64,000 bases of DNA. Origin: Paenibacillus sp. RC67. GTDB taxonomy: Bacteria > Bacillota > Bacilli > Paenibacillales > NBRC-103111. Both the position numbers and the translations under genes were made by a program. The DNA is taken from contig NZ_CP125098.1 in NCBI RefSeq assembly GCF_030020805.1, forward strand, positions 5,975,501 to 6,039,500, given 5' to 3'. Positions within the stretch are counted from its first letter, which is position 1, and each line of letters begins with the position of its first letter. The notes below the pieces were generated by a model. It was given only the letters and a program-made list of their open reading frames with translations. It was not told the DNA's origin and did not search any database. Below are positions 1 through 64,000 of this stretch, piece after piece.

Positions 1-143
1 TTATCTCAGGATTTAAACAAAATAGAGTTAAAAACATCCTGATAAATCGCATTATTCCCACATATCTCCTAGTATTTCAAGGAAATCGGTCCCATGGTGT
101 AGAAATGATATCCATCCTGAAAATGAAGAGGAGAGGAAATGAG

Positions 144-617
144 TTGGAGCTAATCCTTGCGTTACTGTTATCTTTTTCTACTATTTACGGAGAACATCAC
201 AAGCCTTACGTTACTACCGGCCCTTCCATGGAGCCTAACTATTATCAGGATCAAAGAATTACGGTCGACCCTGTTTACTACAAGGACCATTCCTTTCATC
301 GTGGTGATGTCATTGTTTTTCAAGCGGCTAAAGACAAAATCTATATTAAGCGGGTGATCGCTCTGCCTGGAGAAAGGGTGCGGATCGAAGGCGATAACGT
401 ATACATTGATGGTCAACCTCTTTATGAGCCTTATCTTCAATCCGCTTTGCAGGACGCTGCCAAAAAGAAAGTTCCTTATAATTATAGAAACATGAAAGAA
501 ATGACTGTTCCCGAACATGCTGTTTTCGTTCTGGGAGATAATCGTTCCAACAGCAGCGACAGCAGGGATATCGGCCCTGTCTCCATCGAGCGGATTCTCG
601 GCAAGGTCAACGATTAG
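144..617 (+). CDS. lepB: Signal peptidase I (type I, S26 family)
   Basis: Serine-lysine peptidase that removes signal peptides from exported proteins at the outer face of the membrane. Counting from the TTG at 144, the nucleophile lies in GPSMEP (Ser28), the general base in YIKRVIALPGE (Lys69), and the C-terminal box is GDNRSNSSDSR, so all S26 boxes are present. An ATG at 105 opens the same frame, but AGGAGAGG at 129-136 sits 7 nt before the TTG and favours it. The hydrophobic N-terminal segment is only about 12 residues, shorter than the usual anchor. Stands alone, convergent with fdhD. Confidence 0.88.
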   Translation: MELILALLLSFSTIYGEHHKPYVTTGPSMEPNYYQDQRITVDPVYYKDHSFHRGDVIVFQAAKDKIYIKRVIALPGERVRIEGDNVYIDGQPLYEPYLQSALQDAAKKKVPYNYRNMKEMTVPEHAVFVLGDNRSNSSDSRDIGPVSIERILGKVND

Positions 618-624
618 CGCTTAT

Positions 625-1410
625 CTAACTAAGCCGTTCGTGATGCGTGTATACATTGAAAGAATCGCCGCGGATGAATCCAACCACTGTAATCCCCAAA
701 TCATGAGCCAACTGAAGAGCAAGCTGCGTCGGGGCGGATTTGGATAATACGATGCCTACTCCGATTTTGGCTGTCTTGAGCAGCACCTCGGACGAGACGC
801 GTCCGCTGAACACCAACACTTTGCCCTTTAAGGGAATTCGGTGCTGCAAGCAGTGACCGTAAATTTTATCCAAGGCATTATGCCGCCCGATATCCGAGCG
901 GACGATCTGCAGCTCCTCTGTGCTGGCAAGCGCTGCGTTATGAACACCACCGGTATTGCGGAAATCGGACGAGCACTGCTGAAGTTCACGCATTAATTCC
1001 AAGCATTGCTCCGCTGTGATGGTCATTCGGGATGTAATGGTTTTGGCGGTTCTTGCATCGTTATGGAAATAGAACTGGCGGCTTTTGCCGCAGCAGGAGC
1101 CGATAAATCGTTTATTGTACCAATCTTTGCCCGTATTTTGCGCCGCGGTCAGCTCCACATCGGCGTAGCCGCGGTCCGGGTCCAGGGACAGCTTGCGAAT
1201 TTCCTCCATGGAGCGGATCATCCCTTCGGAAGCAAGGAATCCGACGACCATATTCTCCAAGTCGGACGGAGAGCAGACGATGGTCGCGAATTCCTCGCCG
1301 TCCACCCTGATTGTTAACGGAAACTCAGAAGCCACCTCGTCCTCCCGTTCCTGAAGCCGCCCTCCTTCGTACTTCACGATTGTCCATGCCGCTGTCACCG
1401 ATTTGTCCAT
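625..1410 (-). CDS. fdhD: FdhD, formate dehydrogenase sulfurtransferase
   Basis: FdhD carries sulfur from a cysteine desulfurase to the bis-MGD cofactor, which formate-dehydrogenase-type enzymes need for activity. The 261-residue length is typical. Diagnostic boxes are the cysteine pair in GSCCGKSR, TGGVHNAAL, SDIGRHNALDK and SGRVSSE. It starts 6 nt after the stop of the molybdoenzyme gene and is surely co-transcribed with it, placing the accessory protein beside its likely client. GGAG overlapping the upstream stop serves as the SD site. Confidence 0.93.
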   Translation of the reverse strand: MDKSVTAAWTIVKYEGGRLQEREDEVASEFPLTIRVDGEEFATIVCSPSDLENMVVGFLASEGMIRSMEEIRKLSLDPDRGYADVELTAAQNTGKDWYNKRFIGSCCGKSRQFYFHNDARTAKTITSRMTITAEQCLELMRELQQCSSDFRNTGGVHNAALASTEELQIVRSDIGRHNALDKIYGHCLQHRIPLKGKVLVFSGRVSSEVLLKTAKIGVGIVLSKSAPTQLALQLAHDLGITVVGFIRGDSFNVYTHHERLS

Positions 1411-1416
1411 GCTCCG

Positions 1417-3768
1417 TCACTCCATTTCCGTCTCAAGCTCCGCAATCCTTCTCTCCACATACCTTGTATCCTTGAAGGCATGGTAGGTCTCCGCCTTCTC
1501 AACTACAGCCGCAATGTTATATTCCGGTATGCCCGCATGCGGCTCGTATACCCCTTTAGGGATCAGGCTGTTGCCCTCCGGCCAATGCACCTCAATATTG
1601 CCGCGCCGGATCGCAACCGGCTTGCATCGTCCGTGCAGCAGCCCGTAACGGTTGTAGACAACGATTGCGTCTCCGGCCTTAAGACCAAGACAGGTTGCAT
1701 CCTCGCCATGCATAAGAACATCGTAACGATCCGCATCATTGAATGGATCCTTCTCGCTGTAAATCATCGAATTGAATTGCTTCCCTCGACGCGTCGTTAC
1801 CATGAAATGCCCCTCAGGCTTGCGCAGCTCCGGCAGCTCAATCGGGATCAGCTGGCCGCGGCCATCCGGTGTCGGGCAGACGCCGTCCTCACACAGCCAG
1901 GCTCCGCCCCACTGAAACACATCTCCGCGTTTCACCAAGTGCTGGACCCCGTCGTAATAGGGTACCGCCTTCGCTATTTCTTCGCGGATTTGCTGTGCGC
2001 TGCTAAAGCCTACTCGCTGCCTATGCTCCGGGTCCACCTTGGCGGCGAGCTCGGCATAGATCACCCATTCTGCGCGAGCTTCTCCGATTCTCGGGCCATC
2101 AATCTCAGGCGAGAAATACACCATTCGCTCCGTTGAAGTGGATGTACCTCCTCCCGGCTGCTCGTATCGGGTCATTGCCGGCAGGACAATAACCGCTTCG
2201 CTGGCTTCGGTTAACGTGGACGTGTTCAGCACAATATCCTGATGGACACGGATATCGATTTGCTCCAGACATTGCCTTACGAAATCAGGATCCGGCATTG
2301 TCTCCAGGAAATTGCCGCCGGAGGTATAGAACACCTTCAGCCTGCGCTCATGGTCATCCGGCAGGAGCGCGTTCTCCAATGATACGCCGACGATATCCCC
2401 CTGCCATTTCGGCAGCTCGAAGCCCCACAGACGCTCGATTCGTTCGATATCCCCCGCCTTGTACTCTCCGCCCGGCAAGCTGAATGGGTCCGCGCCCATC
2501 TCACCCGAGCCTTGTACTCCACTATGCCCGCGAATCGGCATCAAACCGCAATGCTCGCGGCCTAGGAAGCCTCGGAGCAGGGCTAGATTGGCAACCTGCG
2601 AAATGTTGTCCGTTCCAAACCGATGCTGGGTCAGCCCCATGCTCCAAACAAACACCGCTGAGCGAGCACCAGATAGCAGTCGGGCAAATTGGAGCATTCG
2701 TTCTTGTGTAAGCCCCGAAGACTTCTCCAGCAGCGCCCAATCCTGCTTCATGACATGCGTTCTCAGCTCCTCGTATCCCTTCGTATGCTCACTCACAAAA
2801 GCATGATCGACGGCGTTTCCCGGCTGCGCCTCCTCCATCTCGAACCAGTGCTTCATAACACCGTTCATGAAGGCAATATCCCCGCCGATATTCACCTGAT
2901 AAAAATCATCGGTCAGCTTGGTGCCAAACAGCGCCGATTCTGGAATGGATGGTATCCAATATTGCTCCATGGAAGGCTCGTAATAAGGGTTGATGACGAT
3001 AATTTTCGTTCCTTTTCGCTTGGCGGCATACATATATTTGGTCGAAACCGGCTGGTTGTTCGCCGCCACACTGCCCCAAAACACCAGCACATCTGTGCCG
3101 ATCCAATCCTTGTAATTACAGCTTGAAGCCCCGATGCCTACGGAACGCTTCAGAGCCGTCTTGGACGGAGAATGGCATATCCTTGAAGCATTGTCGATAT
3201 TGTTCGTTCCAAGCAGACGGGCTATCTTGGCTGCGGCGTAATAGCATTCGTTCGTAATCCCGCGCGCTGTCAAATAAAATGCCAGCTGTTTAGGATCTAT
3301 CGTTTTAATTTTACTCGCGATCGTATCCAGAGCCTCATCCCAGGACAACCGCGAAAACCGGGCTTCTCCTTTACGGCGAATTAACGGATAAGGAATGCGG
3401 CCGAGCTTGCGCAGAGCCGTGCTATCCAGCCTCTCCAGCTCGCTGATATCCTGGTGCAGCACCTCAGGGCGAATCGGAGGCATCGTATTCAGCCGCAGCA
3501 CGTTCAGCCTTGTCGTGCACAGATGAGGACCTTCGAGGGTCCGGTCGTACAAACCGGACACCCCTAATGCGCAGCCATCGCACACCCCTTGAGTTAAAAT
3601 GCGGTAAGCATAAGGCAACTGGTCGCGGTTTTCCCATGCGATCTTCAAGGTTTCCTTAATATGGTGCGGCTTTACCTGCCCTAGCCCGAACGGGGCCTTG
3701 CTGACCCACAGCTTCGGATCAGGCCGCTTCGGCAATCGAATCGGACCGTTGTGCTTCGTTTTTCCCAT
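1417..3768 (-). CDS. Molybdopterin oxidoreductase, FdhF/YdeP family
   Basis: Large bis-MGD molybdoenzyme related to formate dehydrogenase alpha subunits, predicted cytoplasmic because no Tat signal is visible. The N-terminus has Cys63, Cys66 (GVCDGCALG) and Cys84, plausible Fe-S ligands. Cys198 in ASRICHSPSK sits where formate dehydrogenases carry the Mo-ligating Cys or Sec. At 783 residues it matches the YdeP branch rather than the roughly 980-residue YjgC/YrhE form with extra ferredoxin domains. Substrate is unproven: YdeP relatives are often named formate dehydrogenase by similarity alone. Followed by fdhD and preceded by an MpsC-like gene. Confidence 0.88.
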   Translation of the reverse strand: MGKTKHNGPIRLPKRPDPKLWVSKAPFGLGQVKPHHIKETLKIAWENRDQLPYAYRILTQGVCDGCALGVSGLYDRTLEGPHLCTTRLNVLRLNTMPPIRPEVLHQDISELERLDSTALRKLGRIPYPLIRRKGEARFSRLSWDEALDTIASKIKTIDPKQLAFYLTARGITNECYYAAAKIARLLGTNNIDNASRICHSPSKTALKRSVGIGASSCNYKDWIGTDVLVFWGSVAANNQPVSTKYMYAAKRKGTKIIVINPYYEPSMEQYWIPSIPESALFGTKLTDDFYQVNIGGDIAFMNGVMKHWFEMEEAQPGNAVDHAFVSEHTKGYEELRTHVMKQDWALLEKSSGLTQERMLQFARLLSGARSAVFVWSMGLTQHRFGTDNISQVANLALLRGFLGREHCGLMPIRGHSGVQGSGEMGADPFSLPGGEYKAGDIERIERLWGFELPKWQGDIVGVSLENALLPDDHERRLKVFYTSGGNFLETMPDPDFVRQCLEQIDIRVHQDIVLNTSTLTEASEAVIVLPAMTRYEQPGGGTSTSTERMVYFSPEIDGPRIGEARAEWVIYAELAAKVDPEHRQRVGFSSAQQIREEIAKAVPYYDGVQHLVKRGDVFQWGGAWLCEDGVCPTPDGRGQLIPIELPELRKPEGHFMVTTRRGKQFNSMIYSEKDPFNDADRYDVLMHGEDATCLGLKAGDAIVVYNRYGLLHGRCKPVAIRRGNIEVHWPEGNSLIPKGVYEPHAGIPEYNIAAVVEKAETYHAFKDTRYVERRIAELETEME

Positions 3769-3818
3769 ATATGCATTCCCACCTATACTTTGTTATTTGC
3801 GACCCATTGCTCAGCAAT

Positions 3819-3928
3819 AGAAAAACCGCAGCAAACAGCCCCTCTTTTTACGTTGCATAAAAAAAGGAAGTGTCTACTGCGGCGGTTAGTCTTAAGCAGG
3901 TGCGCTGCTAAGTGCCAACGGCACATGA
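3819..3928 (-). terminator. Hairpin series between MpsC-like gene and molybdoenzyme gene
   Basis: On the minus strand, CCGCAGTAGACA and TGTTTGCTGCGG pair over 12 positions with G-U wobbles, enclosing a further A/U-rich stem, and are followed by TTTTTC: an intrinsic-terminator shape. Two smaller hairpins precede it, AGCAG-CGCAC-CTGCT and GTGCC-gtt-GGCAC. It may simply end the upstream transcript or act as an attenuator in front of the molybdoenzyme gene. Confidence 0.6.
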
Positions 3929-3933
3929 TGAAA

Positions 3934-4296
3934 TTATTTCACAGCAAATTTGCTTTGAATGTCCTGATCGAATACGAAAATGGACATTCCGAAATCTTTT
4001 TCCAAATCAATATCAACGAACAGATCGAGAAACTTAGCTCCGAGCAGCTGCTCCATTTCAACTGGAGGATGATTCTTGTACATATCCTTCACCATCTCCG
4101 TGCGCGCGGTGCGCAAAGCCTGCTTGCCGTCGGTTCCGGAGGCGATAAATTTCTCAACGGGTGAAAGATTGCCGTCCATCTCGCAGATCGCCCAATGCTT
4201 GCAGAAGGTCGTGCGGATTTCACGCGGTCCTTTGCCCATATGGCGTTTTCGAAACGCTTTCACTAAATTGCTGAACTCCGCTTCCGTTTTATTCAT
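3934..4296 (-). CDS. MpsC-like DUF2294 protein
   Basis: A 120-residue soluble protein matching the DUF2294 pattern: GKGPREIRTTF near residue 22-32, an acidic LSPVEKF segment, then the conserved stretch from TARTEMVKDMY to the C-terminus. In staphylococci MpsC is linked to a membrane-potential-generating bicarbonate/Na+ system; in other Bacillota relatives occur as orphans. No MpsA or MpsB gene is visible here. It is upstream of, and co-directional with, the molybdoenzyme/fdhD pair, so a link to formate or CO2/bicarbonate metabolism is possible but inferred. Confidence 0.75.
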   Translation of the reverse strand: MNKTEAEFSNLVKAFRKRHMGKGPREIRTTFCKHWAICEMDGNLSPVEKFIASGTDGKQALRTARTEMVKDMYKNHPPVEMEQLLGAKFLDLFVDIDLEKDFGMSIFVFDQDIQSKFAVK

Positions 4297-4466
4297 GAAT
4301 GGATACCCTCATTTACCGTATCTTCAACCAAATTTTATCATGGACCCTAGCTTTGTTCAATCCATTTGCATGCAAAATAGGCTTGCAACTTTTATTTGAT
4401 TGAACCCGTCTAATTAGTAACTCGATATGAGCGGATGATCAGTTTGGATATGGGAGAGCGAGAAGG

Positions 4467-5444
4467 ATGAGCAATTTAGCGGCTATTGTTGCAGCAGTTT
4501 GGATTAGCGGAGTTTTACTGTCAGGAGTCGGAGCTACTCCCGCCCAGCCCTTGAATACAGAACTACCGGTTGCTGCCCTCTCCGAGCAGGCACCAAACGA
4601 TACACCTTCAGAAGAGCTACAGAACGGAGCTAACGTTCAGACACTATCCCCTCATTTTGAAAAGGATAGTGTATTTGCACCCGACAATCTCTCTATAGAA
4701 GAGAATACATTTGTGCTTGATGCCAAATACGCCGATGTAGACGGGGACGGGATCCGTGATGATATCGTGCTTGTTGGGCAAAAGGAGACACCAGACCATA
4801 TATACGCCTCCTCTATTCAAGTCGCAGTAAAGAACGGAGCAACCGGAGATTATGCCCTCCGCTCCGTAGGTACTTTTAATGAGGGATATGAATCCTACTT
4901 ATTTATCGGTCGGTTCGACTCCGAATCGGTCAACGATATTCTGGTTACTACGGCAACTATGGGAAGCGGCGGCACCTCTACATACCAGTTACTCTCGTAC
5001 AAAGGGGCGTCATTAGTAGATAAGTTAGACGAAAAGGTCCTTAACGCAGGACTTCCCCTGGACATCCGATTCGCGGATAACTATAAGATAACCGTCACAA
5101 ATGCTATCACCGGTAAAACCAACATCATCGACGCGAGTTCTTCTAAAGAAGATTACGTCCGACTTGAGCTGTACGATGCCAACGGCAAGCTGTTGAACCA
5201 TAAGGAACAAGGAGCGGTGGACGACTTCGTAAGCCTAACTCCCGAAGATATAGATCGTGACGGTATCTACGAACTGCGCGGCGTTCAGTACATCTCGGGT
5301 GCTTGGCACGCCAATATGCTTGCGCAAGTCGAATCGCTATGGACTATCCACAATGGAAGCTTGGAGCTGTTGAGTGATAGATTGATCGCTTTGCCTAAGT
5401 TGATGACATGGGCTACCCCACCGGAGTTCCACATACACATATGA
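4467..5444 (+). CDS. Exported protein with EF-hand-like/FG-GAP motifs
   Basis: A 325-residue protein with an N-terminal hydrophobic export signal (about residues 1-25), a Pro/Glu/Asn-rich linker and a C-terminal region carrying two calcium-loop-like motifs, DVDGDGIRDD near residue 91 and DIDRDGIYEL near residue 266. Such motifs are typical of VCBS/FG-GAP beta-propeller blades in surface or secreted proteins. No catalytic motif is seen. GGGAGAGCGAGAAGG lies just upstream of the ATG. Function unknown; extracellular location is likely. Confidence 0.72.
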   Translation: MSNLAAIVAAVWISGVLLSGVGATPAQPLNTELPVAALSEQAPNDTPSEELQNGANVQTLSPHFEKDSVFAPDNLSIEENTFVLDAKYADVDGDGIRDDIVLVGQKETPDHIYASSIQVAVKNGATGDYALRSVGTFNEGYESYLFIGRFDSESVNDILVTTATMGSGGTSTYQLLSYKGASLVDKLDEKVLNAGLPLDIRFADNYKITVTNAITGKTNIIDASSSKEDYVRLELYDANGKLLNHKEQGAVDDFVSLTPEDIDRDGIYELRGVQYISGAWHANMLAQVESLWTIHNGSLELLSDRLIALPKLMTWATPPEFHIHI

Positions 5445-5628
5445 AGCTTCATGGCTTCACAATCTGACAGCTCTTTTTCTATATGAATAAGAGCTATTAA
5501 GCATGCTCATCCAATGTTGGAAGACTTTGTGCCGTGAAATCTGTATAGGCACGTGCTACAATGAAGTGGCTCAAGAGAGCCCAGCGGGATCCGATAATGA
5601 TCTGGGTAGAAGAGCACAAAAAAAACTA

Positions 5629-5742
5629 AAGGCCGAAGCTTTTTTATAAAAGCACGGGGGACCCATTCAATGGGGTGAAGCCACAATTGTGGTAGGGTGA
5701 TTGCTCTTTGACCCGAATCCGTCAGCTAACCTCGCAGGCCGC
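5629..5742 (+). promoter_or_regulatory. c-di-AMP (ydaO/yuaA-type) riboswitch
   Basis: The hallmark 3' half is present: GACCCGAATCCGTCAGC followed by TAACCTCGCAGGCC (5709-5740). The GGGGGACCCA...TGGGGTGAA core (5656-5682) and the GTAGGG segment precede it. GGCC at 5631-5634 and 5737-5740 can close P1. The aptamer ends only 6 nt before the SD site (5747-5754) of the CAP-domain gene, so control may act on translation. In Bacillota this class shuts off cell-wall and osmolyte genes when c-di-AMP is high. Confidence 0.93.
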
Positions 5743-5760
5743 GAAAAGGAGAGGATTTTT

Positions 5761-6612
5761 TTGTTGAACCGTTTTAAGAAAGTTGTATTGACAGGTGTAC
5801 TGGCCCTTAGTCCAATCATCGGCGTTAGCGCCGTTTCCGCCGCACCGGCGAATAATGTGTCTGCTAATGATTTGTCGACAATCACACAAAAATATGGAAT
5901 CGATCTGAATTCCTTGTTAAAAGGCCAAGGTCAGGGTCAAGGGAATTTCGGAAACATCGATTTGAGTTCCTTGTTGAAGGGTCAGGATGGAAAAGCACTT
6001 GCAGGAGTTATCTGGAAAAACTTCCCGAACTTAAACCTTAACTGCGGCCAAGGTACTGGCGGCAATACCGGAAACACTGGATCCGGCTCCGGCACTGTAG
6101 ATAACGGCTCCGATAACGGCAGCGGTACTACAGATAACGGTGGCGATAAAGGAAACTCCGGTGATACGGGCAGCGGTACTACTAATAATGGCAGTGGAAG
6201 TGAAAACAACAGCGGTTCCCAAGAAACTGCAACTGACTCCCAATCTGCTTATGCAGATCAAGTCGTTACTTTGGTAAACCAAGAGCGTGCCAAATCAGGT
6301 CTTCCTGCATTAACTTCCGACAGCAAACTGGCTAACATGGCTATGGACAAAGCTAAAGATATGTACAACAAAAATTACTTTGACCATACTTCTCCTACGT
6401 ACGGTTCTCCATTTGACATGATGAAGCAATACGGAATCAGCTACTCCTATGCAGGTGAAAACATTGCAAAAGGCCAACGTAACCCTCAAGAGGTTATGAA
6501 TGCCTGGATGAATAGCGAAGGTCACCGTCAAAACATCATGAGCCCTAACTACACTAAAATCGGTGTTGCTTACTACAATGGCGAATGGGTACAAGAGTTT
6601 ATTGCGAACTAA
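5761..6612 (+). CDS. Secreted CAP/SCP-domain protein (YkwD-like)
   Basis: Exported protein with a signal peptide ending near VSAAPA, a middle segment rich in Gly, Ser, Thr and Asn (about residues 95-160), and a C-terminal CAP domain of about 120 residues. CAP hallmarks: LVNQERAKSGLPAL, YFDHTSPTYG, AGENIAKG, WMNSEGHRQNIM and IGVAYY. The frame is open from 5701, but that TTG lies inside the riboswitch; TTG at 5761 (or 5764) follows AGGAGAGG and starts a normal signal peptide. YkwD-type CAP proteins are linked to spores and cell wall; the role here is inferred from the c-di-AMP switch. Confidence 0.9.
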   Translation: MLNRFKKVVLTGVLALSPIIGVSAVSAAPANNVSANDLSTITQKYGIDLNSLLKGQGQGQGNFGNIDLSSLLKGQDGKALAGVIWKNFPNLNLNCGQGTGGNTGNTGSGSGTVDNGSDNGSGTTDNGGDKGNSGDTGSGTTNNGSGSENNSGSQETATDSQSAYADQVVTLVNQERAKSGLPALTSDSKLANMAMDKAKDMYNKNYFDHTSPTYGSPFDMMKQYGISYSYAGENIAKGQRNPQEVMNAWMNSEGHRQNIMSPNYTKIGVAYYNGEWVQEFIAN

Positions 6613-6632
6613 TTCATAAGATTATTATGCCA

Positions 6633-6672
6633 CGGCCCTCGATGCTTCATGCATCGGGGGCTTTGCTTTTGG
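6633..6672 (+). terminator. Intrinsic terminator after CAP gene
   Basis: CCCTCGATGC and GCATCGGGGG pair around a short TTCAT loop, followed by a T-rich run. Confidence 0.85.
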
Positions 6673-6791
6673 ATAACCCTTTTTTTTGCCAAGCACCGAA
6701 CATTTTGTAACCGTTTGCATATACATAGTATAAACCCCTATTTCAGTATTGAGGTGTTCATAGCTATCCCCATTTCTCGGGAGGTGTAATC

Positions 6792-7109
6792 ATGGCGGTT
6801 AAAAATTTGTTGGCTGCGTTGATTGGTCTCTTGTTTGTGTTTGGCCCAAATTGGATTCATTTTGCTCATGAAAGTGCCGTAATAACTAGTGTCGTCTTTG
6901 GTTCCATTCAATTCATCGCCTCGCTTCTTGCTTTTATATTCAAAAAATCCGGCTGGAACTCTTGGCTGAACTGGTGTTCGATGCTGGCTGGCGTTTGGTT
7001 TGTCATTTTCCCTTTCGCGTATTTATCGGGCTTGGGTGAATATGTCATTTATATTGTGCTCGGCATAACAAGTGTCATGCTGAATTACTATACAATGAAT
7101 GAGGATTGA
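6792..7109 (+). CDS. SPW repeat membrane protein
   Basis: Small integral membrane protein of 105 residues with four hydrophobic segments (about 6-22, 30-48, 60-80, 83-98). Trp residues sit near helix ends, for example FGPNWIHF and WNSWLNW, consistent with the SPW repeat family of bacterial membrane proteins, whose role is unknown. A GGGAGGTG site precedes the ATG. It is flanked by intergenic spaces and probably forms a single-gene unit. Confidence 0.75.
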   Translation: MAVKNLLAALIGLLFVFGPNWIHFAHESAVITSVVFGSIQFIASLLAFIFKKSGWNSWLNWCSMLAGVWFVIFPFAYLSGLGEYVIYIVLGITSVMLNYYTMNED

Positions 7110-7210
7110 ATAAAATTCCATTATGCTCCTTATAAAAACATTCTAGTGTACAATCTGCGAGGTTTCCTTTATCGTTAGAATGTACTTTAATGGATTAGGA
7201 GATGAGGAGT

Positions 7211-7744
7211 ATGGTGCAGCCTGAGCAATCGGCGTCTGTAAGCGAAGTATTTTTGCAGGAAAGCATTCAAGCATTTCAAAGCATGAAGAAATTGGCAGAC
7301 AGAGCTATGGAGCAAATCGACGACTCCCAATTTCATCATGTTCTGGACAAAGAATCGAATTCACTTGAAATCATGATTCTTCATATGCACGGTAATATGC
7401 TTTCTCGCTGGACCGACTTCTTGACATCCGACGGAGAAAAGCCAACCCGAAATCGGGATGGGGAATTCGAGGCCAAAGGACTGGACAGAGCAGCACTCTT
7501 GGCGCTTTGGGAGGAAGGCTGGGCTGTATTGTTCGATACGTTGGCTCAATTAAAGCCGGACGATATGCTTCGAAATATCAACATTCGCGGCGAGGCTCAC
7601 ACCGTAGTGAAGGCAATCCAACGTCAAGTTTCCCACTATGGGTATCACGTAGGTCAAATCGTATTCCTTGCTAAGCACCTGAGCAGCCATCATTGGCAAA
7701 CACTCAGCATTGCCCGCGGGCAATCGAAAGCATTCAAGCCCTAA
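7211..7744 (+). CDS. DUF1572 / DinB-like four-helix protein
   Basis: Predicted cytoplasmic helical protein of the DinB/YfiT-like fold, DUF1572 branch. Metal-site candidates are His residues in MILHMHGNML and SHYGYHVGQI, the classic spacing of DinB-fold metalloproteins. The wider superfamily includes thiol-dependent transferases, but the DUF1572 reaction is unknown. An ATG at 7202 is in frame but only 1 nt after TAGGAG; the ATG at 7211 is 10 nt away and preferred. Confidence 0.8.
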   Translation: MVQPEQSASVSEVFLQESIQAFQSMKKLADRAMEQIDDSQFHHVLDKESNSLEIMILHMHGNMLSRWTDFLTSDGEKPTRNRDGEFEAKGLDRAALLALWEEGWAVLFDTLAQLKPDDMLRNINIRGEAHTVVKAIQRQVSHYGYHVGQIVFLAKHLSSHHWQTLSIARGQSKAFKP

Positions 7745-7766
7745 ATGACTATAGTTGAATATCCAG

Positions 7767-7798
7767 GCTGCAAATTCCGAGGAGTTTGCGGCTTTTTT
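7767..7798 (+). terminator. Intrinsic terminator
   Basis: GCTGCAAATTC and GGAGTTTGCGGC form a stem, followed by TTTTTT. Confidence 0.8.
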
Positions 7799-7867
7799 CT
7801 ATATTCGGGCAACCATGCAATAAAAAAGTCGTATGTAACATAATAAGAGAAAGGAGAGCTGCTTAAA

Positions 7868-9241
7868 ATGAAACTACTTACTATTCAGCAGGCTATAGCA
7901 AAGGTTCGTGAGTGGATTCATATTCCCGATTCGCACGAATTGATCTCAAGCGGTATATACCGCAATTCTTCACCCGAACAATCCCCTTATTACAAGGTTG
8001 AATTAGAGTGGAACAAGCAAGGTGAGCCGGTACTGGATGAGAATATGCTGGTCAATCCAAATACGATCCGTGCCGAGCTGGATGCCGTTACCGGCCAGCC
8101 GATTGCTTTTTACCGCCATGACGATAGAGACAAAGACAAGGAACCGCAGGAAGAGCTGGAGAACGATAAATACGAGAGTCTCTTCCCCTATATCGTTCAA
8201 TGGATCCAGAAGCTTGGCTTGCCAATAGATTCGAAAGAGCTGGATTTACGCAAAAAAATGATCATCGGCGAAAACCGCTATGATTTTGTTTACGGAAGGA
8301 AGCACGACGGGATTCCCGTAAGCAGCCACCAAGCTCTGCACATTACTCTGAACCAAGCCTTCGATCTGACTCATTTATGGTGTGTTTGGGATGCTTGCGA
8401 TTTTGCGGATAGCCATGAGGTGATTCCGAAGGAGAAGTTCAAGGAGCAGCTCGACCAAAGTCAGCTATCGCTCTGTTATTTGAATCTGTTCCTTCCATCA
8501 GACCATCCCTTCTATATATGCCGGGAAGATGTTTATGATGCTGTTTCAGGACAGTTGATCTGTACGGATAAGAGTGACTTTATTGAAATTATCGATTTGG
8601 ATACGTCTCTGCCCCAGCGCAACCAAACGATCCATATCGTACGTAAGCCCGTATTTTCCGAAGCTCAGTATGAGGTCTTAAAGCTCGATGATCAAGTAAC
8701 CGATGTCGATTTGACAGAGCCCCATCCGTTCTATCCCGTTATCACGGAAGAAGAGATTACTAAAGCTCAGGATATCGCGGTGTCCTACCTTAAGGAATCG
8801 GTGTCGGAGGAGCCTTGGCAGTTCGCATTTATACACAGGGCAAATGGCCAAATCGTAGAGAGTATGCAAGGAAATCAAATTAAAGTAGAAATTCAACGTT
8901 TTCTGCATGGTATCCCTATTATGGGCGGCAAGATTGGACTATTCATCGACCGAGACACCTGGAACGTTACTCATGTCATGGATGCGCTAAAGCTGTTTCA
9001 GGCACGCCGTGGTGATAAAGAGAAGGAGCGAACCAAGAATCTCGGGTGCTGTGAACCTCAGATAGTAGCCGAAACCGCGTGGGAGCAGCTTTATCCCCAC
9101 GTTCAATTGACTCTGACCTATCGCTTTAAGGATAGACACTCACCTGATGAGCGAAGAAATGCTCTTCTTGTATACACGTTGCTTGACTGCGATTGGATTT
9201 GCGATGCTGTCACTGGAGAACTGACTCAGCTGGCTTACTGA
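7868..9241 (+). CDS. YcdB/YcdC-domain (PepSY-like) protein
   Basis: A 457-residue protein without a signal peptide or membrane segment. It appears to hold two similar halves: each has a helix beginning ITxxQAxxxA or ITKAQDIAVSYL followed by beta-rich stretches with phrases such as YDFVYGRKHDGIPVSSHQ and FIHRANGQ. Conserved pairs such as GIPV near residue 149 and GIPIMGGKIG near residue 350 resemble the YcdB/YcdC domain found in exported Bacillus proteins. Lack of an export signal is odd for that family. GAGAAAGGAGAGCTGC lies upstream. Function unknown. Confidence 0.6.
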   Translation: MKLLTIQQAIAKVREWIHIPDSHELISSGIYRNSSPEQSPYYKVELEWNKQGEPVLDENMLVNPNTIRAELDAVTGQPIAFYRHDDRDKDKEPQEELENDKYESLFPYIVQWIQKLGLPIDSKELDLRKKMIIGENRYDFVYGRKHDGIPVSSHQALHITLNQAFDLTHLWCVWDACDFADSHEVIPKEKFKEQLDQSQLSLCYLNLFLPSDHPFYICREDVYDAVSGQLICTDKSDFIEIIDLDTSLPQRNQTIHIVRKPVFSEAQYEVLKLDDQVTDVDLTEPHPFYPVITEEEITKAQDIAVSYLKESVSEEPWQFAFIHRANGQIVESMQGNQIKVEIQRFLHGIPIMGGKIGLFIDRDTWNVTHVMDALKLFQARRGDKEKERTKNLGCCEPQIVAETAWEQLYPHVQLTLTYRFKDRHSPDERRNALLVYTLLDCDWICDAVTGELTQLAY

Positions 9242-9372
9242 CACACCATATATATTGACGCCCCATTTATCCGATAGGGGCAACGATCCAATCATTTAAA
9301 GTCCTTTGAACATATAATTATTTTGGGATTGAGTATAACCCTTCCTAAAATGAACATGAGAGGAGAATTACA

Positions 9373-9465
9373 ATGGGCGGATCATGTTTTGGAGGATTTA
9401 CAAGCGTTGGTGTCATCTTGGTTCTCTTTATCCTGTTGGTTATTGTAAGTCGCTCTTGGATCTAA
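9373..9465 (+). CDS. YjcZ-family sporulation mini-protein
   Basis: A 30-residue ORF encoding a Gly/Cys/Phe-rich head (MGGSCFGGF) and a single hydrophobic helix ending in a basic residue (LLVIVSRSWI). This matches the YjcZ/sporulation mini-protein pattern common in Bacillus and Paenibacillus. AGGAG lies 8 nt upstream and a strong terminator follows. A 38-residue paralogue lies at 31988. Family members accumulate in spores or are linked to the coat; the specific role is unknown. Confidence 0.85.
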   Translation: MGGSCFGGFTSVGVILVLFILLVIVSRSWI

Positions 9466-9487
9466 TCTTATAACTGCATATAAGTAC

Positions 9488-9526
9488 AAAAACCGGTCCC
9501 GCGAGTGAGGGACCGGTTTTATTTTG
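9488..9526 (+). terminator. Strong terminator, usable on both strands
   Basis: AAAACCGGTCCC and GGGACCGGTTTT form a perfect 12-bp stem with an 8-nt loop, with T-runs on either side. It separates the YjcZ gene from the convergent amidohydrolase gene. Confidence 0.92.
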
Positions 9527-9570
9527 ACACAATTCTATTTTAATCTTAAACGCTGTCTTGGTCTGAAGCC

Positions 9571-10908
9571 TTAAATCCCTGCTTTTCTAGCCATGGCGTC
9601 CATAGTCACTTTGCTCTCGTACATAATGCGTTCTTCGTCTAACGTCAATACCTCACGGTTTTTCATGACGACCTTGCCGTCGATAATAACATCCTCTACG
9701 TCACGGCTCGTGACCGACTCCACGATGGTATTAATCAGAATGCGAGTCGGAGTAATATGCGGCTGATCCAGATCAATCAGAATGAGGTCGGCTTTCTTGC
9801 CCGTCTCAATGGTTCCTATCTCATGCGCAAGCTGGAGCGCACTGGCTCCACCTATCGTAACCATTTTGAGGAGCTCCTCGACCGGAATAACAAGCGGATC
9901 GAACACCGGGAGCCCCCAATAGGCGTGAAGCCCGGAGCGGAAAACCCGCATTTCATCGAATAAGCTCAAATTGGAGCCGGAGGCTCCGTCGCTTCCCATA
10001 CCGATTGACATACCCATTTCGATCATGCGCGGCGTTTTCGGGAAGCCGTGGGAATTAAAGTTAGCACGCGGGCAATGAACGATCTTCACGCCACGGTCTT
10101 TTAAGATTTCCAATTCATGCTCGGAATACACCACGTTGTGAGCCGTCAATAAATTAGGGCCCAAGGCGCCGAGAGAATCGAGATACTCGACTGGACGTTT
10201 CTTATATCGTTCCAGGCAGTAACGCACTTCATCCCGATGCTCGGCTAAATGCATGTGCAAGCCTGTATTGTACTGGCGCGCCTTCTCGGCCGCTGCTTGA
10301 ATCAGCTCAGGCGAGCACGACATCACCTGGCGAATGCCGAACCAGATATGGACTCTTCCGTCCCCAGCTCCGTTGTAGGTGCGGTACAGCCATTCATTAT
10401 TATCCATTATAGTTTCAAGCGGCTGCTTCATTGTATCCGGCAAAAAATCGCCGATATCGATGCTAGACCGGGTAATTGCCGCTCTCATGCCCGATTGTAC
10501 AGCAGCTTCCGCAACCTTGTGCATGTGTACGCCACCGGCATCCGCGAAGGCGGTCGTTCCGGATTTGATCATCTCAAGACAGCTCATTTCCGCACTGACT
10601 CGGACATCCTCTTCATTCATATTACCCTCGAACGGCACGAGAATTCGCGACCAAATCATCGGAAGCTCGTCCATCGTCCGGCCCTTTAACAATTGCTGGC
10701 AGGTATGCGTGTGGGCGTCCACGAGTCCGGGCATACACAGCTTACCTTTGCCTGATAATGTTTCTATCGGTTGATACTTAGCTATCATCTCAGCGCTTGG
10801 CCCGATCTCGACAATGCGCGTGCCGTCTACTGCTATGGCACGGTTATCGGCGATTTTAAAATCGGGCGTCATAACGCTGCAATCTTTAATCAACAAATCG
10901 CACTTCAT
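9571..10908 (-). CDS. Amidohydrolase / nucleoside-type deaminase (MtaD/TrzN group)
   Basis: Metal-dependent amidohydrolase with the TIM-barrel signature: HTH at His66/His68, HMHLAEH, a His in LLTAHNVVY, and the catalytic Asp in MGSDGASGSN. The subgroup includes MTA/SAH deaminase, SsnA-like and s-triazine hydrolases; substrates are mostly amino-purines or their nucleosides. It is the last gene of the IclR/nucleoside hydrolase/ABC operon, which points to deamination of a purine nucleoside or base. The exact substrate cannot be read from the sequence. Confidence 0.87.
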   Translation of the reverse strand: MKCDLLIKDCSVMTPDFKIADNRAIAVDGTRIVEIGPSAEMIAKYQPIETLSGKGKLCMPGLVDAHTHTCQQLLKGRTMDELPMIWSRILVPFEGNMNEEDVRVSAEMSCLEMIKSGTTAFADAGGVHMHKVAEAAVQSGMRAAITRSSIDIGDFLPDTMKQPLETIMDNNEWLYRTYNGAGDGRVHIWFGIRQVMSCSPELIQAAAEKARQYNTGLHMHLAEHRDEVRYCLERYKKRPVEYLDSLGALGPNLLTAHNVVYSEHELEILKDRGVKIVHCPRANFNSHGFPKTPRMIEMGMSIGMGSDGASGSNLSLFDEMRVFRSGLHAYWGLPVFDPLVIPVEELLKMVTIGGASALQLAHEIGTIETGKKADLILIDLDQPHITPTRILINTIVESVTSRDVEDVIIDGKVVMKNREVLTLDEERIMYESKVTMDAMARKAGI

Positions 10909-10939
10909 GTCATCACCTTTTTTCTATGCCTGTTCTGCA

Positions 10940-11764
10940 TCATTTTACGCCGCCGTCAGTCAACCCTCTAACGATAAACTTCTGGAAGAACAGCACCAGA
11001 AGCAGTACCGGCAGACTACCGACTATACCGGCAGGGAACATGATTTCGTAAGCGACCCGATCTTCCCCTATAAACTCCGCCATCCGCACGGATAGCGTCT
11101 TAATATTCATATTCGTCATTGCGCTGGCAAACAAAAATTCGTTCCATGCGCCCATAAAGACGAAAATTCCCGTCGTTACCAGACCACCCATGGAAAGCGG
11201 CAGCACGATTTTTCGTATAATCTGCAGTCGAGTACAACCATCCAGCTTGGCCGCCTCTTCTATCTCATAAGGAATCGAGATAATAAAAGCTCGGAACATC
11301 CAAACCACATAAGGAAGGGAAAAACTAATATAAGTCAAAATTAAGCCCACATGCGTATACAACAATCCTGTGATTCTCATAATCATAAACAGAGGAATTA
11401 ACAGCGCCATGTGCGGAAGCATCTGCGACGCAAGCACTGTCAGAAAAAAAGCATTTTTACGCGGAAACTGGAACCGCGCGAACGCGTAAGCGCCAAGCGA
11501 CCCAATGGACAACGATATCGCCGTCGTAAAGCCCGAAACGATAAAGCTGTTCAGCATGGCGGATGTAAACGATTTTTCCTTCAGCAGCTGAATATAGTAT
11601 TTGATGGTCCATTCGCTTGGCCATATTTTCGGAGGATTACTGAACAAATCAAGCGGCAGCTTGACGCTCGACAGCAGCAGCCATAGGACAGGAAACAGGA
11701 TAAAGATCATTAATATAATCGAGATCATGACCTGAACCGCTTTTTTAGCGTACTTCACACTCAA
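10940..11764 (-). CDS. Carbohydrate-type ABC permease, MalG/CUT1 family
   Basis: Inner-membrane permease with six predicted helices and the EAA loop (EIEEAAKLDGCTRLQIIRKI) that docks the ATPase. The frame is open back to a TTG at 11881, but that start has no SD site and would add about 39 basic, non-membrane residues; GAGGGG lies 6 nt before the TTG at 11764, which gives a normal CUT1 N-terminus. No ATPase gene is in the operon, as often seen when a shared MsmX-like ATPase is used. Confidence 0.9.
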   Translation of the reverse strand: MSVKYAKKAVQVMISIILMIFILFPVLWLLLSSVKLPLDLFSNPPKIWPSEWTIKYYIQLLKEKSFTSAMLNSFIVSGFTTAISLSIGSLGAYAFARFQFPRKNAFFLTVLASQMLPHMALLIPLFMIMRITGLLYTHVGLILTYISFSLPYVVWMFRAFIISIPYEIEEAAKLDGCTRLQIIRKIVLPLSMGGLVTTGIFVFMGAWNEFLFASAMTNMNIKTLSVRMAEFIGEDRVAYEIMFPAGIVGSLPVLLLVLFFQKFIVRGLTDGGVK

Positions 11765-11810
11765 ATACATCCCCTCGTTAGAGAATTGTTGACCGTTTGG
11801 CTGCAGAATT

Positions 11811-11845
11811 CGGGAATCCCAAGACTTTCGCCTTAGAAATTCCCG
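11811..11845 (-). promoter_or_regulatory. Intercistronic hairpin after the binding-protein gene
   Basis: In minus-strand RNA, CGGGAAT pairs with ATTCCCG and the inner CTAAG with CTTGG (one G-U). The inner stem is weaker on the plus strand, so it suits the operon transcript. No T-run follows. Such hairpins after solute-binding-protein genes usually protect the upstream message and raise binding protein over permease. Confidence 0.55.
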
Positions 11846-11887
11846 TCTGCGACTAACGGCCACACCCTTAAGAAATCTCAAGGAACT

Positions 11888-13156
11888 TTATTTTTTTCCG
11901 ATCATGGCCAATATTTTTTGCTCTGCATCTTTAAGCGCCTGCTCTGGCGTTACTTTTCCCATTACCGCTGCCAAGATGTTACGGGACAGCTCATCCGTAA
12001 TTTTGGTAGCTTGTTCGTGGCGGAACAGTCCGAACGGATACTGCATTTGCTCAGGAAGCAGGGCATATTGCGGATATTTAGCTTGCAGCTCGGCATCCTT
12101 CACCATAGCATCGTCACTAGGGATTTTACCGTTAGCCAGAGACATTTTCTTTTGCTGCTCAGCGTTTGTTACGAATTTGATATACTCCATAGCCCACTCT
12201 TTTTTCTTCGAGGAAGCTGGAATTGCCAGACCGCCCGTTTCGCCGTACGAAGCGGTTTTCAGCTTGGAACCTGGAATCAGGGCCACGCCCATTTGACCTA
12301 CGACCTTGGATTTCTCCTTGTCGTTAGACATCGGCAAAGTTTGCGGCGTATTCATGTTCATAGCGATAGTGCCTTGAGTCAGTACTTCCGCCATAGCGCC
12401 GGAGCTGCTGAACTCCTTGGATTGCGGGCTCATGATGTTATATTTAAGATTCATATCCGTCATCATCTGCAGAGCGGCTAATCCTTCTGGACTATTGAAC
12501 GTAGGACGGTCATTTTGGTAATCCCAGAATTCGCCTCCATTGGAACGCAAGTGAACAATGAAACTGGAGTAAGAAATCGTTCCGCCCAATGATTCCGCAT
12601 AAGGAGAAACCTTATCTGCTTTTATTTTTTGAGCAGCAGTAATCAACTCATCCCAAGTTTTCGGTGCTTCAGGGATCAATGTCTTGTTGTAGTAGAACTG
12701 CCACAACCATACATAACGAGGAATCGCATACTGCTTGCCTTTGTAAGACATAGCTTCCATCGTTTGCGGATTCAGACGTTTTTTCATATCGTCCGTAACA
12801 TAGGAATCCAGCGGCTCAAGAAAGCCTTTGGAGGCAAACTCAGTTGCCCAGTCGTCGCGTACATGCACTACGTCATATTCACTGCCGCCTGCCGTAAACG
12901 AAACGAACACTTTATCGTGAAGCTGCATGAACGGAACCGTTTCATAATTTACTTTAATTCCCGTCGCTTTGGTGAATTCCTCATTCTGCTGCTTCCAGAA
13001 CGGCTCGTCCAAATAAAGTACAGTAATTTCCTTGTTGTCCTGATCCTTTCCGACAACTTTGTCTTGATCGGCCGGTGCACCGCATCCAGCCAGCAGTGAC
13101 GCAGATACTGCGCCGACAACCCCCATTTTTAACCATTTCAAATGCTTCTTCTCCAT
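11888..13156 (-). CDS. Extracellular solute-binding lipoprotein, family 1
   Basis: Lipoprotein signal peptide with lipobox SLLAGCGAP (Cys near residue 25), then a 400-residue periplasmic-type binding fold with the family 1 phrases TKATGIKVNYETVP, YAIPRYVWLWQFYYNK and KPTWDEL-like PKTWDELITAAQKI. Usually binds sugars or oligosaccharides. In this operon the partner enzymes are a nucleoside hydrolase and a deaminase, so a nucleoside or ribosylated compound is a reasonable ligand, which is inference. A hairpin follows the gene. Confidence 0.93.
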   Translation of the reverse strand: MEKKHLKWLKMGVVGAVSASLLAGCGAPADQDKVVGKDQDNKEITVLYLDEPFWKQQNEEFTKATGIKVNYETVPFMQLHDKVFVSFTAGGSEYDVVHVRDDWATEFASKGFLEPLDSYVTDDMKKRLNPQTMEAMSYKGKQYAIPRYVWLWQFYYNKTLIPEAPKTWDELITAAQKIKADKVSPYAESLGGTISYSSFIVHLRSNGGEFWDYQNDRPTFNSPEGLAALQMMTDMNLKYNIMSPQSKEFSSSGAMAEVLTQGTIAMNMNTPQTLPMSNDKEKSKVVGQMGVALIPGSKLKTASYGETGGLAIPASSKKKEWAMEYIKFVTNAEQQKKMSLANGKIPSDDAMVKDAELQAKYPQYALLPEQMQYPFGLFRHEQATKITDELSRNILAAVMGKVTPEQALKDAEQKILAMIGKK

Positions 13157-13177
13157 GTTTCGTTCCCCCTGTTTGTC

Positions 13178-14104
13178 CTAATCATTTTTACCTATTGTTT
13201 TTAAGTAAACTGCAGTGAAAAGCAGTGTACAAAGCGTAATAAAGAATGCCAGTGCGGAGCCGTAGCCCATGTCAAAATTACGGAAAGCTTGCTCGTAAGC
13301 ATAGACGTTGATGACCATTGTGGCATCCAGTGGGCCTCCTTGAGTCAGCACCCAAATGATGTCGAACGCCCGAAGCGCCCACATCGTTTCCATGACGAAC
13401 AGTACCATTAGAACGGGTCGCAGCGATGGCAGTGTAATATGGAAGAAGCGCTGGATCGTTCCTGCGCCGTCCACTTGCCCGGCATCGTAAAGCTCTTTGG
13501 AAATCGTCTGCAGACCGGCAAGCAAAATGAGGGCTGCGAATGGGACGCTTTTCCAAATGTCCGCTACAATGACCGCGCCTAGCGCCGTCGACCCTTCAGC
13601 CAACCATGATTTATATTCATTAATGAGACCCAGCTTCAGCATAAGCTCATTAATAATCCCGTTGTTGCCGTTATACATCCACTTCCACATAAGACCGTTA
13701 ACGACATTGGATAACGCCCATGGAATCAGAAAAATTTTCTTAAAAAACTCGCCTCCCCATATGCCATGGAAAATCGTAAGCGCGATTCCAAAAGCAATGA
13801 GAAGCGTTCCGACCACTTTGGCAGCCGTAAATAAAAAGGTTTGCAAAAGCACGTTAGGAATTCTCAGGTCACTCAGCAGTCTCGCGTAATTATCTAGTCC
13901 CACGAAAGTAAAATGGGCGCGCCCGGACACAAAATCCATTTTGGTAAAAGATAGAAATAGCGCGTAAACCATAGGAAACAAGATGGTCATAGCCAACAAA
14001 ATATAGGTAGGTGTCAAATAGATGCCCGCTGCAGCCGAATCGGACAGCCGGTCAAATCGCTTTAACAATCCCGATCGTGCGGCGGTCTTACTGGGCTTGC
14101 TCAT
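13178..14104 (-). CDS. Carbohydrate-type ABC permease, MalF/CUT1 family
   Basis: Inner-membrane permease with six predicted helices, first at about residues 32-55. The EAA-type loop is ELYDAGQVDGAGTIQRFFHI. Pairs with the MalG-type permease downstream and the binding lipoprotein between them. Starts 18 nt after the nucleoside hydrolase gene and is clearly in the same transcript. Confidence 0.92.
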   Translation of the reverse strand: MSKPSKTAARSGLLKRFDRLSDSAAAGIYLTPTYILLAMTILFPMVYALFLSFTKMDFVSGRAHFTFVGLDNYARLLSDLRIPNVLLQTFLFTAAKVVGTLLIAFGIALTIFHGIWGGEFFKKIFLIPWALSNVVNGLMWKWMYNGNNGIINELMLKLGLINEYKSWLAEGSTALGAVIVADIWKSVPFAALILLAGLQTISKELYDAGQVDGAGTIQRFFHITLPSLRPVLMVLFVMETMWALRAFDIIWVLTQGGPLDATMVINVYAYEQAFRNFDMGYGSALAFFITLCTLLFTAVYLKTIGKND

Positions 14105-14122
14105 TAGAGTCCAATCCTCCTA

Positions 14123-15058
14123 TTATCTACTAAAAGCTTGATCGATTCGGCTGAGAAAGCGGGATACGAAGCGTTCGGCATCCACTTCCATGCAGACATT
14201 CGTGTTAGGCCCGCCGGGAGATTTACGACGCAAATCTTCGGTCGTTCGGCCAAGCGCATCCTCTTCAAGATCGACCTCGATATACATCGGAACCATATTC
14301 ACCAGTTCAGGGTGGACAGCGATACCAACAGCAAGCGGATCATGCAGCGCACAGCCCTTTAAGTAAGGATGGTTTACTTTGTAAGCTTGTATATAATATT
14401 TCGTGAAATCAGCGAAAAATGTGCTGCAAGGAGTGTTCTTCTCCCTCCAACGCTCTACCTCTTCCTGACGCAGCACGGTTTTTCTCGTCACATCGAGTCC
14501 CACAAGCGTAATCGGCAGCTCAGAGGAGAATACCTTCTGTGCGGCATGGGGATCAATAATGATGTTCGCTTCTGCAAATTTCGTTACATTCCCCGGCGTC
14601 GCTACCGCTCCACCCATCGTAACGACGCGGCCGATTCGACCGACGATATCGGGCGCCTTTTGGATAGCAAGCGCAAGATTCGTTAACGGCGCTGTCGTAA
14701 CGAGCGTCAAATCACGTCCGTGCTTGCGCACCTGCTCGATGATGAAATCAACGGCATGCATGCCGGAAGCTGCCCGCTTAGGCTCGCTTCGTACAACATT
14801 GCCCAGTCCATCCGTTCCGTGAAACGTTCCGCTATATTGGCGCGTTCGAATCAGCGGCTGTTCAGCACCCCGGAATACCGGTACATCGCATTTGAGCTGT
14901 TCAAGCACAAGAAGCGTATTGCGGGCTGAGCATTCTGCAGGAGCCATGCCATAGGTCGTTGTTACGCCAAGCAATTCCACTTCCGGCGAGGCTGTAGCGT
15001 AGGCGATAGCCAATGCATCGTCAACGCCCGTATCCACATCCAAAATAACTTTGCGCAC
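14123..15058 (-). CDS. Nucleoside hydrolase (inosine/uridine-preferring family)
   Basis: Hydrolyses the N-glycosidic bond of ribonucleosides to base and ribose. The N-terminal calcium/ribose site DVDTGVDDALA is intact, the later AEANIIIDPHAA and the C-terminal ALHDPLAVG (calcium Asp and catalytic His) are present, and the 311-residue length is standard. It follows the IclR gene and precedes the ABC transporter genes. Substrate preference within the family cannot be told from the sequence. Confidence 0.95.
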   Translation of the reverse strand: MRKVILDVDTGVDDALAIAYATASPEVELLGVTTTYGMAPAECSARNTLLVLEQLKCDVPVFRGAEQPLIRTRQYSGTFHGTDGLGNVVRSEPKRAASGMHAVDFIIEQVRKHGRDLTLVTTAPLTNLALAIQKAPDIVGRIGRVVTMGGAVATPGNVTKFAEANIIIDPHAAQKVFSSELPITLVGLDVTRKTVLRQEEVERWREKNTPCSTFFADFTKYYIQAYKVNHPYLKGCALHDPLAVGIAVHPELVNMVPMYIEVDLEEDALGRTTEDLRRKSPGGPNTNVCMEVDAERFVSRFLSRIDQAFSR

Positions 15059-15130
15059 CCTTTTTCCTCCTTTGTCATCATTAACGTTCTTATTTCAAGG
15101 ACACCGTTCTTCAATGATTCCAAAAAAAAT

Positions 15131-15901
15131 TTATATGCCTCCGAGTCTTTTGGAAATAAGGTCTGCTGCATTAAGGCATTGAAGTAGTAGGTCGTCCGTA
15201 ATTTTAACCATTCTAAATTCCAGTCCAGATATAGACAAGCCTGCAATAACCTCGCCCGTATGATCACGTATAGGAACGGCAATCCCCATCCCGCCTAGCG
15301 AGAAATCGTTTGAAGAAATGCAGTAGCCTTGTTCTCTTATCGTTTGCAAATGATCCAACAATTCAGACGGATCGACGATTGTATATTCCGTGAACTTTTC
15401 CAAGCCTTGGGATATAATCTGGTTTATCTTGTCGGGAGACAAGTTTGCTAGTAATATCTTTGTAGTAGCTCCCGCATGCAAAGAAACTCTTTTGCCTAGT
15501 GGAGAGGTGTACCGTACACTTTGCGAGCTTTCGACTTTCTCTATACATATGCCTTCCAGCCCGTCGGCAATCATGAGCATAACGGTTTCTCCCGTGCTTT
15601 CGCACAGCTTCTCCATAATCGGCTTGGCTACCGTGCGCAGGTTCATTTGATTAGCTACTATAGTACCCAGCTCAAATAACCTGATTCCCAGCACATATTT
15701 TTGGGTAACCGGATTTTTGCTAACAAACCCGCGGTGCTCCAGAGTCACCAGCATGCGATGAACGACACTCTTGTATAGGCCTAAGTGTTCACCAAGCTCA
15801 GTAACTCCCCACTCGGGTTTATCTACGGTGAAGCATTCAAGCATTCTTAAGATGCGATCCCCGGTTTCTAGAATAGCGGTCTTCTTAACGTTCTCTGCCA
15901 T
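15131..15901 (-). CDS. IclR-family transcriptional regulator
   Basis: N-terminal winged helix-turn-helix (about residues 10-75, WGVTELGEHLGLYKSVVHRM) and C-terminal IclR effector domain with motifs LFELGTIVAN and MGIAVPIRDHTGEVIAGLSISG. It is the first gene of the nucleoside operon and probably controls it and itself. The effector is likely a small metabolite of the pathway. The 5' region is AT-rich, but no palindromic operator could be settled by eye. Confidence 0.93.
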   Translation of the reverse strand: MAENVKKTAILETGDRILRMLECFTVDKPEWGVTELGEHLGLYKSVVHRMLVTLEHRGFVSKNPVTQKYVLGIRLFELGTIVANQMNLRTVAKPIMEKLCESTGETVMLMIADGLEGICIEKVESSQSVRYTSPLGKRVSLHAGATTKILLANLSPDKINQIISQGLEKFTEYTIVDPSELLDHLQTIREQGYCISSNDFSLGGMGIAVPIRDHTGEVIAGLSISGLEFRMVKITDDLLLQCLNAADLISKRLGGI

Positions 15902-16111
15902 AATACGACCTTTCGTTCCGCAAATAAGGACGGCGTTCTGTTATGATAATCACTTTTTTTATTATATCTCATTTTATGTCGAACGCAATCCTTTATTTGA
16001 AAAAAATTGCCATATATAACATCTTCCTGTGACCCCATACGTTTGACCGTGGGGAGTGTATAGGGTATGAGACTCCATCCGTTTTTCCACCCCATACCCC
16101 TTCCCATGTCA
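15902..16111. other. Promoter-side intergenic region of the nucleoside operon
   Basis: No gene. Holds the 5' region of the IclR operon, with AT-rich stretches at 15952-16020, and related CCCCATAC segments near 16033 and 16090 whose meaning is unclear. Confidence 0.4.
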
Positions 16112-16158
16112 AGAAGAAAAAGCCTGCAATCCTTTTTATAAAAGGACTACAGGCTTCT
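16112..16158 (-). terminator. Terminator of the PAP2 gene
   Basis: On the minus strand AAGCCTG...CAGGCTT encloses CCTTTTATAAAAAGG and is followed by TTTTCTTCTT. Confidence 0.85.
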
Positions 16159-16169
16159 TTGTTGTATGA

Positions 16170-16799
16170 CTAATTCGCATCTTGGGACTGGACTTTGGCT
16201 CTATCCCCAACAGGCAAAAACGAGATTCGCGAAGCGATTTTATTGTAGATTCCTATGCAAATTTTGGCCAGCGGCTCGGCATATCCTCTGTATTTAACGA
16301 CCGCCATGCTGGCTAATAACGCGAGGATGATTCCACCTGCTATGTCCGCAGGGTAATGAACCCCAACGTACACCCGCCCAATTCCGGTCAGGCAGGCCAA
16401 CACCAACATAACTGCACCCATCCGGCGCTTCAGCAGCAGCCATACCGTAAAGGCAATCGCGAACGTGAAGGTGGTGTGATCGCTAGGAAACGATGGGTCT
16501 GCCGCATGCGGAACCAATTGATGGACCTGATGCTCGACAAAAGGTCTCGGATGTCCGACGATAGGCGAAATAATCCACCCCGCAACCAGAATCGCTAATG
16601 CAGCGGATAAGCAGCCGTAAAAGACCCCTTTTTGGTTCACACTGCGGCCGCTAAGCCATAGTACAACCAAAATCGCCAGCATGACATAAACCAAATCGCG
16701 CGCAAAAAATACCATCATGCCGTCCAGCCAGCCGTACTGCCCTGCAAATTGATTAATAAATTGAAAAATCGCGTAGTTCAAGACTGATCCCCCATCCAA
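16170..16799 (-). CDS. PAP2 phosphatase, undecaprenyl-diphosphatase-like (BcrC type)
   Basis: Integral membrane phosphatase with five or six helices and the three PAP2 signature boxes in order: a Lys/Arg-containing region ending GHPRPF, PSDHTTF with the essential Ser/His pair, and GVHYPADIAGG with the nucleophilic His. BcrC-type enzymes recycle undecaprenyl diphosphate outside the membrane and can give bacitracin tolerance; other PAP2 members act on other lipid phosphates. Single-gene unit with its own terminator. Confidence 0.87.
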   Translation of the reverse strand: MDGGSVLNYAIFQFINQFAGQYGWLDGMMVFFARDLVYVMLAILVVLWLSGRSVNQKGVFYGCLSAALAILVAGWIISPIVGHPRPFVEHQVHQLVPHAADPSFPSDHTTFTFAIAFTVWLLLKRRMGAVMLVLACLTGIGRVYVGVHYPADIAGGIILALLASMAVVKYRGYAEPLAKICIGIYNKIASRISFLPVGDRAKVQSQDAN

Positions 16800-16887
16800 A
16801 TCAAGATGATTGGATCAGTATAATGCACAAATCTTAATAATTTCTTAATATTATATGAAAAAATATCATCTACTTCCGATTGTCCTG

Positions 16888-17757
16888 TTAATGGATGCTG
16901 CTCTTATCAAAATTACCGCCCAGAACGTCGGAAACCTGCTGAATCGAAATAAACGCTTTTTCATCTATTTCCTGGACAAGGGTTTTTAGCTTGGTCAGCT
17001 CGAGCCGCGTAACGACGCAATAAATCATTTGGGTATCCTCCTTGGAGTAGCCTCCCTTGGCATAAATATAAGTCGTGTTCCGTCCGAGCCGCTTCATTAT
17101 CGCATGAGAAATTTCTTCATAGTCGCTCGAAATGATCGTAACCGATTTGGATTCGTCCAGACCTTGAACGACAATATCCATCACCTTTGAGGCAATGTAG
17201 TAAGTAAAGATCGAGTACATCGCCGAATCCCAGCCAAATACGAAGCCAGCCAGAATAAAAATGAACACGTTGATGAACATGATGATTTGCCCGACGGGCA
17301 GCCTGAATTTCTCCGACAACAGAATAGCTACAATCTCAGTACCGTCCAGCGATCCCCCGAACCGCAGCACCAAGCCAACCCCTAATCCGAGGATAAGCCC
17401 CCCGAATAGAACAGCCAATATTTTCTCATTCGTAAACGGCTCCACGTGATGCAATAAAGCCGTGACTATAGACATTAAAGCAATCGCGTACAGGGTAGAG
17501 AAAGCAAAGGTCTTGCCGATCTGCTTATAGCCGACTATCAGAAAAGGCAGATTGATAAAGAAGATGAACAGCCCTAACGGAAACGTCGTTATTTTCGATA
17601 AAACGATGGAAATCCCCGTGATCCCCCCGTCGATAACATCATTAGGCACCAGGAAAATTTCAAGCGCCACGGCCATCATAATCGCACCGATCGTAATAAA
17701 GATGAAAGCTTTCAAAAAAACCAGCCATGTTTTCTTCTTATGTACCCGGTTGTTCAT
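16888..17757 (-). CDS. YitT family membrane protein (DUF161/DUF2179)
   Basis: N-terminal part holds about five hydrophobic segments with glycine-rich turns (DVIDGGITGISI, FGGSLDGTEI), the C-terminal about 85 residues form a soluble DUF2179 domain (KSVTIISSDYEEISHAI, QMIYCVVTRLEL). This is the usual YitT layout. Role unknown. The gene stands alone between a PAP2 gene and a structured intergenic region. Confidence 0.88.
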   Translation of the reverse strand: MNNRVHKKKTWLVFLKAFIFITIGAIMMAVALEIFLVPNDVIDGGITGISIVLSKITTFPLGLFIFFINLPFLIVGYKQIGKTFAFSTLYAIALMSIVTALLHHVEPFTNEKILAVLFGGLILGLGVGLVLRFGGSLDGTEIVAILLSEKFRLPVGQIIMFINVFIFILAGFVFGWDSAMYSIFTYYIASKVMDIVVQGLDESKSVTIISSDYEEISHAIMKRLGRNTTYIYAKGGYSKEDTQMIYCVVTRLELTKLKTLVQEIDEKAFISIQQVSDVLGGNFDKSSIH

Positions 17758-17859
17758 TTACCCTACCCCATCCTCTTTTTTATCATAGCGTTCGCTTTTT
17801 TAATGTAAAAAAACCATTTTTTTATGAAATGAAGGTGGATGGGCATGCACGCAAAATAA

Positions 17860-17911
17860 CCCCGCAAAGTGGAGCCTCTAGCTTCGAACTGGATTCAGGT
17901 ACTTTGCGGGG
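17860..17911. repeat. Perfect 11-bp inverted repeat, orphan hairpin
   Basis: CCCCGCAAAGT and ACTTTGCGGGG are exact inverses separated by 30 nt that contain weaker pairing. No T-run follows on either strand. No second copy was noticed in the window. It could be a small structured RNA or a processing site. Confidence 0.55.
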
Positions 17912-17935
17912 AGCTCCGAACTTATACATTATATG

Positions 17936-17972
17936 TAAAAAAAGACCGCACGTTATTTAACGTACGGCCTTG
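17936..17972 (-). terminator. Terminator of the TIR-like operon
   Basis: Minus strand: CCGTACGTTA and TAACGTGCGG pair almost perfectly and are followed by TCTTTTTTT. Confidence 0.87.
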
Positions 17973-18000
17973 CCAACGCTGCCCTAAAGGAAGCTGTCTT

Positions 18001-18213
18001 TTATATGAACGACGGCTTGCGGTTCAACACTTTCCCACTGATGACATGAATATATTCTTTGTCGCCGCCTTCAACCGAAGGACCGACGAAAATGCCTGCT
18101 TTAGCATCGCGTTCCTCATGAGGCGTACCTAGATCGGCAGAGCTTTGACTAGCCCACCGTCCCGCTGCGGATCCGTAAATCGACGCCCTCTTAAACCCTG
18201 CGCTTCTGTTCAT
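18001..18213 (-). CDS. Small protein overlapping the TIR-like gene
   Basis: A 70-residue ORF, starting ATG at 18213 with GGAGGGG 6 nt upstream, overlapping the last 23 nt of the TIR-like gene in another frame and followed by a good terminator. The arrangement suggests translational coupling. Composition is Ser/Gly/Ala/Arg-rich in the first half, then GIFVGPSVEGG and YIHVISGKVL; no signal peptide or membrane segment. No recognised family. It could be a partner or regulator of the TIR-like protein, or a spurious ORF; the SD site and overlap argue that it is translated. Confidence 0.5.
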   Translation of the reverse strand: MNRSAGFKRASIYGSAAGRWASQSSADLGTPHEERDAKAGIFVGPSVEGGDKEYIHVISGKVLNRKPSFI

Positions 18214-19240
18214 CTGAATCCCCTCCAACTAAATGACTGATGGTAGCGAGCAGCTCCTCGTTATGATGAACGATCTCCGTGAGATCTTCCTTGGATAACA
18301 CTTTAGATCCGGATATATGCACAGATAGCACATGCTCCTTATCTAAAGGATAACATAGGACATACACCTCAGCAACCTCTTTCCGCCGCAAAAATTCCCA
18401 TGTACTGTTCAGAAAAGCTTCCAGCACATATATTTTTTTATCGTCCTTCTTCTCCGCATAGGTTTGGAAACGGTAAAACTTACCTTTGCCTACATTTCCT
18501 CCTACCTGACGGACGCCATCACTGCCTTCCTTCTTCCAAATCGCCGCACCGGTGACCCGAAAACCCTCGGGAGTCAGCAACGAATTGCGTACAGCTTCGC
18601 TGAAGGAATGATACTTCTCCTCAGGATCGGCAACCGTTACATTCCGATTATATTCCCAAAAGAAGTGAAGGATGCTTTGCTTCCTCTGAATCTCCGCTTC
18701 CTTCTCTGCAAGCAGCTGATACGGATCGGCAAAAGCCTGCTCGGCTCGAACCGCTTTGGCCACATACCCGCAAGCGACATCGACGGCCGCAACATAATTG
18801 TCACGCACCGCCTGATGATAAGTTAAAAGGGTTAAACCTTGTAAATCGGACAAAATATGAAAATCCTTGATCGTCTTATCTTGGATAAGGTCCTCCCGCT
18901 CTTGAACGGACTGCGGAATTAAAGCGAACACGCGGCTGCGCCGAAGCCTGCCCCAAAACAGCCCCATTTCGAACAACGTATTGTCCCGGGTGATGAATAC
19001 GTATTGACCCCGATAAAGGGCCACATCGTCCGCAGCGAATACAAACACCCCAAAGTCGCTTATATCGAGCTGCTGCTCCAAAGCCTCCATCGTGTAGGAG
19101 TTAGCCCCGAAAGCCGTATACCATGGGGTAACTTGGGCCACACGGCTTAAGCTTTCGTTAACGGCTCGCGCATAATCAATCGCTTCCCTGGAGGAGCCGA
19201 TGAATAGCTCCGGTTTTCGTTCTTGCCTCCACACCGACAC
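18191..19240 (-). CDS. TIR-like (Cap12/PycTIR-type) protein with unknown C-terminal domain
   Basis: The N-terminal about 130 residues match the TIR-like nucleotide-binding domain used by CBASS Cap12 and Pycsar effectors: LFIGSSREA, FGANSYTMEALEQQLD, DFGVFVFAADD and RDNTLFEMGLFWGRL. Glu97 (numbered from the TTG at 19258) is the candidate catalytic residue of an NAD-cleaving enzyme. The C-terminal about 200 residues (YHSFSEAVRNSLLTPEGFRV onward) are alpha/beta and unassigned, perhaps a sensor. No cyclase gene is adjacent. GTG at 19240 has AGGGG 7 nt upstream; ATG 19246 and TTG 19258 are alternatives. Overlaps a 70-residue ORF. Confidence 0.78.
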   Translation of the reverse strand: MSVWRQERKPELFIGSSREAIDYARAVNESLSRVAQVTPWYTAFGANSYTMEALEQQLDISDFGVFVFAADDVALYRGQYVFITRDNTLFEMGLFWGRLRRSRVFALIPQSVQEREDLIQDKTIKDFHILSDLQGLTLLTYHQAVRDNYVAAVDVACGYVAKAVRAEQAFADPYQLLAEKEAEIQRKQSILHFFWEYNRNVTVADPEEKYHSFSEAVRNSLLTPEGFRVTGAAIWKKEGSDGVRQVGGNVGKGKFYRFQTYAEKKDDKKIYVLEAFLNSTWEFLRRKEVAEVYVLCYPLDKEHVLSVHISGSKVLSKEDLTEIVHHNEELLATISHLVGGDSDEQKRRV

Positions 19241-19398
19241 GGACATTCCCCTTTTCAAGATCGATTCACGGTTTCCGTAATTCGATCACCATGCTTGTAC
19301 TCTCTATTTAGTGTAGCAAAATTTTCCTTTCCTGTTGATAGTCCCTTTGGAGTTTTTTTATGAACAACAAAATGAATGCTATTTCCATAAAATTCATC

Positions 19399-19455
19399 TT
19401 GCATAAAGAACATATGTTCGGTATATAATAAAGAATAAACACGAATACACGTTCG
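19399..19455 (+). promoter_or_regulatory. SOS promoter with two LexA boxes
   Basis: Two 14-nt boxes, AGAAC-ATAT-GTTCG (19407-19420) and CGAAT-ACAC-GTTCG (19442-19455), each differ by one base from the Bacillus LexA consensus CGAAC-N4-GTTCG. The first lies between a TTGCAT -35-like element (19399) and TATAAT at 19424-19429; the second lies just downstream. LexA would block the polymerase operon until DNA damage. Confidence 0.88.
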
Positions 19456-19473
19456 CATTACGGTGGTGTCGTT

Positions 19474-19845
19474 ATGAGTATGAATTCAAGAGTAGAAACC
19501 GAAGAAGATATTCAAATCATCAAGGAATACACGCTGCTGCCCATTTTGCTCGATATGCTGGCAAGAGATATTGAAGAGCTGAACCTGTACAAGGACAAAA
19601 TTGTGTACCATCATGTTATTTTCTACCTCAAGGAAGTGGAGAGCTCCATCTATCCTGAGCTGCAAGCCATTAAAAGCAAGATGAGAGAACGGAGCATCAA
19701 AGTACTGCACACGGACATGAACACGCTTGGCATCGATGTGGAATATAAAGTCCGCGGTTACATCCATCATTTTAAAATGTTGAGAAGCTTGGTAAAGGCA
19801 GAGCTCATGACTACGCTAATGAATTTGCGGAGGCGGTTAAAATGA
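19474..19845 (+). CDS. Accessory protein of SOS polymerase operon (unnamed family)
   Basis: A 123-residue, helix-rich cytoplasmic protein, first gene of the SOS operon. Its ORF overlaps the polymerase start by 4 nt. It is recognisably related to the C-terminal part of the third protein: LLP at 21-23, IKVLHTD near 75-81, RG at 94-95 and F-x-M at 100-102 align with matching spacing. It lacks the YolD-type N-terminus found there. No known domain recognised. Position argues that it assists or controls the polymerase. Confidence 0.75.
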   Translation: MSMNSRVETEEDIQIIKEYTLLPILLDMLARDIEELNLYKDKIVYHHVIFYLKEVESSIYPELQAIKSKMRERSIKVLHTDMNTLGIDVEYKVRGYIHHFKMLRSLVKAELMTTLMNLRRRLK

Positions 19846-21110
19846 TATCGAAGGGTGAGAGAACGATTTTTTTGGCGGATTGCCAGAGCTTTTATGCTAG
19901 CGTAGAGAAAGCGGACCATCCCGGCTGCAGGGATAAGCCCGTAGCTGTAGCCGGTGATCCGGAGCGGCGCTCAGGCATTATACTGGCCGCCTGCCCCATT
20001 GCCAAGGGTTATGGAGTGACTACGGCCGAGCGTCTCGGCGAGGCCTTGAACAAGTGTCCTGAGCTCGTGGTCATGCGTCCGCGCATGCAGCATTATATCG
20101 ATGTCTCGCTCATGATCACCGACATTTATAAGGAATACAGCGACCTTGTCGAAATTTTTTCGATCGACGAGCAATTTTTGGATGTATCCGGAAGCCTTGG
20201 CATCTGGGGAGATCCGCTAACGATAGCTCGATCCATACAGCAGAAGGTGTTCCAGCAAACGGGAGTTAAAGTTAGAATCGGCATCAGCTCGAATAAAATC
20301 CTTGCCAAAATCGCAACGGATATATGGGCGAAGAAAAATGAGAGCGGCTTGTTCACCCTGCGCAAAGAGGATATCGAAGGCACGCTTTGGCAAGAGCCGG
20401 TACAGAAAATGTTCGGCGTCGGGTCTAGGATGACCAAGCATTTTGCACGGCTCGGGATGTTTACGATCGGCGATATCGCGAGAACTCCGCTCCCCCGCTT
20501 GAAGGAGAAATTCCGTGCACGCTTCGGCAAGCAAAGCGATATTCACGCGGAGGTCATGTGGAGAACGGCGAACGGCTTAGATGACTCCCCCGTCACCCCA
20601 AGCACTTTCAACACACCGCCTAAATCGGTAGGCCACATGATGACATTGCCTAGAGACTATACGGAGAATAGCGAGGTAGAGACGATCCTGCTGGAGCTTA
20701 CAGAGGAGGTTTGCCGCGATTGCAGGCGTAAAGGGTATATGGGCGGGGTCGTGTCCGTCAGCTGCATGTGCAGCCCCTATGAGGCTCCGACCGGCTTCTC
20801 ACGGCAAATGAAAATGCCCGATCCGACCAATAACACCAACGCGGTCTATGAGGCCGTCAAGACATTGTTTTACCGCTACTGGGATAAAATGCCTGTACGC
20901 CGCGTAGGCGTCATGCTCAGCAGCTTAACTGACGATGATGTGTATCAATTGACTTTTTTCAAGGATCAGGTGAAATCCCGTGCCTTGGATAAGGTCACCG
21001 ATCAGATCAAGGAGCGTTACGGCAGCGCAGCCATCGTAAGAGCATCCTCGATGACTACCTCGGGGCAAGCATTTGAGAGGGCACAAAAAATTGGAGGCCA
21101 CTATAAATGA
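19842..21110 (+). CDS. uvrX: Y-family DNA polymerase, UvrX/YqjW-like
   Basis: Translesion DNA polymerase of the DinB/UmuC superfamily. N-terminal palm motif FLADCQSFYASVE with the first metal Asp, the second catalytic pair in FSIDEQFLD, the finger motif near YGVTTAERL, and a little-finger domain to residue 422. The SIDEQF wording and size fit the UvrX/YqjW branch. Middle gene of a three-gene operon with 4-nt overlaps on both sides, behind two LexA boxes, so it is induced by DNA damage. Confidence 0.92.
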   Translation: MISKGERTIFLADCQSFYASVEKADHPGCRDKPVAVAGDPERRSGIILAACPIAKGYGVTTAERLGEALNKCPELVVMRPRMQHYIDVSLMITDIYKEYSDLVEIFSIDEQFLDVSGSLGIWGDPLTIARSIQQKVFQQTGVKVRIGISSNKILAKIATDIWAKKNESGLFTLRKEDIEGTLWQEPVQKMFGVGSRMTKHFARLGMFTIGDIARTPLPRLKEKFRARFGKQSDIHAEVMWRTANGLDDSPVTPSTFNTPPKSVGHMMTLPRDYTENSEVETILLELTEEVCRDCRRKGYMGGVVSVSCMCSPYEAPTGFSRQMKMPDPTNNTNAVYEAVKTLFYRYWDKMPVRRVGVMLSSLTDDDVYQLTFFKDQVKSRALDKVTDQIKERYGSAAIVRASSMTTSGQAFERAQKIGGHYK

Positions 21111-21619
21111 GCAAGAAACTTGAAGGCAACGGATTGTGGGAATCAAGCCGTATGATGCTCCCACAGCATAAAGAGCAATCCCTCGTGCGAAAAGATGCTC
21201 CGTCTCCACCCCCTTCTGAGCCGCCGTCGAACAAGGAAATGGAGATGATGCGGGATTCCGTTCTCCTGCCCGTCGCACTCCAAATTGTCGAAAAGAAAAG
21301 TATTGAAGTGGAGATGTCTACCCAAACATTGAAGCTGTTATATTCGGCAGCCGCAAAAATATTAGCCCGAAGTATCCGGGAGGATGTGCTTAAAAACAGG
21401 AAAGCTTTGGTTGAGCGGCATATTCGCGTATTTGAAGATATTAAGGATGACAGCTCGCTATATTATCGTTATAACTGCCGCGGACGTGAAGATCGCTTCA
21501 TCATGACCAAAGACTTTATCCGCTCAGAGATTAGTGTCAGAATCGGCCGGTATGCCAAAAGTCTGGTTGCTACACTTCAAGAGGCCGCTAACTCCAATAA
21601 AACCAAAAAGCCCGAGTGA
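21107..21619 (+). CDS. YolD-like N-terminus fused to the polymerase-accessory domain
   Basis: The first about 25 residues, GNGLWESSRMMLPQHKE, match the YolD signature (RG-x-W...MMLPEH), and YolD proteins commonly sit beside UvrX polymerases. A proline-rich linker follows (SPPPSEPP, 33-40). The rest aligns with the first protein of the operon: LLP 53-55, IRVFEDI, RG 125-126, F-x-M 131-133. So this is a fusion of a YolD head with a paralogous body. Overlaps the polymerase stop by 4 nt and ends at the operon terminator. Confidence 0.78.
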   Translation: MSKKLEGNGLWESSRMMLPQHKEQSLVRKDAPSPPPSEPPSNKEMEMMRDSVLLPVALQIVEKKSIEVEMSTQTLKLLYSAAAKILARSIREDVLKNRKALVERHIRVFEDIKDDSSLYYRYNCRGREDRFIMTKDFIRSEISVRIGRYAKSLVATLQEAANSNKTKKPE

Positions 21620-21646
21620 GCATTGGCTCACTTCGGGCTTTTCACA
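21607..21646. terminator. Bidirectional terminator
   Basis: AAGCCCGAGTGAGC and GCTCACTTCGGGCTT pair around ATTG, with A- and T-runs outside. It overlaps the end of the SOS operon and serves the convergent ligase gene. Confidence 0.92.
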
Positions 21647-22506
21647 ATAAAATCGATAAGTTCGGGGCTGCGCAGCATGCGGTGACGCGTCCAGCCTCTG
21701 TATTGTACACGAGCCTTAATCTCGGGAACAAGATGAACGAACTGGTCATCCTCGCGGATTGCATGCTTGCTTGCCATAGCATGGAATGTTTTTTTCTGCT
21801 GCTCGGTCATAGGAGATTCTATCATGCCGACGGCGCGCTTCGTGCCGTCCTCATCGACGCAGGCAAGTAAGCCGAACGTCTCCTTCCGGTATCCGGAGAT
21901 GAGCACGTCGACGTATTGGTAATTCATAATCTGAATCCAATCGTGAGAGAATCTAGATACATAATGGCTGCCTTTATGCTTGGCTATCATCCCCTGCATC
22001 GATGAATCCTTGATCGATTGAAACAGCTCTTCGCCGCGCGCTTCCGTTTGCGGTATAAGTTGAAACAGGTCATTTTCCTGCAATAACGATTCGAGCAGGG
22101 CCCGACGTTTCACTAACGGCATATGACGCACATCGCGACCTTTATGAAATAAAATATCCCAAACAACATAATGAACCGGTCGTTGGGTAGAGAAGGACTG
22201 AATCCGATTTTTATCCTTAAGCTGCAGCCGTTCCATCACCAGGCCGGCATCGGCAGCTCCGCTATACGGGTCAAGGCAGCACAGCTCCCCGTCCAACACA
22301 ACATCCCCCTCTATAGGAACGCCATGCAGCTCGGGATACTGCTTCGTACATTCAAGTCCGTCACGCGTGAAGAGACGGGTCTCTTTCCCGTTCTTTGATA
22401 ATATTAATCGATGCCCGTCGACCTTCGGCTCGAATACATAAGCCTGATCTGAAAAAGGAGTTTCCCTAGAGTCTGCTAGCATCGGCGAGATAAACATACT
22501 CATCAC
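21628..22506 (-). CDS. ATP-dependent DNA ligase (single-domain LigD/LigB-like)
   Basis: ATP-dependent ligase catalytic core plus OB fold, 292 residues. Motif I is FEPKVDGHR with the adenylated Lys, followed by LFTRDGLE, DGELCCLD, QGMIAKHKGS and the OB-domain phrase VQYRGWTRHRMLR. No polymerase or nuclease domain and no Ku gene nearby, unlike full LigD. Convergent with the SOS polymerase operon and next to a spore SASP gene, consistent with a DNA-repair neighbourhood, possibly used in spores. Confidence 0.88.
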   Translation of the reverse strand: MMSMFISPMLADSRETPFSDQAYVFEPKVDGHRLILSKNGKETRLFTRDGLECTKQYPELHGVPIEGDVVLDGELCCLDPYSGAADAGLVMERLQLKDKNRIQSFSTQRPVHYVVWDILFHKGRDVRHMPLVKRRALLESLLQENDLFQLIPQTEARGEELFQSIKDSSMQGMIAKHKGSHYVSRFSHDWIQIMNYQYVDVLISGYRKETFGLLACVDEDGTKRAVGMIESPMTEQQKKTFHAMASKHAIREDDQFVHLVPEIKARVQYRGWTRHRMLRSPELIDFIVKSPK

Positions 22507-22599
22507 CCATAATCATTTTAACATGAGCAGAGTTATGAATAATTAGGGGAAAAGATGGGGGAATCTAAAATTACCCTAACATGGAAGGAATGATTATTA

Positions 22600-22836
22600 A
22601 TGGCACGTGGACAATCCAGAAGCAGCAATCAGATTATCGTTCAACAATCGGCAAGCGCCCTTGAGCAATTAAAGTATGAGGTAGCACAAGAATTGGGCAT
22701 TCAAATTCCTCAGGACGGCTATTACGGCTACATGGCTACCCGTGATACCGGTGCAATTGGTGGTCATATGGTGCGCCGCTTGGTACAAATCGCCGAGCAG
22801 CAGCTCTCCTCCGCCTCCGGCAGCCGCTTTCAATAG
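22600..22836 (+). CDS. Alpha/beta-type small acid-soluble spore protein
   Basis: A 78-residue SASP that coats and protects spore DNA. The two family signatures are present: LEQLKYEVAQELGI, which includes the GPR-type cleavage region, and GAIGGHMVRRLVQIAEQQL. The middle is diverged, with GYYGYMATRDTG. GGAAGGAATGATT precedes the ATG and a terminator follows (22848-22878). Expected to be switched on in the forespore by SigG. Confidence 0.93.
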   Translation: MARGQSRSSNQIIVQQSASALEQLKYEVAQELGIQIPQDGYYGYMATRDTGAIGGHMVRRLVQIAEQQLSSASGSRFQ

Positions 22837-22847
22837 CGCCCGATTAA

Positions 22848-22878
22848 TAACCCATCCACTGTGATGGGTTATTTTTTT
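22848..22878 (+). terminator. Terminator of the SASP gene
   Basis: TAACCCATC and GATGGGTTA with a 6-nt loop, followed by TTTTTTT. Confidence 0.85.
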
Positions 22879-23104
22879 AGACAATACTTGCGCTGGTGCC
22901 ATCGATCAAGGCTGCATCGTCTGTATTTGTGAAGCTGGCCTGGTTGTTCGTCACCGTTCCAAGGCTATCTCCTATCGCAAAGGAGTTGGCACCCGCATTA
23001 ATCTTCGCGCTGCTTGAAAGCATAATATTCACAGCGTCTCCGATCTGGACGTTGGAGCTGGGTCCGACACTATTGATTTTAATATTACCGACAACTGAAG
23101 GCAT
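22877..23104 (-). CDS. Spore germination protein, GerPF/GerPA-like
   Basis: A 75-residue protein with the GerPA/GerPF pattern: opening MPSVVGNIKINSVG, a Gly/Ser/Asn-rich body and IGDSLGTVTN near the middle. GerP proteins affect passage of germinants through the coat. AGGGGG lies upstream of the ATG. It stands alone rather than in the full gerPABCDEF operon, as scattered copies often do in this group. Confidence 0.85.
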   Translation of the reverse strand: MPSVVGNIKINSVGPSSNVQIGDAVNIMLSSSAKINAGANSFAIGDSLGTVTNNQASFTNTDDAALIDGTSASIV

Positions 23105-23195
23105 GATCGAATCCCCCTAGCGTCCTTGCTACTCCAATCACATTGTATGTAGATAGAAGCCAAGTGTAGCCAAAAGGGCTGTAAAATAAAACTAA

Positions 23196-23236
23196 AGAAG
23201 CCATCCCGCGGTAATACACCGCGGAGTAGCCTCTTC
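23196..23236 (-). terminator. Terminator of the giant SLH gene
   Basis: Minus strand: CTCCGCGGT and ACCGCGGGA pair inside a longer stem, with GGCT outside, followed by a T-rich stretch. Confidence 0.82.
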
Positions 23237-23244
23237 ATAAACCA

Positions 23245-26200
23245 TTAATTAATAAATTGGAGATACTGCAGCATACGTTTCAACGTTGTTGCCGCTTGTG
23301 CGCGAGTAGCTTTGTCCTGCGGCGCAAACTCCTTATTGGACATTCCTTGAACAATACCTGCACTTAGAGCTTGAGCAACAGCATCCTTCGACCAGTCTCC
23401 GATGCTTGCGCGGTCAGCGAATGAATCTAGAGCGGCTTTATCGAGCTTCACTTCTTTGCCGCCGACTTTCAGCGCTCTAACGATCATCGTAACCATTTGT
23501 TCGCGAGTGATGTTATCGTTTGGCTTAAAGGTACCGTCTTCATAGCCTGTAATCAATCCTGCTTTGTAGGCCGTGCCTACGTCTGTGGCGAACCAGTCAC
23601 TTGATTGCACATCACGGAATCCATCTGCCTTTACTTCGAGCAATCCAAGTGAGCGAACCAGCAAGGCTGCAAACTCGGCGCGTGTAATGTTGGAATCCGG
23701 TGTAAACAGCTGATCGGTTGTACCATTTACAATGCGTTTATTTGCCAGCAGCTCTACATCTGCTTTTGCCCAATGCCCTTGCAAATCAGTAAACGATTTA
23801 TCGGATTGAATGACCGTGTAGATGCTGTTGTGTGGCGAACGAATCGTAATCTCCGCAGATTCGTTATTCATCGTGCTAACAGCTGGAACGAAATGCATCC
23901 GGTTGTTCGAATCAAACCAGACTGCCGTTATCTTGCTCGAATCTACCGTCGTTCCTAGTCTAAAGGTACGATTGACATATACACCGCCAAAATCAGATAA
24001 TTCTTTACCATTAACGGTGACCATAAACTCGATTGGATTCGGAATCAATTGCTTCGCGTTCAAGGTTTTCACCGCTGCATTGATATCGTCTCCGGCTTTA
24101 CCGGATACTTTAGAAATCGTGATAGTTACGGTTGAATCCTTTGGAATATTTTTGAGCACACTTACGGGCAGTTCATAAGTAACTCCGTTCGCTTGAATCC
24201 GAATAACTGCTTTGCCTTGCTTGCCGATAGCATTCAAAATTGCATTACCCGGCAGCTCGACTTTAACTGTGGATTCGCTGTCCTTCACATCAATCGTAAC
24301 GAGTGAATTCGTTAAAGCTTTTTCCAGCTTATCGGCATCTACGGCCACTTTCGTTACCGACTTTCCATCTGCCATTGTTTCTTTGGTCACTTTTGCGTCT
24401 TTGCTCAAATCGATAGTCCCCATACCGCCAGTAGTATCCGTTGGTGTCGTAGTACTGCCGGAACCAGATCCCGGCGATGACGTACCGCTGCTAGGACGTG
24501 ATCCTGAACTAGGAGAAACTGTGGTAAAAGTAACCGCCGGACTGTAGACGCTCCTAGTCCCATCCGAGTCCACCGCTTGGATTACATACGTATAGTTGGT
24601 GATTGGCGTCAAGCCTGTCAAATCAAAGGTTAGAACATTGCCTAGCGACGCAATTTCAGTATAAGTGGACCCTGTTACGCTATAAACCTTATAGCCAGCT
24701 ATGCCTCTGCTCGCTTCCGCTGCGTTCCATTTCAAAGTAGCCGTTCTTGGCGTCACATTGGTAACAGTGAGACTTGAGTTAGTTGGCCAGGTAGGTACAG
24801 GGATATTCACTGTCGTAACCGTAACCGTTGCGGACGCTTTGATGGAAGTACCTGCAACGCTTCCTTGGACTGTGAAGCTGCCCGCAGCTGCATACTTCGA
24901 TGCATCGATATTATCCCATGTTACGCCCAACTGGAAGGTCGTGTTGTCGTTGTACACCGCTGTGACCACAGATGGCATTACTGGTGCGGTTCCTGCTTTG
25001 GTCGTCACGCTTACTGGCGTGATGCTTACAATAACAGGCACTGGGACTTCCACTGCCGTAACCGTAACCGCTGCGGACGCTTTAATGGAAGTACCTGCAA
25101 CGCTTCCTTGGACTGTGAAGCTGCCTGCCGCTGCATACTTCGATGCATCGATATTATCCCATGTTACGCCCAACTGGCGGGTCGTGTTGTCGTTGTACAC
25201 CGCTGTAACCACAGATGGCATTATTGGTGCCGTTCCTGTTTTGGTCGTCACGCTTACTGGCGTGATGCTTACGATGACAGGCACTGGGACTTCCACTGCC
25301 GTAACGGTAACATTCGCCAACGCCTTATAGGTCGTACTGGTTACCGTTCCTTGTACGGTAAAGCTGCCTGCCACTGCATACTTCGATGCATCGATGCTAT
25401 CCCATGTTACGCCCAACTGGCGGGTCGTGTTGTCGCTGTACACCGCGGTAACCACTGTTGGCATTACCGGTGCAGTTCCGGCTTTGGTCGTAATATTTTC
25501 CGGATTAATACCTAGAATGACTGGAAGCACTTGCGAATTTGTCGGGAAAGCGGGTGCCGAGATCATAAATTTGCGGGAATACGTGTCCATTCCCTTTGTT
25601 CTTACAGCGATTTTGGATACATCCGTTGTACTGCCCGGTAAAGTATAGCTTGTTGCGTCTTTTGGCAGCTCAGCTAGTACCGTTGCACCATCATAGACTG
25701 TAAAGCCTTCGCTCAAAGGATTAGAATCCCACTTCAGATCTTTAGCTGAGCCACTTGTATTCAGCATTAGATTCTGTGGAGGAGTAGGAGCATTAAACAC
25801 TTGAACCTGTGTCAGGCGTGGAGGCCCTGTAAGGTCTGTGCCCGCATTGCCACCTGATGCGTTCTCCACCGTAACTTTGATATATCTAGAATGATAGGTC
25901 TTACCTAGATCGACTGGGTACGAGCTATCATCCGTATCCGTACCGCCATTATTGCCTGTAATGTACGTGTAGCCTTCAGCGGTCTTTTTATCTACTTGTT
26001 TGAATGCCATGGCGTCAAATTCGGCAGCCTTTGTGTGGTCAGCGGTATCATCCGAGACATACACGGTCGCACCTTTTAATCGGGTCGATTTGGCAAACAG
26101 TCTAATTTGGCTAAAATCCATGGCTTGGCCAAGGTCTATAACGAAACTTCCTTTTCGACTTCCGTCGGTACCTAACCATGAATAGTTTCCGATTTGATCC

Positions 26201-28548
26201 AGACTGGTCACATTGGTTACATTCCATTTGGTCGGGTCTTGCAGTACGCCATTGGTCAGTTTGTTGGCACTACCATACTCGTCGGCTGCAGCAGATTGCT
26301 TTTGAATCGAGTTGCCGGTTACCGGACCCACATTGTATGCTTTTTTATTCAACGCAAGGTTGACAGAAGAAATACCGGATGCCACCTTGCTTATGGTAAT
26401 ATCGGCTACTTGAAGCTGAACGTCAAAAGCTGAGTTGTTGCCGCCATTAGAGCTGCGGTAAATCCCCCACTTCGGACGCAAATACTGGTCAAACGTAGCT
26501 GGATACTCGGTCTCAAAATTGCTGCCTCTCTGAGGTCTTCTCCACAAGTCCTTCACGCCATCGGATCCGCCTTGATTTGAAAACACTTGGTACACGTCCG
26601 GGCTGTCAAACGTATACACTTTGCCGGTCACCGTATCTGTAATCTTAATAGTGAGCCATCCGCTGTCCGAAATCAGTGCGTTAAGCTCCACCTTAATCCA
26701 GTGGCTGCCAATATCTTTTAACGGAATTCTCAGGAGGGGTTTATCGCCGTCGTATCGGTTATGATTCACTATTAAATCCCTGCTGCTCGTTCCGGTAATC
26801 GACATAGCAAGGATATAAGCGCCGTTCTCATCGCTGGTGTTGCCGCCCGGTAATGTATCAGTCGCTTGTGCATTCGTAGCCTTCAACTGGAAGATATGCC
26901 TGAAGCCTGACTGATTCCACTGATTTCCATCCGGAATATTCCAGAGCCAATTGTAGGAAACAATGTCACCCTTATACGCTGTAAAATCGCTTGTTGAATC
27001 TTCACTTGGGCGAATTTCAACCCTTTGCCTGTCGTTGATCGCTGCACCGTAAACAACATAGCCTACACTCGGATCAAAAACACCTTTATGACCGTACTCG
27101 CCGTCGCGGACCTTATCCGCAAATTCATTATTTACGCCTCTACCATATTCAAAAATTCTGAACACATTTTTTTTCAGCGTCTCGTCCCACACGCTCATAA
27201 TATGATCGTCGGCCGCAGTCGCCCGAGGCTGGTCGCCGTAAAATGCATGGTAAGCATCTCTGATTCTCTTGGTCACACCTTCTACCGGTTCATCGGTCCC
27301 CATTGCGCCTCCCAAGACATTATAAGGAGATACGCCTTCAATTGCATTCATCTTAATGGTCTTGTCATTCTCACCGTAACCGCGGGCCGTTACATCCAAT
27401 GCAAAGATGGAGGGTGAGCCGCTATTGAAACGAAAAGTAAATTCATTGGTGCCGAGAGGCAGCTTGGCAAGGTATGGAGCTGCAAATGTGACCGTATTCC
27501 CTGATATCGTATAGTCCGTATCTTTAACAAGCGCAGTACCACCTCTAGTGATACTCGCCAACGATTGGCCGCTTGCAAGACTTATCGTTGTTGAGACTAG
27601 CGCAGCTTGATCCCACGTGCTGTAAGTACCCTTGGCAGGCACTATAGCCGTGGCATTAGCTACTGGGTCTTTGCCGTAAATGGCCAAGGCAGATAAACCC
27701 ATCATCGAATCGCTGTCTGTAGACTTGCTGCGAGAGCCAGCCAAGATCGTATTTACCATCACGTACTGGGCTGTAAACGGATATAGGAATGTCTTGGTAT
27801 CATAGCCCCATTGTTGTCCATTGTATGTTACATAAGACCATAAGCCTTCCGTTTCCGTACCGCCGGCCAATGTCCACCCATTTGCCTTCCAGTCGTAATT
27901 GTTCGCGGCATCGGAAGCCGTTGGTGTACTTGCCCAAGCTTTAGGATCATTGGAGTAGTACACCTCAAATCTCGTCGCATTACTTTGGATATTTGAGATG
28001 TTGTTAGGCATTTCAAGATACAGCTTATCAATCGTCTTAGGCTTGCCTAAATCAAGCGTCAAAGCAAGGGAAGATGGCGAATAGTCACTCTTATACACTT
28101 TAGAGCTGGAATTACGCCAATAGCCGCTGCCGCCCGATTTCAAAGCGTCCGTTCCCGGATGATCCGAAGATTCCGAGCTTACCTTGAGATTCACCCCTGC
28201 TTGCGGAGTAAAACGCGTCTTGTCCAGCAGGTTGACAGAACTAGTGGGAATAACAACCGAAGTGTCCGAAGGTTCTCCGAAAGCTCTGAATACATTACTT
28301 TTTATTCCGCCGGCTCCTTCTTTTAAAGTCACATCGGATACAAGCATTAAATATTGAGCTGAAACCGGTGCGTTCAAAGGCGTATCGATTTTTCTGTTAT
28401 TGCTAGGAGAAGGAGGTGTCGATTGCCCAAGTTCAGAGATTGGAATCCATGAGCCTCCATGTGCAGTTTCAAGCGGTTTTTTTCGTTGCGCTAGAACTTG
28501 CTGAAAGGGTACCACCCTCAACAAGCTCTGTATAGGCGGCAGCATCAT
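23245..28548 (-). CDS. Giant SLH surface protein, C-terminal fragment (frameshifted)
   Basis: A 1767-residue reading frame forming the C-terminal part of one large cell-surface protein. In order: discoidin/F5-8 type C-like region (about 45-300), a jelly-roll polysaccharide-lyase-like region with DRQRVEIRPS and FRHIFQLKAT (about 400-735), a second discoidin-like region (740-930), three bacterial Ig-like repeats of 81 residues (about 1015-1250), fibronectin III (1255-1340), a Ser/Gly/Thr linker, an unassigned domain, and three SLH domains (1595-1767) that bind pyruvylated wall polymer. The first about 23 codons are out of the protein's frame: the join to the upstream ORF is an A7 tract at 28477-28483. 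Confidence 0.87.
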   Translation of the reverse strand: MMLPPIQSLLRVVPFQQVLAQRKKPLETAHGGSWIPISELGQSTPPSPSNNRKIDTPLNAPVSAQYLMLVSDVTLKEGAGGIKSNVFRAFGEPSDTSVVIPTSSVNLLDKTRFTPQAGVNLKVSSESSDHPGTDALKSGGSGYWRNSSSKVYKSDYSPSSLALTLDLGKPKTIDKLYLEMPNNISNIQSNATRFEVYYSNDPKAWASTPTASDAANNYDWKANGWTLAGGTETEGLWSYVTYNGQQWGYDTKTFLYPFTAQYVMVNTILAGSRSKSTDSDSMMGLSALAIYGKDPVANATAIVPAKGTYSTWDQAALVSTTISLASGQSLASITRGGTALVKDTDYTISGNTVTFAAPYLAKLPLGTNEFTFRFNSGSPSIFALDVTARGYGENDKTIKMNAIEGVSPYNVLGGAMGTDEPVEGVTKRIRDAYHAFYGDQPRATAADDHIMSVWDETLKKNVFRIFEYGRGVNNEFADKVRDGEYGHKGVFDPSVGYVVYGAAINDRQRVEIRPSEDSTSDFTAYKGDIVSYNWLWNIPDGNQWNQSGFRHIFQLKATNAQATDTLPGGNTSDENGAYILAMSITGTSSRDLIVNHNRYDGDKPLLRIPLKDIGSHWIKVELNALISDSGWLTIKITDTVTGKVYTFDSPDVYQVFSNQGGSDGVKDLWRRPQRGSNFETEYPATFDQYLRPKWGIYRSSNGGNNSAFDVQLQVADITISKVASGISSVNLALNKKAYNVGPVTGNSIQKQSAAADEYGSANKLTNGVLQDPTKWNVTNVTSLDQIGNYSWLGTDGSRKGSFVIDLGQAMDFSQIRLFAKSTRLKGATVYVSDDTADHTKAAEFDAMAFKQVDKKTAEGYTYITGNNGGTDTDDSSYPVDLGKTYHSRYIKVTVENASGGNAGTDLTGPPRLTQVQVFNAPTPPQNLMLNTSGSAKDLKWDSNPLSEGFTVYDGATVLAELPKDATSYTLPGSTTDVSKIAVRTKGMDTYSRKFMISAPAFPTNSQVLPVILGINPENITTKAGTAPVMPTVVTAVYSDNTTRQLGVTWDSIDASKYAVAGSFTVQGTVTSTTYKALANVTVTAVEVPVPVIVSITPVSVTTKTGTAPIMPSVVTAVYNDNTTRQLGVTWDNIDASKYAAAGSFTVQGSVAGTSIKASAAVTVTAVEVPVPVIVSITPVSVTTKAGTAPVMPSVVTAVYNDNTTFQLGVTWDNIDASKYAAAGSFTVQGSVAGTSIKASATVTVTTVNIPVPTWPTNSSLTVTNVTPRTATLKWNAAEASRGIAGYKVYSVTGSTYTEIASLGNVLTFDLTGLTPITNYTYVIQAVDSDGTRSVYSPAVTFTTVSPSSGSRPSSGTSSPGSGSGSTTTPTDTTGGMGTIDLSKDAKVTKETMADGKSVTKVAVDADKLEKALTNSLVTIDVKDSESTVKVELPGNAILNAIGKQGKAVIRIQANGVTYELPVSVLKNIPKDSTVTITISKVSGKAGDDINAAVKTLNAKQLIPNPIEFMVTVNGKELSDFGGVYVNRTFRLGTTVDSSKITAVWFDSNNRMHFVPAVSTMNNESAEITIRSPHNSIYTVIQSDKSFTDLQGHWAKADVELLANKRIVNGTTDQLFTPDSNITRAEFAALLVRSLGLLEVKADGFRDVQSSDWFATDVGTAYKAGLITGYEDGTFKPNDNITREQMVTMIVRALKVGGKEVKLDKAALDSFADRASIGDWSKDAVAQALSAGIVQGMSNKEFAPQDKATRAQAATTLKRMLQYLQFIN
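24790..25520 (-). repeat. Three tandem 243-bp (81-codon) repeats
   Basis: Ig-like domain repeats inside the giant SLH gene. ATGGAAGTACCTGC recurs at 24842 and 25085 on the plus strand, 243 bp apart, with long identical flanks; the third unit, from about 25328, is more diverged. Near-identity of the first two suggests recent duplication and possible length change by recombination. Confidence 0.85.
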
Positions 28549-30178
28549 TGGTATAGTAAACTTGGTAATTTTTTAATAAGTTACTATTGCTGCTCCATTC
28601 AATTTGGACTTTGCTGACATCTATTTTCTTTTCCAGTTTGATAGCAGCCCAGTATTGAAAATCATTTGCGGCTGAAGCTCCCAAAGAACTATGTGCTTGC
28701 CAGGAGGTGTCTGATTTGTCATCAATAAAGTTGTTCTTGGTACCGCTGCTCTGAGAGACAACCTTTAATTCCGCAGCGGGTGTTACCGCCCAGTTTTTAT
28801 AACCGCTTGTAAGATTCACTTCAACATACGGCTGAATGTTCTTGGTATTCGTAACGCCAGTACCGTTAAAAGTTCCATAAATCTTACTGGTCCCCGTGCC
28901 ATTAGGGTCGTACCCATCAGATTTCCATGTAACATTCACCTTCTCAATCTTTCCAGTGCTCAAGGTAACATCGAGCTGCGAAGGCAGTCCCAAATTAGGA
29001 AATGCTGTCCCTTTGGTGGTTGTAATGGCTGACGGTCTTGCCCACGCTACAATATCCTTAGGCTGTGCCTTTGGATCCCATCCATTGGGGAAAATATAGC
29101 TGCTGCTGTCTCTTTTGATCAAGTGTACGTCGGCCAAATACATAGTAGCAGCTTGGAATTCATCCGCGTAGGCTGCATCCCCGGCACCATTATACAATCC
29201 GCGGTACAGGCCCCATTTGGAACGGTTTTGCTGACCGGCTACCATAGGCTGATCGCCTCTTTCGACTCTGCCGGTAGTCGGATTCTTCTCCTCCGGACGC
29301 CGCAATGTTTCTGCGGTCATACCGCCTTCATACAGCACCTCATTGGACTCCAGGTCAACCAGCTTGCCATACACATAGCCTTTATCGGCTGATAAAATGG
29401 TGACCTCAAAATCAAGCCAGCGGTCAGCAACCTTATCGAATGGAATCGTGAACAACGGCTTGATTCTGTCTGCCTGAGTACCGTCCGGATTATTTCTGAA
29501 TTCAAGCTGTCCTTTGCCACCGCTGGAAACAAGCGTAAGGGTTGTTATCGGCTGACCGGCTTCATCCCCATTAATCGCTTTCAATTGAAAAATATGCCAA
29601 AACCGATGTGGATTAATAAAATCCCCCGCTTTATAATTCGTGACGTCCTGCTGGAACTTTAACGTTTCCGAAGGAAGCATAAGTCTCCAGTGGTGAGTCA
29701 TAATATCTCCGCCCACACTATTGGCGTCGATATTGGATGCCGCCGTGTTGCTCTTAATCTCCAGTCTTTGACGGTCGCTTCCCACTGCCCCGCGATCCCC
29801 GTCGTCCCGGCTCACGCCGTCTGGAGTAACAAAAGGTAAAAACTCGTGATAACGCAAAATATCAGAGTTCAGCTTCTCGGTACCCGGAATATTTTCAATG
29901 CCATACTTCGTAAGCGCATTCACATCATTTTTACCAATGGTCTGCAAATACATGTTATCTCCCAGCCATGATTCTGGAACGGTGGAAGCCGCAGGGTAAT
30001 CGCCGGTACGATCATAGAAGGATTCATTCCATGCTTTCCCACTGTAAGATGAGGCAGCCCCCGGGCCTTCAACAGAACCGGTAGTAGTGCCATTCCCGAT
30101 TTTTGATGCGCCCATAACATCCCAAGCATTTTCTCCCCCATGAATGTTGAGAGGCAAATACTTGTCGTTAGGCCCCAT
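28469..30178 (-). CDS. Giant SLH surface protein, middle fragment (frameshifted)
   Basis: A 569-residue frame continuous in content with its neighbours: a polysaccharide-lyase-like jelly-roll with SDRQRLEIKS and FWHIFQLKAING, homologous to the domain in the downstream fragment (QRxE[IV]K/R and HIFQLK recur), followed by an Ig-like segment and a discoidin-like region (about 470-560). It ends in TGA just after an A7 tract; with six A the frame would run on into the downstream ORF. Upstream of its first ATG the frame is open and encodes beta-strand sequence (YTITVTVDSS) that should join the N-terminal fragment. Confidence 0.83.
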   Translation of the reverse strand: MGPNDKYLPLNIHGGENAWDVMGASKIGNGTTTGSVEGPGAASSYSGKAWNESFYDRTGDYPAASTVPESWLGDNMYLQTIGKNDVNALTKYGIENIPGTEKLNSDILRYHEFLPFVTPDGVSRDDGDRGAVGSDRQRLEIKSNTAASNIDANSVGGDIMTHHWRLMLPSETLKFQQDVTNYKAGDFINPHRFWHIFQLKAINGDEAGQPITTLTLVSSGGKGQLEFRNNPDGTQADRIKPLFTIPFDKVADRWLDFEVTILSADKGYVYGKLVDLESNEVLYEGGMTAETLRRPEEKNPTTGRVERGDQPMVAGQQNRSKWGLYRGLYNGAGDAAYADEFQAATMYLADVHLIKRDSSSYIFPNGWDPKAQPKDIVAWARPSAITTTKGTAFPNLGLPSQLDVTLSTGKIEKVNVTWKSDGYDPNGTGTSKIYGTFNGTGVTNTKNIQPYVEVNLTSGYKNWAVTPAAELKVVSQSSGTKNNFIDDKSDTSWQAHSSLGASAANDFQYWAAIKLEKKIDVSKVQIEWSSNSNLLKNYQVYYTNDAAAYTELVEGGTLSASSSATKKTA

Positions 30179-30213
30179 AGAACCGGCTATGTTTGGAATA
30201 CTGCTATCTACGG

Positions 30214-30633
30214 TTACCGTGATGGTATATTTTTTTTGTTATCGCTATTATTTTTATCTGTAAGAACCAAATAATAATTCGTTGGTCCGCCTGTTGAAAA
30301 CTGGTCCAGTTTGGCGTCGTTTTTGTTGAAATTAAAAGGGATAGCCGTTTTTTCGTCACTTCTGTAAAGTGCGGCACTTGCTCCAGGATCTATTGTTAGA
30401 TTCAGCGCTTGGTACAAGGCGCCGTAAGGTAAAGAGATATCAATAGTGGCATTGTTAAGATTAACGACAGCATTGACAGGCTTGTTCACTTGTACATCCA
30501 ATAAGCCCGTGCTGTCCCCTGGCGCTGCATGAACTGTCGATGTAGGAATAAAGGATAAGTTAAAAAGAGAAAATACAAGAGCAAATATAAGTATTAAGGT
30601 TAATACTCTGTTGAGAGCGTGCTGCCTAAGCAT
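30214..30633 (-). CDS. Giant SLH surface protein, N-terminal fragment (frameshifted)
   Basis: A 139-residue frame with a Sec signal peptide (hydrophobic LTLILIFALVFSLFNL, cleavage near VHAAP) and a beta-rich cadherin-like segment ending NYYLVLTDKNN. It stops in CGG-TAA 17 nt after an A8 tract at 30230-30237; one extra A would carry the frame into YTITVTVDSS and the middle fragment. AGGAGGC lies upstream of the ATG. Together the three pieces would encode about 2450 residues. Confidence 0.8.
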   Translation of the reverse strand: MLRQHALNRVLTLILIFALVFSLFNLSFIPTSTVHAAPGDSTGLLDVQVNKPVNAVVNLNNATIDISLPYGALYQALNLTIDPGASAALYRSDEKTAIPFNFNKNDAKLDQFSTGGPTNYYLVLTDKNNSDNKKNIPSR

Positions 30634-31494
30634 CTTTAAAAGCCTCCTTTATGAGTCGGTAAAAAGATTGCATAAACTCCTTAACCTATTCAATTGAAAT
30701 AGTAAGATACAATGCATGGGTTTATGGACAAAGCAGCGGCTCCGCCAAATGATCAAAGGAGAAAATATAAGGGCTTAAGATGCTCAAACTCATTGAATCT
30801 CTTTACAGAGACTTCAGGTATGCTGGAAGGAGAAGTGATTTCATCAATTGAGCTTTTCAAAAGCAAGCAGGGTGAATAAAACAATGTTCGTTAGCGAGGT
30901 CAAACCTGAGCACCTGTTAAGGCAACAAAACAAACGAGTTAGTATTGTGGCGTTAGAGCCAGCGGGTCAATGTGTAAACGAAACTTCCAATCCTCTGCGT
31001 GGTAACCTTAACTTCGGCCGTGCCGAGCTTGTCCTTCAATGACTTCTCATATTTTCAATCCTCCTTGAGCAATGAAGTGCAGTACATAAATACTATTTTA
31101 CTCCCCATCTATCAAGCGAAACCATGGATAAATCCCATATGTATATGGAATATTGAAGGGGAATTATAGCGCTTACATTATATAAAACACTGAAATCCCA
31201 TTTCACTGCAGTCTAAGAATAGAAAAAGGACCCTCGCGGGCCCTTTTCAACGGTGAATTGATTTTTTGGTACTACTGTCTTGAACCTCTTTTTGAACCTT
31301 AGGTCTTACCACTTAAACATAATGCAGTATGGGGTACTACAATAACGTCTCTGCGGCACATCCCCTCGCTTCTATCTAGATTCCAACAACTTCCCTGGTA
31401 TATCTCGTTGATCGCTCAACGGAACCACACCTCTCTTTTCACCGTCGATATTATCATGCCCTTAAACAAACTAAATATTCATAAAGCTGATTTT
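30634..31494. other. Long intergenic region upstream of SLH gene
   Basis: About 860 nt without a convincing gene. It must contain the SLH promoter at the low-coordinate side, and an orphan terminator-like hairpin lies at 31222-31248. Short frames here lack SD sites. No riboswitch recognised. Confidence 0.5.
31222..31248 (+). terminator. Orphan terminator-like hairpin
   Basis: AAAAGGACCC and GGGCCCTTTT pair with one mismatch around TCGC. No gene ends next to it on either strand, so it may terminate an unseen RNA. Confidence 0.6.
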
Positions 31495-31782
31495 TTATTG
31501 CTGCTGATCTTCTTGTTGACCCTGCCCTTGATTATCGGAGCCCTGCGATTGCTGCTGCAGAGCCTGCTCGGCTTGCTGAAGCTGCTCGGACGATTGTTGT
31601 ATTTGTTGTTGAATTTGTTGAATTTGAACCTCTTGCGTTATTTGCTTCGTTTGTTCGGCAATTTGATCCGCTTGCTCAGCGGCATGCTGAACCGCTTGCT
31701 GAAGCTGCTCTTGAGAATCTCCTTGGCCGAATTGCTGCTGGGAGTCCTGCTGAGCATTTTGCTGTTGGTTTTGTTGCGACAT
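31495..31782 (-). CDS. Extremely glutamine-rich small protein
   Basis: A 95-residue protein in which 44 residues are Gln (about 46 percent), the rest mostly Ser, Glu, Asp, Ala and Ile. The centre (QADQIAEQTKQITQEVQI) has heptad spacing and probably forms a coiled coil. ATAGGAGG lies 8 nt before the ATG at 31782, so translation is likely; an in-frame GTG at 31791 overlaps the SD site. No catalytic motif. Such proteins in spore formers may be coat or aggregation-prone structural proteins; the role is unknown. Confidence 0.75.
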   Translation of the reverse strand: MSQQNQQQNAQQDSQQQFGQGDSQEQLQQAVQHAAEQADQIAEQTKQITQEVQIQQIQQQIQQSSEQLQQAEQALQQQSQGSDNQGQGQQEDQQQ

Positions 31783-31987
31783 CGAATTCACCTCCTATAA
31801 GTTTCCTTATAAGGATTTGTAAAATGAACGACATCTATACGCCGTAGAGCCGGCTGACAAAATAACTGCAGAGATATTTATCATGTAGGGTCAAACGTCT
31901 ATACCATGAGTGAGCTCATAGCATAACTTAATTTCGGGGCTCTTAACAAAGGCTCAATTCGAAACAATTGAAGGGAGACTTGACAAA

Positions 31988-32104
31988 ATGGGTGGACTCG
32001 CAGGTGGAGCAAGTTGCGGTTTAGGTGGAGCATTCACTAGCATTGGTGTTATTTTGGTTCTTTTCATTCTCTTGGTCATCATAACTCGTAGCTGTTTGTA
32101 CTAG
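31988..32104 (+). CDS. YjcZ-family sporulation mini-protein, second copy
   Basis: A 38-residue ORF: Gly/Ala/Cys-rich head (GGASCGLGGAF), then the same hydrophobic tail as the copy at 9373 (TSIGVILVLFILLVII), ending RSCLY. The tails are almost identical while the heads differ, a clear paralogous pair. GAAGGGAGACTTGACAAA precedes the ATG, and a terminator follows at 32108-32147. Confidence 0.85.
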   Translation: MGGLAGGASCGLGGAFTSIGVILVLFILLVIITRSCLY

Positions 32105-32107
32105 TTT

Positions 32108-32147
32108 AAAATAAAACCCGCACCCCTATGGGACTGCGGTTTTTTTC
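32108..32147 (+). terminator. Terminator of second YjcZ gene
   Basis: AACCCGCA and TGCGGTT pair with one bulge, CCC-ctat-GGG pairs inside, and T7 follows. Confidence 0.75.
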
Positions 32148-32163
32148 TATGTAACGCCGCACT

Positions 32164-32270
32164 TCGGAAGCCAGCTTAGCAATCCCGGACTCCTCAACAT
32201 CCTATGGTCATTAAGCATGAAGAAGCCAACCTAGAGGAACAAAGAAGCATTCCGCCAAGCTGGCTTGGAG
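32164..32270. repeat. Distant inverted repeat
   Basis: AAGCCAGCTT near 32168 and AAGCTGGCTT near 32258 are exact inverses about 80 nt apart, between the YjcZ terminator and the end of the L25 gene. They could form a long hairpin; meaning unknown. Confidence 0.4.
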
Positions 32271-32315
32271 CTATTGCTTATTCTATTCAAAAAAGGAAGT
32301 GACTTGTCCCTTCCG

Positions 32316-32897
32316 TTATTCCGCCGCTTCAACCAGAGGTTCGGTCGCAATTTCCGGTTCATACATAGTATGGAATGGAGCTGCAATGACTTCGTCAGAA
32401 CGTGTAAGGACATGGACGCCTTCGGGGATATGAAGATCCTTGACGAAAATCGCTTTCCCTTCACGCACTGGTGTCAAATCTAGGGCGATGGATTCCGGAA
32501 TTTGATCCGGAAGGCAGTCGATATGGATTTCATGCAGGAACATCTGATAAGGAATCATCTTTCCATCAGGGTCAGGAATCGGTTCAATGCGGACATGAAC
32601 CTTAATACGTTCATTCAAATTAATTTGATGAAGGTCAACGGCCAGAATACCGTGATGAATCGGGTCCCTATCCACCGCATGAATGACGACTAGCTTTTTG
32701 AAGACAGGAGCCTCAAGCTCTATAAGCGCATTAGGATTACGAAGCGCCATCTGCAATGACTTTTCTTCTAATGCAATGGAGACGGGCTCTGTCATCTTGC
32801 CGTACACAACTGCAGGAACTTTATTCTCTTGCCGTAATTTACGTATCGCGGATCCGTTTGATTTAGTGCGTAATTCTGCCTGAAGCTTCAATATCAT
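32316..32897 (-). CDS. rplY: Ribosomal protein bL25 / general stress protein Ctc
   Basis: The 193-residue CTC form of L25: an N-terminal 5S-rRNA-binding domain (about 1-95; SNGSAIRKLRQENKVPAVVYG) and a C-terminal TL5-like beta domain (IPESIALDLTPVREGKAIFVKDLHIPEG in parts). It binds loop E of 5S rRNA. In Bacillus subtilis ctc is a SigB stress gene. GGGAGG precedes the ATG, and just upstream lies a long structured leader (32906-33001). Confidence 0.93.
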   Translation of the reverse strand: MILKLQAELRTKSNGSAIRKLRQENKVPAVVYGKMTEPVSIALEEKSLQMALRNPNALIELEAPVFKKLVVIHAVDRDPIHHGILAVDLHQINLNERIKVHVRIEPIPDPDGKMIPYQMFLHEIHIDCLPDQIPESIALDLTPVREGKAIFVKDLHIPEGVHVLTRSDEVIAAPFHTMYEPEIATEPLVEAAE

Positions 32898-32905
32898 GGA
32901 TATGT

Positions 32906-33001
32906 CCTCCCTTGGGTCAGGGTGAACACCTCTCGCCAGTCTTGAGTCGTCACTTCCTTATGAATGAATTGGGATCTATCCCGGAGGTGTTCTCCCTGGC
33001 G
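32906..33001 (-). promoter_or_regulatory. Structured 5' leader of the L25 gene
   Basis: In the minus-strand RNA, CAGGGAGAACACCTC (from 32998) pairs with GAGGTGTTCACCCTG (to 32918) with one mismatch, ending 5 nt before the SD site. An overlapping alternative pairing, CGCCAG with CTGGCG, uses part of the same 5' arm. GGGATAGATCCC forms a small hairpin between them. Two exclusive structures next to an SD site suggest control, perhaps by L25 itself. Confidence 0.55.
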
Positions 33002-33209
33002 TTGATTTTGCTCCTCATTATTTTACCATCCCTGCTTCCTGAAGGCAGGGTGCTCTTTCCTTAAAATCAACAGTCATCCCCTGTACTTATCGATATTCTC
33101 TCAAAACAAAAGGTCACTCCCTCATTCTTGTCCTTTTCCTAAAGGTTTGAGCATTTTATCAGGTAAGTCGAAGGTGAAACTAGTTTATTTTTGATGAGAC
33201 GTGTAAAAT

Positions 33210-33225
33210 ATAACGTAAATGTTAT
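33210..33225. promoter_or_regulatory. Inverted repeat upstream of adenine deaminase
   Basis: ATAAC-gtaaat-GTTAT lies just before the SD site. It could be an operator; no known regulator is assigned. Confidence 0.35.
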
Positions 33226-33245
33226 TGGTGAGGTGGAGAATTGTA

Positions 33246-35081
33246 ATGACCGAAGCAGCAGTTAAATTTGCAAGACCTCAGCTGGCAGATTGCATCCCTG
33301 ACCTGGTTGCTTTCTCCAGAGGAGAAAAAAAGGCGACTCTGTTCATCCGTAACGGTAGTCTGGTTAACGTCGTATCGGGCGAAATATTGTCCAACATGTG
33401 TGTAGCCGTGATCGGCACCCGTATTGCCTATGTAGGTCCATACGTCGAGGGAATGATCGGAGAGACAACGAAGGTTATAGAGGCGGAAGGCAAATATATT
33501 GCCCCTGGCTTGTTGGACGGGCACTGCCATATTGAGAGCAGCTTGTTATCCGTAACGGAGTTTGCCAATGGGGTACTTCCATTAGGAACAACCGGCGGCT
33601 TCTTCGATGCGCACGAAATATCGAACGTCCTGGGCCTGCCTGGCCTCCGTATTATGCTGGATGAAGCAAGACAAACGCCCATGGCGGCTTATATGCAAGT
33701 AGCCTCGTGCGTACCTTCGACTACCCCGGACTTTGAAACGTCCGGAGCCGTGTTCGGACCGGAGGAAGTGGCGGAGGCGCTAAGCTGGGGGCCGGATATG
33801 ATTGCTCTTGGAGAGGTCATGAACTTCCCGGGTGTCGTATATGGCGATCCGAAGATGATTGGTGAAATCCAAGCGACGCTGCGTGCCGGCAAAGTCGTCG
33901 ACGGCCACTACACCTGGCCTTCCAACGATTCTCGGCTTGCGGCCTATGCGGCTGCTGGTGTATCCGGATGCCATGAGAGCGTCACGAAAGAAGACGTTAT
34001 AGAGCGTGTTAGACTTGGCATGTATGCCAAGATGCGCCGCGGATCGGCGTGGCATGATGTCGCGGCGACCATTAAGGCGCATACGGAGCTTGGAATTGAT
34101 TCGCGCCGGATGCTCCTTGTGTCCGACGACCGCATTTGCAGCTCCTTAAAAGAAGAAGGACATATGAATTTCATTGTAAGACATGCCATTCAACAAGGAG
34201 TTAAGCCGGTTACGGCTTTCCAAATGGCGACTTTGAATACGGCAGAGCGATTCGGTGTTGCAAGAGATGTCGGCTCGGTTACGCCGGGCACGATTGCTGA
34301 TATCATCCTGCTCGACGGGAATTTGGCTGACGTTAATGTCGTAATGACGATCGCCCGAGGCGAAGTAGTCGCTGAGAACGGTGCCATGACGGTTAAACTG
34401 ACCCCGTTCGACTACCCCGCATACGCGGTGAATTCCGTTAAGATTGCGAAGGAGCTGACTCCTTCTGACTTCATAATCAAAACTCCGGTTTCGTCGGGCT
34501 CCATCAAGACACGAGTGGCAGTCGTTCGGGAAAACCATGTGGAGACAGAAGAAATATTCGTCGATGTCCCGGTTAAGGACAGCAAACTGCAAATCAATCC
34601 AGAGAGCACACTGTGTAAGATGGCCTTGTTCGAGCGCCATGGCAAAACCGGCGGTTCCGCCATCGGCATCGTAGGCAACGTTGGCTTCGATCAGCCGGCA
34701 GCCATTGCTATGACCGTAGCTCACGACAGCCATAATGTGCTGATTATCGGCAATGACGATGTGTTAATGGCCAAAGCCGCCAATTCCGTTATTGGCATGC
34801 AGGGCGGTATCGCGGTTGCAACGAACCAGAACGATATCGTTGAGCTGCCGCTTCGACTGGCGGGGTTAATGTCGACGGAGCCCTATGAGACTGTCGTCAA
34901 GCAATCTATTGATATCAACCATGCGCTGGTGAAGGCTGGCTGCACAATGAACTATGCGTTCATGACTTTATCGCTGCTTGCGTTAGTGGTTATCCCGACG
35001 CTGCATATCTCTGATACGGGCTTGATCCGGATTTCGGATGCCGGGTTCGAGAAGGTATCCTTGTTCGCGGACGAAAATTAA
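33246..35081 (+). CDS. ade: Adenine deaminase
   Basis: Converts adenine to hypoxanthine in purine salvage. The bacterial Ade family features are present: GLLDGHCHIESS metal site, HGHYTWPSND-like DGHYTWPSND, a Cys/His-rich GVSGCHESVTKED, VSDDRICSS, and the C-terminal Ade_C region (ESTLCKMALFERHGKTG, then VAHDSHNVLIIGNDD). At 611 residues from the ATG at 33246 it is full length. GAGGTGGAG is the SD site; an in-frame TTG-type start at 33219 has none. A strong terminator follows. Confidence 0.94.
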   Translation: MTEAAVKFARPQLADCIPDLVAFSRGEKKATLFIRNGSLVNVVSGEILSNMCVAVIGTRIAYVGPYVEGMIGETTKVIEAEGKYIAPGLLDGHCHIESSLLSVTEFANGVLPLGTTGGFFDAHEISNVLGLPGLRIMLDEARQTPMAAYMQVASCVPSTTPDFETSGAVFGPEEVAEALSWGPDMIALGEVMNFPGVVYGDPKMIGEIQATLRAGKVVDGHYTWPSNDSRLAAYAAAGVSGCHESVTKEDVIERVRLGMYAKMRRGSAWHDVAATIKAHTELGIDSRRMLLVSDDRICSSLKEEGHMNFIVRHAIQQGVKPVTAFQMATLNTAERFGVARDVGSVTPGTIADIILLDGNLADVNVVMTIARGEVVAENGAMTVKLTPFDYPAYAVNSVKIAKELTPSDFIIKTPVSSGSIKTRVAVVRENHVETEEIFVDVPVKDSKLQINPESTLCKMALFERHGKTGGSAIGIVGNVGFDQPAAIAMTVAHDSHNVLIIGNDDVLMAKAANSVIGMQGGIAVATNQNDIVELPLRLAGLMSTEPYETVVKQSIDINHALVKAGCTMNYAFMTLSLLALVVIPTLHISDTGLIRISDAGFEKVSLFADEN

Positions 35082-35084
35082 ATA

Positions 35085-35117
35085 AAAAGCGGAGGGCTTC
35101 ATGCCTCCGCTTTTTAT
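35085..35117 (+). terminator. Terminator of adenine deaminase gene
   Basis: AAAAGCGGAGG and CCTCCGCTTTTT form a perfect stem. Confidence 0.9.
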
Positions 35118-35314
35118 GTTGAGAAACCAGAACAACTTGTAATGTTGCTAGTATACTCCAGTGGGGTATGCCCCTCCAGCCGCTGTTGAAACTCGTGATT
35201 CTGAATTGAAATTAGCGGTATATCCACGGATTTCAAAGGCGGACGCTATCGCTCTTCCGAGGCACACCCCACTTGCTTATATAGCAAATTCCCCGAAAAA
35301 CCTAGTTCCTCAAC
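35118..35314. repeat. 197-nt imperfect palindromic element, copy 1
   Basis: Bounded by GTTGAGAAACC at 35118 and its inverse GTTCCTCAAC ending 35314. Shares with the element at 50429: TGGGGTATGCCCCTCC-GCCGCTGTTG on the left, CAAAGGCGGA-GCTATC-CT and CCGAGGCA on the right, and a variable centre. Left and right halves are complementary along most of the length, so the whole could form one long hairpin. Located just after a gene terminator. No ORF inside. Confidence 0.8.
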
Positions 35315-35387
35315 CTTATCCCAGCGGAGAGCTCCACGCCTTCGCTGTTTTTATTTCCAAATCTCGTCCGCGATTTCTGTAATAAAA

Positions 35388-35418
35388 GCAGCCAGATATA
35401 GCTTCAAGCTATATCTGA
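35388..35418 (-). terminator. Terminator of LysR gene
   Basis: Minus strand: AGATATAGCT and AGCTATATCT pair around a 3-nt loop, followed by GGCTGCTTTTATT. Confidence 0.75.
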
Positions 35419-35420
35419 TG

Positions 35421-36326
35421 CTATGAGCCCTTAATGGCCTGATGAAGTGCTTCTATATAAGCCAGAGCGAGCTTTGAAAGCGCAGCATTCTTATGGCATA
35501 TCCACCCGACATGAATCGTTTCGTCACAATCCAGGGGGACAGGAATGATCTCGTTCCCGTTTAAATCCGCACTCAGCACCCCAGTAGATATCGTATAGCC
35601 GTTCAAGCCTATCAATAAATTAAACAATGTTGCTCTATCATTGACGCGAATGCTTTTGGGATGGGACAGTGTACTTAAAATCTCCTCAGAGAAATGAAAC
35701 GAGTTGTATTCTCCCTGCTCGAAGGACAGGTAAGGATAGTCCTGCAGCTGATCTATCGTGACTACGGACTGCTTGGCGAGAGGATTATTGACGCTTATAA
35801 AAATATGCGGTTTCGCCATAAATAAGGCTGTAAATTGCAAATTTGCGTCCTTCAGCAGACGGTTTATCACATTGGAATTGAATTCGTTGAGATAGAGAAT
35901 GCCTATTTCGCTGCGTTGGCTTTTGACATCCTGGATAATTTCATGCGTCTTGGTTTCACGAAGCGCCAATTCGTATTCATCATGACCGTATTCCCGAACG
36001 AGGTTAACAAACGCGTTGACCGCAAAAGCATAATGCTGGGTTGAAACTGAAAAATGCTGCGGCGACGGCTTCGCATTCAAATATCGGCCCTCCAGCAGCT
36101 CCGCCTGCTCAATAACTTGCCGGGCATATCCTAGAAACTCGGCCCCTTCCTTGGAAAGGGAGATTCCCTTGTTAGTTCTCTCAAAAATGGTTATGCAGAG
36201 CTCTTCCTCCAGATCCTTTATGGCGTTGGACAGGCTCGGCTGGGATATAAACAGGCGCTTGGCCGCTTCATTCATGGAGCCCCGGTTGGCAACCTCAATC
36301 ACATATTTCAACTGCTGCAGCGTCAA
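35421..36326 (-). CDS. LysR-family regulator
   Basis: A 301-residue LysR protein: N-terminal winged HTH (MNEAAKRLFISQPSLSNAIK, residues 17-36) and a C-terminal periplasmic-binding-like effector domain. It lies 25 nt downstream of the YbaK-like gene on the same strand, so may be co-transcribed with it. Target genes are not evident, because no divergent partner exists. Confidence 0.93.
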   Translation of the reverse strand: MTLQQLKYVIEVANRGSMNEAAKRLFISQPSLSNAIKDLEEELCITIFERTNKGISLSKEGAEFLGYARQVIEQAELLEGRYLNAKPSPQHFSVSTQHYAFAVNAFVNLVREYGHDEYELALRETKTHEIIQDVKSQRSEIGILYLNEFNSNVINRLLKDANLQFTALFMAKPHIFISVNNPLAKQSVVTIDQLQDYPYLSFEQGEYNSFHFSEEILSTLSHPKSIRVNDRATLFNLLIGLNGYTISTGVLSADLNGNEIIPVPLDCDETIHVGWICHKNAALSKLALAYIEALHQAIKGS

Positions 36327-36351
36327 CGTGTAACCCTCTCCCTAATGGATT

Positions 36352-36828
36352 TTATTTAACTTGAATCACTTGCCCACCGGTCATTGTAACCAATTCATCG
36401 GGTGTCAACTCAAAGACCGCCTTAGGATGTCCTGCCGCGGCCCATAATGTCTTGTATTGAAAAAGGTCCTCATCTATAAAAGTCATTAAGTTGTCTGCGT
36501 GCCCGATCGGGGCAACTCCGCCAATGACAAAACCTGTACGTTCACGAACAAAATCTGCGTCCGCTTTGCCAAGCTTGTCATTTAGAAGGTTAGCAATGTG
36601 CTTTTCATTAACTCGATTCACTCCGCTGGCAACAACCAGAAGCGGCTCATCGGAGCTCTTAAGACGAAAAATGATCGACTTCGCTATTTGCGCAACCTCG
36701 CATCCTATGGCGTCCGCGGCTTCCTGAGCGGTTCGAGCACTGTCAGGCAATTCCACGACTTGATTCTTATAACCCCACTCCGATAGTAGGTTTTGCACCC
36801 GCTGAGCGCTTTCCTTTAACGCATCCAT
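36352..36828 (-). CDS. YbaK/EbsC-family aminoacyl-tRNA deacylase
   Basis: Single-domain editing protein that hydrolyses mischarged tRNA (YbaK/ProX group). Features: SARTAQEAADAIGCEVAQIAKSI in parts, a Lys in IAKSIIF, and VIGGVAPIGH with the GGVxPxGH motif. The frame runs back to 36966, but GGAGGG lies 9 nt before the ATG at 36828 and the extra 46 residues are unlike the family. Specificity (Cys, Ala or other tRNA-Pro charges) is not readable. Confidence 0.88.
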   Translation of the reverse strand: MDALKESAQRVQNLLSEWGYKNQVVELPDSARTAQEAADAIGCEVAQIAKSIIFRLKSSDEPLLVVASGVNRVNEKHIANLLNDKLGKADADFVRERTGFVIGGVAPIGHADNLMTFIDEDLFQYKTLWAAAGHPKAVFELTPDELVTMTGGQVIQVK

Positions 36829-36922
36829 CTCCTTATTCCCTCCGTTCATTGTTTCTTCGCACCATAGTTCCTCATGATGGGGACCTCGGAAAGCCCGGGT
36901 CCCGCATACAGGCAAGAGGGAT

Positions 36923-38464
36923 TTACTCTCTCGCCATATCATCCAGCAAGGCACCGTTAACGGCATTCAGAAACGCATTGGCGCTGGCTTTTATAATATC
37001 GGTATCCATTGCGCGCCCGGAATACGTTTTACCTTCGTATTGGATACGGATATTGACGCGGCCAATAGCTTCCTTCCCTCTCGACAGGCTGTTAATTTTA
37101 TAATCCTTTAACTGAACGTCCATTCCTACCAAAGCTTTAATAACGCTGTATAAGGCATCAATCGGGCCATCGCCTACTTCACTGCCTTTCAGAATTTCGG
37201 AGCCTTTTTTCAATTTGACCGTTGCTGTAGGGTACAGATCATTCGTGACAACCTGGAACGATTCGAGCTCATACAGCTGCTTTTCGGTTTCGCTAACCGT
37301 ACGGTGATTTGTAACCAAGTAAAACACATCATGGTCATACACTTCTTTTTTGGCATCAGCCAAGGTAAGGAATTTTTGGAACAGCTGCTCAAAATCCTCC
37401 GTATCGCTTGTGTCGAAGCCCATCTTTTCTACTGCATTCTTGAAAGCATGACGACCGGAACGGGCCGTAAGAATCAGCTCCATGCTTTCAGCACCTACAT
37501 CCTCTGGGGACATAATTTCATAAACCTGCTTATCCTTCAACAGACCATCCTGATGGATACCAGAAGAATGCGCAAAGGCGTTCTCGCCGGTGATCGCTTT
37601 GTTCACCTGTACATCCAATCCTGTCAAATGAGTCACCAATCTGGATGTTCTCAGAAGCTCTTTGGTCTGAATATCGGTATAAGCATGGAAAGAACTCTGC
37701 CTTACTTTTAAGCCCATCACGACTTCTTCCAGCGAGGCGTTGCCTGCACGTTCTCCCAAGCCGTTAATGGTACACTCGATTTTGTCCGCTCCGTTCTTGA
37801 TCGCACTGAGTGTGTTGGCCGTTGCCAGCCCCAAATCGTTATGACAATGAACGCTGAGAATAACTTTATCGTTCAAGTTTTTCAAACGGTCGTTGATTCT
37901 GCGGATCAGATCGCCGAACTCATCAGGAACGGCAAAGCCTACGGTATCCGGAACGTTGATCATCGTTGCTCCCGCTTTAACAACGGATTCGATCGTTTTC
38001 CACAAATATTCAAAATCCGATCTCGATGCGTCCTCCGTCGAGTACTGGACGTAAGGCAGCAGTGTCTTGGCATATTTGACTGCTTCCACGCCCATTTCCA
38101 TAACCGCTTCCTTGGAACGGTTAAACTTCTTCTCCACATGGATATTCGAGGTCCCTAGAACGATATGGATGAGCGGATTTTGCGCCGCTTTAATGCTCTC
38201 ATATACAGCGTCGATATCGCTTCGTACGGCCCGGGCAAGCGCGGTGATTGATACGCTGTCCCCTACCGTACGGGCAATTTCCTCTACCGCTTGAAAATCT
38301 CCCTGGGAAGAAGCCGGGAAGCCCGCTTCAATAATATCTACATTAAGCCGCTTTAATTGCTGAGCGATCTCGATCTTTTGATGCATATTTAATTTGGCAC
38401 CAGGAACTTGCTCTCCGTCGCGCAGTGTAGTGTCCAATACAATAATTTTACGGTTCATCTTCAT
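36923..38464 (-). CDS. leuA: 2-isopropylmalate synthase
   Basis: First committed step of leucine biosynthesis: condenses acetyl-CoA and 2-oxoisovalerate. Catalytic TIM barrel with LDTTLRDGEQVPG and the metal-binding SVHCHNDLGLATAN, then GLGERAGNASLEE, and a C-terminal leucine-binding LeuA dimer domain (about 395-513). The 513-residue length fits the standard enzyme. Preceded by a T-box leader. No other leu or ilv genes lie beside it, which is uncommon for Bacillota. Confidence 0.95.
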   Translation of the reverse strand: MKMNRKIIVLDTTLRDGEQVPGAKLNMHQKIEIAQQLKRLNVDIIEAGFPASSQGDFQAVEEIARTVGDSVSITALARAVRSDIDAVYESIKAAQNPLIHIVLGTSNIHVEKKFNRSKEAVMEMGVEAVKYAKTLLPYVQYSTEDASRSDFEYLWKTIESVVKAGATMINVPDTVGFAVPDEFGDLIRRINDRLKNLNDKVILSVHCHNDLGLATANTLSAIKNGADKIECTINGLGERAGNASLEEVVMGLKVRQSSFHAYTDIQTKELLRTSRLVTHLTGLDVQVNKAITGENAFAHSSGIHQDGLLKDKQVYEIMSPEDVGAESMELILTARSGRHAFKNAVEKMGFDTSDTEDFEQLFQKFLTLADAKKEVYDHDVFYLVTNHRTVSETEKQLYELESFQVVTNDLYPTATVKLKKGSEILKGSEVGDGPIDALYSVIKALVGMDVQLKDYKINSLSRGKEAIGRVNIRIQYEGKTYSGRAMDTDIIKASANAFLNAVNGALLDDMARE

Positions 38465-38539
38465 TTCCTCCTAAGTGAAATTCAAAATGTAAATATATAT
38501 ATATATGAAGCGAGGTTGGTTAAACCCGGAATTTAACCA

Positions 38540-38815
38540 ACAAAAAAACCCCGTCTCTACGTATAGAGACGAGGTTGAACCCGCGGTACCACTCTAATTC
38601 ATTTCATAAGAAATGAGCTCCTTCGATGGCCATCACCATCTATCCCTGTAACGGTGGAACTCCGGCATACCCTACAATGTTCAGGCAGCTGTTCATAGAC
38701 GAGTTCGAAATGAAGGACACTGCCGCTTCGCACCTACCAACGGCTCTCTGAAAGGTCATTTCAATTCTACTATTTCTAATCGTAACATTTGATTATTGAA
38801 ATTAATGGTTATTAT
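38540..38815 (-). promoter_or_regulatory. T-box leader of leuA
   Basis: The minus strand carries the T-box core AGAGTGGTACCGCGGGTT (around 38597-38578) followed by a terminator, CTCGTCTCTA and TAGAGACGGG with T7. Upstream are stem I elements (CAGAGAGCC, GGAGTTCCACC region). The likely specifier is CTC (Leu) at 38703-38701, in GAACTCGTC. Uncharged tRNA-Leu would favour antitermination and leuA expression. Confidence 0.93.
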
Positions 38816-38947
38816 AGGGCATTCGAATCGCTTTGTCAATAAACGGATCTGGATTTCCGCCTCCTATAGGCGAACGTTTAGGTAAAGTACTGCATACAGT
38901 ACCCCATAGGGGCAAATGCCTAAAATCAATTGAAAGTAGGGAATTAA

Positions 38948-39685
38948 GTGGCCGTTTCATACATGGATTACACTTCTCCGTCGGTAACTTTTACTTACGA
39001 TTTGAGCAACAATCTGTTTTTCAAAAAAGATGCCAACAACTATATTAACGCCCTCTCCATTAATCAGCTGAATACATTAGGGAATGTATCTCTGCTGGAT
39101 ATTTTTCTTAGCACCGGGAACATCGTTGAGCCTCATCTTCATCAAAATGCTTCCGAATTAGTCTACTGCATAACCGGAGCCGCTGTTGTTTCCTTGATTA
39201 ATCCGTTTACGAAGGAACTGCTTAATTTCCCCATTCAGCCGGGCCAAGTGGCTAATGTGCCTCAAGGATGGTGGCATTATGAAGTCGCTTCGGTCGACAA
39301 TACTCATTTATTAGCCATATTCGATGCTCCGATTCCGGAATTTATAGGTGGCTCCGATCTGCTGCGCTTAACGCCTGCGAATATATGGGCTCGCGCCTAT
39401 TGCTTAGATGAAGCAAAGGTTAAGGATACGCTAGCACCCATTACCCAAACGGTCTTCATCGGTCCACCCAAGGATTGCAATAAATATGAAGTCCAAGGTA
39501 CAAGTCAGAAGGCAGCCAAGCCAAACGCCTCGAAACCGGTTTATCCGAATCAGGCTAACCCGAACCAAGCCTTCCCTAACCAGCCGAATTCCAGCATGCC
39601 GCAGTACCAACAAAGATATGATTTCCCTCAGCAGCAGCCTTACATCGGCAATGGATGGGGATATAACTATAACAACAATATTTAA
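38948..39685 (+). CDS. Cupin protein with PNQ-rich tail
   Basis: Single-cupin fold protein of 245 residues: PHLHQNASELVYCITG holds the metal-binding His/His/Glu set and PGQVANVPQGWWHYE the second cupin motif with its His. Residues about 180-245 form a low-complexity tail rich in Pro, Asn and Gln (YPNQANPNQAFPNQ). Such tails occur on spore-coat proteins, and cupins with them may be coat-associated, which is inference. GTG start at 38948 follows GTAGGG; ATG at 38963 is possible. A terminator follows. Confidence 0.85.
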   Translation: MAVSYMDYTSPSVTFTYDLSNNLFFKKDANNYINALSINQLNTLGNVSLLDIFLSTGNIVEPHLHQNASELVYCITGAAVVSLINPFTKELLNFPIQPGQVANVPQGWWHYEVASVDNTHLLAIFDAPIPEFIGGSDLLRLTPANIWARAYCLDEAKVKDTLAPITQTVFIGPPKDCNKYEVQGTSQKAAKPNASKPVYPNQANPNQAFPNQPNSSMPQYQQRYDFPQQQPYIGNGWGYNYNNNI

Positions 39686-39709
39686 GAAGCAGCTGAGCCG
39701 CTTCAAATC

Positions 39710-39757
39710 AAAGACCACCCTTAGTCTGCCTCGGCAGGTTAGGGATGGTCTTCTTTC
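39710..39757 (+). terminator. Terminator of cupin gene
   Basis: AAGACCA and TGGTCTT enclose CCT-tag-TCTGCC/GGCAGG-type pairing and are followed by CTTT. Confidence 0.75.
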
Positions 39758-39808
39758 GACTGTTACGCAAGAAAACCAAACGTATCGGATAAATACTATG
39801 TTCCTATT

Positions 39809-40138
39809 TTAACATTCCTTTTCAAATACCTGTTTAGCCACTTGAATAGCTGACGCTGCTTTCGGCCACCCGACATAGAAGGCCAGATGCGTTACAGCCT
39901 CTATGAGTTCATCCTCCGTCAGTCCGTTTTCTTTGGCAAGGTTCAGATGATAGGGCAGTTGATTCGTATGCTCACCGGCAACCAATGCAGCTACCGTGAC
40001 AAGACTTCGATCTCGAAGCGATAGCTCCTCCCTCCTCCATACATCGCCGAACAGCACCTCTTCCGAATATTGAACAAACGCCGGAGCCCATTCTCCCATA
40101 GTTTCTCTCGCATTCGACGTGATCCTCCTATGCTTCAT
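39809..40138 (-). CDS. Carboxymuconolactone decarboxylase family protein
   Basis: A 109-residue CMD-fold protein: RDRSLVTVAALVAGEHTNQLPYH carries the core helix and conserved Glu/His, then NGLTEDELIEAVTHLAFYVGWP. It lacks the CxxC of AhpD, so a gamma-carboxymuconolactone-decarboxylase-like rather than peroxidase role is more likely. In one unit with the tautomerase gene 36 nt upstream. Confidence 0.9.
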   Translation of the reverse strand: MKHRRITSNARETMGEWAPAFVQYSEEVLFGDVWRREELSLRDRSLVTVAALVAGEHTNQLPYHLNLAKENGLTEDELIEAVTHLAFYVGWPKAASAIQVAKQVFEKEC

Positions 40139-40174
40139 GTTTCACTCACCTCATTAGGCATATTGTTATTGTGC

Positions 40175-40561
40175 TTACAAAATCATTTGCGCAATGCCTT
40201 TCCCAAAGGTCCAGTCCTCCAGCTCGGTTTCCACCAGCACAGCAAATACATCTTCTTCTCTAATCCGGCACTCCGTGGACAACAGCTCGGCTAACCTTTG
40301 GTAGAACGCTTTTTTCTGATCCCTGCTTCTTCCTGATGCCAACGTAATTTGAATGTAAAGCAGCTTCTCCGTTCTATCCACGTTCAAATAATGGGGGCTG
40401 TAGTAAAATTCACTTTGCTTGTGTGCGTGAAATACTTGGAAATAATCTTGTTCCGGGACATTGAAATGCTCTATCAAAGCCCTCATAATGCTCTTGCTAA
40501 TGATAGGCAATTCCTTCTCCTCGTATTGATTCTCCAAATAATTGACTCGTATGAACGGCAT
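40175..40561 (-). CDS. Tautomerase-superfamily protein
   Basis: A 128-residue tautomerase with the amino-terminal catalytic Pro exposed after Met removal (MPFIRVNYLE). Fused-length members such as this carry two beta-alpha-beta units (second around LLYIQITLASGRSRDQKKAF). Paired with a CMD-family gene and a divergent LysR regulator, a set seen around small aromatic or unsaturated acid metabolism. Substrate unknown. Confidence 0.85.
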   Translation of the reverse strand: MPFIRVNYLENQYEEKELPIISKSIMRALIEHFNVPEQDYFQVFHAHKQSEFYYSPHYLNVDRTEKLLYIQITLASGRSRDQKKAFYQRLAELLSTECRIREEDVFAVLVETELEDWTFGKGIAQMIL

Positions 40562-40669
40562 CCTGCATCCCTCCTCAATGACTTAACTAAATTGTACACC
40601 TCCAATCTTCATCTGTATAATTGAATTAAATCATAAAATTATTCATTTTATTAGATGGAGATGACCGGC

Positions 40670-41557
40670 ATGGATTTAAAAGAGCTAACGACTTTTCGTA
40701 CCATCATTCAAGAAGGTACCTTTTCCAAAGCAGCCGCCAAATTAAATTACGCGCAGTCTACTGTGACCAATCAGGTGCAGAGACTAGAGAAAGAGCTTGG
40801 GATCAAGCTGTTCAAACGAGGATGGGACGCAGAGTTAACGCCTTCGGGCAAAGTGTACGCGGAAGAAGTCGATAAGCTGATTCAGCATTGGAATTATGTA
40901 TTGGAGCAAGCCAAATCACTGCAAAAAGAAGAAATCGGAACGCTGAACATCGGCGTATTAGAAACGATGACGGCTGAGCTGCTTCCGGCTGTTCTTGAGT
41001 ATTTTCGCAGCTTGAAGCCTAATATCGAATGTCATTTTGTGGTTGGAAATACGGACACGCTTGCCCATGCATTATTGCAAAGCACTTTGGATTTCGCCAT
41101 TACCGGGGAGCCGCATGACATGCCTTCGCTTCATTTCGAACCCTTATATAACGAGAAAATTCAATTCATTGTTTCCAAGCACCACGTCTTTGCGGGCAAG
41201 TCTGCCATATCCATGGAACAGCTGTATGAGTACCCACTCATTGTCGGGGGCAAAACTTGCTTGTATCATATGCGTTTATTAAAAGAATTCGCCGGTTATT
41301 CCGGTACGCCGTTCCTGTACTCCGTGAGCCAACTATCCGCCATCCCTTCCTTTGTACAACAAATCCCGTCAGTCGGAGCCGTCCTCTCCTCCCTTCGGCT
41401 GCCGCCTGATGTCGTACCCCTACAGGTGAGCATGAAGGACCCTTTAATCCAGGTCGGGATTTTGCAAAATCATAAGAAAGAATATCATTCATCCACGGGC
41501 AGCTTATTTCTGCAATGTTTGAAGGAGGAGCTAACAAGGCGCCCAAAAGTAACGTGA
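40670..41557 (+). CDS. LysR-family regulator, divergent from tautomerase/CMD genes
   Basis: LysR protein with N-terminal HTH (TFSKAAAKLNYAQSTVTNQV) and a substrate-binding-like C-terminus. Divergent from the tautomerase/CMD unit with about 110 nt between, so probably its regulator. ATG at 40655 is in frame, but GGAG at 40657-40660 is 9 nt before ATG 40670, which is preferred. Confidence 0.92.
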   Translation: MDLKELTTFRTIIQEGTFSKAAAKLNYAQSTVTNQVQRLEKELGIKLFKRGWDAELTPSGKVYAEEVDKLIQHWNYVLEQAKSLQKEEIGTLNIGVLETMTAELLPAVLEYFRSLKPNIECHFVVGNTDTLAHALLQSTLDFAITGEPHDMPSLHFEPLYNEKIQFIVSKHHVFAGKSAISMEQLYEYPLIVGGKTCLYHMRLLKEFAGYSGTPFLYSVSQLSAIPSFVQQIPSVGAVLSSLRLPPDVVPLQVSMKDPLIQVGILQNHKKEYHSSTGSLFLQCLKEELTRRPKVT

Positions 41558-41634
41558 AGCGCTGATGCCATTCCTATTCTTTTTTGGGAAGCCCCTTGCT
41601 ATACACAGAAATCTGCTGAGCATAATTCTCAAAC

Positions 41635-41673
41635 AGCACAAAAAAGCGCCGCTACGTTATCGTAGGGCGCTCA
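41635..41673. terminator. Terminator between LysR and MFS genes
   Basis: AGCGCCGCTACG and CGTAGGGCGCT pair around TTAT; A-rich on one side. Confidence 0.7.
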
Positions 41674-41770
41674 TACCAAGTAGAAACTGTTTCTGCAAGA
41701 ATCTTTCCAGGTAGTTGAGGGGTGACACGAAGGAACGAAGCACCCGTATTTTTTATCGTGAAGTTCGCCC

Positions 41771-42964
41771 TTAGGCAAAAGCCCGTTTTTTACCTCTAGC
41801 TACCAAGGATAGGACAAAACACACCAGCAATACAAGGGCCGCCGATACGTACGGGTATTGAATGTTTATATCAAACAGAAATCCGGCCACGACAGGACCT
41901 ACAATATTTCCCAAGCTGGTGTATGCTGAATTCAGACCCGCTACATATCCTTGCTGATCTTGAGCCATCTTGGACATCTGTGTGCTGACAGCCGGCCGCA
42001 AAATATCCGTCGCCAAGAACACTATAAATGTCACCAGAAGGATCATCCAATAACGGCTTACGAAGAGCGTCAATAAAACAAATACCCCAGCTATGACCAA
42101 ACAGACAGAGATGACTCGTTTCTCTCCAAAGCGGTTAAGAATCCAGCCAAAAATAGTGAGCTGCACTACAGCTCCTGCAATGGAGCCGAATGTAATGATA
42201 AATGCTATATCTTTTGGAGTAAATCCGAATTTATGATCGACAAACAATCCAAATATGGTCTCATAATTAGCCAGTCCGAAGGACATCACAAAGACGATAA
42301 TCAAGCTCAAAAAGTAAGGCTCGCGGAATGAATTTTTCAGCTGCGACAATAGACTTTGTTTGATCTCTGGTTCGGAGCTTGAAGCTGTCCTCTTCTCCGC
42401 CGCTAATGATTCAGGAAGTAAAATAATCGTAATAACAGCGGCAATGACTCCCGCTACGGCCGCTGCGTAGAAAGGTACTCGCGTGCCATACGCCGCAAGA
42501 AAGCCTCCGATACCCGGGCCGATAATAAACCCTGTCGTAATGGCGGCATTGATAAATCCCATTCCCCTAGCTCTTTCTTTCATCGTAGTGACATCGGCGG
42601 TGTACGCCATAATGGCCGGCATGATGAGAGCCGCCCCAATTCCTCCCAACATTCTGGAAACAAAGAGAAACAGCGGTGAACTCACGACCCCGAACATCCA
42701 CTCCGAGAGGGCGAAAATAATCATTCCGGCAACAATAATCTTTTTTCTTCCGAGTGAGTCGGATAAACGACCCGCTATGGGTGAAAATAATAGCTGAGTT
42801 AATGAAAAAGCAGCAACTAACAAACCGACAACGCTGCCGTTAATATGAAGCTCCGCCATATAAGTGGGCATAATTGGGATAACAAGTCCGATGCCTGTAA
42901 AAACCAGAAAAATGTTGACCATCAAGAGAAGAACTGCGCCCCTATTTCTAAAAAGTAATGCCAT
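41771..42964 (-). CDS. MFS drug-efflux-type transporter (12 TM)
   Basis: A 397-residue DHA1-type major facilitator with 12 predicted helices. Motif A between TM2 and 3 is GRLSDSLGRKKI, motif C-like Gly/Pro pattern is FIIGPGIGGFLAAYG, as in Tet/Bmr drug/H+ antiporters. GGAGG lies 9 nt before the ATG. A 22-nt operator-like site in its promoter matches one in front of the adjacent TetR gene. Substrate unknown. Confidence 0.9.
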   Translation of the reverse strand: MALLFRNRGAVLLLMVNIFLVFTGIGLVIPIMPTYMAELHINGSVVGLLVAAFSLTQLLFSPIAGRLSDSLGRKKIIVAGMIIFALSEWMFGVVSSPLFLFVSRMLGGIGAALIMPAIMAYTADVTTMKERARGMGFINAAITTGFIIGPGIGGFLAAYGTRVPFYAAAVAGVIAAVITIILLPESLAAEKRTASSSEPEIKQSLLSQLKNSFREPYFLSLIIVFVMSFGLANYETIFGLFVDHKFGFTPKDIAFIITFGSIAGAVVQLTIFGWILNRFGEKRVISVCLVIAGVFVLLTLFVSRYWMILLVTFIVFLATDILRPAVSTQMSKMAQDQQGYVAGLNSAYTSLGNIVGPVVAGFLFDINIQYPYVSAALVLLVCFVLSLVARGKKRAFA

Positions 42965-43000
42965 AATAATGTGCCTCCAAATATTTATGCTTATATAATT

Positions 43001-43022
43001 ATACTGAACGTTCGTTTTGTAT
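43001..43022. promoter_or_regulatory. TetR operator upstream of MFS gene
   Basis: ATACTGAA-CGTTCG-TTTTGTAT; the left arm and spacing are the same as in the palindrome at 43768-43789. Confidence 0.7.
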
Positions 43023-43116
43023 TATTCCAAAAAAGAGGACTTCTCCTAAAATACCTTTTATGCGGTTAGGCTTCTGTAAAGCATCAAGATGACTTGAAAT
43101 AGCTATCGAGCATGAA

Positions 43117-43716
43117 TCAGCTTGGTCGTGTGGCGATGCCTGACAGGAATACTTTTACTGCTAACTGATACAGTTCGAGCGCTTCTTTCATACTCAATTT
43201 GCGTGACATCTGACTCAGTCCGAAAAACAATCCCTCCAAGATAACAGCAAGACTTTCAACATTATCTTGCTTGAATTCCCCTTTCTCCATACCTTCACGA
43301 ATGAATTTCTCGTAGAATTTCAAGTGTCTTACGACCATCTCCGCAAGCCGTTCCTCTACGTCACTGGTCTTCTCTTCATTATTGAAAAATTCATCTGCCG
43401 CTTTGGTCAGAGGATGATTCAAATCATCAAGCACCATCTGCTCTGCAATTCCGTATAATTTATCTATTGTGGTATGATATTTGGACTCTTTTTCAAGCCA
43501 TTGCTGCTCCCAATCATGGTCCCATTCCTCTACCAAATACAGGAACAAGCCTTCCTTGCTTTTAAAATGATAATAAATATTCCCTTTACTGCTCCCAGTC
43601 ACCTCAACGATATCTTCAATGGAGGTCGCCTTATAACCCTTTTGTATAAACAATACCCTCGCGGCATCTGCTATTCGTTTTTTGGTTAATTCGCTCTGCA
43701 ACTGTTTCTTGTTCAT
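43117..43716 (-). CDS. TetR-family regulator of the adjacent MFS pump
   Basis: TetR repressor with N-terminal HTH (TSIEDIVEVTGSSKGNIYYHF) and a ligand-binding helical C-terminus. Upstream gene of the MFS pump on the same strand. Start chosen at ATG 43716, where GGAG lies 9 nt upstream; the frame opens at 43737. Autoregulation is supported by the palindrome at 43768-43789. Confidence 0.92.
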   Translation of the reverse strand: MNKKQLQSELTKKRIADAARVLFIQKGYKATSIEDIVEVTGSSKGNIYYHFKSKEGLFLYLVEEWDHDWEQQWLEKESKYHTTIDKLYGIAEQMVLDDLNHPLTKAADEFFNNEEKTSDVEERLAEMVVRHLKFYEKFIREGMEKGEFKQDNVESLAVILEGLFFGLSQMSRKLSMKEALELYQLAVKVFLSGIATRPS

Positions 43717-43767
43717 ACTCTTCCACTCCAATTTCATGGATAATCATTTGGTCCATCACGACAAATA

Positions 43768-43789
43768 ATACTGAACGTTTATTCAGTAT
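43768..43789. promoter_or_regulatory. TetR operator (palindrome)
   Basis: ATACTGAA-N6-TTCAGTAT, a perfect 8-bp inverted repeat upstream of the TetR gene; a half-matching copy lies before the MFS gene. Confidence 0.78.
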
Positions 43790-43880
43790 TCTAACAGATA
43801 ATGAGCGAAACATGCAAGTATTCAGCTCTTAATCATTTTTTCCACCCCAAATAATTAATGATAGAAGTACAGCAGCTATG

Positions 43881-43900
43881 TATAATGAGAATGATTATCA
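43881..43900 (+). promoter_or_regulatory. Fur box and -10 of AraC gene
   Basis: TGAGAATGATTATCA at 43886-43900 matches the Fur 7-1-7 consensus (TGATAAT-N-ATTATCA) at all but one position and overlaps a TATAAT -10 (43881-43886). Iron would repress the AraC gene. Confidence 0.85.
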
Positions 43901-43937
43901 TTTAATATGACTATGCATATGTCGGAGGTGAGATTGC

Positions 43938-44921
43938 ATGCATGCCGCTGCTATTCATTATAATTTCAACCATTTCTTCACCCAGTTGGAGCCGCACACG
44001 CAGCATGAAGCCTCTTCTCAGAGGATACAACTGCAGCCCTCGGCAGGAGCAGGCATGCTCCAACGGCTTCAGCCGAGACCGGATATGGAGCTCGTTCTAT
44101 CCGATTTCCATCTAACAGAGGGAAAAACAGTAGAACTGAAGTCGCTCAAGCCGATGGTGGAGCTAGGTTATTGTCTACAAGGTTCAAGAACAACAAGCTT
44201 GTCCAATCCAAGGCAGCAGATCATGCCAGGTCAATGGAGCTTGCAGCTCATTAATGCGGAATCGGCCCAACTGGAGTTCGATGCCGGGCTGCCTGTTAAA
44301 ATGCTAGGTATAGGAATGTCCGTGGCCGCATTTCACCATTTCTTGACCGATACAGCTGGAGGCAGGACGATAGACTTCAACAAACTGCTCGGGTCCAAGA
44401 CGTATCGAATATTCCAGGAAAAAGTCGATCCCGGGGCTGCCATTATATTGCAGCGGCTCATCGACGGATTACAGACAGGAGAGGTTCACCGGATTGAGCT
44501 GGAATGCCGCATGCTGGAACTGCTGCTGCTTGCCTTTCGTTCCTTCCTGCTGGATGTGAAGGAAAGCTCACCGATGCTCACCAAGGATGAGCAAGCTCGA
44601 ATCGAGATGGCCCGCACTATCATCACTGAGCGAATGGAAGAGCCCCCTTCACTTCTCCAGCTCTCAAGGCTTGTCGGATTGAATGATTTTAAGCTAAAGG
44701 TCGGATTCAAGGAAATGTACGGCAATACCGTCTTTGGCTATTTGCGTGAGAAGCGGCTGGAACGGGCGTGGCTGCTCCTTCAAGAGGGACGACTCAATGT
44801 GAGTGAAGCAGCCTTCGCCATCGGCTACTCCAATCCAAGTCATTTTGCAGAAGCGTTCCGTAAGCAGTACGGAGTCAATCCCGGAGCCTTATTGCGTCAA
44901 CGTTCCGGTATCCTATCATGA
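43938..44921 (+). CDS. AraC-family regulator, PchR-like, iron-controlled
   Basis: A 327-residue AraC protein. The C-terminal two HTH motifs are visible: PPSLLQLSRLVGLNDFKLKV and LNVSEAAFAIGYSNPSHFAEAF with the RKQYGVNPG end. The N-terminal domain (GYCLQGSRTT, MPGQWSLQLI) resembles siderophore-sensing PchR/YbtA regulators. With a Fur box upstream and an MFS gene downstream, it likely activates siderophore export or uptake; this is inference. Confidence 0.9.
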   Translation: MHAAAIHYNFNHFFTQLEPHTQHEASSQRIQLQPSAGAGMLQRLQPRPDMELVLSDFHLTEGKTVELKSLKPMVELGYCLQGSRTTSLSNPRQQIMPGQWSLQLINAESAQLEFDAGLPVKMLGIGMSVAAFHHFLTDTAGGRTIDFNKLLGSKTYRIFQEKVDPGAAIILQRLIDGLQTGEVHRIELECRMLELLLLAFRSFLLDVKESSPMLTKDEQARIEMARTIITERMEEPPSLLQLSRLVGLNDFKLKVGFKEMYGNTVFGYLREKRLERAWLLLQEGRLNVSEAAFAIGYSNPSHFAEAFRKQYGVNPGALLRQRSGILS

Positions 44922-45060
44922 ATAGACAATGAAATGATGGATGAATCCATTTATTCCCGCAAACAGCAGTCGAACTCCGTCTAGGGGTAGAGGTAGAAAG
45001 GATGTCCAGAGTACTATGACTTCAGTGCATATTACTTTCAAATAGAACGGAGCTGGACCT

Positions 45061-46260
45061 ATGAACCAACCTCTTCAAAATACCTCTTCACCCCGCTTCT
45101 TGCCTTTTGTTCTCATCGGCATGTTGCTTATTGTCACGACAACCGGATTTGCCCGAATGGCGTACGGCCTCATCCTGCCTTATATGGAGAAGGATCTTGG
45201 TTTGTCTGTGTCTCAGGGAGGAATGCTCGGTACAATTATGTTCCTGGGGTATTTGGTTACTGTCGGCTTGTCGGGCTTGCTGGCTGTACGTTGGGGCGGA
45301 AAATCCGTCCTGCTTATCGGCGGAAGTTCGGTTATCGTAAGTATGTTCGGCCTCACATGGGCCTCCTCCTTTGTGTCGTTAGCGCCCTTTATGTTTCTCT
45401 CCGGTGCTGGGAGCGCGCTGGTTTTCACGCCTCTTATGTCCATAATGCTGGGCAGCTTCCCCGAGCGAAAAGGAACCGTACTCGGCATCCTGCTCAGCGG
45501 TGCAGGAATCGGCATGCTGCTAAGCGGCATCCTGGTTCCCTTCCTGATCGGTCAGTTTGCCGACTGGAAATGGCGTGCGGTCTGGCTGTGCTTCGGAGTA
45601 CTATCACTTGTAGTGATTCTAACCGCACTTATCATCTTAAGAAATCCTCAATCACGCACCAGTGGCAGCAGCGACAAGGACAAACCGGCTTGGCTTAAAA
45701 ACAAAGGGCTCATGAAGGTCGCCTGGCTCTACTTTTTGATCGGGCTCGCCTATCTTATTCCGAATTTGTACCAGACCGGCTTCATGCTGGTCCAAGGATT
45801 ATCCGACCGGACAGCAGGACTCGTCTACTCGGTAGCAGGCATATTCAGCATTGTCGGAGGCCCTGTTTGGGGCACCTTATCTGACAGATTCGGGGTGCCA
45901 CGCATGTTCGTGCTTGCTTGGGGATGCGCGGTTGCAGGAGATCTAGTTCCTATTGTATCGCCGAGCGTGCCGGGATTCATAATCTCATCTATGCTCTGGG
46001 GCTCCAGCATCGGCGGACTGATAACGCTGATACAGCTTAAAGCAGCGCAGCAGGTAACGCCGCGTGTCGTTGCTACTGCCATCGGATTTATTTCTGTCTT
46101 CTACGCCATCGGCCAAATGCTAGGTCCGGGACTCTCCGGCTGGATAGTCGACCTCGCAGGAAACTACAGTGCCGCTTATGGATTCGGTGCTGCTATATAT
46201 GCAGTGGGACTTGGAATGACGCTGTATGCAGGGAGAGCTGAACAGAAGCTCGCTGCATAA
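45061..46260 (+). CDS. MFS transporter next to iron-controlled regulator
   Basis: A 399-residue 12-helix MFS of the YbfB/NarK-like branch: MAYGLILPYMEKDLGLS at TM1, GGPVWGTLSDRFGVPRM as motif A of the second half. Lies 139 nt after the AraC gene on the same strand, so read-through or AraC activation is likely. A siderophore or metallophore exporter is a reasonable guess; sequence alone does not decide. GGAGCTGGACCT precedes the ATG. Confidence 0.82.
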   Translation: MNQPLQNTSSPRFLPFVLIGMLLIVTTTGFARMAYGLILPYMEKDLGLSVSQGGMLGTIMFLGYLVTVGLSGLLAVRWGGKSVLLIGGSSVIVSMFGLTWASSFVSLAPFMFLSGAGSALVFTPLMSIMLGSFPERKGTVLGILLSGAGIGMLLSGILVPFLIGQFADWKWRAVWLCFGVLSLVVILTALIILRNPQSRTSGSSDKDKPAWLKNKGLMKVAWLYFLIGLAYLIPNLYQTGFMLVQGLSDRTAGLVYSVAGIFSIVGGPVWGTLSDRFGVPRMFVLAWGCAVAGDLVPIVSPSVPGFIISSMLWGSSIGGLITLIQLKAAQQVTPRVVATAIGFISVFYAIGQMLGPGLSGWIVDLAGNYSAAYGFGAAIYAVGLGMTLYAGRAEQKLAA

Positions 46261-46267
46261 GTTATAT

Positions 46268-46302
46268 GCAAAAAACACCCCAATTGAAGAATTGGGGTGT
46301 TC
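46268..46302. terminator. Bidirectional terminator
   Basis: AACACCCCAATT and AATTGGGGTGTT are exact inverses around GAAG, between convergent MFS and TipA-like genes. Confidence 0.92.
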
Positions 46303-46310
46303 AGAATGTC

Positions 46311-47066
46311 TTATTGCTTATCGTCTGCTGCCAGCGACTCTGCCGCTGCTGCGAGATAATACGCCAATCCTATTTGCTGTCCCTCCAGCATGCGAAGATG
46401 GAAATCGTCCTGGAGAAAGAACCGGGTTTGTGCGGCAAAGTCTGCGTAGGATATCTGATGACCATGCTCGTTCATAAACGCCAGGTGATCCTGCAGCAGC
46501 TGCTTCATTTTCTCATCGCTATGCTTCAAGCCATCTCTCAAGGCTTGAGCCACCTCATTCATGAATGCTGCGGCTTCTGCCGCCTGCTCATTCATCTTTT
46601 GAACGTCCACTGGAGCATCCTCAAGAAGATCCACATTGTAGGTTTGCTTCAGGTGTTGATTTTGCTCGCTCATCGCCTCTTTCCAAGCATCCTCACTTTC
46701 AAAGCCTTTGAATAAATCTTGACTGTTCATCTTTTCTCCCTTCATATTGCTTGCTATAGTGTTCCTTAACGTTAGAAGAATGGTTTCAAGCCGCTGCCTT
46801 CGGGCCAGAAGAAGTTCTTCCTGTTGGGCCAAAATCGCTGCCCTCTCCGTCTCCCCCTCCAGAAGTTCTTTGATGCTCTCCAGAGGAAATTCCAGCTCCC
46901 TATAAAACAAAATGTGCTGAAGCCGCTCGAGCTCTCCCATCCCATACAACCTGTAGCCCGCTTCACTAATTTCACTAGGCAAAAGGAGACCGATCCTGTG
47001 GTAATGATGCAGCGTTTTGATCGTGACTTTGGACAAGGTCGATACCTCTTTGACGGTGTAAAGCAT
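46311..47066 (-). CDS. MerR-family regulator with TipAS domain
   Basis: N-terminal MerR HTH (TVKEVSTLSKVTIKTLHHYHRIGLL in parts; residues 4-70), a coiled-coil dimer helix, and a C-terminal all-helical TipAS domain of about 110 residues (residues 135-250) of the type that binds thiopeptide antibiotics in Streptomyces TipA. ATG at 47066 lies 8 nt after GGAGG; a GTG start at 47075 is in frame. No adjacent resistance gene. Ligand unknown. Confidence 0.9.
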   Translation of the reverse strand: MLYTVKEVSTLSKVTIKTLHHYHRIGLLLPSEISEAGYRLYGMGELERLQHILFYRELEFPLESIKELLEGETERAAILAQQEELLLARRQRLETILLTLRNTIASNMKGEKMNSQDLFKGFESEDAWKEAMSEQNQHLKQTYNVDLLEDAPVDVQKMNEQAAEAAAFMNEVAQALRDGLKHSDEKMKQLLQDHLAFMNEHGHQISYADFAAQTRFFLQDDFHLRMLEGQQIGLAYYLAAAAESLAADDKQ

Positions 47067-47123
47067 TGGTTTCACCTCCTTCTGAATTCAGTCTAAAGCC
47101 TCCCCTAAGAGGAGAGTCAACAC

Positions 47124-47801
47124 TTAACTAACAATCCCAATAACGAATCCGTCATACCCTTTACTGCTTACAGTCTGAATGGCTGTGGCCGTAATTCGCG
47201 GCTCCTCTGACAGCAGTTCAAAAAACTTTCTTACTCCGATTACACGGGGATCAGCGCTATTTTCATTAATAACTTCTCCATCACGCACGACATTATCTCC
47301 AATAATGATCGTTCCAGGACGTGAGAAGCGAAGCGCCCATTTTAAATAATGTGGATTGTTCGGCTTATCGGCATCAATAAATATGAGATCAAATGGCGCT
47401 GTATGTTCTTCATCCATTCGGGATAATTGTTCCAAAGCGTCTCCTACCCTCAGCTCTACCTTATGGTCAATCTGAGCAAGCGCTAGATTGGTTCTAGCGA
47501 CTTCCGCATGATGCGGATCTACTTCGATAGTGACTAAATGTCCGTCTGACGGTAATGCTCTCGCCATCCAAATGGTACTGTATCCGCCCAATGTACCGAT
47601 TTCCAAAATTCGCTGTGCGCCTCGCATCTGAATGAACAGATTCAACAATTTCCCTTGGGAGGGCGATACGTCGTATGCAGGTAGCCCTGCCTTTTGATTG
47701 TTGGCTAATGCTTCTTCCAAAACTGGATCATTAGGGATCAATTGCTCCTGCATATACTGGTCAACTTGGTTCCAGGTGTTCGATGGGTTCATACGGATCA
47801 C
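47124..47801 (-). CDS. SAM-dependent O-methyltransferase (COMT/YrrM group)
   Basis: A 225-residue class I methyltransferase: IGTLGGYSTIWMARALPSDG is the SAM glycine loop, VTIEVDPHHAEVARTNL carries the acidic ribose contact, and FDLIFIDADKPNNPHYLKWA the metal-binding Asp and catalytic region of family 3 O-methyltransferases. Divergent from a LysR gene. Substrate is probably a catechol-like compound by family, not proven. Confidence 0.9.
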   Translation of the reverse strand: MIRMNPSNTWNQVDQYMQEQLIPNDPVLEEALANNQKAGLPAYDVSPSQGKLLNLFIQMRGAQRILEIGTLGGYSTIWMARALPSDGHLVTIEVDPHHAEVARTNLALAQIDHKVELRVGDALEQLSRMDEEHTAPFDLIFIDADKPNNPHYLKWALRFSRPGTIIIGDNVVRDGEVINENSADPRVIGVRKFFELLSEEPRITATAIQTVSSKGYDGFVIGIVS

Positions 47802-47920
47802 GGCTCCTTATTTTCAATCTGCCCTTCTGTTTTTATTGTAGATGAATTATAATCATATTAAAAATATATGTTTTATATGTAACTATATATTTAATATATA
47901 AATAGAAGGAGCCCTTCTCC

Positions 47921-48820
47921 ATGAATCTGCACGCATTGCGATTATTTCATGTAATTGCCTCTACACGAAGTGTGACACGCGCCTCCGAAATACTCAACAT
48001 CAGCCAACCCGCCATTACAGCCCAAATAAAAAAATTCGAGAAGGAATTGTCCTTCTCTCTTTTCAAGCCTCAAGGCAGAGGGATCACCTTAACCGATGCC
48101 GGCGAAAAAATGGAGCAGCTCGCAAAAAGACTTTTTGCAGTGGAACAGCAGATTGAACAATTCGCCCACGATTACCATAACGGCACTAACGGACATATTC
48201 GAATCGCCGCGACGTACCTTCCTGCTCATGTTCTGCTGCCTACCTGGATCGCGAAATTTAAGCAGCAATATGAACAAGTGGAAATGACCATAACGACAAC
48301 CAATTCAAGTGATGCCTTAAAGCAGCTTTTGAATGTAGAGGCTGATTTAGCGATTTATGGAGGCTTGCCGGAAGAGTATCCGGATACAGTTCAGACAGAG
48401 GAGCTGTTTCATGATGAGCTATGGTTTGTCGTTGCGCCCAGCCACCGGTACGCGAACCAGCACGTTTCTTTAACCGATATGATGAAGGAGCCTTTTGTCA
48501 TGCGGGAAGAGGGAAGCTCGACACGAGAACGGTTGTTGGCCCTATGCCGGACCTACAGCACTTCGGCTCCAAGGATCCATTTACAGTTCAATGGGTTGCA
48601 TGAAGCTATTACTGCGGTCATTGCGGGGTACGGCGCTAACTTCGTATCTTCCCTCGTAGTGCAAAAATATGTAGAGCGCGGCGAGCTGTGTCGGGTCTAT
48701 GTGGAAGGAATCCACCTGCAAAATACCATTGCTGTCTGTACTCGTAAAAATGAGCCTCTGTCGGTTGCCGCAGCTCATTTCATTCAAATGATTCGCCAAA
48801 ATCCGTATAGAAAATCATGA
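47921..48820 (+). CDS. LysR-family regulator divergent from O-methyltransferase
   Basis: A 299-residue LysR protein, HTH SVTRASEILNISQPAITAQI at residues 18-37, effector domain with ATYLPAHVLLPTWIAKF. It is transcribed away from the methyltransferase gene with an AT-rich 119-nt space, the usual layout for a LysR controlling its neighbour. GAAGGAG precedes the ATG. A terminator at 48850-48892 follows. Confidence 0.93.
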   Translation: MNLHALRLFHVIASTRSVTRASEILNISQPAITAQIKKFEKELSFSLFKPQGRGITLTDAGEKMEQLAKRLFAVEQQIEQFAHDYHNGTNGHIRIAATYLPAHVLLPTWIAKFKQQYEQVEMTITTTNSSDALKQLLNVEADLAIYGGLPEEYPDTVQTEELFHDELWFVVAPSHRYANQHVSLTDMMKEPFVMREEGSSTRERLLALCRTYSTSAPRIHLQFNGLHEAITAVIAGYGANFVSSLVVQKYVERGELCRVYVEGIHLQNTIAVCTRKNEPLSVAAAHFIQMIRQNPYRKS

Positions 48821-48849
48821 TGAAGCACTTCTCATTTAGCTCCAATATA

Positions 48850-48892
48850 AAAATGCCCGAACCTTTGTTCACCAAAGAATTCGGGCATTGCT
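48850..48892. terminator. Bidirectional terminator
   Basis: TGCCCGAACCTTTG and CAAAGAATTCGGGCA pair with small internal mismatches. Confidence 0.85.
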
Positions 48893-48914
48893 ATGAATTG
48901 AAGCAGAAAGCGAA

Positions 48915-49928
48915 TTATTCCGTTGGACTTACCTTGACCAGCATTTTTCCTATATTTTTGCCTTTAAATAGCTCTACGAAAGCTTCAGGAACTCGGTCGA
49001 ACCCTTCCATAACCGTTTCCTCATATTTTAACTTGCCTTCAGACAGCCATTGCTTCAGGTGCTCCATACCTTCTTGCAAACGGTCAGCGTAATCTCCAAG
49101 CACAAAGCCTTTTATCATGGACCGAGTCTTAATCAGCTTGGTCAAGATCCGTGGGCCAACATCACTGCCTTCCTCCATGTTATAGGACGAGATAGCTCCG
49201 CAAAGTGGAATTCTCGCATGATCGTTCAGCAAGCTCATAACGGCATCCGATATGTCTCCACCGACATTATCGAAATAAACGTCGACCCCCTGCGGGCAGG
49301 CCTGCTCAAGTGCTAGCTTTAGGTCAGCCGTTTTGTAATTCACAGCGGCATCAAAGCCCAGCTCCTTCGTCAGGAACTGTGTCTTATCATCTGAACCTGC
49401 AATCCCGACGACTCTCGCGCCATGAATTTTGGCGATCTGGCCTACGATCATTCCGACTGCCCCAGCCGCCCCGGATACAACAACCGTTTCCCCGGCTTTT
49501 GGACGTCCGATATCCATGAGGCCAAAGTAGGCTGTTAAGCCTGTCAAACCGATTACGCTCAGATAAGCGGATAATGGTGCTGACTCACCATCAATTTTGC
49601 GCAGCGTCTTCGCATCCACAACGTTGTATAGCTGCCATCCAAGCATGCCGAGCACCTTATCCCCAACGCGGAACAGCTCCGAACGGGATTCGACGACTTC
49701 CCCCACAACACCTCCGCTTATAGCTTCTCCGAGTTTATAGGGTGGCACATAGGACTTGGTATCGTTCATTCTTCCCCGCATATATGGGTCAACCGACAAG
49801 TAAATCGAACGCACGACGACCTGCCCTTCTTCCGGCTTACCAACAGGTGCATCTTTCACTTCAAATGTGTCCTTATCTGGCCAACCGTGCGGACGGTTTT
49901 TAAGTAAAATCATTTGATTCATCATCAT
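48915..49928 (-). CDS. NADP-dependent oxidoreductase, MDR superfamily (CurA/YfmJ type)
   Basis: Zinc-free medium-chain reductase: SVDPYMRGRM near the N-terminus, the nucleotide-binding VVSGAAGAVGMIVGQIAKI, and VDVYFDNVGGDISDAVM, typical of leukotriene B4 12-hydroxydehydrogenase/CurA-like double-bond reductases that act on alpha,beta-unsaturated carbonyls. At 337 residues it is full length. The ArsR-type gene lies upstream on the same strand, with an inverted repeat between the two. Confidence 0.93.
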   Translation of the reverse strand: MMMNQMILLKNRPHGWPDKDTFEVKDAPVGKPEEGQVVVRSIYLSVDPYMRGRMNDTKSYVPPYKLGEAISGGVVGEVVESRSELFRVGDKVLGMLGWQLYNVVDAKTLRKIDGESAPLSAYLSVIGLTGLTAYFGLMDIGRPKAGETVVVSGAAGAVGMIVGQIAKIHGARVVGIAGSDDKTQFLTKELGFDAAVNYKTADLKLALEQACPQGVDVYFDNVGGDISDAVMSLLNDHARIPLCGAISSYNMEEGSDVGPRILTKLIKTRSMIKGFVLGDYADRLQEGMEHLKQWLSEGKLKYEETVMEGFDRVPEAFVELFKGKNIGKMLVKVSPTE

Positions 49929-49994
49929 AAATCACTCTCTTCCTTGGAAATAATAATCATCGGACCATCCAATGAGCGAATCGAGACACGAATT

Positions 49995-50022
49995 ATATAG
50001 TTTTAAAACTTTCAAACTATAT
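49995..50022. promoter_or_regulatory. Likely ArsR-type operator
   Basis: ATATAGTTT and AAACTATAT, exact 9-bp inverses with a 10-nt spacer, lie between the ArsR stop and the oxidoreductase start, where the latter's promoter would be. Confidence 0.65.
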
Positions 50023-50047
50023 CACTAAAAAGAAAGCTTCTTGGCAC

Positions 50048-50341
50048 CTATAGGCTCCCCAAGAAACCGGGTAAATACGTCTGAAACATATCCTCGATTA
50101 AAGAAATTTTTTTATTTTGTCCGTCACGGACGACACGGATCAATTCCGCCTCATTCATAATTTTCAAATGATAAGTGACATTCGATTTGTCCATTCCCAT
50201 CGCTTTACCGATTTCTCCGCAGCTGTTCCGCGTCGGCTCCGCATGAAGATAACGGACAATTTCAATGCGCTTCTTCTCCGCCAGGGCTTTGAAAATCCGT
50301 GCCCGCTTCTCATCATCAGCTTGTATTTGTTCGATCATCAT
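50048..50341 (-). CDS. ArsR-family winged-helix regulator
   Basis: A 97-residue repressor: RARIFKALAEKKRIEIVRYL, then HTH CGEIGKAMGMDKSNVTYHLK. No ELCVCDL metal box, so probably not an arsenic sensor. Upstream of the NADP-dependent reductase and probably its regulator through the inverted repeat at 49995. Confidence 0.9.
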   Translation of the reverse strand: MMIEQIQADDEKRARIFKALAEKKRIEIVRYLHAEPTRNSCGEIGKAMGMDKSNVTYHLKIMNEAELIRVVRDGQNKKISLIEDMFQTYLPGFLGSL

Positions 50342-50399
50342 AAAACAATCTTAAAGAGGAGCAAGCCTCTTGTCAACCGGATTGGTCTGGAAGCAAAGA

Positions 50400-50421
50400 A
50401 ACGCTGATTTAAGTCAGCGCT
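50400..50421. terminator. Hairpin left of palindromic element copy 2
   Basis: ACGCTGATTT-AAGTCAGCGC type pairing (GCTGA/TCAGC). Very similar in its arms to the hairpin at 50640-50672 on the other side of the element. Confidence 0.55.
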
Positions 50422-50428
50422 TCGGATT

Positions 50429-50634
50429 GATGAGAAACCCATAAAACTTGAAATATTGCTAATAATACTCCGATGGGGTATGCCCCTCCGGCCGCTGTTG
50501 TTCTTGGGAAATTTTTAATTTTTTTTCGCTTTTTAGCGGGGATTTCCCAAGAACAAAGGCGGATGCTATCACTCCTCCGAGGCATCCCCCACCTACCTAT
50601 ATAGTAAAATTCTCGAAGAAACAGGTTTCTCAAC
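50429..50634. repeat. 206-nt imperfect palindromic element, copy 2
   Basis: Starts GATGAGAAACCC and ends GGTTTCTCAAC. The left arm TGGGGTATGCCCCTCCGGCC and the right-hand CAAAGGCGGATGCTATC match copy 1 at 35118. The centre differs: TTGTTCTTGGGAAAT and ATTTCCCAAGAACAA are a perfect 15-bp inverse around an AT-rich loop. Compensating arms with a diverged centre suggest selection for structure. Confidence 0.82.
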
Positions 50635-50639
50635 AAGCA

Positions 50640-50674
50640 AACAAGCGCTGAAAAAATCAGCGCTTGTTCTTGTA
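50640..50674 (-). terminator. Terminator after cysI
   Basis: AACAAGCGCTGA and TCAGCGCTTGTT are exact inverses around AAAAA. Confidence 0.85.
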
Positions 50675-50690
50675 TAAGAATAATAGCGGT

Positions 50691-52424
50691 TTAGCTGTGG
50701 AAATCCAGACCGGATGTTACGGCTTTCACATAACCGGTACGAATGACGAAGTCTCCAAAATGCTCACCCTGATTGCGATCGGATGCGAAATGCTGAATCA
50801 TCGGCTTCAGCACGTCGATAATTTCCTCTTCTCCGATGTTCTCACGATACAGCTTGCTTAAACGGTCTCCGGAGAAGCCTGCGCCCATGTACATATTGTA
50901 CTTGCCCGGGGATTTCCCGATGAATGCAATCTCACCCAGAGCAGGGCGCGCACAGCCATTCGGGCAGCCTGTCATTCGAATGTTGATTTCTTCATCGCGT
51001 AGGCCAACTTCCTCCAGGATAGGCTCCAGCCTCTCAACCAACGTTGGCAAATAGCGTTCTGCCTCTGCCATCGCCAGTCCGCAAGTCGGCAGAGCAACAC
51101 AAGAAAGTGCGCTTCGGCGAAGGGCAGACAGCTCCTCACCTTCAATGATGCCGTACTCTTTAAGCAGCGCGACGATCTTCGCTTTCTTCTGGCTTGCGAT
51201 GTTCGCTATCATCAAGTTCTGGTTAGCGGTAAGACGGAAGTCTCCCGTATGAATTTTGGCAATTTCACGCAAAGCCGTTTTGAGCTTGTAGTTCTCGGAA
51301 TCTACAATTCGTCCGCTCTGAACATACAGCGTTAAGTTCCATTTGCCATCTTTGCCCTTTACCCAACCATAACGGTCGCCCGTATGCTCGAATTGGAACT
51401 CGCGCGCAGGCTCCAGCTTCCAGCCCAAACGATCGTGCAATTCATCCACAAACCATTCCAGACCGTGACGATCGATCGTGTACTTGAAGCGCGCATACTT
51501 ACGAACAGATCGATTGCCGTAATCGCGCTGAATCGTTACCGTCTTCTCCGCAACATCAAGGATACGATCCGGCGTACAGAAGCCGATGACTCTTGCCAGC
51601 TGAGGATATGTTTGGGTATCGCCATGCGTCATGCCCATGCCGCCGCCGACACTTACGTTAAAGCCAATGAGTTTGCCGTTTTCTACAATAGCAATAAAGC
51701 CGAGATCCTGTGAATACACATCCACATCATTAGAAGGAGGAACGGCTATACCGATTTTGAACTTCCGCGGCAAATAAACAGGACCATAGATCGGCTCAAC
51801 TTCCGTTTGCTCACCGTTTTGTTCAAGACTGTCGACGACCTTCTCTCCATCCAGCCAAATCTCATGATACGCTGGTGTACGAGGAGCCAGGTGAGTCGTT
51901 AACTGCTGGGACCAACGGTAAACCTCACTGTGCACCTCGGATTGATAAGGGTTCGGGTTACACATGACGTTACGGCTAACATCACCACATGCAGCCAATG
52001 TTGTCAGCAGCGCGTCGTTAATATCTCGGATCGTTTGCTTCAAATTCCATTTAAGTACCCCGTGCAGCTGAAACGCTTGACGGGTTGTAACACGGATGCT
52101 TCCGCTTCCGTATTTCTCAGCCAATTCGTCCATGACGAGCCATTGTTCCGGGGTAGATACACCACCAGGTGTCACGACGCGAAGCATGAACTGAAAGGAT
52201 GGCTCAAGCTTCTGTTTCTCACGCTCATTGCGCAAATCACGGTCATCCTGCATATAGCTGCCATGGAATTTGAGCAGTCGGTTATCCAGTTCAGGCAATC
52301 CGCCTGTAATCCGGTTGGAGAGGGACTTGACTAACGATCCGCGCAAGTAATTACTTTCTTCCTTCAGCAATTCCACATCGCTTGGAGGTCCGCCGATCGG
52401 CTCCACTTTAAGTTTTTCTGCCAT
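50691..52424 (-). CDS. cysI: Sulfite reductase hemoprotein beta subunit
   Basis: Siroheme/4Fe-4S subunit that reduces sulfite to sulfide. The cluster ligands are [11 protein letters not shown] (Cys-x5-Cys) and [10 protein letters not shown] (Cys-x3-Cys); the N-terminal [21 protein letters not shown] and [12 protein letters not shown] are typical. Length 577 is full. Downstream of cysJ by 72 nt. Confidence 0.96.
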
Positions 52425-52496
52425 TGCTGTCAGCTCCTTTACTATGCACCCAGTGCATCCATTCTTTCTATTCGATCATCTATAACATTAAACGAC

Positions 52497-54368
52497 TTAA
52501 TACACATCGCGTTGATAACGGCCTTGCTCCTGCAGCTCGGCTACATAAGCCGCAGCCTCTTCAGGACTCTTGGCTCCTTGCTGCTCGATAATAGTAAGCA
52601 GCGCCTTATGCACATCATGGGCCATATGCTTCTCATCACCGCATACATAGACATGAGCGCCTTCCTGCAGCCATTGATACAGCTCGGAAGCATTCTCCAG
52701 CATTCTGTGCTGAACGTATACTTTGTCCTCGGTATCACGGGAGAATGCCACGTCCAGATTCGTCAATGCTCCAGCTTTCAACATCCGCTGCCAATCAGTC
52801 TGATACAGGAAGTCAGTTACAAAATGCCGGTCTCCATAGAACAGCCACGATCTGCCGTTTACACCAAGCTCTTCTCGCTCCTCCAGGAAAGCTCGGAACG
52901 GCGCGACGCCGGTACCAGGTCCGACCATAATAACCGGAGTATCCGGATTAACAGGTGGTTTAAAGTTCGGATTTTTCTGTATAAAAATCGGAAGCGTATC
53001 GCCCGGTTGAAGACGTTCTGAAGCATGTACGGAGCAAACACCGCCGCGCTCCCTGCCATGAGCCTCATACTGTACTTTTCTGATCGTTAAATGAACTTCA
53101 TCCGGGTGCGCGTTGTAGCTGCTTGCAATTGAGTAAAGACGAGGCGGCAGCTTGCGGGCCAATGCTGGGATATCTCCCGGAGTTAAAGTCCATGGAGCAA
53201 AATCACTCAACAGGTCCAGCAAATCTCTTCCGCTCATGTATTCCTTCAGATCCTGCTTATGATCTGGCTTTACCAGCTCCGCCAGTTTACTGTTACCTGA
53301 AAATGCCACTGCTTTCTCCATGAGCGGCTTAGTCAGGACGGTAATCTCGTAGTGATGAAGCAGCGCATCCCTCAAAGAGGATGTCTCGCCCGCTTTCCCT
53401 ACAGCAACGAGCGCTTCCGGATTCCACTTCATCGCGTCCACGATAGCATTCACAAGGGATGGATCGTTCTGCGGATAGACGCCAACACAATCGCCTGGTT
53501 CATAGGTAAGCCCGGAACCATCAAGCGAAAGCTCCAAATGGCGAGTCTCACGATCCGAACCGCGTCCGTTCAAATTAAGATTATCAAGTACCTCAGCATG
53601 AAACGGATTAGAACGGGAATATTCCGACTGATCTTCGCTCGAAGCGGAAGCTGTGAGGACTGCAACTGAACCGGAGGAAGCAGGCGCTGCTTGAGCAGAT
53701 GCACTTACCGCGTCGGTAACACTCGCTATCCAAGAGGCTGCTGACTCCTCGAAATCCACATCGCAATCGATACGAGCAGCTATACGCTGAGCTCCGAGCT
53801 CCTCTAACCGATTGTCAAAATCTTGTCCCGTTTTGCAGAAAAACTCATAGGACGTGTCACCAAGGGCAAGAACGGAGTACTTAACGCCCTCCAGCTTTGG
53901 CGCTCTTTTACTGAACAAAAACTCATAGAAGGTCAAGGCATTATCCGGCGGATCGCCTTCTCCATGAGTACTGGCAAGTACGAACAAATAGCTGGCTTTT
54001 TTCAAATTGTTCGTTTTGTATTGATTCATAGCTGAGAGAGTCACTGCAAAGCCCTGCTCCTTCAGCTTATCCGATAATCTGCCCGCCAAGCGCTGGGCGT
54101 TACCAGTTTGAGAACCGTAAAGAATAGTCGCCTCACAGGGCGTCTGAATCTCAGGAACCAAGGTCAGCACCTGTGGGGTGGACCCAATCGTATCGTTGGC
54201 ACGCACTGGAGCTTCAACTTGAGCAGCTTGGCTTCCAGGACGATAAAAGGCTAAATATCCTCCCAACCATTGGATCTGTGCCTCAGTCAAGGTTGGCAAA
54301 AGTCGATTGATCAGCTCGGCCTGCTCTTCCGTAAAAGGACTGTTCGTTACTTTGAGTTGCAACAACAT
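52497..54368 (-). CDS. cysJ: Sulfite reductase flavoprotein alpha subunit
   Basis: Passes electrons from NADPH through FAD and FMN to CysI. Flavodoxin domain (ILYGSQTGNAQRLA and LASTHGEGDPPDNA, about residues 80-225), FAD-binding with RLYSIASSYN, and the NADPH part with VGPGTGVAPFRAFLEERE and YVCGDEKHMAHDV ending RYQRDVY. 623 residues, full length. First gene of the cysJI unit. Confidence 0.96.
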   Translation of the reverse strand: MLLQLKVTNSPFTEEQAELINRLLPTLTEAQIQWLGGYLAFYRPGSQAAQVEAPVRANDTIGSTPQVLTLVPEIQTPCEATILYGSQTGNAQRLAGRLSDKLKEQGFAVTLSAMNQYKTNNLKKASYLFVLASTHGEGDPPDNALTFYEFLFSKRAPKLEGVKYSVLALGDTSYEFFCKTGQDFDNRLEELGAQRIAARIDCDVDFEESAASWIASVTDAVSASAQAAPASSGSVAVLTASASSEDQSEYSRSNPFHAEVLDNLNLNGRGSDRETRHLELSLDGSGLTYEPGDCVGVYPQNDPSLVNAIVDAMKWNPEALVAVGKAGETSSLRDALLHHYEITVLTKPLMEKAVAFSGNSKLAELVKPDHKQDLKEYMSGRDLLDLLSDFAPWTLTPGDIPALARKLPPRLYSIASSYNAHPDEVHLTIRKVQYEAHGRERGGVCSVHASERLQPGDTLPIFIQKNPNFKPPVNPDTPVIMVGPGTGVAPFRAFLEEREELGVNGRSWLFYGDRHFVTDFLYQTDWQRMLKAGALTNLDVAFSRDTEDKVYVQHRMLENASELYQWLQEGAHVYVCGDEKHMAHDVHKALLTIIEQQGAKSPEEAAAYVAELQEQGRYQRDVY

Positions 54369-54384
54369 CCACCTCGCATCGTTT

Positions 54385-54415
54385 CATATTAATATTATTC
54401 CAAGTTGGTTACTCT
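54385..54415 (-). promoter_or_regulatory. Possible CymR-type site upstream of cysJI
   Basis: The minus strand reads AACCAACTTGGAATAATATT, a dyad reminiscent of the CymR motif used for cysteine genes in Bacillota. No S-box or T-box is visible in the 208-nt leader. Low confidence. Confidence 0.3.
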
Positions 54416-54576
54416 GTTTTTCCTTCTGCTCTTATGCTACAGCAGTCTATCTACAGGGTCAATGCGATTAGTCGATTTTTGTCTATAAAAGTTTTTGTGG
54501 AATGATTTCAATTTTTCTTATAAATGAAATCAATCCTCTAAGAGATACCTCAGTGAACACTATGCTGCATCTTCAA

Positions 54577-55251
54577 TCATTGCCGCCTGCGTTTGAAAAA
54601 GGCGACGATTCGTCCGTCCGCAGGCATTACGGAAACTAGCTCCCAGCCGTAGCGCCCCCAGTGGGATAAGGCTTCATCCAATGTCCATCCGCTGTGTTCC
54701 ATTTCACCACCTTGCAAGCAATCCCCGAGTGCCACATCCGTTGCATATTCCCACATCTCCCCGCCGGCCTGCAGCTCAAAAGGTGGAGTCAGCCGTTCCA
54801 CCTTAAGATCCCATCTTACTCTAGTAGTCGCTTTGGAAAGTGTCTCAATAATGGGTTCTCTTTCAGTAACCTCCAGTGGAAATAGCCGCGGTGCCCGCGG
54901 GAAATGGAACGTTCTATGCGAATGATATACCTGCAGCACCATCGTACCGACTGAAGTACCGTTATCGTCATATAGGACATACCAGACACATCGTTCCCTC
55001 TCTTCAGGTGGCCCCCAGTTTTCCACGGAATCTTTGCGATTGAACCCTGCTTTAGCGCTGTATCCATCCGCTCTCAACTGCTCCAAGACCGGAATCATGA
55101 ACTCTTGAATACAGACGCCATAGGCACGGTCTCCATACTCCTCGAACATTTGCGTCAACTGCTCCTTCTTGTCCTCATAGACCTTTCTCCACGAATTTGA
55201 AAATGTATTTTCGACATTTCGAACTATCGCGTGTATTAAAGCTTTTTCCAT
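54577..55251 (-). CDS. Hypothetical protein, possibly DUF6022
   Basis: A 224-residue soluble protein. The second half ends with a compact module (EYATDVALGDCLQGG, WTLDEALSHWGRYGWELVSV, AFFKRRR) similar in style to DUF4177-like domains; the whole resembles Paenibacillus DUF6022 proteins, but this is from memory of the pattern. No catalytic motif. Divergent from a TetR gene; two operator-like repeats lie between, so it is the likely target of that repressor. Confidence 0.6.
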   Translation of the reverse strand: MEKALIHAIVRNVENTFSNSWRKVYEDKKEQLTQMFEEYGDRAYGVCIQEFMIPVLEQLRADGYSAKAGFNRKDSVENWGPPEERERCVWYVLYDDNGTSVGTMVLQVYHSHRTFHFPRAPRLFPLEVTEREPIIETLSKATTRVRWDLKVERLTPPFELQAGGEMWEYATDVALGDCLQGGEMEHSGWTLDEALSHWGRYGWELVSVMPADGRIVAFFKRRRQ

Positions 55252-55277
55252 ATTCTATCATCTCCCTCAAGAGTCAT

Positions 55278-55313
55278 TCTAACATCGTTAGATTATATTT
55301 TAACACCGTTAGA
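55278..55313. promoter_or_regulatory. Two tandem operator sites between divergent genes
   Basis: TCTAAC-ATC-GTTAGA (55278-55292) and TTTAAC-ACC-GTTAGA (55299-55313) are the same dyad 21 bp apart, two helical turns, in front of a TATAAT (55328) for the TetR gene. Confidence 0.78.
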
Positions 55314-55359
55314 TTAATACTATATGGTATAATTGTCAATAATTCATTGGAGGGCAATA

Positions 55360-56097
55360 ATGGCACGAAGAAGAACCTATCCGTCTCAAACGGAAATTCA
55401 AACAGGAAACATGGAACATATTCATACACCTTTAGACCGTGCCCGGATCGTCCGTACGGTCTTGAGTATGCTGCAAGAGGAAGGCTTGGAACAGATCAGC
55501 ATGCGCAAAATTGCGGATTCGCTTGGCGTGAAAGCCGCATCACTCTACTATCACGTGAAGGATAAAGAGCAGTTGCTTCACTTATTGGCAGAACAGATAA
55601 GTTCAGAAGTCGAATTTCCTGACGAACAATTGGATTGGCGGGAGCAGCTTCGGCAATGGTCACTTCATTTTCGCCGAGTCCTGCATCTGTATCAAGACTC
55701 CGTGCAAATCATGAGTGCAACGATCGCGGCTAGTCCGAACCGGCTATCGCACATCGAATTTTTGTTCCGAATCTTAGCCGAGTCGGGGTTCAAGGAATCA
55801 CAAATTCCTTGGCTTGCCTCTATGCTTAAAAGTTACATTTACGGTTTCATAGATGAAGAGAACCGGTTAGCCGCTCGTGCGAAGATAGAGCATGTGGATG
55901 TAGATCAAATGGGGAAAAATTACACAGAGAAGTTTCAAGCTCTCTCCCCAGAGTTCTATCCCTATCTGGGCCGATTTGCGGCATACACCACAGCTGTCGA
56001 TTGGGATAATGAATTTACATTTGGAGTTAATGTTCTGTTGGATGGATTTGAGGCTCAGAGGACACATGAAAAAACAGGTAAAGAAAAAAATCCGTAA
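55360..56097 (+). CDS. TetR-family regulator (TetR_C type)
   Basis: HTH segment ISMRKIADSLGVKAASLYYHV (residues about 46-66) and a C-terminal ligand-binding region like that of tetracycline repressors. Start at ATG 55360 after TTGGAGGG; the frame opens at 55333. The N-terminal about 30 residues before the HTH helix are unusually long and Thr/Arg-rich. Divergent from the hypothetical gene. Confidence 0.92.
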   Translation: MARRRTYPSQTEIQTGNMEHIHTPLDRARIVRTVLSMLQEEGLEQISMRKIADSLGVKAASLYYHVKDKEQLLHLLAEQISSEVEFPDEQLDWREQLRQWSLHFRRVLHLYQDSVQIMSATIAASPNRLSHIEFLFRILAESGFKESQIPWLASMLKSYIYGFIDEENRLAARAKIEHVDVDQMGKNYTEKFQALSPEFYPYLGRFAAYTTAVDWDNEFTFGVNVLLDGFEAQRTHEKTGKEKNP

Positions 56098-56120
56098 CCA
56101 AACTGGTTATGGATTTTTTT
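56084..56120. terminator. Bidirectional terminator overlapping TetR stop
   Basis: AAAAAATCCGTAACCA and TGGTTATGGATTTTTT are near-exact inverses. The gene's stop codon falls inside the stem. Confidence 0.88.
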
Positions 56121-56138
56121 ATGAAGATATCTTTTGCC

Positions 56139-56486
56139 TTAACAAATTTGTTCGAAACGAACCTTATGCTCTTCTCCCCATTGATTCATTAAATCCAATA
56201 GAGGAATCAAGCTTTCCCCATAAGCAGTAAGGGAATATTCCACTTTCGGGGGGATTTCCGGGTAAATCTCACGTTTGACCAAGCCATGAGATTCCAATTC
56301 CCGCAGCTGATAAGTCAATACTTTTTGTGTTAAGCCTGGAATCAATTGAGTAAATTCACTGAACCGCTTCTTCCCATTTCGCAAATGGCATATAAGAAGC
56401 AGCTTCCATTTCCCTTCAATGATTCCCAAGGTTACATTAGCGGCATAATCAGAATCTGTAGGTCTCAAATCTCTTACTCCCTTCAC
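56139..56486 (-). CDS. HxlR-family regulator
   Basis: A 115-residue winged-helix protein: GKWKLLLICHLRNGKKRFSEF, LTYQLRELESHGLVKRE and VEYSLTAYGESL are the HxlR signature. Divergent from an MFS gene with 116 nt between; ACTTTAAT and AAATAAAGT-type repeats at 56493-56523 may be its site. Confidence 0.93.
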   Translation of the reverse strand: MKGVRDLRPTDSDYAANVTLGIIEGKWKLLLICHLRNGKKRFSEFTQLIPGLTQKVLTYQLRELESHGLVKREIYPEIPPKVEYSLTAYGESLIPLLDLMNQWGEEHKVRFEQIC

Positions 56487-56602
56487 AAAACTTACTTTAA
56501 TGATACTAAAGCGAAATAAAGTGCGTACTTCTCAAGATTCTATCTCTCCAGCATAATCGACTACATCAAGAAAATCAAAGAGAGAAGAGAGGGGAAAGCA
56601 CC

Positions 56603-57796
56603 ATGAAAGCCCAGTCTATTACATTCAATCAGGAGCAATCCAAGGCCAGGTTTCCCATTGCCATATATATTCTTATGGTCAGTGCGTTTGCCATTGGCAC
56701 AACGGAATTCGTCATAATGGGCATTCTTCCCGATGTAGCGGCAGATCTCGGGGTTTCCATCAGTAAAGCCGGCATGCTGGTGTCCGTATATGCGCTTGGC
56801 GTTGCTATCGGCGGGCCGCTTCTCACTGTGCTTACCGTGCGCATGCCAAGAAAAATATTGCTCATCCTGCTAATGTCATTATTCGTTGTTGCCAATGTGC
56901 TTAGCGCGAATGCATCCAATTATAGTACGCTGCTTATCGCTCGCATTCTTTCATCCTTCACGCACGGCACCCTGTTCGGAGTCGGATCCGTCGTCGCCGC
57001 TAGATTGGTGAGTCCGGACAGACAGGCCAGCGCAATAGCCATGATGTTCATAGGTGTAACACTGGCTAATATTTTGGGTGTTCCCTTAGGCACTTTCATC
57101 GGTCATGATTATGGGTGGCGCTCTGCCTTTTGGGTCGTAGCCTCTTTGGGAGCTATTTCACTAATTGCATTAGCTGTCTATGTCCCCAAGCTGCCTAACC
57201 ATGAAATCCCCAGCTTCCGCAAGGAAATCAGTGTACTCCGCCAGCCGCAAGTACTGCTTACCTTGTTAATGACCGTTTTCGGCTTTGGCGGTGTATTTGT
57301 CATCTTCACCTATATTTCACCCATGTTAACCGATATCACAGGCTTCCATCAAGACTCGGTAACCCTCTTGCTTCTGCTATTCGGAGCAGGCTTAACCATT
57401 GGCAATATTGTTGGAGGCAAGCTCTCCGACTGGAAGCTGCTGCCTTCCTTAGTTGGAATCCTTGTTATTCTCCTGATGATATATGGCCTCTTCACCTTTA
57501 CCGTTCATAACAAGTTAGCTGCAGCCATAACGATTTTCGTCTGGGGTATCGCTGCGTTTGCTACAGTCCCAGGCTTTCAGATGCGCGTATTGGAAAAAGC
57601 AAAGTCAGCTCCCAACCTTGCTTCTACACTTAACATTGGAGCTTTTAATTTGGGAGGTGCAGTGGGTGCCTGGCTTGGCGGAATGGTACTCGACAGCCCA
57701 TTGGGGCTTCAAGCTCTACCATGGGTCGCCGCTGTAGTAACGCTGATTGGACTCATCGTGACCCTTTGGAGTCGATCTCTTAAATCATCTTCTTAA
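56603..57796 (+). CDS. MFS transporter, DHA1 (AraJ/YdhP-like)
   Basis: A 397-residue 12-helix transporter: FAIGTTEFVIMGILPDVAAD at TM1, the diagnostic AraJ/PbuE start, then RILSSFTHGTLFGVGSVVAA and AWLGGMVLDSPLG. Family members export sugars, purines or drugs. Divergent from and probably repressed by HxlR. GAGAGGGGAAAG lies before the ATG. Confidence 0.9.
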   Translation: MKAQSITFNQEQSKARFPIAIYILMVSAFAIGTTEFVIMGILPDVAADLGVSISKAGMLVSVYALGVAIGGPLLTVLTVRMPRKILLILLMSLFVVANVLSANASNYSTLLIARILSSFTHGTLFGVGSVVAARLVSPDRQASAIAMMFIGVTLANILGVPLGTFIGHDYGWRSAFWVVASLGAISLIALAVYVPKLPNHEIPSFRKEISVLRQPQVLLTLLMTVFGFGGVFVIFTYISPMLTDITGFHQDSVTLLLLLFGAGLTIGNIVGGKLSDWKLLPSLVGILVILLMIYGLFTFTVHNKLAAAITIFVWGIAAFATVPGFQMRVLEKAKSAPNLASTLNIGAFNLGGAVGAWLGGMVLDSPLGLQALPWVAAVVTLIGLIVTLWSRSLKSSS

Positions 57797-57813
57797 CAAC
57801 ACAAAGTCGATTG

Positions 57814-58908
57814 TTACATTGCAAGCTCGCTCCATGCTTGATTCAACCATTCGGCGAACTGCTCTTTCTCTTCAAATTGAGGATAATGAGCGGATTTTTC
57901 GAAAAGCACAAAATCTTTCTTTGGAGCGTCCAGCGTGTTCAAATATTGTTGTGCCACTTTGGCTGAGGTCATATAATCGTATTTGCCCATAACAAAATAG
58001 CAGGGAATTTCCAGTCTTTTGACGATTTGATCAATAGGGTTCTCTGCTTCCTCTGCCAACAGTGGTTTTTGTGAAACAGAAACACCTCTCAGAAAGCGAA
58101 CGACATCCAGCAAATTATACTCGGGGTGCAGTAGGAATCCTTTATAGTAATCCATATTATCGTCAATCAGCCTTGCGGCGCCACCATATTTACGAACCAA
58201 GTCACGGGGAGTTAACTGCTCCCCTCTGGCTATCGAGGCATGCAGCTGCTCTAACCGTTTCACATCATTTACGCTGCCGGCCAACTTGGCCTGCTCCATG
58301 GTGTATTCCCAACCATCCAGCTCGCTCCGTACTTGATCGGAAACCTGTCCGATTCCAATATAAGCTGTAAACCGCTCAGGCGCTTGAGCCGCAGCCTTCA
58401 TTCCAATGTAGGTTCCAAACGAATGACCGATCAGCAGTACTTTCTTTTGTCCAAATTTCTTGGCAGCATAATCGGTCAAAGCCAACAAGTCTGCCACGAG
58501 CAGGTCTGTCGTTACATTCGAGTAGTCTTCAAAAAAATGATACGATTTACCGCTACCCCGTTGATCATAATGAATAATCGTGAAATGTTCCTCAAGCAAT
58601 TGCTGGTACTGCCTCACATATGGAATCTCCGAACAGCCCGGACCGCCATGCACGAATATAATAATCGGATTACGCCGATCCTTTCCCCTAATCATCACTT
58701 CATGCCCGGTGCCATTGATTTGGACTTGCTCCAATAGGCTGATACTTTGTTCACCTTTAATTGAAGGTGTCCAAGTGGGGAATATCATTCCGGCCACTAA
58801 TAGAAGGACAAGGAGTGTTATACTGATCTTCCATAATTTTGTAATTTGTCGTTTCAATCGACGTCTCCTAGTTCTTGGTATCAACTTAAACCTTCTGCAG
58901 CAAAGCAT
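57814..58908 (-). CDS. Alpha/beta hydrolase, membrane-anchored, prolyl-aminopeptidase-like
   Basis: A basic N-terminus (CCRRFKLIPRTRRRRLKR) and one membrane helix (about residues 28-46) hold an extracytoplasmic alpha/beta hydrolase. Oxyanion box HGGPG, nucleophile GHSFG, and late Asp (GKYDYM) and His (KSAHYPQF) complete the triad as in proline iminopeptidases. True substrate unknown. Convergent with the MFS gene. Confidence 0.88.
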   Translation of the reverse strand: MLCCRRFKLIPRTRRRRLKRQITKLWKISITLLVLLLVAGMIFPTWTPSIKGEQSISLLEQVQINGTGHEVMIRGKDRRNPIIIFVHGGPGCSEIPYVRQYQQLLEEHFTIIHYDQRGSGKSYHFFEDYSNVTTDLLVADLLALTDYAAKKFGQKKVLLIGHSFGTYIGMKAAAQAPERFTAYIGIGQVSDQVRSELDGWEYTMEQAKLAGSVNDVKRLEQLHASIARGEQLTPRDLVRKYGGAARLIDDNMDYYKGFLLHPEYNLLDVVRFLRGVSVSQKPLLAEEAENPIDQIVKRLEIPCYFVMGKYDYMTSAKVAQQYLNTLDAPKKDFVLFEKSAHYPQFEEKEQFAEWLNQAWSELAM

Positions 58909-58952
58909 CAGCTGATTACGATGTCGGTATTAATTGAAGTTGCCTGGTTGTA

Positions 58953-59100
58953 GCGATTCAAGAACCCTCATTGGCTTAAGGGGTACCCCCCGGGTCCGAC
59001 GGACATAGACATTTCAGGGTTGTCTGCCTAATTCCACTTCTCCGTAACGCCTTCGGCAGACCAAGGAACGTATGCCCTGCAGCGTGAATACGGTGTTAGA
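58953..59100. repeat. Structured intergenic repeat, copy A
   Basis: Shares CTTAAGG (58975) and GGTTGTCTGCCT (59018) spaced 43 nt with copies B and C, then ACTTC-CCG-AA-GCCT and ends in GTTAGAT. Contains several short palindromes. Lies at the 3' end of the VanW gene. Confidence 0.78.
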
Positions 59101-59134
59101 TAATGGCCCAACGGAACCAACATGATTAAATTTC

Positions 59135-59950
59135 TTACACAGATTCAGTTAATTCGTTTGATTTCATGTATTTAACTTCCGAATTATTCTTCATTACTAA
59201 TTCCTCATTAACAAGTTTGTTATCATACTTGCTTATTTCCATCCTCCATATTTCATTTCCCCTGTACCACCTATTCTCATTTTGATAAAACTGATGATTT
59301 CTTTCTTCCACTTTGTAATTGAATTCCAATTCTTCGTTACAAATTATCGTTCCTTCCAAAAATTCATCAGATAAAAATATATTAAATTGAAAACTAAAGT
59401 TTGTTGGGTTATAAAATTGCAAATCTACATAATTATAAAAAACACTTGTTCCTGTTCCAAAAGGAATAACTCTTCTATCATCAGGAAATATATCAAAACT
59501 ATGATGATGACGTTCCTTGATCTCAAGTGGTGTATGAAGAGCCAGCCAAAATAGCATATTGGCTAATTGGCATAGTCCACCTCCCGTACCAGTTCGAACT
59601 TCTCCATTTGATAGCATTAACCCTTCAATATAACCCTTGCCTTTTGTTGTTTTACCTATTAGTTTCCAAAAAGAAAATGTCTCTCCTGGATTTATAACTA
59701 CCCCATCAATATGTTCAAGAGCAATTTTTAGATTTTTTATTTTATTTTCTTGTAATATTGGATCCGAATTAGCTAGGACTCTTCTTAAAACGGATTTGTG
59801 CTTCTTACAAACAAAATCAAACTCATCAGGCTTTCTACTTTGTGCATATTTTATTTTGGGATTTAGATTCCTAAGATGTCTCTTCAATATAAGCTGCTGT
59901 ACTCTCAACTTGTATAAAAAAGGAAAATACCTCAATAATTTTTTCTTCAT
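59135..59950 (-). CDS. VanW family protein
   Basis: VanW domain: INPGETFSFWKLIG, GYIEGLMLSNGEV, GTGGGLCQLANMLFWLAL and HHSFDIFP match the family found beside vancomycin-resistance genes and in many orphan settings, where the function is unknown. No vanA/H/X genes here. The gene is clearly AT-richer than its neighbours, suggesting recent transfer, and sits between structured repeats A and B. Start ATG at 59950. Confidence 0.88.
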   Translation of the reverse strand: MKKKLLRYFPFLYKLRVQQLILKRHLRNLNPKIKYAQSRKPDEFDFVCKKHKSVLRRVLANSDPILQENKIKNLKIALEHIDGVVINPGETFSFWKLIGKTTKGKGYIEGLMLSNGEVRTGTGGGLCQLANMLFWLALHTPLEIKERHHHSFDIFPDDRRVIPFGTGTSVFYNYVDLQFYNPTNFSFQFNIFLSDEFLEGTIICNEELEFNYKVEERNHQFYQNENRWYRGNEIWRMEISKYDNKLVNEELVMKNNSEVKYMKSNELTESV

Positions 59951-60023
59951 TGAGCGAATCCTCAATTCTTAAGAATTTTAAGTATATAAAATTTATTTTG
60001 GTTCTTGCGGATATCGTTCTTAT

Positions 60024-60178
60024 ATTCACGAAACCGAGAGGCTTAAGGTGGCGCAGCGACCGGGTGGCTCCGCAACTTAGCCTCGAGGTTGTCTGCCTGA
60101 TACTACTTCCCCGAAATGCCTAGGGCGCGGACGGAGGACTGTTTCGCCCCCTGTGGGAATGCTGTGCTGTGTTATGTA
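60024..60178. repeat. Structured intergenic repeat, copy B
   Basis: CTTAAGG at 60042 and GGTTGTCTGCCT at 60087 (45-nt spacing), with GGCTCCGCAACTTAGCC hairpin potential between and a right part aligning with copy A through GGACGGAGGA to GTTATGT (60172). Confidence 0.78.
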
Positions 60179-60228
60179 AAGTTTTTTCTGCTCCAATTTA
60201 CACAAAAAAAATCTGCAATATTAATATA

Positions 60229-60606
60229 TTATTGCAGACGTAGTTCTAGGTTGTTAAGGTCAATATTGAATTTAGCACTCATTAATATATCAAGTCCAAG
60301 TAATCCGTTAATATCTTCATAAGGGAATGAAGTAAAATCAATCGCAACATCTTTCATAATAAAATCCCCTACTTGAATCAATTCAATTTTCTTTATAAAT
60401 GCGTGTTCTTTACCTCCTATTCCAAAACTCGTTACAATCTCATCTTCAGCTGTCACCCTAATCCCAATATCATCTACTTCATCTTGCGATAGTAAGGTAT
60501 GACTTGCTCCAGTATCAATTACAATATTATCAATGGTTTTCATCATTCCCTTATAGCTAATTTGAATTGATGTAAATAATAACCCGTCACGGTACTCAAA
60601 CTTCAT
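60229..60606 (-). CDS. Retropepsin-like aspartyl protease
   Basis: A 125-residue single-domain protein with the active-site triplet in VIDTGASHTLL (Asp near residue 31), a flap segment FGIGGKEHAF, and the second conserved turn NGLLGLDIL. The fold acts as a homodimer. Its start overlaps the upstream partner's stop at 60606, so the two are coupled. AT-rich. Target unknown. Confidence 0.88.
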   Translation of the reverse strand: MKFEYRDGLLFTSIQISYKGMMKTIDNIVIDTGASHTLLSQDEVDDIGIRVTAEDEIVTSFGIGGKEHAFIKKIELIQVGDFIMKDVAIDFTSFPYEDINGLLGLDILMSAKFNIDLNNLELRLQ

Positions 60607-60848
60607 TAATGAGTTCTCCTTAGTCCATTACGGTTACGAATCTTAATGATAACCTGAGCTTTAGATGTATGATAAATAATTGTGTTATTCTTACTTTTCA
60701 ACAATTCGTTTGTAGCTTCTTCATCCCTTATAGGGCCTATCACTGCAACCTCTTCGACTATTTCTTGATCTTCCTGAAGTTCTGATTCCATAATTTCGAA
60801 CTTCACAAATTGATTAGGATAGATATTTCTCACTTCTTGCCATTTCAT
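60606..60848 (-). CDS. Partner of the retropepsin-like protease (unknown family)
   Basis: An 80-residue protein opening WQEVRNIYPNQFVKFEIMES, Glu-rich in the middle, ending with basic residues IKIRNRNGLRR. I recognise no named domain, but its pairing with small retropepsin-like proteases is seen in Bacillota. The stop/start overlap with the protease gene suggests joint function. GGAGGGATC lies upstream of the ATG. Confidence 0.7.
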   Translation of the reverse strand: MKWQEVRNIYPNQFVKFEIMESELQEDQEIVEEVAVIGPIRDEEATNELLKSKNNTIIYHTSKAQVIIKIRNRNGLRRTH

Positions 60849-60952
60849 GCGTTTGATCCCTCCAAACGTCTTTAAATTAATACTAAAATTATACCATATT
60901 ATTAAATTTCGGTTTTACAAGCGTTAGATAGGAATTTCACTTCGGGAGCTGT

Positions 60953-61051
60953 ATTTCACTAAGTCGAGAGCCTTAAGGCAGCTTCATACCGGCCACAACG
61001 CGGTTAGGTTCGCAGAGGTTGTCTGCCTGAGCCAACTTCCTCGAAATCCTC
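60953..61051. repeat. Structured intergenic repeat, copy C
   Basis: CTTAAGG at 60972, GGTTGTCTGCCT at 61017 (45-nt spacing), ACTTCCTCGAAAT following. The right-hand part present in A and B is missing; GTTAGAT instead lies to the left at 60924-60930. Confidence 0.75.
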
Positions 61052-61075
61052 ATTGAATTACTTTAAAGGCATCTT

Positions 61076-61216
61076 TTAATAGCTTTCATTATTACAAAGA
61101 ATACATCCATGACATGACAAGTAAATGCTATGCTTCTGACATTTTGGATAACCGAAAGGTATTGTTGGATTATCATCACCCTCTTCAATCTCAGACCATT
61201 CTATGTAACTATTTAT
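61076..61216 (-). pseudogene. Gene fragment with Cys-x2-Cys end
   Basis: An open stretch of about 47 codons ending in TAA (61076-61078) reads like protein: IEWSEIEEGDDNPTIPFGYP, then KHSIYLSCHGCILCNNESY with two Cys pairs. It has no ATG, no SD site, and begins next to a stop. Probably the remnant 3' end of a gene whose front was lost. Confidence 0.45.
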
Positions 61217-61617
61217 ATATTTATATTAATATTAGTTTCATCAAAAACATTAATCATTAACTTAAATTGTTCTAAGCATTCAATAATCCAATCTTTACGT
61301 GGTTCATAACTTAATCGTTCCCAACCTAACCCTGCTATTGCATTAGATATAGCTCTGATCATGAACTCTTTCTCACTTTCGAAATTTTCTATTGTCCACG
61401 GTATATCGTCAATATCAAAACCGACTGTCCCACTACCTACAACTGATTGATCTTGTTGAGCAAACCATATTACTATTTCTTTTTCTCGATCAGCTTCGGC
61501 AAGAATTGAGCCGCTAATTACCAATACTTCAATAAATACAGAAGTTAATCCATTTGACATTTTTATCGAATCAACTAAGTGTCTAAGATTTTTAGGCATT
61601 GATATTGAGTTTCCCAT
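61213..61617 (-). CDS. Hypothetical protein, possible immunity-like orphan
   Basis: A 134-residue soluble protein from ATG 61617 (frame opens at 61638). Phrases: LVDSIKMSNGLTSVFIEVL, DREKEIVIWFAQQD, GTVGFDIDDIPWT and YEPRKDWIIECLEQF. AT-rich and placed among structured repeats with no partner toxin in view. Size and acidic, globular look recall polymorphic-toxin immunity proteins, but this is a guess. Confidence 0.6.
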   Translation of the reverse strand: MGNSISMPKNLRHLVDSIKMSNGLTSVFIEVLVISGSILAEADREKEIVIWFAQQDQSVVGSGTVGFDIDDIPWTIENFESEKEFMIRAISNAIAGLGWERLSYEPRKDWIIECLEQFKLMINVFDETNININI

Positions 61618-61655
61618 AAATCTCTTGCACTCCTTCACAGGCGTTAGAAATTAAA

Positions 61656-61702
61656 AAAGAGGCTCACAAAGTCTATAAAAGACTTAGCGAACCCTTATAA
61701 GG
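61656..61702 (-). terminator. Terminator after MFS gene
   Basis: Minus strand: TAAGTCT and AGACTTT with GG/CC outside, followed by CTTTTTT. Confidence 0.65.
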
Positions 61703-61717
61703 AGCGCAATCCCGCCA

Positions 61718-63097
61718 TTACGCTTGACTTTTTATCTCAACACCGGATTTTCTCGCACTCGATTGAAAATAGTAAGCCACCAGAATAAAGACATGCAGAG
61801 CAGCGAGAACCAGATAAATATTACTGAACATGGAGCCTTCTGAATTGAGATTAAAGGGATTCCATGAGTCTGAAGTGCGTATCGCTAATATCCTGCTGTA
61901 TACGCCTGTCGCTATGGCTTGAGAAATAAAGTTCAGCATTGAGAACATTCCCATTCCAATCCCCATTTGCTTAGGAGTCAGTGTTCTCGACATGGTATTG
62001 GACATCGTAATCATCATATACGACTGTCCTACGTTTCCAAGAATTAAAATGACCGATACCCCTAATGGGGAGACACCAGAAAAGGTGGCGAGCAAGGCAA
62101 AGCAAGCGATAAGTAAGCCGGATGCCATATTGAAAAGAAATACGTTTCCTCGCGAATCTGCGAGCTTGCCCCCTTTGCGCCCCAAAATTGCCGATGCAAT
62201 AGCAGCCGGAACCATCGCCATGCCAATCCAATGAGGTGACAGCTGGTGGACTTGCGACAGCAGCAGCGGACTAAGAAAATACAAGGACATTCCGATTCCA
62301 TTAATGACAAAAGCCATCACAACTCCCAGTGCATACGGCTTATGGCGAAACAAGGCTGGCTGAACAAACGGTTCCGCTGCTGTTCGAATTCGTACAATAA
62401 ACAATAGGGCACCGAGCAAGCTGCCTAAAGCAAACCACCATCCTCCCATAGTCACACTGATCAGCAGTAACGCCACGGTGAACGCTAGTGAGAAGCCGCC
62501 TATCCAATCGAATTTCCCTGCTGTTCCCCGCTCATCTCCCAAGTGCTTTCGGTACAAAGGAAGAGTGAGCAAGATTAGCAGCGGAACGGCAAACAACCAT
62601 CTCCAATGTGCAAAACTTACAATGATAGAGGAGACGATCGGACCTATGGCACTTCCTAGTGCTAACCCTGTAGCCGTCATGCCCAAAGCCAGCCCTCGTC
62701 GCTCCGGAGTAAAATATCTTATAGGGATTAGCGTGGCCGTTGCGGGAATAGCCGCAGCACCAGCGGACTGAATGCATCTTCCTACCAATGCCATCCCAAA
62801 ACTCTGAGAAGTCAGACCGATCAAAGAACCGATTCCGAATAGCACAAGCCCGAATGTTATAAGATTCTTCAGTTTATATTTGTCGGCCAATTTCCCGTAA
62901 GTTACGGTCCCCACGGCATAAATCAAAGTATATGCGGATGAAATCCAGCTTACTTGAGCAATCGAAAGATTAAACTCCAAACTCATTTCAGGCAAAACAA
63001 TATTAAACATTAAAGCACTCATCGATGACAGCATAACCGTAAACATTAGAACTCGAATTAATTGTTCTCCCTTTTGACGCTTTAGGTCCAAATCCAT
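61718..63097 (-). CDS. MFS efflux transporter, 14-TM DHA2 family (Tet(L)-like)
   Basis: A 459-residue, 14-helix drug/H+ antiporter. Motif A YGKLADKYKLKN, motif C-like GLALGSAIGPIVSSII, motif D1-like NIVLPEMSLEFNLS. Closest in style to Tet(K)/Tet(L) and related pumps. TetR gene upstream on the same strand and two identical-type operators flank that gene. Substrate unproven. Confidence 0.9.
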   Translation of the reverse strand: MDLDLKRQKGEQLIRVLMFTVMLSSMSALMFNIVLPEMSLEFNLSIAQVSWISSAYTLIYAVGTVTYGKLADKYKLKNLITFGLVLFGIGSLIGLTSQSFGMALVGRCIQSAGAAAIPATATLIPIRYFTPERRGLALGMTATGLALGSAIGPIVSSIIVSFAHWRWLFAVPLLILLTLPLYRKHLGDERGTAGKFDWIGGFSLAFTVALLLISVTMGGWWFALGSLLGALLFIVRIRTAAEPFVQPALFRHKPYALGVVMAFVINGIGMSLYFLSPLLLSQVHQLSPHWIGMAMVPAAIASAILGRKGGKLADSRGNVFLFNMASGLLIACFALLATFSGVSPLGVSVILILGNVGQSYMMITMSNTMSRTLTPKQMGIGMGMFSMLNFISQAIATGVYSRILAIRTSDSWNPFNLNSEGSMFSNIYLVLAALHVFILVAYYFQSSARKSGVEIKSQA

Positions 63098-63129
63098 TTT
63101 TCATTTCTCCTCTCAGTGATCGTTAATGA

Positions 63130-63149
63130 ATGCAAGCACTTGCTTACAT
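63130..63149. promoter_or_regulatory. TetR operator upstream of MFS gene
   Basis: ATGCAAG-CACTT-GCTTACAT; same frame of 20 nt as the site at 63779. Confidence 0.75.
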
Positions 63150-63166
63150 ATAGGCTAAAAATAATA

Positions 63167-63742
63167 CTAGGGAGTTAATGCCCTAGCAAAAGTACGTACG
63201 CTTTCCTCTATGAATGCATTCAAGGGAGCAGACGGAAAGTTCGATCCATCCGAATGAAGATTGCTAATGAATGCACCATAGTTCATCCACATAAAGGATA
63301 AAGCCTGCAATTCCCAATTCGCTTCAATCAATTTCCCTTTGTCAAACATGGTCTGTAAATAAGCCGCCAGCAGTTCTTTTAGTTTTTGAGGATGCTTGTT
63401 TGCCTTCTCCCTAAACTCCGAAAAAACGCTCCCTTCTTTGAGGGCGATCTGTATGATTTTGCGGTTCCGGTTCATCGCCTCATGATAGGTGCGGCTAATC
63501 AGGAGCAGATCAGCATGCAAATCCCACACGAGCTTCTCTTGAAACAGCTTCGTCATTTCTTCACTGTAATGATAACGGTGAAAGGCTGTCTCCAGAAGAT
63601 TTTGCTTACTGCCAAAAAGTCGAAACAGCGTCACTTCATTCACGCCGGCTGTGGTTGCAATTTCTTTGGTGGAGACGCCATTGTAGCCTTTTTCCGCAAC
63701 AAGCTCAATCACTGCCGTTAGCAATTTGTCACTGCTGCTCAT
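63167..63742 (-). CDS. TetR-family regulator of MFS pump
   Basis: A 191-residue repressor with HTH VSTKEIATTAGVNEVTLFRLF (residues 24-44) and a helical ligand-binding C-terminus. Lies upstream of the 14-TM pump. Sites ATGCAAG-N5-(A/G)CTTACAT occur before both genes, showing autoregulation and pump control. Confidence 0.92.
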   Translation of the reverse strand: MSSSDKLLTAVIELVAEKGYNGVSTKEIATTAGVNEVTLFRLFGSKQNLLETAFHRYHYSEEMTKLFQEKLVWDLHADLLLISRTYHEAMNRNRKIIQIALKEGSVFSEFREKANKHPQKLKELLAAYLQTMFDKGKLIEANWELQALSFMWMNYGAFISNLHSDGSNFPSAPLNAFIEESVRTFARALTP

Positions 63743-63778
63743 CTCTTTACTAATGTACCTCTCCTCCTTATTTTATAT

Positions 63779-63798
63779 ATGCAAGTGATCACTTACAT
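63779..63798. promoter_or_regulatory. TetR operator upstream of TetR gene
   Basis: ATGCAAG-TGATC-ACTTACAT with the perfect core AAGTGATCACTT. Confidence 0.78.
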
Positions 63799-63841
63799 GT
63801 TAAATCATGGTATCTCTTCTTTGAATATAAGTCAAGTTAAA

Positions 63842-63892
63842 AATAAAAACACCTCTACTCCCTATGCGTTACCGCACGGAAGCAAAGGTGTT
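63842..63892 (-). terminator. Terminator of SLH protein gene at window end
   Basis: Minus strand: AACACCT and AGGTGTT enclose further pairing and are followed by TTTATTTTT. Confidence 0.8.
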
Positions 63893-63905
63893 GGAGCTAC
63901 ATTGG

Positions 63906-64000
63906 TTAATTCATAAGCTGAGCATATTGCAGAAGGCGTTTGACCATAACTGCAGCTTCGGCTCTTGTTGCATTGTCCGCCGGAACGAAGGTACGCTCTG
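63906..64000 (-). CDS. SLH-domain protein, C-terminal end (partial)
   Basis: The last 31 codons of a gene that continues beyond the window: TFVPADNATRAEAAVMVKR followed by LLQYAQLMN and TAA. This is the end of an SLH domain (ATRAEAAVMVKRLL), similar to the end of the giant SLH protein (ATRAQAATTLKRML). A surface protein bound to the wall polymer. Confidence 0.85.
   Translation of the reverse strand, partial: ERTFVPADNATRAEAAVMVKRLLQYAQLMN

Follow-up and report, generated by a model that had tools for sequence, protein, structure and literature searches.

A tiny coupled gene accompanies TIR–GAF genes in Bacillales and may form part of a control module for TIR-like effectors

Genes encoding a TIR-like domain joined to a C-terminal domain of predicted GAF-like fold (TIR–GAF genes) are followed in Bacillales by a tiny overlapping open reading frame (ORF), which is a real conserved gene whose pairing with the larger one goes beyond chance. 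The pair lies in the window, a 64,000-nucleotide (nt) stretch of Paenibacillus sp. RC67 (contig NZ_CP125098.1, positions 5,975,501 to 6,039,500). A second TIR-like effector family carries a homologous C-terminal domain and is likewise followed by a small coupled ORF. We see about an even chance that these arrangements represent a new class of control module in Bacillales, in which a GAF-like sensor and a tiny, coupled, obligatory switch would be mounted on at least two kinds of TIR-like NADase effectors.

The initial annotation of the window described a 70-codon ORF that overlaps the end of the TIR-like gene by 23 nt, has its own Shine-Dalgarno site, and shares a terminator with the larger gene, and each of these features was confirmed by the ORF coordinates, the GGAGGGG site, and a 13-pair hairpin with a T run at 17971-17942 (Table 1). 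The overlap extends from the ATG of the small gene at 18213 to the stop of the TIR–GAF gene at 18191, and GGAGGGG doubles as coding sequence for the conserved GGDS tail of the TIR–GAF protein, in which G341 and G342 are nearly invariant. Because the Shine-Dalgarno site encodes this conserved Gly-Gly(-Asp-Ser) end, the end itself may serve the small gene. Three candidate starts, a TTG at 19258, an ATG at 19246, and a GTG at 19240, give the TIR–GAF ORF 355, 351, and 349 codons, respectively, with its stop ending at 18191. The GTG is the end coordinate of the initial annotation, and the matching GTG was chosen by our start-plus-Shine-Dalgarno rule in a 96%-identical homolog (L031).

Table 1. Features of the TIR–GAF gene and its small partner in the window
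Feature	Position	Strand	Evidence or remarks
TIR–GAF gene (probable effector)	18191..19240	minus	ORF, homologs, PF10137 match; dN/dS about 0.05 versus nearest kin
CAP12/Pycsar-type TIR domain	18827..19207	minus	Residues 14-140 of the 351-aa form
Codon of catalytic-type glutamate	18968..18970	minus	Invariant in 75/75 aligned sequences
C-terminal GAF-like domain (predicted)	18221..18724	minus	Residues 175-342, predicted fold; invariant Cys298-Tyr299 pair
Shine-Dalgarno site GGAGGGG of small gene	18220..18226	minus	Within 3' end of TIR–GAF gene; 6 nt before ATG
Small partner gene, 70 codons	18001..18213	minus	Conserved coupled ORF; dN/dS 0.08-0.11 versus two nearest kin; no family match
Conserved C-terminal tail of small protein	18004..18096	minus	GPSxEGxD...KPSF type; alignment A2
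Intrinsic terminator 3' of the pair	17942..17971	minus	13-pair hairpin and T run; z -2.94 for the stretch

The earlier assignment of the N-terminal domain to the Cap12/PycTIR type agrees with a PF10137 match over residues 18-144 of the 355-codon form (E 7.2e-20; 71.6 bits, cut-off 24.7) and with the predicted fold, which resembles Cap12/TIR-STING in a structure comparison of the model. The NCBIfam Cap12 models matched the TIR part alone, at 67 and 58 bits versus a cut-off of 450, and PF13271 (DUF4062) was absent from the window protein in the Pfam scan. The catalytic-type glutamate is residue 97 when numbered from the TTG at 19258, which corresponds to position 93 with the ATG start and 91 with the GTG start. 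Judged by its sequence, the protein is a probable NAD+-consuming TIR effector. For the C-terminal domain, which had been proposed to be a built-in sensor, the structural model aligns to GAF chains; the predicted GAF-like fold looks like that of a sensor, in keeping with the proposal. None of 75 family members matched the GAF families in Pfam at an E value of 0.05, and no convincing solved relative of the domain was found by sequence, the sole PDB match of its profile being an unrelated H2B chain (E 0.81).

The small protein of the window has no match in Pfam, PADLOC, or NCBIfam, and a scan of 60 small proteins returned isolated weak matches, one in Pfam and nine, each to a single member, in PHROGs (best E 0.0011). 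No convincing solved structural relative was found by sequence. The protein is probably disordered, and its predicted model, made for the protein alone, is unreliable (pLDDT 58.7). It consists of two parts that differ in conservation, with a mean pairwise identity of 37% in the tail versus 17% in the basic N-terminal part. The variable N-terminal part has a mean net charge of +6.05 and is positive in 59 of 60 proteins. Two flavors of the small protein, one with KPSF-type tails (mostly Paenibacillaceae) and one with KRKAxY-type tails (mostly Bacillaceae), are bridged by intermediates.

Scans of 79 named loci by tblastn and for ORFs place a small ORF directly 3' of the TIR–GAF gene. The start-plus-Shine-Dalgarno rule recovers it in 73 of the 79, and 58 of these 73 show a 4-nt overlap of the ATGA type, which is the usual layout; the 23-nt overlap is peculiar to the clade of the window. 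Among the six loci missed by the rule, L084 has a small ORF by eye, and the other five have a broken TIR–GAF gene, next to which the small-gene profile still matches. In a larger set of 233 loci, 201 full-length TIR–GAF ORFs were recovered, and every one (201/201) has a coupled small ORF, evidenced by a profile match in 195 and by a coupled ORF plus a Shine-Dalgarno site in the remaining 6. Dereplication of the 201 copies by their last 900 nt left 125 distinct TIR–GAF genes. A coupled small ORF follows 123 of these 125 under a strict rule and 124 under a lenient one, versus 7 and 27, respectively, of 433 control ORFs, which were of at least 250 codons and chosen by length, such that some may not be genes. 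Homologs that lack the small ORF or carry it frameshifted had been named at the outset as evidence that would speak against the pair, and the search for them returned 0 intact TIR–GAF genes without the small ORF among the 125 distinct homologs. A small-gene match was absent after L221 and L222, two TIR proteins that were matched in their TIR part alone.

The small ORF is under purifying selection. Compared with the two nearest kin of the window (L031 and L032), the TIR–GAF gene has a dN/dS of 0.05 and the small gene has values of 0.08 and 0.11, with six neighboring genes at 0 to 0.15; across 20 further pairs, dN/dS spans 0.05-0.15 in the TIR–GAF gene and 0.03-0.56 in the small gene. The TIR–GAF value of about 0.05 is within the range of the neighboring genes and is like those of UvrX and YolD. 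Selection on the small ORF and its incidence relative to the controls both uphold the earlier view of the small partner as a genuine gene.

Small genes also occur without a full TIR–GAF gene. Where the TIR–GAF gene is broken (five named loci), a frame matching the small gene is retained every time, in one case fused in-frame to a TIR remnant. Fifteen further places carry all or part of the small gene and no full TIR–GAF gene; these were drawn from 18 picked by eye, after removal of L192 and L193 (full gene) and L190 (fusion), and L178 and L182 are fragments. Three more such places are L217, L218, and L220. The orphan small genes of L183, L184, L186, L187, and L189 look constrained: 9 of their 10 pairwise dN/dS values are 0.04-0.41, and the other is 1.13 on a dS of 0.03. 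Because the TIR–GAF gene is a target about five times longer, the survival of the small gene amounts to weak, suggestive evidence for an antitoxin, and we estimate the chance that all five breaks fall in the TIR–GAF gene at near 0.4. Two other arrangements were observed. At 5317-5877 in L190 (and in the same sequence in L105), a TIR domain is joined in-frame to the tail of a small protein with no GAF-like domain, and at 5404-5682 in L176, an orphan small gene lies between genes that by eye resemble those of DNA phosphorothioation (Dnd type).

The C-terminal domain and the small gene are found together on a second effector type. Profile searches matched the C-terminal parts of two proteins (L174 and L175) whose N-terminal domain is DUF4062 (PF13271; E 1.2e-20 and 4.3e-19), and each is followed by a coupled small ORF bearing a related GPS-type motif. 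Six longer DUF4062 proteins (L246, L252, L253, L261, L273, and L274) all contain PF13271 and are each followed by a coupled ORF of 50-68 codons; L273 and L274 are on Bacillus plasmids, in which the small ORF is annotated as a hypothetical protein. By hhalign, the C-terminal domain of this long group is homologous to that of the TIR–GAF set (probability 95.7, E 1e-8), and the small proteins of the long group, by eye, resemble the others just in the short motif. A truncated relative (L245), with its N-terminal part out of view, also has a coupled small ORF. DUF4062 is a TIR-like NADase domain that acts in abortive infection, according to the main text of a 2026 preprint (PMC13174449). On a Bacillus velezensis plasmid (L274, 1212-4339), the genes annotated near the DUF4062–GAF pair include those for a macro-domain protein and an RnlB-family antitoxin.

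Among the fetched places, which are a part of those listed, a coupled small ORF follows all 8 DUF4062 proteins that have the C-terminal domain versus 0 of the 11 that lack it, several of the 11 looking closely related by eye and all 11 having been called DUF4062 by a match to profile A3 (with PF13271 in 6 of 6 scanned). Under a looser ORF rule, an ORF follows 2 of the 11 (L258 and L260). One rule was applied to both groups, with Shine-Dalgarno patterns that had been widened after an earlier ORF result, and it passes over L244, for which the looser rule detects an ORF. As TIR–GAF genes, L244 and L249 stand outside the DUF4062 comparison, and the interrupted L251 was dropped before the count; the A5 rows L174, L175, L244, and L249 were selected because earlier profiles matched them. 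A search with the domain alone matched 21 of 200 genomes of the class, and the places listed were TIR–GAF, DUF4062–GAF, or fragments, with no new effector type among them.

The distances among small proteins follow those of the GAF part more closely than those of the TIR part. Over 75 pairs, the partial correlation is 0.69 with the GAF part after controlling for the TIR part and 0.20 for the reverse, and each value exceeds all 1000 permutations (P = 0.001 for both). Taken with the effector swap, these correlations make the GAF-like domain the likelier partner of the small protein. The correlation with the GAF part may reflect a better clock, since the TIR part, being more conserved, is the noisier one.

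Matches to the TIR–GAF protein were obtained in 99 of 197 relatives (some TIR-only), 158 of 296 genomes of the order (TIR-only included), 57 of 398 of the class, and 9 of 398 of the phylum. All 79 named loci are from Bacillales, and the distribution is patchy, with no match in at least five genomes of the same genus. In the tree, the copy from Brevibacillus fluminis groups with the window clade (support 100/100), apart from another Brevibacillus, suggesting transfer. Matching plasmid records number 33, of which one matches over at least 80% of the query; this copy, on a Terribacillus plasmid, covers 95% of the query. None of 50,697 phage records matched. Nine viral-contig loci encode a relative, just one of them nearly full length (L234), and with no match in phage records, a phage origin was rejected; in L234, the pair is near genes that by eye resemble the tail sheath, repressor, and metallopeptidase genes of a prophage edge.

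By Pfam, the ten neighbors of the pair in the window comprise a transporter subunit, a nucleoside hydrolase, IclR, PAP2, YitT, a Y-family polymerase (UvrX type), a DNA ligase, a SASP, and two unmatched genes, which we take to be YolD-like. There is no nucleotide cyclase among the ten, and the CD-NTase family PF18144 (SMODS) has no match in the genome (one contig), in a search that was positive in 3 of 14 control genomes; the earlier remark that no cyclase is adjacent thus stands. Neighboring genes vary among loci and are mostly of housekeeping types by eye, with no widely conserved further neighbor, the next commonest cluster occurring in 15 of 80 loci (ORFs of at least 80 codons).

No promoter for the TIR–GAF gene emerged from a stricter scan of this region of the window; a -10-like hexamer lies within 150 nt upstream in 111 of the 125 distinct members, an uncontrolled count made with a loose pattern. 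A LexA-like palindrome, GAACATATGTTC, lies at 19408-19419 in the interval separating the TIR–GAF gene from the divergent YolD-like/UvrX operon, as expected for an SOS polymerase operon. SOS control as a general trait was rejected, with GAACN4GTTC occurring within 350 nt upstream in 7 of the 125 distinct members. UvrX-type polymerase genes are near the module in the window clade and in Brevibacillus fluminis (window 19842-21110; L033) and, by eye, near the orphan small genes of L184 and L186, a possible insertion hot spot. Elsewhere in the window, Rfam locates a c-di-AMP riboswitch at 5621-5755 (plus strand) and a T-box leader at 38562-38792 (minus strand).

We infer, with confidence and doubt in roughly equal measure, that a NADase effector is gated through its GAF-like domain by the tiny partner, which would most likely act as an antitoxin-like holder of the off state. 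The large protein would be an NAD+-consuming TIR effector joined via helices to a GAF-like regulatory domain, and the small basic protein would arise from a shared mRNA through coupled translation, as the overlap and the Shine-Dalgarno sites suggest. The conserved tail of the small protein would bind the GAF-like domain and most likely keep the effector off. A signal at the GAF-like domain, or the loss, cleavage, or titration of the small protein (for example, during phage infection or another stress), could serve as the trigger, upon which the TIR domains would assemble and NAD+ would be depleted. An inhibitor is the more likely role for the small protein than an activator, and this sign of its action is itself part of what we propose. 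As a possible reading that we nevertheless incline against, the small protein could be a positive partner, i.e., a co-sensor, ligand, or bait without which the GAF-like domain could not activate the TIR domain, with the variable basic part meeting the trigger and the constant tail docking on the GAF-like domain. Such a role would fit the two-part make-up of the protein, with its positively charged variable part and more conserved tail, as well as the strict pairing and overlap, and an obligatory co-sensor would likewise never be lost while the effector functions. However, small genes persist without an adjacent effector and are constrained in one group, for which an activator would have less reason, unless the genomes with orphan small genes use the small protein with another copy.

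Whether inhibitory or activating, the switch could serve either defense or physiology. It is unlikely, in our view, that the pair is a chromosomal regulator of stress or development in spore-formers, tuning NAD+ or making an NAD-derived signal, and not a defense system. The dN/dS of about 0.05, like those of neighboring UvrX and YolD, the variable and mostly housekeeping neighbors with none widely common, the lack of matches in phage records, and the restriction of all 79 named loci to Bacillales are what such a regulator would lead one to expect, but its patchy distribution within the genus, the placement of the Brevibacillus fluminis copy within the window clade, and the Terribacillus plasmid copy are not, and for the alternative effector domain, DUF4062, the published case (main text of PMC13174449) is that of an NADase acting in abortive infection. 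The setting of the loci, with no shared neighbors and a constraint like that of neighboring genes, would accommodate a physiological stress role. A plain phage-defense reading is weakened by the same lack of a widely common neighbor, by the 0 of 50,697 phage records, and by the neighbor-like dN/dS; a defense role is plausible by analogy. The resemblance of the TIR domain to Cap12 and PycTIR would also be expected if the protein were a stranded CBASS effector next to an unrelated or chance ORF, but this is very improbable given the pairing in 125 distinct copies and on two effector types, the selection on the small ORF, and the lack of a PF18144 match in the genome. The pairing statistics bring a chance or unrelated small ORF close to refuted.

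TIR effectors with fused sensors are already known. Like Cap12 (TIR-STING, of CBASS) and PycTIR (of Pycsar), the window protein has a PF10137 TIR domain with an invariant glutamate on one chain with a regulatory domain. Unlike in those systems, the regulatory domain is, by predicted fold, GAF-like and probably not a STING or cyclic-nucleotide-binding domain, no cyclase was found alongside, and a small coupled gene is regularly present. Thus, of the hallmarks of CBASS, the Cap12-type TIR domain is present, but a CD-NTase gene is found neither among the ten neighbors nor, as PF18144, in the genome. The pyrimidine cyclase that lies beside the effector in Pycsar is missing from the ten neighbors by Pfam, and no third gene is widely conserved in 80 loci. 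As in TIR NADases, a glutamate is placed within the TIR fold (75/75 sequences; predicted model).

Closer parallels come from systems that join a NAD-consuming domain to a second component. In Swarozyc (DUF4062 plus an auxiliary domain; main text of PMC13174449), as here, a TIR-like NADase domain is followed by a C-terminal auxiliary domain, and the DUF4062–GAF proteins described above are an effector-swapped version of our module. The solved auxiliary domain of Swarozyc is a winged HTH that binds a phage portal, whereas the domain here is GAF-like by prediction, and a term search of the main text of that paper returned neither "GAF" nor "small protein." Passages of PMC11535050 describe NatR–NatT, which resembles the present pair in having two genes, one for a potentially lethal NAD-consuming enzyme (predicted here), but here the small gene is second, has no match among the antitoxin families of the libraries searched, and is tied to a sensor-like domain. 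The adjacent overlapping genes with Shine-Dalgarno sites have the layout of a toxin–antitoxin system, with the antitoxin action here putative. SpbK, in passages of PMC12847820, is a single-chain TIR defense protein of Bacillus, a TIR NADase acting by abortive infection, to which the putative NADase here can be likened; those passages mention no coupled small gene, which is present here. The TIR–GAF and small-gene pair is not described in the open-licence literature searched (preprint servers being outside its scope), nor does it occur in the passages of PMC13142454 and PMC7159879 that contain the search terms. What is apparently new, having no description in the literature searched, is a tiny coupled partner common to two TIR-like effector families by way of one domain.

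The control of bacterial TIR effectors, both their silencing and their activation, is unsettled for many families, and the module offers a directly testable switch. It is compact, the effector having about 350-400 residues and its partner about 50-105, and it occurs in many Bacillales and on two effector types. Tiny genes are easily overlooked, and in the three plasmid copies looked up, they are annotated merely as hypothetical proteins; screens in which just the TIR gene is expressed would capture no more than half of the system.
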